A stretch of 23,645 nt of DNA, taken from the IMG/VR virus record IMGVR_UViG_3300042261_000412, positions 1 through 23,645 of that record, one strand, 5' to 3'. The notes under the pieces were generated by a model, which made no database searches, was not told where the DNA came from, and was given only the letters and a program-made list of their open reading frames with translations. Positions 1-23,645 of the stretch are shown one piece after another (the stretch's first letter is position 1; each line of letters opens with the position of its first letter). Source of the stretch: a virus. The position numbers and the translations under genes were made by a program.

Positions 1-83
1 AGCCCGCGCGAGCGTTGCCGGAATCAAACCGGGTTTTCCTAACAATTGCCCGGACTACCTGAGTGCCTAAGGGGTAGGCAGCC
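1..83. other. Sequence upstream of the small terminase gene
   Basis: The 83 bases before the small terminase start show no complete gene. All three forward frames are open from the window edge to a nearby stop (40-42, 57-59 and 68-70). The frame ending at 68-70 lies just before the terminase ribosome binding site and could be the tail of an upstream phage gene, but nothing identifies it. Confidence 0.3.
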
Positions 84-551
84 ATGGCAAAAGCTGGGCG
101 CAAGCCGAAGCCGACTGCTCTCAAGATTCTTCAGGGAACCCAGCGAGGCCCCGCCAAGCGAGAGCCATCTTCGCCGCGTGGCGTTCCGCCGATGCCTGAG
201 CGGCTGGCGGTCGACCAGGTCGCTGTGTCCAAGTGGCAGGAGCTCGCCGCCATCCTTTCGGCCATGGGCGTGCTCACGACCGGAGATGGCGAGGCCCTGG
301 CTACGCTGTGCGAAGTGCATTCGGCAGAGCAGTCCTGCCTACTGGCGCTTCGTGCGGGTGGTGCCACGATCCACACTGACCTAGGTGGTGTGAAACCAAA
401 CCCAGCCGGCCAGCTGTACCGGTCACTGGTCTCCTTGAAGGCAACGCTACTTTCAGAGTTCGGGCTTACGCCGAGCTCAAGGGTGAAACTTGCCACGCCA
501 GTCGAAGCGCCGAAAGACGACCTCGAAGACTTCTTTGCCCTCCACGGGTAA
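84..551 (+). CDS. terS: Phage terminase small subunit, P27-like
   Basis: This 155-residue protein recognises phage DNA and recruits the large subunit for head packaging. It opens with the basic GRKPKPTALKILQGT signature of P27-type small terminases (residues 5-19). It has the family's C-terminal LGGVKPNPAGQLYRSL and LLSEFGLTPSSR segments (about 100-133). The length is usual for the family. The ATG is preceded by GGGG at 71-74 with a 9-base spacer. The 3' end overlaps the large terminase gene by 62 bases, which suggests translational coupling. It is the first recognisable gene of the late operon. The family call is by recognition of sequence motifs and is secure. Confidence 0.93.
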   Translation: MAKAGRKPKPTALKILQGTQRGPAKREPSSPRGVPPMPERLAVDQVAVSKWQELAAILSAMGVLTTGDGEALATLCEVHSAEQSCLLALRAGGATIHTDLGGVKPNPAGQLYRSLVSLKATLLSEFGLTPSSRVKLATPVEAPKDDLEDFFALHG

Positions 552-2106
552 GTACCTGCACCGGCCAGGTCTGGATCAGTCCAAGGCCGACCGCGTCTAT
601 GCCTTTTTTGAGGGTGTGCTGAAGCACTCAAAAGGCACGACGGCCGGGCATCCATTCATTCTGCTGCCGTGGCAGAAGTACGTGCTCGGCGAAATCTTTG
701 GCCGCTGCCGGCCAGATGGCACGCGTCAGTACCGTCAGGCGTATATCGAGATTCCCAAGAAAAATGGCAAAAGCACGCTTCTCGCCGGAATCTGCCTGTA
801 CTGCCTCGTTGCCGACTCAGAGCCTGGGGCTGAGGTCTACGGTGCGGCCTGCGACCGCGAGCAGGCTGGAATTATCTACCGCGAGGCTGCGTCTATGGTC
901 AGGGCGTCGCCTGCCCTCTCCAAGGTGCTCGAGGTAGTCGATTCCAGAAAAACCATCATCCACCGGAAGAGCAACTCGTTCTACCGCGTACTTTCCGCCG
1001 ACAGTTTCAGGCAGGAAGGACTTAATATTCACGCTTGCGCGTTCGATGAGGTCCACGCGCAGCGCGGCAATCGGGCGTTGTGGGATGCGCTTCGCTATGG
1101 CGGTGCCGCTCGCCGGCAGCCGCTCTGTCCAATCGGCATCACAACGGCGGGTGAGATGAACACCTCGCACCTGTGGTGGGACTTGCACACGTACGCCGAA
1201 AAGTGTCAGGCCGACGTCTCGTTCGATCCAACGTTCTTTGGTGCGATCTTCGCGGCCGACCGTGAGGACGACTGGAAAGACGCAAAGGTCTGGTACAAGG
1301 CGAACCCGTCTCTGGGCGAAACCATCAGCGAGGAGTCCTTCCGAGCTGACTGCAAGGCTGCCGAAAACTCAGCCACGCAACTCAATGCGTTCCTCCGGTA
1401 TCGGCTCAACGTGCCAACCTCGAGCGACGTTCGGTGGCTGCGGCCGGATCAGATTGCTGCCTGCATGATTCCGCCAGAGGAGCCACTTGAGGGCCGCGAC
1501 GTGTGGTGCGGCCTCGACTTGGCCAGCAACTATGACACCACGGCATTTGTGGCTGTTGCCCCCAATAGCATCGGCGGCTACGACGTCGATGTCATGGCGT
1601 GGATCCCTGAACACAACGCATCGGAGCGCGAGCGAAACGACCGCGTTCAATACTCTGCGTGGGCGCGTGACGGCTGGGTCCGCTACACGGAGGGCAAAAG
1701 CACGGACTACAGCAAGGTGAAGGCTGACATCCTTGAGTTTGCACAGCGACACCGCATCCGCCGAGTGGCGGTTGATCGCTGGAACGCCACTCAGCTGGCC
1801 ACAGAGCTCGCGGACGAAGGGTTGCCAGTCACGCTGTACGGTCAGGGCTTTGCCTCCATGACTGCACCGACACGCCGCGTTGAGGCGTTGTTTGTGGACG
1901 GGAAGATGCGTCTTGGCGAGTCGCCGTTTCTGTCATGGCAGCTAGGGAATGCCGCCGCTCAGACCGACCCTGCGGGTAATGTGAAGGTGTCCAAAGCGAA
2001 GAGCACAGAGCGCGTTGACGCCGTCGTCGCCATGGTGATGGCTGTCGGCGTGCAGATGGGCGAGAGCATGAAGCCCGCGGAAATGCCCGAGATCTCCTTC
2101 TGGTGA
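490..2106 (+). CDS. terL: Phage terminase large subunit (ATPase and nuclease)
   Basis: The packaging motor pumps DNA into the prohead at the portal and cuts concatemers. The N-terminal ATPase shows a Walker A-type PKKNGKST (residues 89-96) and a Walker B ACAFDE (about 182-187). The C-terminal RNase H-like nuclease shows candidate acidic residues D343 (GLDLASNYD), D429 (VAVDRW) and D510 (ERVDAVVAM). At 538 residues it is full length for the Terminase_1 family. The chosen start is TTG at 490, because AAGGG at 479-483 lies 6 bases upstream and no ATG exists before residue 136. TTG at 535 is the alternative and would shorten the protein by 15 residues. The portal gene follows after 3 bases. Confidence 0.95.
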   Translation: MPRQSKRRKTTSKTSLPSTGKYLHRPGLDQSKADRVYAFFEGVLKHSKGTTAGHPFILLPWQKYVLGEIFGRCRPDGTRQYRQAYIEIPKKNGKSTLLAGICLYCLVADSEPGAEVYGAACDREQAGIIYREAASMVRASPALSKVLEVVDSRKTIIHRKSNSFYRVLSADSFRQEGLNIHACAFDEVHAQRGNRALWDALRYGGAARRQPLCPIGITTAGEMNTSHLWWDLHTYAEKCQADVSFDPTFFGAIFAADREDDWKDAKVWYKANPSLGETISEESFRADCKAAENSATQLNAFLRYRLNVPTSSDVRWLRPDQIAACMIPPEEPLEGRDVWCGLDLASNYDTTAFVAVAPNSIGGYDVDVMAWIPEHNASERERNDRVQYSAWARDGWVRYTEGKSTDYSKVKADILEFAQRHRIRRVAVDRWNATQLATELADEGLPVTLYGQGFASMTAPTRRVEALFVDGKMRLGESPFLSWQLGNAAAQTDPAGNVKVSKAKSTERVDAVVAMVMAVGVQMGESMKPAEMPEISFW

Positions 2107-2109
2107 CGC

Positions 2110-3360
2110 ATGGAAGCCATCGGCACAACGCCCGACATTCGCTGGCTCGAGACGAGAATGAGCCGCTGGGACGACCTTGTGGACATGGCAGCTGCCAGCG
2201 GCCAGCGAGTGACGCCAGAGCTCGCAATGCGAACGGCCGTTTGGTTTTCGTGTGCCAGGATCGTTGCCGAGACGGTATCGAGCCTGCCGCTGCACCTCTA
2301 CCGACGTCTGAGCGATGACAACGCTGAGCGTGCAAAGGATCTGCCGCTCTACCGCGTGCTCGCAAAGCGTCCCAACTCGTGGCAGACGAGGCAGGAGTGG
2401 GTAGAGCAACTCTGCCTACACCTAGGGTTCTACGGCAACGCCTACAACCTGAAAGTTCCTGGCATAAACGGCAGCGTCACAGAACTGCATCCGCTGCACC
2501 CATCCGGCGTTGAGGTGAAGCAGGACGAAAACACCAAGGCGCTTACGTACCTGTTCCGCGACCCATCTACCGGCAGGCAGGTGATCTACCGCCAAGACCA
2601 GATCATGCACGTGCGGTGGGTGTCTTTTGATGGCATCAACGGGGCTGTGCCAACCGAGATCGGCCGAGACGCCATCAGCCTGGCACGGTCGCTCGAGCAG
2701 TACGCGGCCCGCTTCTACCAGAACAATGCCCAGCCTGGCGTGATCCTGACCACTGAGCAGCAGCTGCCGAGAGAGGTACGTGAGCAACTGCGAGACGCTT
2801 GGGAACAGGGCCACAGAGGCCCGTCCAAGGCTGGCAGGACGGCCATACTCTCCAACGGACTGAAGGCCGAGACGCTGGCGGCAACCAACCAAGAGAGTCA
2901 GTTAGCAGAGCTCTGGATGCAGTCCCTGCTGGCCGTGTGTCGGATCTGGCGGATGCCGCCGCACATGGTGCAGGAGCTAGGGCGTGCGACCTGGGGCAAT
3001 CTTGCCAGCGAGATGGTGTCTTTTGAGAAGTTCACCATCGCCCCATGGCTGCGTCGGATTGAGGGTGCGATTGAGAGAGACGTGCTGCCAGACGACGGCG
3101 AGGAGCTCTACGCTGAGTTTCTTGTTGAGGGGCTTTTGCGGAGCGACATCACGACACGCTACCAGGCGTATGAGGTCGCCATCCGGAACGGCTGGATGAT
3201 GCCCGAGGAGGTTCGGAAGAAGGAGAACCTTGGGCCTATGCCGATGCCACTGGATGACTCGCCTGGCGAGATTGAGGACACGCCTGGCGACATTGCTGAA
3301 GACCTGCTGGAGGGCGAGGACGATACGCCGGGTGACCCGCAGGAGCCTGCGGATGGCTGA
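2110..3360 (+). CDS. Portal protein, HK97 family
   Basis: This 416-residue protein should form the dodecameric ring at the capsid vertex through which terminase pumps DNA and to which connectors bind. The N-terminal AVWFSCARIVAETVSSLPLHLYRR (about 38-61), the central HPSGVEVKQ and QIMHVRW segments, and the NNAQPGVILTTEQ helix region are typical of HK97-type portals (Phage_portal). The C-terminus is acidic and proline-rich (DDSPGEIEDTPGDIAEDLLEGEDDTPGDP), as is common in portals. It starts 3 bases after the terminase stop with only a weak Shine-Dalgarno, so it is probably coupled. It overlaps the protease gene by 8 bases. Confidence 0.93.
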   Translation: MEAIGTTPDIRWLETRMSRWDDLVDMAAASGQRVTPELAMRTAVWFSCARIVAETVSSLPLHLYRRLSDDNAERAKDLPLYRVLAKRPNSWQTRQEWVEQLCLHLGFYGNAYNLKVPGINGSVTELHPLHPSGVEVKQDENTKALTYLFRDPSTGRQVIYRQDQIMHVRWVSFDGINGAVPTEIGRDAISLARSLEQYAARFYQNNAQPGVILTTEQQLPREVREQLRDAWEQGHRGPSKAGRTAILSNGLKAETLAATNQESQLAELWMQSLLAVCRIWRMPPHMVQELGRATWGNLASEMVSFEKFTIAPWLRRIEGAIERDVLPDDGEELYAEFLVEGLLRSDITTRYQAYEVAIRNGWMMPEEVRKKENLGPMPMPLDDSPGEIEDTPGDIAEDLLEGEDDTPGDPQEPADG

Positions 3361-4360
3361 CCTGAAACCAACAGCGGCGATGGCCGACAACGCACGCCGC
3401 GGCCTGGCGCTACACGAAGATGGCTACAGCGGCGACGGCTTGAAGCCAGAGACAGTCAGGCGTGCCAACATCATCGCTGATCGTCAGGAGCTCACCGAAG
3501 ACCACGTGCGAGAGATGCGGGCATGGTTTGCCAGGCACGAGTCAGACAAACGGCCTGGCTGGGACGATCCTCCAACGCCAGGGTACACGGCCTGGCTTTT
3601 GTGGTCTGGCGATGAAGGCCAGGCGTGGTCAGAGCGTAAGGTTGCCGAGATGGACCGAGAATCCGAGAGGAGCGACGGCATGGACGCCAGCAACATTGAG
3701 CGACGCGATTGGCAGTTCGATTCCGATGACTGCCTTGCGGTTGAGACCCGCGGCGATGGCCGGCAGGTCGTCACCGGGTATGCAGTGAAATATCACACGC
3801 TCAGCGTCGATCTCGGCGGCTTCCGGGAAACGATTCTTCCTGGCGCTTTCGACAAGGTTCTCAATCGGCAGCGTGGCAAGCAGGACGTCGTGGCATTGTT
3901 CAACCATGACCCAAATCAACTTCTCGGACGCACCTCGAGCGGCACGCTTGAGTTGGCCAGCGACGACAAGGGGCTTCGGTACACGGTCGCGCTGCCAAAT
4001 ACCGAGCTCGGCCGGATGATCGCAGAGCACGTCGCTCGCCGCGATTTGGTCGGCAGTTCTTTCGCGTTCACGGTTGACCAGCGTGGCGAGTCGTGGGCTC
4101 CCGGTGACGACGGGAAGCCGCGACGCAGCATCCGTGAGGTCACAGGTCTCTATGACGTTTCTGTCGTGACTCACCCGGCCTACCCAAGCTCGACCACGAG
4201 CGTCGCCCGTCGCAGCTTGGAGCAGTGGTTAGCCTCTCAGGCGGAGGAGCAGCCTGCTCCTTCTGCCGAGGTGCTGGCCGACTCGCAGTTGGCGATGACT
4301 GCGTTTTTGCGGCTGCGTGCCGCGAAACTCAGGAGCCACACGCGTGGTCTCAGCAGGTAG
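3353..4360 (+). CDS. Prohead maturation protease (S78/HK97 type) with N-terminal extension
   Basis: This serine protease cleaves the capsid delta domain during head maturation. The protease domain covers about residues 120-285: TGYAVKYHTL, GGFRETILPGAF, the catalytic-type His185 in LFNHDPNQLLGR, the serine in DLVGSSFAF (235 or 236), and DVSVVTHPAYPSS. Before it lies an unusual helical region of about 110 residues with ARRGLALHEDGYSGDGL and REMRAWFARHESD. A similar extension is familiar to me from other environmental phage proteases, but its role is not clear. The start is ATG 3353, with AGGAG at 3341-3345 seven bases upstream; the reading frame is open further upstream, but that part only shadows the portal gene. 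It overlaps the portal by 8 bases. Confidence 0.9.
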   Translation: MADLKPTAAMADNARRGLALHEDGYSGDGLKPETVRRANIIADRQELTEDHVREMRAWFARHESDKRPGWDDPPTPGYTAWLLWSGDEGQAWSERKVAEMDRESERSDGMDASNIERRDWQFDSDDCLAVETRGDGRQVVTGYAVKYHTLSVDLGGFRETILPGAFDKVLNRQRGKQDVVALFNHDPNQLLGRTSSGTLELASDDKGLRYTVALPNTELGRMIAEHVARRDLVGSSFAFTVDQRGESWAPGDDGKPRRSIREVTGLYDVSVVTHPAYPSSTTSVARRSLEQWLASQAEEQPAPSAEVLADSQLAMTAFLRLRAAKLRSHTRGLSR

Positions 4361-4535
4361 CCAGTGCCCGAAGTGCAAGGCGTCACGCCTCCGCACGCGA
4401 TCAAGCCACCAGCACGGAGAGCACCACCAGGTTCGCTACCTGGAGTGCTGCGGCTGTGACTTTCGCACCAAGGCCATCGTTCCTGTCGAGCAGGTATGGC
4501 GACGCTCTGTGTACGGTACAAACAAGCAGGCGTGA
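4344..4535 (+). CDS. Small zinc-ribbon protein
   Basis: This is a 63-residue protein between the protease and capsid genes. It contains two CxxC pairs, CPKC and CCGC, separated by about 28 residues, with RTRSSHQHGEHHQVRYLEC between them. This is the layout of a zinc ribbon of the NrdR, TFIIS or Ogr/Delta kind, so a nucleic-acid or transcription role is possible, but I cannot name the family. The chosen start is GTG 4344, because AGGAG at 4331-4335 sits 8 bases upstream; an in-frame GTG at 4317 lacks such a site. It overlaps the protease end by 17 bases. A zinc ribbon inside a head operon is unusual. Confidence 0.7.
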   Translation: MVSAGSQCPKCKASRLRTRSSHQHGEHHQVRYLECCGCDFRTKAIVPVEQVWRRSVYGTNKQA

Positions 4536-4606
4536 CCGGCCGCGTTGGTGCCGTAGTGTGACGGGCAGGCAAGGACTGCCACCGTTCACCTCACGGAGTG
4601 CCAAGG

Positions 4607-5908
4607 ATGGCCACCCAACTCACCAAGCTCCAGGACCGTGCCGCCGCTGTGGCCGCCATGCTCGACGACCTCTCCAAGGTCGAGGAGCGTTCCGCTGAGC
4701 AGATCGCCCAGATCGAGTCGCTGACCGCCGAGAGCGAGCAGCTTGAGAAGGACTTGGCTCGCGAGCACGCGATTGCCGAGAAGATCGCCAGCCTGCGTGG
4801 ACGCGTTGCCGCGACCGCAAGGCCCGTGGAGGTCGCCGAGGCCCCTGCCGCCGTGGCACGCGAAAGCCGGTCGTTTACCGGCAAGGGTCGTCACTTCCGC
4901 TCGTCCAGCGATGCCGAGGCGTGCGGTCGCTGGATCCGCGGATTCGTGCTGAATCGCGCCGAGGATCGTGCGTGGTACGAGAAGCACGTTGAGGCCCGTG
5001 CCCTGTCGCCCAATGACAACAACAAGGGCGGCGTTTTTATCCCGGACACCTTCGCCCAGACCGTGATCAGGCTGGTGGAGTCGTTCGGTGCATTTCCCGC
5101 TCAGGCCAACAACCTGACCATGAGCAGCGACACGCTCTACATCCCGCGTCGCGTCAGTGGAAACACCGCCTACCACACCGGTGCCAACGCCGAGACGACC
5201 ATGACCGACATGGCGACGGACAACGTCATGCTGTCGGCCAAGGAAGTTCGCGTCGGAACCCGCGTTCCTAACCAGCTCATTGACGACTCGGCGATTGACC
5301 TCGCAGGGCTCGTGGCCGAAGAGTTTGCCCTTGCCATCGCGCAGCGGATCGACGAGGACGGGTTTATCGGGACCGGCGCTTCCCTTTACGGTGGCATTCG
5401 CGGCATCCAGTGGAAGTTCGAGAACGAGACGCTGACTGCCGGCATCAACAACTCGGCCCAGACCTCGGTTACGGCCCTGACTGTTGATGACTTTATGGCG
5501 ACGATTGCCAAGGCCCCGACGTACGCTCTCCAGAGCCCCACCTGCGGCTGGTACGTCACCCCGCAGATGCACGCCCTGGCGATGCAGTCGCTGGCGCTTG
5601 GCGGCAACGGTGCCTCCGCGATGGAGGTCATTGACGGTGCTCGTCGGCCGCAGTTCCTGGGCTGGCCGGTGTTTTTCAACAACGTCATGCGGAAGAGTGC
5701 TTCGACCGATCAGGTCGTGGCCCTGTTCGGCGATCTCAAGCGTTCAAGCCACTTCGCCCTGCGTCGTCAGGTCGCAGTGCGTGCGAGCACCGACCGCTAC
5801 ATCGAGTTCGACCAGACGTACCTGCAGGCTACCGCCTCGTATGACTGCGTGACCTCGGACGTCGGTGACGCGAGCACCGCTGGTCCGGTCGTGGCCCTCC
5901 TCCTCTGA
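4607..5908 (+). CDS. Major capsid protein, HK97 fold
   Basis: This 433-residue protein forms the icosahedral shell. Residues about 1-75 are a charged coiled-coil segment rich in E, K and A, resembling the HK97 delta (scaffolding) domain that the upstream protease would remove. The HK97-fold part follows, with NKGGVFIPDTFAQTVIRLVE, IPRRVSGNTAYHTGANAETTMTDM, and the late LGWPVFFNNVM and VALFGDLKRSSHFALRR segments typical of Phage_capsid members. The start is ATG 4607, with GGAG at 4595-4598 eight bases upstream; an in-frame GTG at 4598 overlaps that site and is less likely. It lies directly after the protease and zinc-ribbon genes. Confidence 0.95.
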   Translation: MATQLTKLQDRAAAVAAMLDDLSKVEERSAEQIAQIESLTAESEQLEKDLAREHAIAEKIASLRGRVAATARPVEVAEAPAAVARESRSFTGKGRHFRSSSDAEACGRWIRGFVLNRAEDRAWYEKHVEARALSPNDNNKGGVFIPDTFAQTVIRLVESFGAFPAQANNLTMSSDTLYIPRRVSGNTAYHTGANAETTMTDMATDNVMLSAKEVRVGTRVPNQLIDDSAIDLAGLVAEEFALAIAQRIDEDGFIGTGASLYGGIRGIQWKFENETLTAGINNSAQTSVTALTVDDFMATIAKAPTYALQSPTCGWYVTPQMHALAMQSLALGGNGASAMEVIDGARRPQFLGWPVFFNNVMRKSASTDQVVALFGDLKRSSHFALRRQVAVRASTDRYIEFDQTYLQATASYDCVTSDVGDASTAGPVVALLL

Positions 5909-5932
5909 CCCCTTTGACCTAAGGAACCCAAG

Positions 5933-6391
5933 ATGAACCACGGCCAGAACAACAAGTCTGTCGTTTCGATTTCCGCTGCGGCTGGTGTCGCGTCGGCCGG
6001 CACCCACACGGTGGCGATCGACTGCCTCGGCTACGACTCTGTGAGCATCGACGTCGGCTATCGCTCGATCGCCAACACGTCGGCTCCGAGCGTCGTGTCG
6101 GTCAAGCACAGCGACACGGACGGCAGCTACGGCACCATCGCGTCTCTGGTCCAGAGCACTGACTACACGCTGGCAGGCGTTGGCAACACCGCCACTGTCA
6201 ACGTGACGCGGTTTGAGATCAGCACCAAGGCGCTGAAGCGGTATCTGCAGGTGGCTGTCACGCCGTCCGCGGATGCCACGAGCAACGCGAGCAACAACAC
6301 CGTCGTCGTGGCGGCCCGCCTGGGTCGTGGCGAAGAGGGTATCGGCTCGGCCTCGGATGCGAACGTCACGAATCGCGTGGTGCTTGGCTGA
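5933..6391 (+). CDS. Putative virion structural protein next to the capsid gene
   Basis: The family is not recognised with certainty. The 152-residue protein is rich in S, T, V, A and N with alternating hydrophobic residues, as expected for an all-beta fold, and has almost no long helices. It is 24 bases after the major capsid gene with AAGGA (5921-5925) before the ATG. That position is typical of capsid decoration or head-fibre proteins. Decoration is therefore an inference from position and composition, not from a motif. A DUF-type adaptor protein is the alternative. Confidence 0.65.
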   Translation: MNHGQNNKSVVSISAAAGVASAGTHTVAIDCLGYDSVSIDVGYRSIANTSAPSVVSVKHSDTDGSYGTIASLVQSTDYTLAGVGNTATVNVTRFEISTKALKRYLQVAVTPSADATSNASNNTVVVAARLGRGEEGIGSASDANVTNRVVLG

Positions 6392-6434
6392 GCTAGTGGC
6401 GGACTGAACGACAACCTCAACGCAGGAGGATGCC

Positions 6435-7205
6435 GTGGGCGCGGCGTCATCGGCGATTGCGGGCATCAAGCCCGCTTTGCTCCAGACGAGCTCTGGACCG
6501 ATTCGCGTGCACTGTGCGATGTCGGTCCCTCGCCTTGGCTGGCAAGACCACATGTTTTGCTGGCCTAGGGGGCTGATTCCCTATGGCATCTCTCCGATTC
6601 GCCTGGAGGGTGCTTTCTGGGGGCAGTGCCTCGAGCGTGTTCTGACCGACATTGTCGAGGCAGACACGGACGACTCGCAGCCGCCGCTGTACTGCCTCGT
6701 TCTCGATTACGACTCAATCTTTGAGGCCGACGCAGTCCCCCGGCTTCTGACGTACACAGTTGCCAGTGGCTACGACTTCGTGGCGGCTGTGCAGATGAAG
6801 CGGCGAACTGACGAGCCGCTTTTCACGATGACGGCAGAGAGCGGCGAGAGGCTTGCCGAGGTCACTCGTGACCACCTGGTCTACCACAACGTGATCGGCG
6901 TCAACACGGCCCACTTTGGCTTCACGCTGCTGCGAGCCAATGCCCTCAAGAAGATGAAGCATCCGTGGTTCATCGGCAAGCCGAATGAACAGGGACGGTG
7001 GGATGACGGCCGCATCGACGACGACATCGCATTTTGGGTCGCGGCACAGAAGGCTGGGCTAAAGATCGGCGTCTGCCCGCGTGTCGTGCTAGGTCATGCT
7101 GAGGTCTGGCTGAAGTGGCCAGACCAGAACATGAAGTGCCTGCTGCAGCATCCAGGAGACTTCTGGGATCGCGGCGGAAAGCCACCGGAGAGCGTGTGGA
7201 GATGA
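6435..7205 (+). CDS. Glycosyltransferase-like protein (GT-A, DXD motif) in the head operon
   Basis: This 256-residue protein has the features of a GT-A glycosyltransferase: the metal and nucleotide-sugar binding motif DYD at 91-93 in CLVLDYDSIF, a following VPRLL helix, and a C-terminal IDDDIAFWVAAQKAGLKIGV (194-213) plus VVLGHAEVW (218-225), which match the acidic and GH signatures of family-2-like enzymes. Substrate and acceptor are unknown; glycosylation of virion protein, host surface or a base is possible. The start is GTG 6435 with AGGAGGA at 6424-6430. The ATG at 6430 is in another frame. It overlaps the next gene by 4 bases (ATGA), so it belongs to the head-connector operon rather than being an isolated insertion. 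Confidence 0.72.
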   Translation: MGAASSAIAGIKPALLQTSSGPIRVHCAMSVPRLGWQDHMFCWPRGLIPYGISPIRLEGAFWGQCLERVLTDIVEADTDDSQPPLYCLVLDYDSIFEADAVPRLLTYTVASGYDFVAAVQMKRRTDEPLFTMTAESGERLAEVTRDHLVYHNVIGVNTAHFGFTLLRANALKKMKHPWFIGKPNEQGRWDDGRIDDDIAFWVAAQKAGLKIGVCPRVVLGHAEVWLKWPDQNMKCLLQHPGDFWDRGGKPPESVWR

Positions 7206-7432
7206 CAACAATCCAGATGGAGAACGTGCGAGTCCTTCGGCCATTCATGGCCTATAAGACCGGGCAGGTGATCAAAGTGACGTCTGGTCTCGCCAGAACG
7301 CTTGAGCTCCAGAAGTACGCAGTCCGGCACCAGGAGCCGCAGCTGCTGTTTGCTGAGGCACCACACCCAGCCGTAGAGCGTGCTGAGGCACCCGTAGCCA
7401 AGGCTAGGAGGCGTCGCAATGCGAAGGGGTAG
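7202..7432 (+). CDS. Small hypothetical head-neck protein
   Basis: A 76-residue protein with no confident family. Its N-terminal VRVLRPFMAYKTGQVIKV resembles short proteins often found between capsid and connector genes, with a small beta domain followed by an alanine- and arginine-rich basic tail (AKARRRRNAKG). It starts at ATG 7202 within the ATGA overlap with the glycosyltransferase-like gene and overlaps the next gene by 14 bases. The open frame extends 29 codons further upstream, but that part overlaps the glycosyltransferase gene out of frame and has no good ribosome binding site. Confidence 0.65.
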   Translation: MTTIQMENVRVLRPFMAYKTGQVIKVTSGLARTLELQKYAVRHQEPQLLFAEAPHPAVERAEAPVAKARRRRNAKG

Positions 7433-8051
7433 CTACCGATCACTGGTCGTCAGCACTGCCTCAACGTCGAGCGACAGGCCGGTCACCGTGGCTGAGGCGA
7501 AGGAGCACCTGCGGATCGTCGATTTCACTGACGACGATACGTATATCGGCCTGCTGATCGACGCCGCGACTACTTGGTGCGAGGACTTCTGTGACCGCAC
7601 ATTCGCGGACAAAACGTACACCGTGGCGTTCGACGACTGGCCCGCTGACCGTATCGAGCTCCCGCGCCCGCCGGTGCGGCTCAACGCGACTGCCTCGAGC
7701 GCCACGGTGACTATCTCCTATGTCGACACATCTGGTGCGACGCAGACACTGACGTGGTCGCAGTCTGGCACCCAGGATTTTCGCCTGGACCGCGACCACG
7801 TACCTGCACTGACCTACCCGCTGTACCTAGACGACTGGCCAAGCGTGCGACTGGATGACAAGAGCGTCCAGATCACATATCTCGCCGGGTACAGCGGTGC
7901 CGCTAACGTGCCAGTTCCAGTGAAGCACGCCATCAAACTACTTGTCGGCCACTGGTACGCCAACCGTGAGGCGGTCGGAAGCGTTGGCGAACATGTACAG
8001 ATTGGCGTTCATGCGTTACTGAGCCCGCTGCGTTGGCAGCAGTATGTGTAG
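7419..8051 (+). CDS. Head-tail connector protein (gp6 / phiE125 gp8-like)
   Basis: This 210-residue protein should form the first connector ring under the portal. The signature is the N-terminal helical PVTVAEAKEHLRI, then DDDTYIGLLIDAATTWCEDFCDRTF (about 38-62), as in phage gp6-like and phiE125 gp8 families, then beta strands and the C-terminal VPVPVKHAIKLLVGHWYANREAV. The start ATG 7419 is supported by GGAGG at 7407-7411. It is followed after 7 bases by a head-tail joining gene, the usual order. Confidence 0.86.
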   Translation: MRRGSYRSLVVSTASTSSDRPVTVAEAKEHLRIVDFTDDDTYIGLLIDAATTWCEDFCDRTFADKTYTVAFDDWPADRIELPRPPVRLNATASSATVTISYVDTSGATQTLTWSQSGTQDFRLDRDHVPALTYPLYLDDWPSVRLDDKSVQITYLAGYSGAANVPVPVKHAIKLLVGHWYANREAVGSVGEHVQIGVHALLSPLRWQQYV

Positions 8052-8058
8052 GTGAGCC

Positions 8059-8379
8059 ATGCTGCGTTCCGGGACCATGGACAAGAAGGCGGTGATCCAG
8101 ACGCCAACGGAGTCGCTCAACGAGCTCAATGAGCCGACCCTGACGTTTTCGACATTCAAGACGCGGATGATTGCCCTGCTGCCACTGTCTGGAAACGAGC
8201 AGATCAGTGCCATGTCGAACGAAGGTGCCGTCACGTACAGGATCCGCATGCGATACACGGCCGGCGTGCTGCCGAAGATGCGGGTCGTCTGCGAGGGACG
8301 CACCTTTGAGATCACTGCCGTGCTCGAGCGTGGCCGGCGTGAGGAGCACGAGCTCCTGGTCGTGGAGGTCGTCGACTAA
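8059..8379 (+). CDS. Head-tail adaptor / stopper (Phage_H_T_join, SPP1 gp16-like)
   Basis: This 106-residue protein fits the small all-beta stopper that closes the connector after packaging. Its pattern of an N-terminal IQTPTESLNELNEPTLTF, a central VTYRIRMRYTAGVLPKMRVVCEGRTFEI and a final LVVEVVD matches the head-tail joining family. It lies between the gp6-like connector and a gp10-like neck protein, as in HK97-type operons. Its stop codon overlaps the next start by one base (TAATG). Confidence 0.84.
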   Translation: MLRSGTMDKKAVIQTPTESLNELNEPTLTFSTFKTRMIALLPLSGNEQISAMSNEGAVTYRIRMRYTAGVLPKMRVVCEGRTFEITAVLERGRREEHELLVVEVVD

Positions 8380-8999
8380 TGTCTATCCGTGGCTTCGGTC
8401 CTGCTGCCGGTTCGGCACAAGCCATGACGGTCGAGATTTCCGCCGAGGAAGTCTTGGAGAAGTTTGCACGGCTGCCGCCTGGCATAGCCAACAAGTACCT
8501 CAAATCCAGCGTTCGCAAAACACTCAAGCCGGCCCTGGCCGAATTGCGTCGGATCACGCCGCGTGGTCCGACTGGGAATCTCAAGCGGGCGGCACACATC
8601 AAGATTGAGTACCAGAACGGCTCTCTGTTCGCTCGTGGAATCCTTGGCTATGCCGCGAAGCGTGGCGGAACAGACAAGCAAAAGGGCTTCCATGCCTACT
8701 GGTCTGAGTACGGCACAAAAGCCAGGGTGCCAAAGCGTGGCCAGGCATTGAAGATACCTGCCTCCAATATGACCAAGTATCCGTACCTAGCCGGTGCCGT
8801 CACGAGCATCGGCGGCGACGAAGGCCCGCAGATCGTCCTGCGGTCTGTGCGTGGCGTGCCTAAGACTGGTCGTTTCGCCCAGATGCTGGACACCCAGGCA
8901 CCAAAGATCCGCGACACAATTGCCGCCAACCTCGCTGATGGCTTGGAGAAGGCGATTGCTGAGGAGCAGCGTCGCAACATCCGCAAGATCAAGGCGTGA
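8379..8999 (+). CDS. HK97 gp10-like neck / tail completion protein
   Basis: A 206-residue protein with the gp10-like signature: LKPALAELRRITPRGPTGNLKRAAHIKI followed by a basic strand and YWSEYGTKAR, in which a conserved EYGT motif ends the family core. C-terminal residues 150-206 form charged helices. In HK97-type phages this protein joins the completed head with the tail. The start ATG 8379 overlaps the preceding stop by one base; GGAGG at 8364-8368 is a slightly distant ribosome binding site. Confidence 0.84.
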   Translation: MSIRGFGPAAGSAQAMTVEISAEEVLEKFARLPPGIANKYLKSSVRKTLKPALAELRRITPRGPTGNLKRAAHIKIEYQNGSLFARGILGYAAKRGGTDKQKGFHAYWSEYGTKARVPKRGQALKIPASNMTKYPYLAGAVTSIGGDEGPQIVLRSVRGVPKTGRFAQMLDTQAPKIRDTIAANLADGLEKAIAEEQRRNIRKIKA

Positions 9000-9002
9000 T
9001 CA

Positions 9003-9413
9003 ATGCCAGTCACACACATCGACCAGGCCCTAGTGTCGCTGCTGACGGCAGCGACCGGAGTGACAAACCTCGTCAGCACACGCATCTATGCAACGCAGGC
9101 ACCGCAGGGAAGTGCCCTGCCAGCCATTGTCTACGTCAGGGATACGGGGAATCGTGCGCTCGGTGCGCACATGCTTGGGCACAGCGGTCTTCTACGTGCC
9201 AGCTACACCGTGACCTGCCTCGGGACGACGCTACTGGCTGTGCGAAACCTGACCCGGCAGGTACGCCTCGCCCTACAATACAAGTCGAACAGCGACCTGC
9301 GGCTTGTCCAAGTCACGGATGACAACGACACGCAGGAGCCGCCAACGACTGGCGAGCAGCTGCCCATATACCGCACGGATCTGACGGTCGAGGTCACCTA
9401 CACAGAGTCCTAG
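9003..9413 (+). CDS. Tail terminator protein, DUF3168-like
   Basis: This 136-residue protein fits the DUF3168 / gp17-like tail terminator that caps the tail tube. The N-terminal IDQALVSLLTAATGVTNLVSTRIYATQAPQGSALPAIVYVR matches the family, where a short helix leads to a conserved IY..QAPQG..LP.IVY segment. The rest is beta-rich and ends in YRTDLTVEVTYTE. It follows the gp10-like gene by 3 bases and precedes the tail tube gene, which is the expected place. Confidence 0.84.
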   Translation: MPVTHIDQALVSLLTAATGVTNLVSTRIYATQAPQGSALPAIVYVRDTGNRALGAHMLGHSGLLRASYTVTCLGTTLLAVRNLTRQVRLALQYKSNSDLRLVQVTDDNDTQEPPTTGEQLPIYRTDLTVEVTYTES

Positions 9414-9433
9414 CACGCAAGGAGGCGTGAGCC

Positions 9434-9853
9434 ATGGCCAGTGATATCGGACAGGGTGCGACGGTTTCGTTTGGTGGGATTCTGACCAACTCCACGACGT
9501 CCAATACGTTCAAGGTCACGAACGTCAATTGGGGTGGAATCACCCGTGACGTCGTTGACGCGTCGCACATGCTGACGACCGGCGGCAAGGACTTCGTGGC
9601 CAGCGAGATCTACGACCCCGGTGAGCTCTCTGTCGAGATCCAGTACGACCCTTCGATCAACCCGGTCGTGCCGCTGACCAACGCAACCACGGCCCAGGTG
9701 GTCTACATGCGGTTTCCCAGCGGCGGCACGGCGACCTATGCGTGGTCTGCTTATGGGTACATGAGCGGCTTTGAGGCAGGTGTGCCGCGGGACGACATGA
9801 TGACCGGCACGGTCACGATCAAACTCAGCGGCAGCGTGTCGACCGCATCGTGA
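9434..9853 (+). CDS. Major tail tube protein
   Basis: A 139-residue all-beta protein that should polymerise into the tail tube. The features are GATVSFGGIL, then strands with VTRDVVDASHMLT-like content (ITRDVVDASHMLTTGG), the DPGELSVEIQYDPS segment and the closing GTVTIKLSGSV, all typical of short siphovirus tube proteins. Its position between the terminator and the two chaperone genes agrees. GGAGG at 9421-9425 precedes the ATG by 8 bases; a strong site fits high expression. Confidence 0.84.
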   Translation: MASDIGQGATVSFGGILTNSTTSNTFKVTNVNWGGITRDVVDASHMLTTGGKDFVASEIYDPGELSVEIQYDPSINPVVPLTNATTAQVVYMRFPSGGTATYAWSAYGYMSGFEAGVPRDDMMTGTVTIKLSGSVSTAS

Positions 9854-9874
9854 TAGCAACAGGAGGCGCGGCCA

Positions 9875-10243
9875 GTGGCTCTCACTCGCGAGGAGATCAA
9901 GGCCAAGCGTGGCGTTAGGCCACGCGAGGCTGTTGACGTTCCTGAGCTCGGTGGCACGGTCTACGTGGCCAAGTTCTCGGCCAAGGACCGCGACCGATTT
10001 GAAGAGATCGTGACTGGGGGAATCCCAGGCAAGGTCAACCTGAGGAACGTCCGTGCCCAGGTGGCGACGCTTCTGTGCGTCAACGAGGATGGCACTCGGC
10101 TATTCGATGAGTCAGATGCCGAGTGGCTTGGAGACCTCGATACGGACGCCGTACAGAAGATCATTGACGCTGGGTTTCGGCTCAACGGCATCAAGGGCAA
10201 CGCAATCGAGGCCGCAGCGGGGGAATCGAACGGCGACCGGTGA
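9875..10243 (+). CDS. Tail assembly chaperone, gpG-like
   Basis: A 122-residue protein placed between the tube and tape-measure genes, where lambda-type phages encode the first tail chaperone. The domain with VDVPELGGTVYVAKFSAKDRDRFEEI and ATLLCVNEDGTRLFDESDAEWLGDLDTDAVQKIIDAGFRLNG is typical of phage tail assembly chaperones. The start is GTG 9875 with AGGAGG at 9861-9866, eight bases upstream. The next gene begins inside its stop codon (TGATG) in the -1 frame, like lambda G and T, although no canonical slippery heptamer is seen. Confidence 0.8.
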   Translation: MALTREEIKAKRGVRPREAVDVPELGGTVYVAKFSAKDRDRFEEIVTGGIPGKVNLRNVRAQVATLLCVNEDGTRLFDESDAEWLGDLDTDAVQKIIDAGFRLNGIKGNAIEAAAGESNGDR

Positions 10244-10527
10244 TGGCGTTCCTGTACCGGCTCGCCCTGAGACTTGGAATATGGGACGTCGAGGCACTCG
10301 CAGAGGCAATGTCAGTCGATCAGTTGTACGGATGGATGGGCTACTACCAACTGGAGCCATGGGGAGACGAGTGGCTGAGGTCTGCGATGGCGTTGTCGCA
10401 GTTCCAGAACGCACACCGCGGCAAGAAAAAGGCGCTACCTCCAGACCACTTCATGCCGGTTGAGAAGCGTCAGCAGACGCCGCAGCAGATGTGGCAGATC
10501 GTGAGCAGCATCCCAGTACCGCGGTGA
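10243..10527 (+). CDS. Second tail assembly chaperone, gpT-like
   Basis: A 94-residue protein whose YGWMGYYQLEPWGDEWLRSAMALSQFQNA (about residues 27-55) is the helical signature of lambda minor tail protein T-like chaperones, which act with gpG on the tape measure. ATG 10243 overlaps the upstream TGA by one base, so termination-reinitiation coupling is the simplest expression mode; a GTG one codon earlier is also possible. It ends 4 bases before the tape-measure gene. Confidence 0.8.
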   Translation: MAFLYRLALRLGIWDVEALAEAMSVDQLYGWMGYYQLEPWGDEWLRSAMALSQFQNAHRGKKKALPPDHFMPVEKRQQTPQQMWQIVSSIPVPR

Positions 10528-10531
10528 CGAC

Positions 10532-12064
10532 ATGGCCAACGAGTTCGGAAGGATACATGTCGGCATCTCGGCCAGCGTAGGCGGCCTGACGAAGGGGCTT
10601 AGTCAGGCATCCAGCCAGATTCAGTCTTTTGCCGGCACGGCTGGCAAGATGACAAAGGGTGCTGCCACTGGCTTTGCATCGCTGGCAGAAAACGCCCTTG
10701 GCTTCGGCCGTGCAGCGACTGTTGGTGCGGCCGGTGTGGCCATTCTTGCCGAATCTCTCCGTGGCCTGCTGCTGCCGCTCGGCATCATCGCTGCAATCAC
10801 GGCTCCGTTCGCTGCCTTTGCGCAGGCAACGCAGGCTGCAGAACAGCTGCACAACCTGTCGCGAGAGCTTGGCATCGCTGCAGGAGATCTGCAGGTGATG
10901 CAAATGGCCGCAGGAGAGGCAGGCGTTGATCAAGGTCAGCTGACCGCGGCCCTGCGCCGCACAGCACGAATGACCGGTGACCTGGCATCTGGTAGCAAAA
11001 GTGCTGCCAAGGCATTTTCGCAGCTCGGCCTTTCTGCGAGCGACTTTGTCGGACTGAACGCATCGCAGCAGTTTGCGTTGATCGCTGACCGTATTCGTGC
11101 ACTTCCGCCAGCCATGCAGGCGGCCGCGGCCGTCGACATCTTCGGCAAGCAGGGACAGTCGCTGCTGAACTTTGTTCGCGATGGAGGCGACTCTATTCGC
11201 GAGATGGACACGCTGCTGACGCAGTTAGGCGTCAAGATGAGTGGCCCGCAGGTTGCTGCTATTGAAATGATGGGCGACGCACTTGGTCGCCTTGAACTGC
11301 CCGTCCGTGGCTTCGTCAACCAGTTCCTTGCCGGCGTAGCACCGGCAATCACGACGACATCAAATCTGATCGTTGCGTTTTTTGCTGAGAACACGCAGGG
11401 CTGGACGGTCGCCAGTGCACTCGCGGAGGGATTCGTGCAGTCTCTGCGGCTTGTTGTTGGTGCCTTCACGCTGCTCTACGGAATCTTCCAAGTATTCCAG
11501 GCAGCCGTCATGAAGGTCGGCCAGCTGTTCTCAGACCTATTTTCCATCATCCTCGAGGGTGTCGCCAATGTCATGAGTTCCATGGCGACGCTGGCCGAGG
11601 CGAGCGGGTTTGACGACCTGGCCGACTCGCTGCGGTCAGGTGCGAAAGGCACCCGCAACATGGCCGATGCCGCTGGGAACGTAGGCACGCAGCTTGGTGA
11701 AGATGCAGGCAGGATGTTTGAGAACGCTGTTGAGAACATCACCAACCCGTTCGGCGCGTTTGATACGGAAATGGCCGCGGTTCGTGCCGCAGCGGCAGCC
11801 GCCGGCCAGCCAGCCGACAACGCAAGCATCGTCGCCCAGACCGTCGCAGCTTCGTCTAAGGAACTGCGGGCCGCGATTGCAGGAAGCGTCGAGGGTGACT
11901 CAATCAGAAATGCCATCCTCCGCGGGGATCCGCGAATGGAAGGCAGCGATGACGCCAAGCGTACCGCAGACGCTTCTGAGCGTGCGGTCGACGAGTTGGC
12001 GTCAATCAACAGTGCCCTGCGTGATGCTCAAGGGGTTGGCCAAGCACAGGTGGCATTGGTGTAA
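10532..12064 (+). CDS. Tail tape measure protein
   Basis: A 510-residue protein that sets tail length. It is alanine-rich and helical with the usual N-terminal repeats (LTKGLSQASSQIQSFAGTAGKM), hydrophobic segments at about 67-95 and 285-350, the LNLSRELGI-type motif AAEQLHNLSRELGIAAGDLQVMQMAAGEAGV, and DIFGKQGQSLLNFV, all seen in phage tape measures. By the usual rule of roughly 1.5 angstrom per residue, the tail would be about 75-80 nm, rather short for a siphovirus. It follows the chaperone pair by 4 bases. Confidence 0.9.
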   Translation: MANEFGRIHVGISASVGGLTKGLSQASSQIQSFAGTAGKMTKGAATGFASLAENALGFGRAATVGAAGVAILAESLRGLLLPLGIIAAITAPFAAFAQATQAAEQLHNLSRELGIAAGDLQVMQMAAGEAGVDQGQLTAALRRTARMTGDLASGSKSAAKAFSQLGLSASDFVGLNASQQFALIADRIRALPPAMQAAAAVDIFGKQGQSLLNFVRDGGDSIREMDTLLTQLGVKMSGPQVAAIEMMGDALGRLELPVRGFVNQFLAGVAPAITTTSNLIVAFFAENTQGWTVASALAEGFVQSLRLVVGAFTLLYGIFQVFQAAVMKVGQLFSDLFSIILEGVANVMSSMATLAEASGFDDLADSLRSGAKGTRNMADAAGNVGTQLGEDAGRMFENAVENITNPFGAFDTEMAAVRAAAAAAGQPADNASIVAQTVAASSKELRAAIAGSVEGDSIRNAILRGDPRMEGSDDAKRTADASERAVDELASINSALRDAQGVGQAQVALV

Positions 12065-12066
12065 GC

Positions 12067-12993
12067 ATGGCAATCCGCGACGTACGGCAAATCCGTGGGA
12101 TTAGGCTGACAGAGTCCAAGTCGGACAAGGGAACTGTCACGTACGAAGGCAGCCTAGAGCTCCTGGTGCTGTCCACGATCAAGGATGAGTCGTTCGCGAC
12201 CATCATGAACGACACGGCTACCTGGCCCAACTTCTTCGGGCGAGCCATTCCGCAGATCAACGACGTTGAGTACGTGGGCGACGTTGAGCTCTACGTCGAG
12301 TCGCGGGACTTTGAGTACCTCGATCCGGAGGTGAACGAGTTCGCGATAAAGGTCACCGTCAACTACATCGGCAAGCCGGCCGAGTGGGGTTCTGAAAAGC
12401 CTCCTGAACCTGACCCGGTCAACAACAAGCAAGAGTTTTTCAAGCGAATCTCAATTCAGGCTGTTCAAGAGCGGCGTGTCGCATCTGAGTCCAGGCAAGA
12501 CGACAACACGCAGGCGGCAAAGCCGATCGTCAATTCGGCTGGTGATCCAGTAGACGGGCTCGAGGAAGAGACGGCCCTGCTGCGGCTGACCTATACAAAC
12601 GCCAGATGCCCTGATCCAGATTTCAAAACGCTCTTTTCGTACATGAACACGTGCAACCAGTTTGAGTTCGCCGACTGTGCGGCGTACACGCTGCGGGTGA
12701 CTGGGTACGGGTGCGAGTTCGACGAAAAAAACCAGGTGTACACGGTCAACATTGAATACACGTACAACCCAATGACCTGGAAAATCCCGTATTACGACGT
12801 CGGATACAACGAGCTCGTCGGCGGGCAGCGACAGGCGATTCTCGACAAGTCTGGAAACCCTGTTTCCAAGCCAGTCCCTCTGAGCGACACAGGCGCGGCG
12901 AAAGCCGCAGGACTTTCGCCAAGCATCCTGACCGCCTCACCCTATGAGCGGAAGGACTTCACGAACATGCTCAGAGAATGCCGCGTGCTATAG
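12067..12993 (+). CDS. Probable distal tail protein, family unknown
   Basis: I do not recognise a family. The 308-residue protein starts 2 bases after the tape-measure stop, where distal tail or baseplate hub proteins are normally encoded. It is acidic and beta-rich, with aromatic-rich strands (DVELYVESRDFEYLDPEVNEFAIKVTVNYIG and YTVNIEYTYNPMTWKIPYYDVGYNE), a charged linker at about 115-160 and four scattered cysteines between residues 179 and 220. A tail tip role is inferred from place and composition only. Confidence 0.6.
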   Translation: MAIRDVRQIRGIRLTESKSDKGTVTYEGSLELLVLSTIKDESFATIMNDTATWPNFFGRAIPQINDVEYVGDVELYVESRDFEYLDPEVNEFAIKVTVNYIGKPAEWGSEKPPEPDPVNNKQEFFKRISIQAVQERRVASESRQDDNTQAAKPIVNSAGDPVDGLEEETALLRLTYTNARCPDPDFKTLFSYMNTCNQFEFADCAAYTLRVTGYGCEFDEKNQVYTVNIEYTYNPMTWKIPYYDVGYNELVGGQRQAILDKSGNPVSKPVPLSDTGAAKAAGLSPSILTASPYERKDFTNMLRECRVL

Positions 12994-13002
12994 GAGGTGG
13001 TC

Positions 13003-13380
13003 ATGGCCGACGAGATCTCTGTATCGCTGAATCTATCTGTCAACAACGGCAACCATGTGGAGTCGTTTTCGGCGGCCGGCAAGGTCAGCCAGAACAACTC
13101 CGCAGCAATCTCGCAGGTGCTGACCGTGGCCACTGCGACGCAGACGCTATCGCTTGGTGCCGTCACGACTGCGGGATGGGCCGCATTTAGGAACCTAAAC
13201 ACGGCCACCAGCGGCACTGCATACGTGACGCTTGGTGCCTACGACGGGACCAACATGCAGGAGTTCGCCCGCATGAATCGCGGCGAATCAGCCGTTGTCA
13301 GGCTGATGCCGACCATCACCCTGGCTGCGAAGAGCTACGGATCGGCACAGCGAATCCGCTATGTCTGCCTCCAGGATTGA
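13003..13380 (+). CDS. Small beta-rich virion protein, family unknown
   Basis: No family recognised. The 125-residue protein is rich in S, T, A, N and V, with alternating strands and few charges, typical of small virion or tail accessory proteins. AGGAGG at 12992-12997 overlaps the stop codon of the upstream gene and fixes the start at ATG 13003, rather than the in-frame GTG at 12997. It is followed after 3 bases by another small beta-rich gene. Confidence 0.65.
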   Translation: MADEISVSLNLSVNNGNHVESFSAAGKVSQNNSAAISQVLTVATATQTLSLGAVTTAGWAAFRNLNTATSGTAYVTLGAYDGTNMQEFARMNRGESAVVRLMPTITLAAKSYGSAQRIRYVCLQD

Positions 13381-13383
13381 GCC

Positions 13384-13734
13384 GTGGCTGACACATTCGG
13401 ATTCTCGCTGAACGATGCCAAGCGGATCGGCAAGACGGTTCGCGTGGTGGAGCGTTCAGACTCACGCGACCGGGTGCCGGCACGAGACGACACGCTTTCT
13501 AGGGCGGTTCGCATTGTCATCGGTAAGTCAGGGACAGCCTCGTGGTCTAAGGGGGCGTCCAAGACGGTCACGATATACGGGGGCGCTCCAAGCACGACAG
13601 GGTTAGGCACGGTTAGCGCTGTCACTGTCACTGCTTGGAATGTGTTTGCAACGCTTGCGACTGCTTCAGCCGATCGAACTGTGGCTCTCAGCAACAACGG
13701 CTGGGGCTGGTACTTGATCGCTGCGGAGTGCTGA
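13384..13734 (+). CDS. Small beta-rich virion protein with GTG start, family unknown
   Basis: No family recognised. The 116-residue protein has a charged N-terminal third (NDAKRIGKTVRVVERSDSRDR) and a beta-rich remainder with SGTASWSKGASKTVTIYGG and aromatic WGWYLIAAE at the end. The GTG at 13384 lies 3 bases after the previous stop. Its composition and place suggest a tail or receptor-region structural protein. Confidence 0.6.
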   Translation: MADTFGFSLNDAKRIGKTVRVVERSDSRDRVPARDDTLSRAVRIVIGKSGTASWSKGASKTVTIYGGAPSTTGLGTVSAVTVTAWNVFATLATASADRTVALSNNGWGWYLIAAEC

Positions 13735-13736
13735 TT

Positions 13737-14447
13737 GTGGCAATGCTAGGGGCACCGTGCTCGCCGTGCTGTGGCGTTGATTGCGACGCCATTAAAAACG
13801 CCAGCACAATCGAACTAACTATCGAAGCTACTGACTATTTGCTTCAAGAAAAGCAGAAGTGGAAGAACGCTCGATACCAGTTCGCACAAAACGATCCAAT
13901 CGGGTTCAACTACTGCTGGCCAGGTGCTCAGTTTTCTGGCACGCTTTCGTTGACGCAGACAACGGCCGACGCTGGAGCGTATCGGACTTGGCGCTACGAC
14001 TACTCAAACACTGGGCAAATCTGCGGAACAAACTTCATCAAGGCTAGTTTTTTAGTTGCAACAACATCACCGCAAAGCCCAGCAAAACTTCGGATCACGT
14101 GCGGGCTCAAGTACCATCAGTATTGCGAATACGCGAGCGAAACTTACAAAAACGTAGCTGAGTTTGATTGCACTACGTCGCAAATCGCTATTGTTGGAGT
14201 GCCAGCGACTCTAAATCCCACATTGCAAAAAAAAGCAATTGAGTCTGCGTGGCCGGATAACGCGTTTCCATTTCACGTATTCTCGTGCGACAGCGGGAAG
14301 TTTGTGTTTCCGGATGTGACGCGAGAAGTGTACGTAGGGCCATGCAGTCAGTTCTGCGATGAGAAAGGTTGCGATATTCAGTTGGTTTCAACAACTGCAA
14401 ACACTGGCTCAAAAAACCTGACTGTGAAGGGAATTACATACACATAG
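13737..14447 (+). CDS. Cysteine-rich protein of AT-richer composition, unknown function
   Basis: No family recognised. The 236-residue protein contains 13 cysteines, clustered at the N-terminus (APCSPCCGVDC) and at the C-terminus (GPCSQFCDEKGC), which suggests several disulphides or a metal site. The coding sequence uses more A and T, with AAA, ACA and GCA codons and A-runs, than any neighbour, so it was probably acquired recently. The start is GTG 13737 with GGAG at 13725-13728; ATG 13743 is the alternative. It lies at the end of the tail genes, where receptor-binding or adhesion proteins occur, but this is inference. Confidence 0.62.
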   Translation: MAMLGAPCSPCCGVDCDAIKNASTIELTIEATDYLLQEKQKWKNARYQFAQNDPIGFNYCWPGAQFSGTLSLTQTTADAGAYRTWRYDYSNTGQICGTNFIKASFLVATTSPQSPAKLRITCGLKYHQYCEYASETYKNVAEFDCTTSQIAIVGVPATLNPTLQKKAIESAWPDNAFPFHVFSCDSGKFVFPDVTREVYVGPCSQFCDEKGCDIQLVSTTANTGSKNLTVKGITYT

Positions 14448-14449
14448 CT

Positions 14450-14833
14450 ATGACGACGGACTGCAACATCGACCCTCATTCGCTGAAATGCACCGTTTGC
14501 GGCGGCACTGTTTCAGCGCCGCACGTGCGTCGCAACTGTGGCCGTTCAGCAGCCATGGCCAGCAGCTCTCCACCAACACCAGGACTTCCTGGGCAACACC
14601 TAAAGTCACAGCTTGCAGCCGTCGGATTTGCATACACGCCAGGGTGCGGATGTGCTGACAGGGCAAGCCAAATGGACGCATGGGGCAGCGACGAGTGCGA
14701 GCGACGCATTGACGAAATCGTCGGCTGGTTGCGTGAGGAGGCTGCTAGGCGACGGATCCCGTTCGTAAATGCACTTGGCCGGCTGCTGGTAAAGCGGGCA
14801 ATTCGTGCGGCCAGGCGTTCGGCAGCGGCTTGA
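14450..14833 (+). CDS. Small cysteine-rich protein with C-terminal helical domain
   Basis: A 127-residue protein with an N-terminal zinc-finger-like part (CTVC at 14-17, Cys30) and a second part GCGCADRASQMDAWGSDECERRIDEIVGWLREEA (65-98). That second pattern, paired cysteines followed by R..MD.WG...C....D.IV.WL, recurs in phage proteins of unknown role and looks like a small metal-binding helical module. ATG 14450 lies 2 bases after the preceding stop; an upstream in-frame part merely overlaps the previous gene. The basic C-terminus (RLLVKRAIRAARR) could bind nucleic acid. Confidence 0.6.
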   Translation: MTTDCNIDPHSLKCTVCGGTVSAPHVRRNCGRSAAMASSSPPTPGLPGQHLKSQLAAVGFAYTPGCGCADRASQMDAWGSDECERRIDEIVGWLREEAARRRIPFVNALGRLLVKRAIRAARRSAAA

Positions 14834-14864
14834 CCGACCTGCCACCCTCGGAGCAGAGGAAGCC

Positions 14865-15152
14865 ATGCCCGAGGACCACCACTTTCGTATCTGCGGCCAG
14901 CGGTGGCTGCTGCGATTCACGCGACTGCGAGGGCAGGCGGCTGGATGGGCATACCTGCCCGATGCCAAGCGGCCAGAGATGCAGCGGAAGATCCTCGTCG
15001 ATTCGACCCTCACGGGCAGGGCTAAGGCAGAGACCATCGTGCACGAGGTGCTGCACGTGGCGTTTCCTACGGCCAGCGAGGAGCACATCACCGAGAGTGC
15101 CAGAGACCTGGCACGGGTTCTCTGGGCATTGGGCTACAGGGAGGGCAAATGA
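14865..15152 (+). CDS. HExxH zinc-metallopeptidase-like protein
   Basis: A 95-residue protein whose TIVHEVLHVAFP carries a HExxH zinc motif, followed by a helix with SEEHITESARDLARVL that could supply the third ligand. This resembles minimal phage-encoded gluzincin-like proteins, but proteolytic activity is not shown, and a structural zinc role is possible. The start is ATG 14865, with AGAGGA (about 14855-14860) upstream. Its last codons overlap the next start (ATGA). It opens the accessory operon that ends at 17139. Confidence 0.6.
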   Translation: MPEDHHFRICGQRWLLRFTRLRGQAAGWAYLPDAKRPEMQRKILVDSTLTGRAKAETIVHEVLHVAFPTASEEHITESARDLARVLWALGYREGK

Positions 15153-15409
15153 GCAAGAAGCGAACCCTGATGGACGAGGTGCTCGAGCGGATCCCGAAGA
15201 AGGGATTCAAGCCGTGGAACGAGCGGATCCCGCCTGACCTGCTTGCCGAGCTAGAGGCACTGCGTGCTGCCTTTTGGGCCGGCCAGATGCCGACACGCAC
15301 GACCAGGACAGGGCTCAGCCATGCCATATCCAAGAGCCTGCAGGAACGCGGCGTACACGTCGGACACGCTGGAGTGAACCGGTGGCTAGAAAAGCCAGAA
15401 AAAGCCTGA
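15149..15409 (+). CDS. Small basic hypothetical protein
   Basis: No family recognised. The 86-residue protein is basic and helical (LMDEVLERIPKKGFKPWNERIPPDLLAELEALRAAFWAG). The C-terminal half (GLSHAISKSLQERGVHVGHAGVNRWLEK) could form a DNA-binding helix-turn-helix, but the match is weak. The ATG overlaps the previous stop (ATGA), and its end overlaps the phosphoesterase gene by 28 bases. Tight coupling on both sides supports it as real. Confidence 0.6.
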   Translation: MSKKRTLMDEVLERIPKKGFKPWNERIPPDLLAELEALRAAFWAGQMPTRTTRTGLSHAISKSLQERGVHVGHAGVNRWLEKPEKA

Positions 15410-16461
15410 CTGCCGACGTGCACGCCGACCTGGCGAGTGCTCAGCAGCTGGCCGCCGACGCCGAGATGGCACGCCTACGCAGCGAGGTGTCGAGCCTGCG
15501 TGGACGCTATAAGGCGGCCCTCGAGCAGATTGACCGCGAGCGTGACCGGGCGGATGCCCTCGTCGCACTCAAGGACATGACGCCACAGCGGCCGCTGACC
15601 AAGGGCGTCAAAGGCAAGAAGCACGACGCCACCATGGTGGTGCTGCTATCGGACATTCACTGCGAAGAAACCGTGCGTCCCGAGACCGTCAACGGGCTCA
15701 ACACGTTTGACCTAGACGTGTGCCAAAAGCGACTCGACGAACTACAGGAGCGATTCTTCACGCTGCTCGAGCACGAGCGGCACCTCACCAAGATTGACCG
15801 CGTGCTCGTGTGGCTGGGCGGCGACATGATCAGCGGCATGATTCATCCCGAGCTCGCCGAGGAAAACAGCCTGCACCCGCTGGCTGCCATCCGGTGGATT
15901 GGCGAGCGCCTGCGTGGGTTCTTAGACGTTGTCGGTGAGCACGTCGGCCAGGTGGTCGTGGCCACCAGCTGCGGCAACCACGGCCGCACCACCGAGAAAC
16001 TACGGACAAACGAGGCCGACACGTCCTACGAGCACCACCTCTACCTGACGATGCAGGCCGCTGAGTCTCGGCCCAACGTCTCGTGGCAGGTGGGCGAGGG
16101 GCATTTGAACTACGTGGACCTCGACGGGTTTACCATCCGGTTCTGTCATGGGCACGCCATCCGCTACCAAGGTGGCATCGGCGGCATTCACGTGCCGCTC
16201 AACAAGGCCATCTCGGCCTGGGACGTGAACCACAGGGCACACCTGACGTGCATCGGACACTGGCATCAGTTCTCCTGGAGCCGCAGCGGACGCTACGTGA
16301 CCAACGGCTCGGTCATTGGACACTCGGCCTACGCTGTCCGAATCAAGGCGACCTACGAGCCACCGTGCCAAGCGGCGTTTATCGTCGACCACGGCCGCAA
16401 CGAGGTGACGCGGGCATACCCGCTGTTCTGCGACCGAGACCTACGAAAGGCGAAGAAGTGA
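15382..16461 (+). CDS. Calcineurin-like metallophosphoesterase
   Basis: A 359-residue protein with all motifs of the calcineurin-like phosphoesterase fold: DIH (91-93), GGD (146-148), GNHG (198-201), HGH (256-258) and GHWH (292-295), which hold the two-metal centre. Residues about 12-60 form a charged coiled coil. Related phage enzymes are often nucleases or phosphodiesterases in DNA metabolism, but the substrate here is unknown. The start is GTG 15382 with GGAG at 15371-15374; the longer open frame starting at 15274 only shadows the upstream gene. It shares GTGA with the next gene. Confidence 0.83.
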   Translation: MARKARKSLTADVHADLASAQQLAADAEMARLRSEVSSLRGRYKAALEQIDRERDRADALVALKDMTPQRPLTKGVKGKKHDATMVVLLSDIHCEETVRPETVNGLNTFDLDVCQKRLDELQERFFTLLEHERHLTKIDRVLVWLGGDMISGMIHPELAEENSLHPLAAIRWIGERLRGFLDVVGEHVGQVVVATSCGNHGRTTEKLRTNEADTSYEHHLYLTMQAAESRPNVSWQVGEGHLNYVDLDGFTIRFCHGHAIRYQGGIGGIHVPLNKAISAWDVNHRAHLTCIGHWHQFSWSRSGRYVTNGSVIGHSAYAVRIKATYEPPCQAAFIVDHGRNEVTRAYPLFCDRDLRKAKK

Positions 16462-16943
16462 CGACGACGATTGAGCAGGCGAACGAAACGATGCGGCAGG
16501 CAGTGCGTGAGCGGATGATGGCCACGCCGGCGAATGACCCGAAGCTGGTGGGCTACCGGATCGACCAAGGCGACCAGGAGCCGTCGTGCTGCGAGGGACA
16601 GCGGTTCTGCGGCGATGGGCTTCTGAGGTCGCAGACGCACCCGACGTCGCAGGCGTTCTACGATTTGTGCGACGCGATGAAGGAGATGCACCGCCGCAAG
16701 AGCAGCGACTACGGGTGCCCGACCGGCACTGATCCACTGGCGAACATCCGCAACGGTGCGAGGTTTGTCGGCATCCCGGCATGGAAGGGTGCCATGGTGC
16801 GACTGAGCGACAAGATGACTCGACTCGCTGCGTACAACGCCACGGGCCGGCTGGAGAACGAGTCGCTCGAAGACAACCTCATTGATCTCGCCAGCTACAG
16901 CCTGCTGGCCCTGCTACTGCACCGTGAGGAGCACGGTGCCTAA
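16458..16943 (+). CDS. DUF1599 / nucleotide modification associated domain 1-like protein
   Basis: A 161-residue protein. Residues 70-157 match the DUF1599 (Nmad1) pattern: FYDLCDAMKEMHRRKSSDYG, then DPLANIRNGARFVGIPAWKGAMVRLSDKMTRL, then ENESLEDNLIDLASYSLLALLL. These helical proteins are related to MazG-like NTP pyrophosphatases and often accompany DNA base or nucleotide modification genes in phages. Substrate unknown. GTG 16458 overlaps the phosphoesterase stop (GTGA), with AAGG upstream. It overlaps the last operon gene by 8 bases. Confidence 0.76.
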   Translation: MTTTIEQANETMRQAVRERMMATPANDPKLVGYRIDQGDQEPSCCEGQRFCGDGLLRSQTHPTSQAFYDLCDAMKEMHRRKSSDYGCPTGTDPLANIRNGARFVGIPAWKGAMVRLSDKMTRLAAYNATGRLENESLEDNLIDLASYSLLALLLHREEHGA

Positions 16944-17139
16944 TCCCCTCACCGACGCCTACCTACTCGAGGCCGAGATGGACGCTAGGCGATTTCAGGG
17001 TGCCTATACGGGGACGTCGGGCACGCTGGCGGCTCACGTCATGCGGCTCCTAGGCGAGATCAGCCGAGTGCGTGGCGAGCTCGCCGTTGAGCGGGCCAGG
17101 GCGTCTGAACGACTGACGTGGCGCGAGCCACGAGACTGA
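16936..17139 (+). CDS. Small helical protein, end of the late operon
   Basis: A 67-residue protein without a recognised family. It is predicted helical and charged (HVMRLLGEISRVRGELAVERARASERL looks coiled-coil). The start is GTG 16936, with GAGGAG at 16925-16930 five bases upstream; an earlier in-frame ATG at 16882 would overlap the previous gene by 62 bases. It is the last plus-strand gene before the cassette array, followed by a long hairpin. Confidence 0.6.
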   Translation: MPNPLTDAYLLEAEMDARRFQGAYTGTSGTLAAHVMRLLGEISRVRGELAVERARASERLTWREPRD

Positions 17140-17146
17140 GCCGGGC

Positions 17147-17193
17147 GGCGGGTTGAGGCGGCGTGGTTTCCTTTCCCACGCCGACTCCCCGCC
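17147..17193 (+). terminator. Long hairpin between convergent operons
   Basis: A perfect 8-bp stem (CGGCGTGG at 17159-17166 with CCACGCCG at 17176-17183, 9-base loop) is extended by an outer stem GGCGGG (17147-17152) with CCCGCC (17188-17193) and a GAG/CTC pair between them. There is no T tract, so it is not a classical rho-independent terminator. It sits between the end of the plus-strand operon and the minus-strand cassette genes and may stop or stabilise transcripts from either side. Confidence 0.5.
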
Positions 17194-17199
17194 TGCCAG

Positions 17200-17308
17200 G
17201 TTCACGGCCGTCGCGTTATGCAGCAGCTGATCGCGTTTCACTGCCGCGTTGCGCTGATGTCGCTGGCAAATCGGCTGTTATGCAGGTCCGGAGAAACACT
17301 GGTTCCAC
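17200..17308. other. Left edge of the cassette array, degenerate attC-like remnants
   Basis: The array's first core site is GTTCCAC at 17302-17308, preceded by CCGGAGAAACACTG, which resembles an attC right half-site, but no left arm with AAC is present. Upstream, GTTATGC occurs twice (17215-17221, 17277-17283), and pieces such as GCGCTGATGTCGCTGGC (17251-17267) resemble right halves of the attC sites in the array. This may be a decayed attC or the original insertion point. I see no gene in 17140-17311. Confidence 0.4.
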
Positions 17309-17311
17309 TGC

Positions 17312-18058
17312 CTAAAACAGAACCCCTTGGCTCAACCGCTTGGCGGCGATCTCGCAATACCGCTCCTCGACCTCGATGCCGACCGCACGCCGGCCTTCAA
17401 CCTTGCACGCGAGCAACGTTGTCCCGCTGCCCATGAACGGGTCGAGCACCGTTTCGCCTGCGTCCGTGCTTATGCCGATCAACTGCCGAAGCAACCCCAC
17501 CGGCTTCACGGTGGGATGCTGCGGGTCCATCGTCGCCGACCAATCGTGCCGAATCACCGTGCGAGGCCGTTTCCCGTTCAGCTTCCGGCGGCCCTTCATC
17601 CCATAGAAGATCGCCTCCCATGCCTCGCCGAAGCCGCACTCCAGGTCGCCAACGGTCCCACGGTCGCCCTTGTCCCAGGCAATCGTGTGCTTGGCGTTTC
17701 CGATGATGGGAAGCATTTCGTGAATCTTCCTTGGCGACGCAAAAACGTACCAATGGCGGTCCGCGTGAAGCAGCCGAAGGCAGTGCGGCCATGCGGCCGC
17801 GAAAGCCTTCAGGCTCTCGTCGTTTGCTATCGGCTTTCGGAGCTTGTCTTCTCTCGCCCGCCAAGACGTGACGTAGGCGACACCGTATGGCGGATCAGTC
17901 AGCACAAGGTCGATGGATTCGTCAGGAAACCCGGCAAGAATCTCTCGGCAGTCCCCGTGATAGATCGTGATGCCATCCTTCTCGTAGTAGGGCTGCCTCA
18001 ACGCTACGGCAGTGGAACCAGCCGATGCAACGGACGGCCCTGCTACGTCATGCGTCAT
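17312..18058 (-). CDS. DNA adenine methyltransferase (beta-type motif order), cassette 1
   Basis: This 248-residue enzyme should methylate adenine N6 in DNA using SAM. The catalytic DPPYG is at 55-59, and the SAM-binding DPFMGSGTT is at 206-214 followed by AVGIEVEERYCEIAAKRL. Catalytic motif before SAM motif is the beta order, and DPPY favours N6-adenine. HPTVKP (181-186) is also typical. The ATG 18058 lies in the loop of attC 1 with GGGGA seven bases upstream on this strand, so residues 1-14 (MTHDVAGPSVASAG) are attC-encoded. TTG 18001 is an alternative start outside the stem but lacks a ribosome binding site. No cognate restriction gene is adjacent, so it may be an orphan protecting phage DNA. 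Confidence 0.85.
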   Translation of the reverse strand: MTHDVAGPSVASAGSTAVALRQPYYEKDGITIYHGDCREILAGFPDESIDLVLTDPPYGVAYVTSWRAREDKLRKPIANDESLKAFAAAWPHCLRLLHADRHWYVFASPRKIHEMLPIIGNAKHTIAWDKGDRGTVGDLECGFGEAWEAIFYGMKGRRKLNGKRPRTVIRHDWSATMDPQHPTVKPVGLLRQLIGISTDAGETVLDPFMGSGTTLLACKVEGRRAVGIEVEERYCEIAAKRLSQGVLF

Positions 18059-18100
18059 GGTGAGTCCCCGCGTGGCCGCCGTTGATCTTCCGTGTTCTCA
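18012..18100 (+). repeat. attC-like site 1
   Basis: An 89-bp imperfect palindrome. R'' is GTGGAAC (18012-18018) and R' is GTTCTCA (18094-18100). The stem pairs CAACGG plus CGGCC on the left with GGCCG plus CCGTTG on the right, with an unpaired A between the two left segments and an unpaired G after GAT. The loop holds GGGGA and the ATG of the methyltransferase on the minus strand. The CAACGG/CCGTTG pair differs from the other sites in a compensated way. Confidence 0.83.
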
Positions 18101-18451
18101 GCCTAGCCGTTCCAGCAATCCTCTCAGAATCTTTGACGCCGGTGCGGTCTGCCAATGCGTAGCACATACCTCAATCGCCGCTCGCTCCTCGTCCGTCAGC
18201 GTCCCGTCCATCGTCACCGTCACCACGCAACTCCCGTCTCGCTTGCAGAGGAGAGACAGCGTTGCGTCCTGCTCGGCCAGGCGGCGGATCGCCTCACGCA
18301 GCCTCTCAATCTCAGACGCAGCCTCCTCCAAAATGTCGTCGTCCGTCAGCAGCAGCGGCTCGCCTGTGTGTCCGTACTGTCGTAGCCTTGTCGTAATGTC
18401 TGCCATGTGAGAACCACGCGATGCAGCGGACATCTCATCACCGTCGCTCAT
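18098..18451 (-). CDS. Small coiled-coil protein, cassette 2
   Basis: No family recognised. The 117-residue protein has a central acidic coiled coil (DDDILEEAASEIERLREAIRRLAEQ), then a beta-like SCVVTVTMDGTLTDEERAAIEV. It resembles small phage or host proteins with an N-terminal ADITTRLR start, of unknown role. The chosen start is ATG 18451 in the attC 2 loop, with AGGAG eight bases upstream, giving MSDGDEMSAASRGSH before the conserved-looking MADITTRL. ATG 18406 would give that shorter form but has no ribosome binding site. The stop codon overlaps the R' box of attC 1. Confidence 0.6.
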   Translation of the reverse strand: MSDGDEMSAASRGSHMADITTRLRQYGHTGEPLLLTDDDILEEAASEIERLREAIRRLAEQDATLSLLCKRDGSCVVTVTMDGTLTDEERAAIEVCATHWQTAPASKILRGLLERLG

Positions 18452-18496
18452 GTATCAATCTCCTGTGTTCGATGCCGCTGATCGCTGGCGTTCTCT
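18408..18496 (+). repeat. attC-like site 2
   Basis: An 89-bp palindrome. R'' is TGAGAAC (18408-18414) and R' is GTTCTCT (18490-18496). The stem CAGCGG-A-CATC pairs with GATG-CCGCTG, and the outer GCGAT pairs with ATCGC with an unpaired G. The loop carries AGGAG and ATG (18451) on the minus strand, in frame with the 117-residue protein. Confidence 0.85.
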
Positions 18497-18579
18497 CAAT
18501 GAATGTTGCCGGTTACCGGAGTCCGGCGCAGGCGTATAGCCCCTGCGGTGTCGCCTCTGTGGCGGGTTCCACGTCGGCC

Positions 18580-18765
18580 CTACGTCGCGTCCCCATTTTG
18601 CTCTGGCTGCCGGCTTTGCGACATCTTTCGAAGTGCCTCAAGCCATTTCTCCTCTCGCTCGTTCGCCTCTCGCGTCAACTGAGCCGCCTTCTGATACTCA
18701 GCCGACCCGTCATCTTTGATCTCCCATTGGATGCCCGTCTCGTTCTGTGTCACTTTCGCTTTCAT
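18580..18765 (-). CDS. Small charged protein, cassette 3
   Basis: A 61-residue protein with no recognised family. It is highly charged and helical (YQKAAQLTREANEREEKWLEALRKM). It is the one cassette gene whose start lies outside its attC: ATG 18765 is preceded by AGGAGG six bases upstream on the minus strand, in the short segment between the gene and the R'' box of attC 3. About 80 bases separate its stop from the R' box of attC 2; they hold a short CCGGT/ACCGG palindrome and no gene. Confidence 0.55.
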   Translation of the reverse strand: MKAKVTQNETGIQWEIKDDGSAEYQKAAQLTREANEREEKWLEALRKMSQSRQPEQNGDAT

Positions 18766-18778
18766 GGATGCCTCCTAG

Positions 18779-18868
18779 AGAGAACCACGCGATGCAGCGG
18801 ACCCGCGATGCCGCCGTCTGGTTGTAGTTTCGTCAGCGGTCGCGGGCCGCTGATCGCTGGCGTTATGC
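18779..18868 (+). repeat. attC-like site 3
   Basis: A 90-bp palindrome. R'' is AGAGAAC (18779-18785) and R' is GTTATGC (18862-18868). It has the longest inner stem of the set: CAGCGG-A-CCCGCGA pairs with TCGCGGG-CCGCTG. The outer GCGAT/ATCGC pair and unpaired G are as in site 2. Unlike the other four, its loop has no ribosome binding site or ATG on the minus strand, and the reading phase used by the others meets a stop just past R''. Confidence 0.86.
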
Positions 18869-18876
18869 CCCTGTCT

Positions 18877-19143
18877 TCATTCACGCGACTCGGCAAACTC
18901 TTCCACAAGGTCTGCGAACGCCTTGCCAGCCGCTGACTGCACCAACTCAACGTATTTTTCCAAAGCCGCCAATCGCTTCGCGCACTCGTCAAGCAAGTCG
19001 GCCGCCTCCTGCACGCGAAAGCGAACGTAGGGCTGGAGCGTGTCGATGCCGGACTTGGGATCGTCCAACACCATCACGCGCAGGCAGGCACCGGAGATTT
19101 CCGGTAGGTGCGCGAACGTCTCGTAATGCTGCTTCTCTTCCAT
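18877..19143 (-). CDS. Small helical protein, cassette 4
   Basis: An 88-residue protein with no recognised family. It is acidic and helical in the second half (VQEAADLLDECAKRLAALEKYVELVQSAAGKAFADLVEEF). The start is uncertain: ATG 19143 has AAAGGG about 11 bases upstream, and GTG 19152 would add three residues but is too close to that site. A short reading frame starting in the attC 4 loop ends 29 bases upstream, so translation may be coupled to it. The stop is 9 bases from the R' box of attC 3. Confidence 0.55.
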   Translation of the reverse strand: MEEKQHYETFAHLPEISGACLRVMVLDDPKSGIDTLQPYVRFRVQEAADLLDECAKRLAALEKYVELVQSAAGKAFADLVEEFAESRE

Positions 19144-19171
19144 ATATTTCACTGCCCTTTCTGTGTGTCAC

Positions 19172-19222
19172 TCAGGCATAACCAGCGGATGCAGCGGACG
19201 GCTCCTCGTTGTCGTTCGTCAT
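19172..19222 (-). CDS. Sixteen-residue leader reading frame from attC 4
   Basis: The loop of attC 4 contains AGAGGA and ATG (19222) on the minus strand, in the same layout as sites 1, 2 and 5. Reading through the attC arm gives MTNDNEEPSAASAGYA and then TGA, instead of joining the downstream gene. It could be a translated leader upstream of cassette 4's protein, or a remnant of an earlier in-frame fusion. Expression is not shown by sequence alone. Confidence 0.35.
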   Translation of the reverse strand: MTNDNEEPSAASAGYA

Positions 19223-19264
19223 GGTTCGTCCTCTCGTCGCCGCCGCTGATCCTGCGTGTTATGG
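19176..19264 (+). repeat. attC-like site 4
   Basis: An 89-bp palindrome. R'' is GCATAAC (19176-19182) and R' is GTTATGG (19258-19264). The stem CAGCGG-A-CGGC pairs with GCCG-CCGCTG, and GGAT pairs with ATCC around an unpaired G. Spacings are 8 bases from AAC to the unpaired base and 9 bases from the right L box to GTT, the same as in the well-known aadA attC. The loop holds a ribosome binding site and ATG on the minus strand. Confidence 0.87.
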
Positions 19265-19277
19265 CTACCGTTCGTCC

Positions 19278-19799
19278 TCATTGGATGGCGATCATCTGCC
19301 CGACGTATCGCAGGCAGTCCCCGAAGTCGTACGCCGTTTCCGGTTCGCTCTCTTCCCAGAACGCCAACTTCTCCTTCAGGTGGTATCTGACGAAGTCGTC
19401 GTCCGCGACGAGCCGGTGAGCATCAAACCACCAGCCCCACCGGTTCTCGATCACGACCATCTCGTCGTTGAACTTGACGGCCCACACGCCAAACGACTTG
19501 TGAACCTTCCAGCCCTCATCTGTGTCGTCCCGCTCGATCATGTCGGCCGGGAATATGACGGCGTCCGACTTGCGGCCGTTGCACGTCACGCACGCCGCCA
19601 CAAGGTTGCATGGGTTGTCGCTCCCGTATCTTGATCGCGGGATCAGGTGATCTACTTCGAGGTTCTCCGATCCAGGCCGAGCCCCACAGTAGCGGCATGT
19701 GAAGTTGTCCCGATGGAGAATCTTGAACTTCTCCCGCCTCTCGATCCGCCAGCCATAACCAGCGGATGCAGAGGACCGCTCCTTTACCTTTCGTGGCAT
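19278..19799 (-). CDS. HNH endonuclease, cassette 5
   Basis: A 173-residue protein with a complete HNH core: CRYC (35-38), LEVDHLIPRSRYGSDNPCNLV (48-68, with D50-H51 and Asn65), then CVTCNGRK (70-77), giving the zinc-binding CxxC pairs and the metal-binding His. It should nick or cut DNA; it could be a homing-type, restriction or packaging-associated enzyme. Residues about 90-173 are an aromatic-rich domain I do not recognise. The start is ATG 19799 in the attC 5 loop, with AAAGGA seven bases upstream, so MPRKVKERSSASAG is attC-encoded. The longer open frame from 19916 overlaps the recombinase gene and is rejected. Confidence 0.85.
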   Translation of the reverse strand: MPRKVKERSSASAGYGWRIERREKFKILHRDNFTCRYCGARPGSENLEVDHLIPRSRYGSDNPCNLVAACVTCNGRKSDAVIFPADMIERDDTDEGWKVHKSFGVWAVKFNDEMVVIENRWGWWFDAHRLVADDDFVRYHLKEKLAFWEESEPETAYDFGDCLRYVGQMIAIQ

Positions 19800-19841
19800 A
19801 GTGAATCCTTTCGTCGCGGCCTCTGATGCTGCGTGTTCTAC
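19753..19841 (+). repeat. attC-like site 5
   Basis: An 89-bp palindrome. R'' is CCATAAC (19753-19759) and R' is GTTCTAC (19835-19841). The stem CAGAGG-A-CCGC pairs with GCGG-CCTCTG, a compensated change relative to the CAGCGG/CCGCTG of other sites. The loop holds AAAGGA and the ATG of the HNH gene on the minus strand. R' ends 8 bases before the stop codon of the recombinase gene. No matching GTAGAAC box was found beyond it, so this is the right edge of the array. Confidence 0.85.
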
Positions 19842-19849
19842 AAGGCTTG

Positions 19850-20821
19850 TCACCTCGGCTTCCCTGGGCCGCCGGACTCGTCTTCTGGAGGCTTGCCGTC
19901 TTCTGGCCGTTCCCAAGACAGGTCGAGCGGTGGCAGTAGGTCGGCCGCAGACGGCCCTCGACGCACGATGCTGGGGTCTAGGTACGACTTCTTTGTCGTG
20001 CTCGGGCGGTCGTGGTCGAGGTGCTCCGTAGCGTCCCCGCCGGCAGCCGTCAGGTATGAGGCCGATGACCGCCGGAATCCGTGAAAGCCCCTATAAGTCA
20101 CGCCAGACGTCTTGCAGAGGATCCGGAGCGACGACCACAGAGCGCCCTTTGTCCTGTGCTTCACCCACGGCCACACCAGATCCGACGGCTGGTGCAGTCC
20201 CTGCCGTTTGCCGAGCAGGTCGGCTAGCTGCTGGGTGATGCTCCGCTCAATGTCTCGCGTGTGGCCCTTGCGGTTCTCTGCTCGGAACAGCATCGCCCGC
20301 CGCTCTAGGTCGACGTCCTGCCACCGGATGGACAGCAGGGCGTTGATCCGTTCCGCCGTGAGCCAGGCTGCCCACGGTAGTGTCATCCAGAACCACCTAG
20401 CAGGGATGTCTCCAATCCTGCCGACGCGGATCGTGGCGTGCCGCACCAGGGCCTGGACCTCGGCGTGCGTGTAGGCCCTGGGGATTCGCTCTAGTGGCCG
20501 CATTTTGGGCAGCTCGAGGAACTCTGCAATCAGGCGTTTCCTCGCTGCATACGTGGCGATAGCGACCAGCTGGGTGCGGTCCTTGAGCACCGAGCCATGC
20601 GAGGGCACTTTGCCGTTGTGCGGCGTTTTGGCCCTCCACCGCAGGAACCTCACGACCGTCAGATCCGTGAGGTCGTCGGTGGTCGCGTCACGCCGGCGGC
20701 CTTCCTCGGCCTCAAGAAAATCTTCTAGTCGGTCGATGGTCCAGCCGTATAGGCGGACTGTTTTCTCGGAGAGATCGTGGAGGGGCGCGTATCGATTCAA
20801 CAAGAGCTCTTTGAGTGTCAT
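19850..20821 (-). CDS. int: Tyrosine recombinase (phage integrase)
   Basis: A 323-residue protein of the tyrosine recombinase family. An N-terminal SAM-like core-binding domain spans about 1-110. The catalytic domain shows R158 (LTAERINALLSIRWQDVD), K185 (RKGH), H247-x-x-R250 (HGFRRSSASYL), H270 and nucleophile Y280 (KSYLDP). The tail is proline- and acid-rich. It should integrate the phage chromosome. It lacks a clear IntI-type inserted segment between the lysine and HxxR motifs, so it is not obviously an integron integrase. The start is ATG 20821, with AAAGG about 9 bases upstream; an upstream in-frame ATG (20983) adds 54 residues across the promoter palindrome and is rejected. Confidence 0.9.
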   Translation of the reverse strand: MTLKELLLNRYAPLHDLSEKTVRLYGWTIDRLEDFLEAEEGRRRDATTDDLTDLTVVRFLRWRAKTPHNGKVPSHGSVLKDRTQLVAIATYAARKRLIAEFLELPKMRPLERIPRAYTHAEVQALVRHATIRVGRIGDIPARWFWMTLPWAAWLTAERINALLSIRWQDVDLERRAMLFRAENRKGHTRDIERSITQQLADLLGKRQGLHQPSDLVWPWVKHRTKGALWSSLRILCKTSGVTYRGFHGFRRSSASYLTAAGGDATEHLDHDRPSTTKKSYLDPSIVRRGPSAADLLPPLDLSWERPEDGKPPEDESGGPGKPR

Positions 20822-20861
20822 GACTTCGCCTTTCGCTTCTGTTTTTAGGTATGGCAGCATA

Positions 20862-20877
20862 GTGTACAAACGTACAC
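20862..20877. promoter_or_regulatory. Perfect palindrome in the integrase promoter region
   Basis: GTGTAC-AAAC-GTACAC is a perfect 6-bp inverted repeat with a 4-base spacer, 41 bases upstream of the integrase ATG. On the minus strand, CACTATGCT just downstream of it could be part of a -10 element, so a bound dimer would block or modulate integrase transcription. The cognate regulator is unknown. Confidence 0.55.
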
Positions 20878-20953
20878 ACACGCCATAGACTGAACGCAAG
20901 CGGGCGTCCCATGCCCTCCGCTCATACTTTGCATCCGTTCTCGGGATTTTTGC

Positions 20954-20983
20954 ATGGTCGGGGACTGGAAATCCGCCGACCAT
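20954..20983. repeat. Eight-bp inverted repeat between integrase and early region
   Basis: ATGGTCGG (20954-20961) and CCGACCAT (20976-20983) form a perfect inverted repeat with a 14-base spacer. It lies in the integrase-regulator intergenic region, where attP or operators are often found. The spacer is longer than the usual overlap region of a tyrosine recombinase core site, so attP is only one possibility. Confidence 0.4.
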
Positions 20984-21022
20984 AAATCGCCGCAGATTGC
21001 CTAGGTTGCCAGAGCGGACAGT

Positions 21023-21050
21023 TTGACGCCGCTAGCGTTGGCGTTAGTAT
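21023..21050 (+). promoter_or_regulatory. Promoter with operator copy O1, upstream of the HTH gene
   Basis: TTGACG (21023-21028) and TAGTAT (21045-21050) are spaced 16 bases. Operator-like CTAGCGTTGGCGTTAG (21032-21047) fills the spacer and overlaps the -10 box. It is the reverse complement, with one change, of the copies at 21363 and 21840. The expected transcription start is about the A of the ATG at 21057, so the mRNA could be leaderless. Repression by the downstream HTH product (autoregulation) is an inference. Confidence 0.65.
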
Positions 21051-21056
21051 TGGGGC

Positions 21057-21293
21057 ATGGTCGTGGCACTACCCGAAGGCAAGAAGCTCATCAGCACCGC
21101 CGAGGCGGCAAAGATCCTCGGTGTGACGATGGGCCGCATGAGGCAGCTGGCCCTGCTCCCGCAGGACGAGGGCGGTCTGCAATCTTGGCTGGCGGCCCCG
21201 ACGGCCCGCGTCTTTGACGAGGCCGAGATCCGAAAGCGGGCCAAGGCCAAGCGGGCCACCGGCCGCCCTCGAGGCGGGTTCAAGGCCAACTAG
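21057..21293 (+). CDS. Small helix-turn-helix DNA-binding protein
   Basis: A 78-residue protein with a MerR/AlpA-like helix-turn-helix (LISTAEAAKILGVTMGRMRQLA, residues 11-32), a wing-like GLQSWLAAPTARVFDEAEIRKRAK (40-63) and a basic tail with an AT-hook-like GRPRG (69-73). It is probably a phage regulator or excisionase. It is transcribed divergently from the integrase from a promoter holding operator O1 and ends in its own terminator, which fits an autoregulated switch gene. The ATG is almost at the predicted transcript start. Confidence 0.72.
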   Translation: MVVALPEGKKLISTAEAAKILGVTMGRMRQLALLPQDEGGLQSWLAAPTARVFDEAEIRKRAKAKRATGRPRGGFKAN

Positions 21294-21310
21294 GACCCGT
21301 TCCCCCCTGC

Positions 21311-21346
21311 TTTTGCCGTGAAACACGGTGGCAAAAAATCTTTTTC
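21311..21346 (+). terminator. Rho-independent terminator after the HTH gene
   Basis: TTTTGCC (21311-21317) pairs with GGCAAAA (21330-21336), with an inner CCGTG/CACGG alternative, followed by TCTTTTTCT. The gene's stop codon is 18 bases upstream. It isolates the HTH transcript from the next promoter at 21354. Confidence 0.72.
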
Positions 21347-21353
21347 TCATCCC

Positions 21354-21381
21354 TTGCACGTTCTAACGCCGACGCTAGAAT
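21354..21381 (+). promoter_or_regulatory. Promoter with operator copy O2
   Basis: TTGCAC (21354-21359) and TAGAAT (21376-21381) are spaced 16 bases. CTAACGCCGACGCTAG (21363-21378) lies in the spacer and overlaps the -10 element, the same geometry as O1. It would drive the two short genes that follow. Confidence 0.68.
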
Positions 21382-21435
21382 ACGGGCGTGGCGAGCAAGT
21401 GAGGCACGCCGGCCAGCAAAACGGGAGACGAAACG

Positions 21436-21591
21436 ATGAACGCCTGCAAAACGATCAGCGTGTGGGATGTGAAGGCGATGCAAGACAAGCTTTCCGATGT
21501 CGTGCAAATGATGTTTGCCGCCGGGCTGGACAACGAGGCTCGCGAGATGCTCAAGGTTTTCGACAAGGTCATTGAGCTGGCCGCCGAGTGA
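21436..21591 (+). CDS. Short early protein of 51 residues
   Basis: A short gene encoding an acidic helical protein (MNACKTISVWDVKAM, then KLSDVVQMMFAAGLDNEAREML, ending FDKVIELAAE). GGGAG at 21423-21427 precedes the ATG by 8 bases, and the gene lies about 50 bases after a strong promoter-like sequence. No family recognised. Its codon use and ribosome binding site support it as real despite its size. Confidence 0.6.
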   Translation: MNACKTISVWDVKAMQDKLSDVVQMMFAAGLDNEAREMLKVFDKVIELAAE

Positions 21592-21601
21592 CCGCCAGTC
21601 G

Positions 21602-21627
21602 GCCCGCCGGCAACAGGGTCGGCGGGC
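21602..21627 (+). other. GC-rich hairpin between two short genes
   Basis: GCCCGCCG (21602-21609) and CGGCGGGC (21620-21627) form a perfect 8-bp stem with a 10-base loop, 10 bases after the stop of the 51-residue gene and without a T tract. It may protect the upstream transcript or attenuate the downstream gene. Confidence 0.45.
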
Positions 21628-21658
21628 ACAGGATTCTCTGGCCAAGGAGGGCCACGCA

Positions 21659-21802
21659 ATGCGACGCCGCATCAACTCACTGCTCGCCGCTCTGACGCTC
21701 GTGCGTCTTGGCCAGGAGCTCGGCACTGACTCGCCAGCCGCTCGAGCAGTCCACGACCTTCTCGGCCTTCTGGCCAACACGCTCGGAAGCTTCGCTCGTT
21801 GA
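21659..21802 (+). CDS. Short early protein of 47 residues
   Basis: A short gene with an ideal AAGGAGG (21644-21650) eight bases before ATG 21659. The product is MRRRINSLLAALTLVRLGQ, then ELGTDSPAARAVHDLLGLLANTLGSFAR, a basic amphipathic start followed by helices. No family recognised. The in-frame open region upstream of the ATG lacks a start signal. Its stop codon lies within the -35 box of the next promoter. Confidence 0.6.
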   Translation: MRRRINSLLAALTLVRLGQELGTDSPAARAVHDLLGLLANTLGSFAR

Positions 21803-21855
21803 CACGTTCTAACGCCGCCGCTATCCTGCCGCCGCTGTTCTAACGCCGACGCTAT
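21799..21855 (+). promoter_or_regulatory. Promoter with tandem operator copies O3 and O4
   Basis: TTGACA (21799-21804) and TATCCT (21822-21827) are spaced 17 bases, with CTAACGCCGCCGCTAT (O3, 21809-21824) in the spacer and over the -10 box. A second copy, CTAACGCCGACGCTAT (O4, 21840-21855), begins exactly 31 bases later, about three helical turns, so two bound dimers would lie on the same face. This would control the RecT operon. Confidence 0.66.
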
Positions 21856-21937
21856 GCAGTGCCTGTACAAAGTTTCGACTCCCGCAAGTTCCACTGGATT
21901 CTCTGCAAACACCACAAAAATCCTGTCAGGCAAACCG

Positions 21938-21965
21938 TTGACGAGCACGTGGACAGACGTACACT
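21938..21965 (+). promoter_or_regulatory. Second candidate promoter before the RecT operon
   Basis: TTGACG (21938-21943) and TACACT (21960-21965) are spaced 16 bases; transcription would start about 20 bases before ATG 21992. CGTACAC here matches half of the palindrome in the integrase promoter. It has no copy of the operator seen in the other early promoters. Confidence 0.4.
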
Positions 21966-21991
21966 TCGCCCCACCAATGAAGGAGAGGCCC

Positions 21992-22228
21992 ATGACGACC
22001 GCTGACCCGCACCACAACGAGTATCTGGCCGCAATCGCCGGCCTGCCGGAGCAGACGCCTAGCCGCCGTCCTGACTACGCCGTCGGCGACTTCGTGAGCG
22101 GCTACACGGACGGCCGTCGCTGGGCAGGTCGTGTCCAGTGGTTCGACGCCGACAGGCCGACGCCGCACATCGTCGTGCACGAGGGCAGCAGCCTCGGGAC
22201 GTACCCGGTCAAGGACATCACGCACTGA
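21992..22228 (+). CDS. Small beta-domain early protein
   Basis: A 78-residue protein without a certain family. Residues 29-78 (DYAVGDFVSGYTDGRRWAGRVQWFD, then IVVHEGSSLGTYPVKDITH) look like a small SH3-like beta barrel. AAGGAGAGG (21980-21988) fixes ATG 21992. The frame is open back to 21854, but that part overlaps the promoter region and is rejected. It is the first gene of the presumed recombination operon. Confidence 0.62.
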   Translation: MTTADPHHNEYLAAIAGLPEQTPSRRPDYAVGDFVSGYTDGRRWAGRVQWFDADRPTPHIVVHEGSSLGTYPVKDITH

Positions 22229-22235
22229 CACAGGA

Positions 22236-22322
22236 CCGCCCCGGCAGGAAGCCAGGGCGGCAGGGAGCCGGAGGATCCGGCGAGGCAAGGACGACACCCC
22301 GCCGAGCAGGACGCCAGGCGGG
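22236..22322 (+). other. Three tandem hairpins before the RecT gene
   Basis: The gap between two early genes holds three GC-rich stems: CCGCCC/GGGCGG (22236-22260), GCCGG/CCGGC (22267-22281) and CCCGCC/GGCGGG (22298-22322). The loops of the first and third share GCAGGA-x-GCCA. There is no T tract. They may control RecT translation or be processing signals. I see no gene here. Confidence 0.45.
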
Positions 22323-22348
22323 ATTTCACACACCAGAAAGGGCGACAC

Positions 22349-23014
22349 ATGACGACGCAAATTGCAAACACGCAGGACCGCAAGAGCATCCTGCTTTCGA
22401 TGGCCACGAAGTTCGGAATGGAGCCGGCGGCATTTGAGTCAACCGTCCGGGCCACCTGCGGCTGCGACAAGGCGACGAAGGAGCAGTTCGCGGCCTTCTT
22501 GCTCGTGGCCAACGAGTACGGGCTAAACCCCATCACAAAGGAGATCTACGCATTTCCGACTCGAGGTGGCGGGATCCAGCCAATCGTCGGCATCGACGGC
22601 TGGATGACCATGGCGAACAACCACCCTGCCTACGACGGCATCACGTTCGTCGACCGGTTGAGTGACGACGGGCAGCTTCTGGCGATCACCGCCCAGGTGC
22701 ACCGCAAGGATCGTCAGCACCCGGTCGAGGTCACCGAGTACCTGGCCGAGTGCCGCCAGGGCACCGACCCGTGGAAGAAATGGCCGGCACGGATGCTGCG
22801 GCACAAGGCTGCCATACAGGCCATCCGCTACGCCTTCGGCTTCTCGGGCATCGTTGACCCGGACGAGGCCGACCGGATGCGGCCAAGCGTCAACGTCACG
22901 GTCAACCACGCCACGGTGCACCGTCCGCAGCGTCTGTCGGCACCAGTCGTCGAGGCCGAGGACAACGGCCAGGAGTTCCCTCACGAGGCCGCCGAGCACG
23001 AGGTGACGGCATGA
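22349..23014 (+). CDS. RecT/Bet-family single-strand annealing protein
   Basis: A 221-residue recombinase that anneals complementary single strands in phage recombination. The signatures are FAAFLLVANEYGLNPITKEIYAFPTRGGGIQPIVGIDGWMTMANNHPAYDGI (about 49-100), which is the lambda Bet/RecT core, then YLAECRQGTDPWKKWPARMLRHKAAIQAIRYAFGFSGIVDPDEADR. The C-terminal tail (185-221) is acidic and variable, as usual. GAAAGGG lies 7 bases before ATG 22349. No exonuclease partner is visible within the window; it may follow the window end. Confidence 0.92.
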   Translation: MTTQIANTQDRKSILLSMATKFGMEPAAFESTVRATCGCDKATKEQFAAFLLVANEYGLNPITKEIYAFPTRGGGIQPIVGIDGWMTMANNHPAYDGITFVDRLSDDGQLLAITAQVHRKDRQHPVEVTEYLAECRQGTDPWKKWPARMLRHKAAIQAIRYAFGFSGIVDPDEADRMRPSVNVTVNHATVHRPQRLSAPVVEAEDNGQEFPHEAAEHEVTA

Positions 23015-23232
23015 CCATGGACGAGGCCATCAAGGCGATCCGCACGGCCACGTCAGCGACGGCCGCCGCTGCTGTACGCAACGAGGTTGCCATGCAGGCT
23101 CATCGCGGCGAGCGGCCACGCAAGGACTGGGACGCTGTCCTTGACGCCTACTTCGAGGTCTGGGGCAACGCCACGCAGTCAGCGTCGTTGGACTGCGGGC
23201 CACGACGGGGAACCAACTGGACGGGGGACTAA
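23011..23232 (+). CDS. Small helical early protein
   Basis: A 73-residue protein with no recognised family, starting in an ATGA overlap with the RecT gene. Residues 1-54 are helical (MTMDEAIKAIRTATSATAAAAVRNEVAMQ and WDAVLDAYFEVW). The C-terminus CGPRRGTNWTGD is polar. Translational coupling to RecT suggests a shared function, which is inference. Confidence 0.58.
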   Translation: MTMDEAIKAIRTATSATAAAAVRNEVAMQAHRGERPRKDWDAVLDAYFEVWGNATQSASLDCGPRRGTNWTGD

Positions 23233-23381
23233 GACACGCCCGGCCGCAGGGCGAAGCCGCACTCCAGCGGCTGCGGCGTCGAAGCGGGAGACGACCAAAT
23301 CCACCGCAGTCGCACTCGTGTCCATGACGAGCGAAGCGACCGCCGGCCCGGCGTGACAGGGCAAATACACAAGGACGTGCC
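23233..23381. other. Intergenic region with a short hairpin
   Basis: No gene is supported here. AGCCGC and GCGGCT (23255-23260, 23267-23272) form a 6-bp stem with a 6-base loop. AAGGA just before 23382 belongs to the next gene. Confidence 0.4.
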
Positions 23382-23645
23382 ATGAACGAACTAGATGATT
23401 ACCCGCTGTTTCGACGCACGGACCCGGTGACGTCAAAGGTCGCCGGTACTCGAGCTCGTGAGTTCAAGGGCGAGCACGAGCGACTGATCCTGCAGGCGCT
23501 CAGCCTGGCGGATGGCACGAAGGACGAGATCGCGGCCAGGTGCGGCCTCAGCGAGCAGATGGTCATCCGCCGTCGGGCCGGGTTGCTGCGGGCTGGGCTG
23601 ATCGTGTTGACCGGTGAGCGAAGAAGGACGCCAAGCGGAAACACC
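23382..23645 (+). CDS. Winged-helix DNA-binding protein, cut by the window end
   Basis: The first 88 residues of an open gene. After a polar start (MNELDDYPLFRRTDPVTSKVAG) comes a helical and winged-helix pattern: HERLILQALSLADGTKDEIAARCGLSEQMVIRRRAGLLRAGLIVLTGERRRTPSG. This resembles small phage winged-helix proteins with a TADEIAERCGL-like recognition region and a final E.RR..SGR.A. It may regulate early genes. AAGGA sits 7 bases before ATG 23382. The stop is not in the window. Confidence 0.72.
   Translation, partial: MNELDDYPLFRRTDPVTSKVAGTRAREFKGEHERLILQALSLADGTKDEIAARCGLSEQMVIRRRAGLLRAGLIVLTGERRRTPSGNT

Follow-up and report, generated by a model that had tools for sequence, protein, structure and literature searches.

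The window analysed here, a stretch of viral DNA of 23,645 nucleotides, encodes TerL, capsid and tail proteins, RecT and a tyrosine recombinase, a gene complement from which the phage can be judged to be probably temperate. A cassette array occupies the interval between the last gene of the late operon (16882..17139, + strand) and the gene for the phage-type tyrosine recombinase (19850..20983, - strand; PF00589, E=1e-10; phrog_1), which is not an IntI. In a related phage (L061), the homolog of the late gene ends just 77 bp from the integrase stop codon, and no array is present at that place. A search for TIGR02249, the IntI-specific domain, returned no match in the window and none above the cut-off in 91 viral records (41 and 50, mostly fragments); the window does not, hence, harbor a complete integron, as defined by an intI gene with that domain. 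Gene annotation, attC modelling and the domain search agree in this respect with the sequence-only reading, according to which a temperate phage carries an integrase-less array flanked by its late operon and its integrase. When compared with isolate phages, the window integrase yielded no match, and the array DNA matched methylase genes only.

Between positions 17206 and 19841, a covariance model (R1) and secondary structure folds identify five attC sites of 89-90 bp, one per cassette and all on the + strand: attC1 (18012..18100; 43.5 bits, E=3e-13), attC2 (18408..18496; 61.9 bits, E=5e-20), attC3 (18779..18868; 71.7 bits, E=1e-23), attC4 (19176..19264; 52.5 bits, E=1e-16) and attC5 (19753..19841; 27.7 bits, E=2e-7), in which GCAGAGGAC and GCCTCTGAT constitute a compensated arm. 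These are exactly the matches of the model in the window (E=1e-23 to 2e-7), the next one presenting an E-value of 0.01. R1 was trained exclusively on bacterial (chromosomal) attC sites, several of them from arrays beside intI; its training sites were gathered with a pattern derived from the attC arms of the window, a pattern to which attC1 and attC5 do not conform. Such a model might have scored none of the palindromes, and the fact that it scores all five turns what had been noticed as attC-like palindromes, one per gene, into attC sites proper. They form an imperfect palindrome (R''/R' and L''/L'), one arm of which bears extrahelical bases, and vary in their terminal structure; the stem is 99% paired, G16 and A23 are unpaired, and two-sided changes amount to 173 against 66 in shuffled data, indicating covariation. 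The strict RYYYAAC/GTTRRRY consensus does not hold for the window sites, in which only AAC/GTT is strictly kept (e.g. GTTCTCA, GTTCCAC), and, since many bacterial attC sites in A2 also deviate from it, we treat it as a consensus and not as a strict criterion. The sole result of a strict RYYYAAC..GTTRRRY search of the window was a chance pair at 12225-12289. A de novo attC finder applied to other intI arrays recovered just 5 sites in six loci, and the classical attC model was dropped.

The five cassettes follow one another on the + strand, each ending with its own attC. Cassette 1 (17302..18093) begins with GTTCCAC, the reverse complement of its R'' box GTGGAAC, with a surrounding 14-nt perfect inverted repeat; its start at 17302 lies one base to the left of the position first proposed (17303), so that the unit stands but its coordinate does not. 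Cassettes 2 (18094..18489; GTTCTCA), 3 (18490..18861; GTTCTCT), 4 (18862..19257; GTTATGC) and 5 (19258..19834; GTTATGG) complete the array, and the body of cassette 4 recurs at 87% identity in another phage (G055, locus L191). As had been pointed out from the letters alone, the starting heptamer and the R'' box of the same unit are exact reverse complements in all five cases. The observation extends to 182 of the 226 non-redundant internal units compiled from viral contigs, which match at all seven positions, whereas 2000 shuffles gave 29.7 such units on average and never more than 45, and chance can thus be ruled out as the source of this pairing.

Directly ahead of the first cassette, on one side of the array only, lies a conserved site (17206..17304, + strand) that comprises an upstream half-site GTTATGCAGC (17215-17224) and a core GTTATGCAGGTCCGGAGAAACACTGG|TT (17277-17304), with the crossover expected between 17302 and 17303. 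A profile built from the left array edges of 22 other phages matches it with E=1.7e-15, the match ending precisely on the GTT with which unit 1 opens. We refer to it as attI-like because no intI gene adjoins it in the window. In bacterial loci, the phage profile scores best at the attI edges of chromosomal integrons, and three of these edges, in Planctomycetota (L203, L205 and L102), adjoin an intI gene, although the host scores are moderate, with E-values between 2e-4 and 5e-2. Of 297 genomes from the planctomycete order, 4 contain near-matches to the core, and a reversed-pattern control yielded none. The designation of the array as CALIN-like is therefore apt in that it groups at least two attC sites with no intI nearby, but undersells it, since the attI-like site has been retained.

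All five cassette genes of the window lie on the - strand, opposite to the orientation of their attC sites, a reversal that the sequence-only reading had missed, as it had the starts within attC and the attI-like site. They encode an N6/N4 DNA methyltransferase in cassette 1 (17312..18058; PF01555, E=4e-28; phrog_67, E=3e-65), products of unknown function in cassettes 2 (18098..18451) and 4 (18877..19152), a small open reading frame (ORF) in cassette 3 (18580..18765) and an HNH endonuclease in cassette 5 (19278..19799; PF01844, E=2e-11). A - strand SD-ATG is present inside four of the five attC sites. The start codons of genes 1, 2 and 5 fall within attC1 (MTHDVAGPSVASAGST...), attC2 (MSDGDEMSAASRGS...) and attC5 (MPRKVKERSSASAGYGW...), respectively, while attC4 encodes a 16-residue leader peptide, MTNDNEEPSAASAGYA (19172..19222, - strand), upstream of gene 4; the small ORF of cassette 3 has its own SD and starts just outside attC3, and by ORF length the orientation of this cassette is a tie. 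Among the 226 units from viral contigs, 184 are reversed, 13 canonical and 29 ties, whereas chromosomal cassettes present a reversed to canonical ratio of 9:22. Reversed genes usually begin, SD included, within the loop of their own attC. Co-directionality of gene and attC, which makes a cassette readable from a Pc promoter at attI and is a usual, if not strict, trait of cassettes, is thus not the rule in the phage arrays.

Comparison of related phages indicates that the array is mobile. Two of them (L020 and L275) are 100% identical over 2,962 and 982 bp and differ solely in a single 788-bp cassette, which one of them carries at the G|TT of attI, and three others (L214, L219 and L025) are ~99.5% identical over ~4.8 kb and then carry different cassettes from the same attI GTT base. 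The same cassettes, cassette 4 of the window among them, recur in different phages and arrays. Mobility of single units is hence seen in these relatives, not within the window itself. A block constant among near relatives would have spoken against a mobile array; near-identical phages instead gain, lose and swap cassettes at the recombination point.

Taken at the level of sequence, these observations lead us to favor, with a probability of roughly 0.82, a phage-borne integron platform without an integrase of its own, acted upon by IntI in trans, in which reversed genes started within attC are read by phage transcription. The platform consists of the attI-like site followed by the five cassettes, each with its attC, and cassettes would enter and leave through integron recombination between the folded bottom strand of an attC and attI or another attC, with crossover at G|TT. 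We infer that the phage sites undergo attC x attI recombination by an IntI, probably supplied by the infected cell, which is most likely a planctomycete. Phage-type cassettes found within chromosomal integrons beside intI (L204 and L209) also speak in favor of this reading. It could be proposed instead that the reaction is catalysed by a tyrosine recombinase that the phage itself encodes, for instance that adjoining the window array. The window integrase gene does end 8 bp from attC5, and PF00589 recombinases are encoded in 25 of 41 viral records (~60%), but the remaining 16, some of them above 50 kb, encode none, and an enzyme that is not universal was rejected as the general cassette enzyme. 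Given, moreover, that no such recombinase is an IntI, that attI and cassette lie far from the integrase in a related phage (G068) and that the phage attI resembles host attI sites beside intI, we consider this explanation improbable.

Slightly less probable still is the passive capture, by illegitimate or homologous recombination, of a host chromosomal integron fragment (an ordinary CALIN) that experienced no further cassette traffic. The same attC and attI types do occur in Planctomycetota chromosomes, and off-target capture has been proposed for some phages by Qi et al. (PMC9892861). The sedentary chromosomal integrons of this phylum resemble the phage arrays in attC arms, length and extrahelical bases and have a related attI; their intI, however, adjoins the array and their cassettes are mostly canonical, whereas intI is missing from the phage arrays, whose cassettes are reversed. 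Exact cassette differences at attI between near-identical phages contradict passive capture for the family, and an attI type common to phages of clearly different gene content argues against it. Attempts to assign the host through the tape-measure protein gave matches of 24-37% identity only among 397 genomes of the planctomycete order, too weak for host assignment. The notion that the palindromes, which lie between all genes and often contain the ribosome-binding site of the following gene together with its start codon, are phage regulatory hairpins or terminators that were duplicated with their genes and bear no more than a resemblance to attC has practically no standing when R'' pairs with the R' of the previous unit in most viral units, a chromosomal attC model fits, single units are inserted and deleted with breakpoints at G|TT and the attI-like site is found on one side only.

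The remark that arrays within phages are rarely described was right in substance, and integron parts in phages are already known: Qi et al. 2023 (PMC9892861) reported 21 phages with such parts, including the Shewanella prophage M16-3, in which the CALIN possesses an attI of its own. Their phages likewise comprise intI-less attC arrays in temperate and virulent phages and methylase cassettes, but are single cases of mostly ordinary structure, whereas the present family of environmental phages is recurrent, being found in more than 100 viral stretches, and is marked by a common attI type, reversed genes, attC-internal starts and precise cassette differences between near-identical phages. The architecture is a new one, in which translation of a mobile gene would begin within the very site at which its cassette recombines. 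From CALIN (clusters of attC sites lacking an integron integrase, in IntegronFinder terms), which share the presence of at least two attC sites and the absence of intI nearby, the phage arrays differ by their attI-like site and by the current cassette exchange that relatives show there. Hitcher genetic elements (PMC11389934) provide a parallel for helper machinery in trans, although here the borrower would be a whole phage whose accessory genes are changed by the host recombination system. These results suggest that viruses make use of the bacterial machinery for shuffling genes to maintain a separate stock of cassettes. Integrons would then be a system shared by bacteria and viruses, in which the latter swap accessory genes singly by means of a bacterial enzyme (DNA methylases, Mom-like modification, HNH nucleases and many unknown small proteins), obtaining methylases and other functions on demand. 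This would give a clear reason for the presence of integron cassettes in phages and a system in which to study how cassettes pass between viruses and chromosomes, with predictions directly testable by standard attC x attI assays.

Regarding expression, phage cassette genes, unlike those of ordinary cassettes, point toward attI. Most have their start codon in the terminal loop of the attC that belongs to them, and since the reading frame then crosses the arm of this site, the protein would bear an attC-encoded tag of ~15-20 residues. Bringing its start and SD within its own attC, each such gene would make the cassette a self-contained translation unit, read not from a Pc promoter at attI but by read-through of phage transcription from the far end, in the window probably by the integrase transcript. 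It is tempting to postulate, at somewhat less than even odds, that phages and hosts have one recombination system in common (attI and attC types, host IntI), that polarity separates two cassette pools and that attC has become a coding module that puts a common N-terminal tag on unrelated proteins. Phage cassettes, pointing to attI with an attC start, would accordingly be expressed nowhere but in a phage operon and be silent behind a host Pc, just as those of the host would be in the phage. Counts in a promoter and terminator scan were near the shuffled expectation. On both sides of the arrays, ~71% of the ORF length is co-directional with the cassette genes, which situates the arrays mostly within co-directional operons. 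The window is an exception to this trend, its left flank being convergent to the cassette genes.

The window, a 23,645-base IMG/VR virus record, encodes on its + strand a large terminase, an HK97-type capsid, tail genes and a RecT protein, and on its - strand a tyrosine recombinase with its stop at 19850. The five cassettes are located between this stop and the last stop of the late operon (17139), where the sequence-only reading had placed them, and in all five units the R'' box is the exact reverse complement of the opening heptamer, as that reading had also described. Its identification of the palindromes as attC sites is likewise borne out by a covariance model (R1) trained on 47 bacterial sites and none from phages, with phage-lookalike sites excluded. 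Applied unfiltered to the whole window, R1 picks exactly these five sites, all in the + direction: attC1 (18012-18100), attC2 (18408-18496), attC3 (18779-18868), attC4 (19176-19264) and attC5 (19753-19841), with scores of 71.7 to 27.7 bits and E-values of 1e-23 to 2e-7. The next-best match has E=0.01, and attC1 and attC5 do not fit the pattern with which the bacterial training sites were collected. The direction is taken as + because the extrahelical G and A sit on one arm. Pairing in the inner stem reaches 99% over 63 viral sites, where two-sided changes affect 173 cells versus 66 in shuffles, and it is lost when the arms are slid against each other.

The mobility proposed for the array is supported by phages of its family that are near-identical to each other but differ in their cassettes; no near-identical record of the window phage itself was found, and the gain and loss pairs are relatives in its family. 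Records L020 and L275 share 100% identity across the 2,962 bp that lead up to the attI GTT and the 982 bp that follow, and differ by a single additional 788-bp unit in L020, which opens with GTTCGCC and terminates in an attC with R'' GGCGAAC. Similarly, L214, L219 and L025 show ~99.5% identity across 4.8 kb up to ...AACACTGG|TT, beyond which each harbors a different cassette, and in some 60 further pairs similarity breaks off no more than a few bases from the attI GTT. In phage G055, window cassette 4 is found again by its body (87%) among other neighbours, and further cassettes recur likewise. The relative G068, the integrase of which is 49% identical to that of the window, has no array at its integrase/late-gene junction (stops 77 bp apart) and carries attI plus one cassette at another place in its genome. 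In a further pair, L226 (6117) and L273 (6820, reverse strand), flanks are >96% identical and four cassettes are in common; one record has three extra cassettes at attI, to the left of which the two differ as well.

The sequence left of unit 1, an attI-like site, is common to many phages. When 22 such phages, excluding the window, are used to build a profile, it matches the window at 17206-17304 (+; E=1.7e-15), with its end precisely at the GTT that opens unit 1. Viral loci give 88 matches to this profile, 62 of which have a same-strand attC at most 2 kb downstream. The top matches of the profile in 0.9 Mb of bacterial loci are attI-side array edges (L203, L102, L111, L205 and perhaps L083), adjoined in L203, L205 and L102 by intI (79-100% identity to the L203 gene; interrupted in L102). 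Among 297 genomes from the planctomycete order, 4 contain the attI core with up to 3 mismatches, versus none with a reversed-pattern control. A second attI type, GGTGTTAG.CCG.ACT.AGTGCG.CTCAATT, is common to phage L188 and the host integron L208, at the left edge of each.

The array had been described as lacking an integron integrase and, in agreement, none was found above cut-off in 91 viral records, which are fragments; a phage tyrosine recombinase is present in 25 of 41. Chromosomal arrays of this attC type have intI beside them in Planctomycetota assemblies (e.g. JAGYJY010000007, L202, and CAIXGY010000019, L201), and phage-like reversed cassettes, with genes running against attC, lie beside intI in chromosomal integrons of a Planctomycetaceae MAG (L204) and Cyanobium sp. 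FGCU52 (L209), contamination being possible in MAG contigs. Given these observations and the likeness of phage attI to host attI adjoining intI, the best-supported reading of the sequences is that host IntI would act in trans on the phage cassettes. In L204 (G005:C92, Planctomycetaceae C1_MAG_00073) the reversed cassette (109-538) occupies position 2, and the chromosomal-looking contig L209 (G006:C39, 10050-15724) presents intI followed by reversed cassettes. The latter also contains a canonical 763-bp cassette in 100% tandem duplicate, which looks like a toxin-antitoxin pair with a MazF-like protein. Another contig of this Cyanobium, with a truncated intI (L210, G006:C13; unit 17791, - strand), holds a 93% copy of a cassette from viral L180 (unit 1943, - strand). 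In the Pirellulales integron L202, a 703-bp cassette is duplicated exactly (2827-3529 and 5958-6660).

Cassette insertion usually follows bottom-strand selectivity, making expression by Pc possible (PMC8946536). All five window genes are on the - strand, opposite to attC, cassette 3 being a tie when judged by ORF length alone. By longest ORF, a noisy criterion at 60% G+C, 184 of 226 non-redundant internal units of viral contigs are reversed, 13 canonical and 29 tied; the corresponding figures for chromosomal arrays are 9, 22 and 10. Among the 184 reversed viral ORFs, 134 start within their own attC, 115 of these in one common frame. The attC loop of such cassettes bears a Shine-Dalgarno sequence and an ATG, and translation of the arm yields a tag (e.g. 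MTNDNEEPSAASAG, MSDGDEMSAASRGS), with the consensus M....D..E.S.AS.GS across 118 proteins; in window cassette 4 the tag forms a leader of its own, 16 residues long, with its stop at R''. On the mRNA, the start site may be presented by the loop of the attC hairpin. Phages with integrons, CALINs and even one CALIN with its own attI (PMC9892861), as well as attC sites attributed to Planctomycetes (PMC8352920), were already known; a search of a literature collection with few subscription papers and preprints returned no study that describes reversed cassettes whose start codons lie within attC, or an attI family that recurs among phages.

A minority of the 118 cassette proteins belong to a recognisable family. 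DUF551 is the commonest recognisable cargo (14 matches), followed by C5 (4) and N6/N4 (4) methylases and single matches to Mom, Dam, HNH and AP2; the window itself carries an N6/N4 methylase and an HNH protein. Methylase cargo was also noted in the phage cassettes of Qi et al. (PMC9892861), as in the present arrays. For one arm variant, pattern scans of IMG/VR retrieved 55 stretches; for another, they retrieved at least 120. The model detects arrays of up to 10 attC sites in 38 of 40 contigs tested, and 218 additional sites in 83 new loci (maximum 15 per locus); the terminase family of the window phage is present in 17 of 41 records. Phage-type attC sites also occur in very large viral records (L288, 205 kb; L266, 204 kb; L232, 168 kb; L248, 146 kb). 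Finally, in L246, L267, L009 and others, short attC variants (49-57 nt) that retain the arms and have a near-absent terminal structure are interspersed with 89-nt sites within single arrays.
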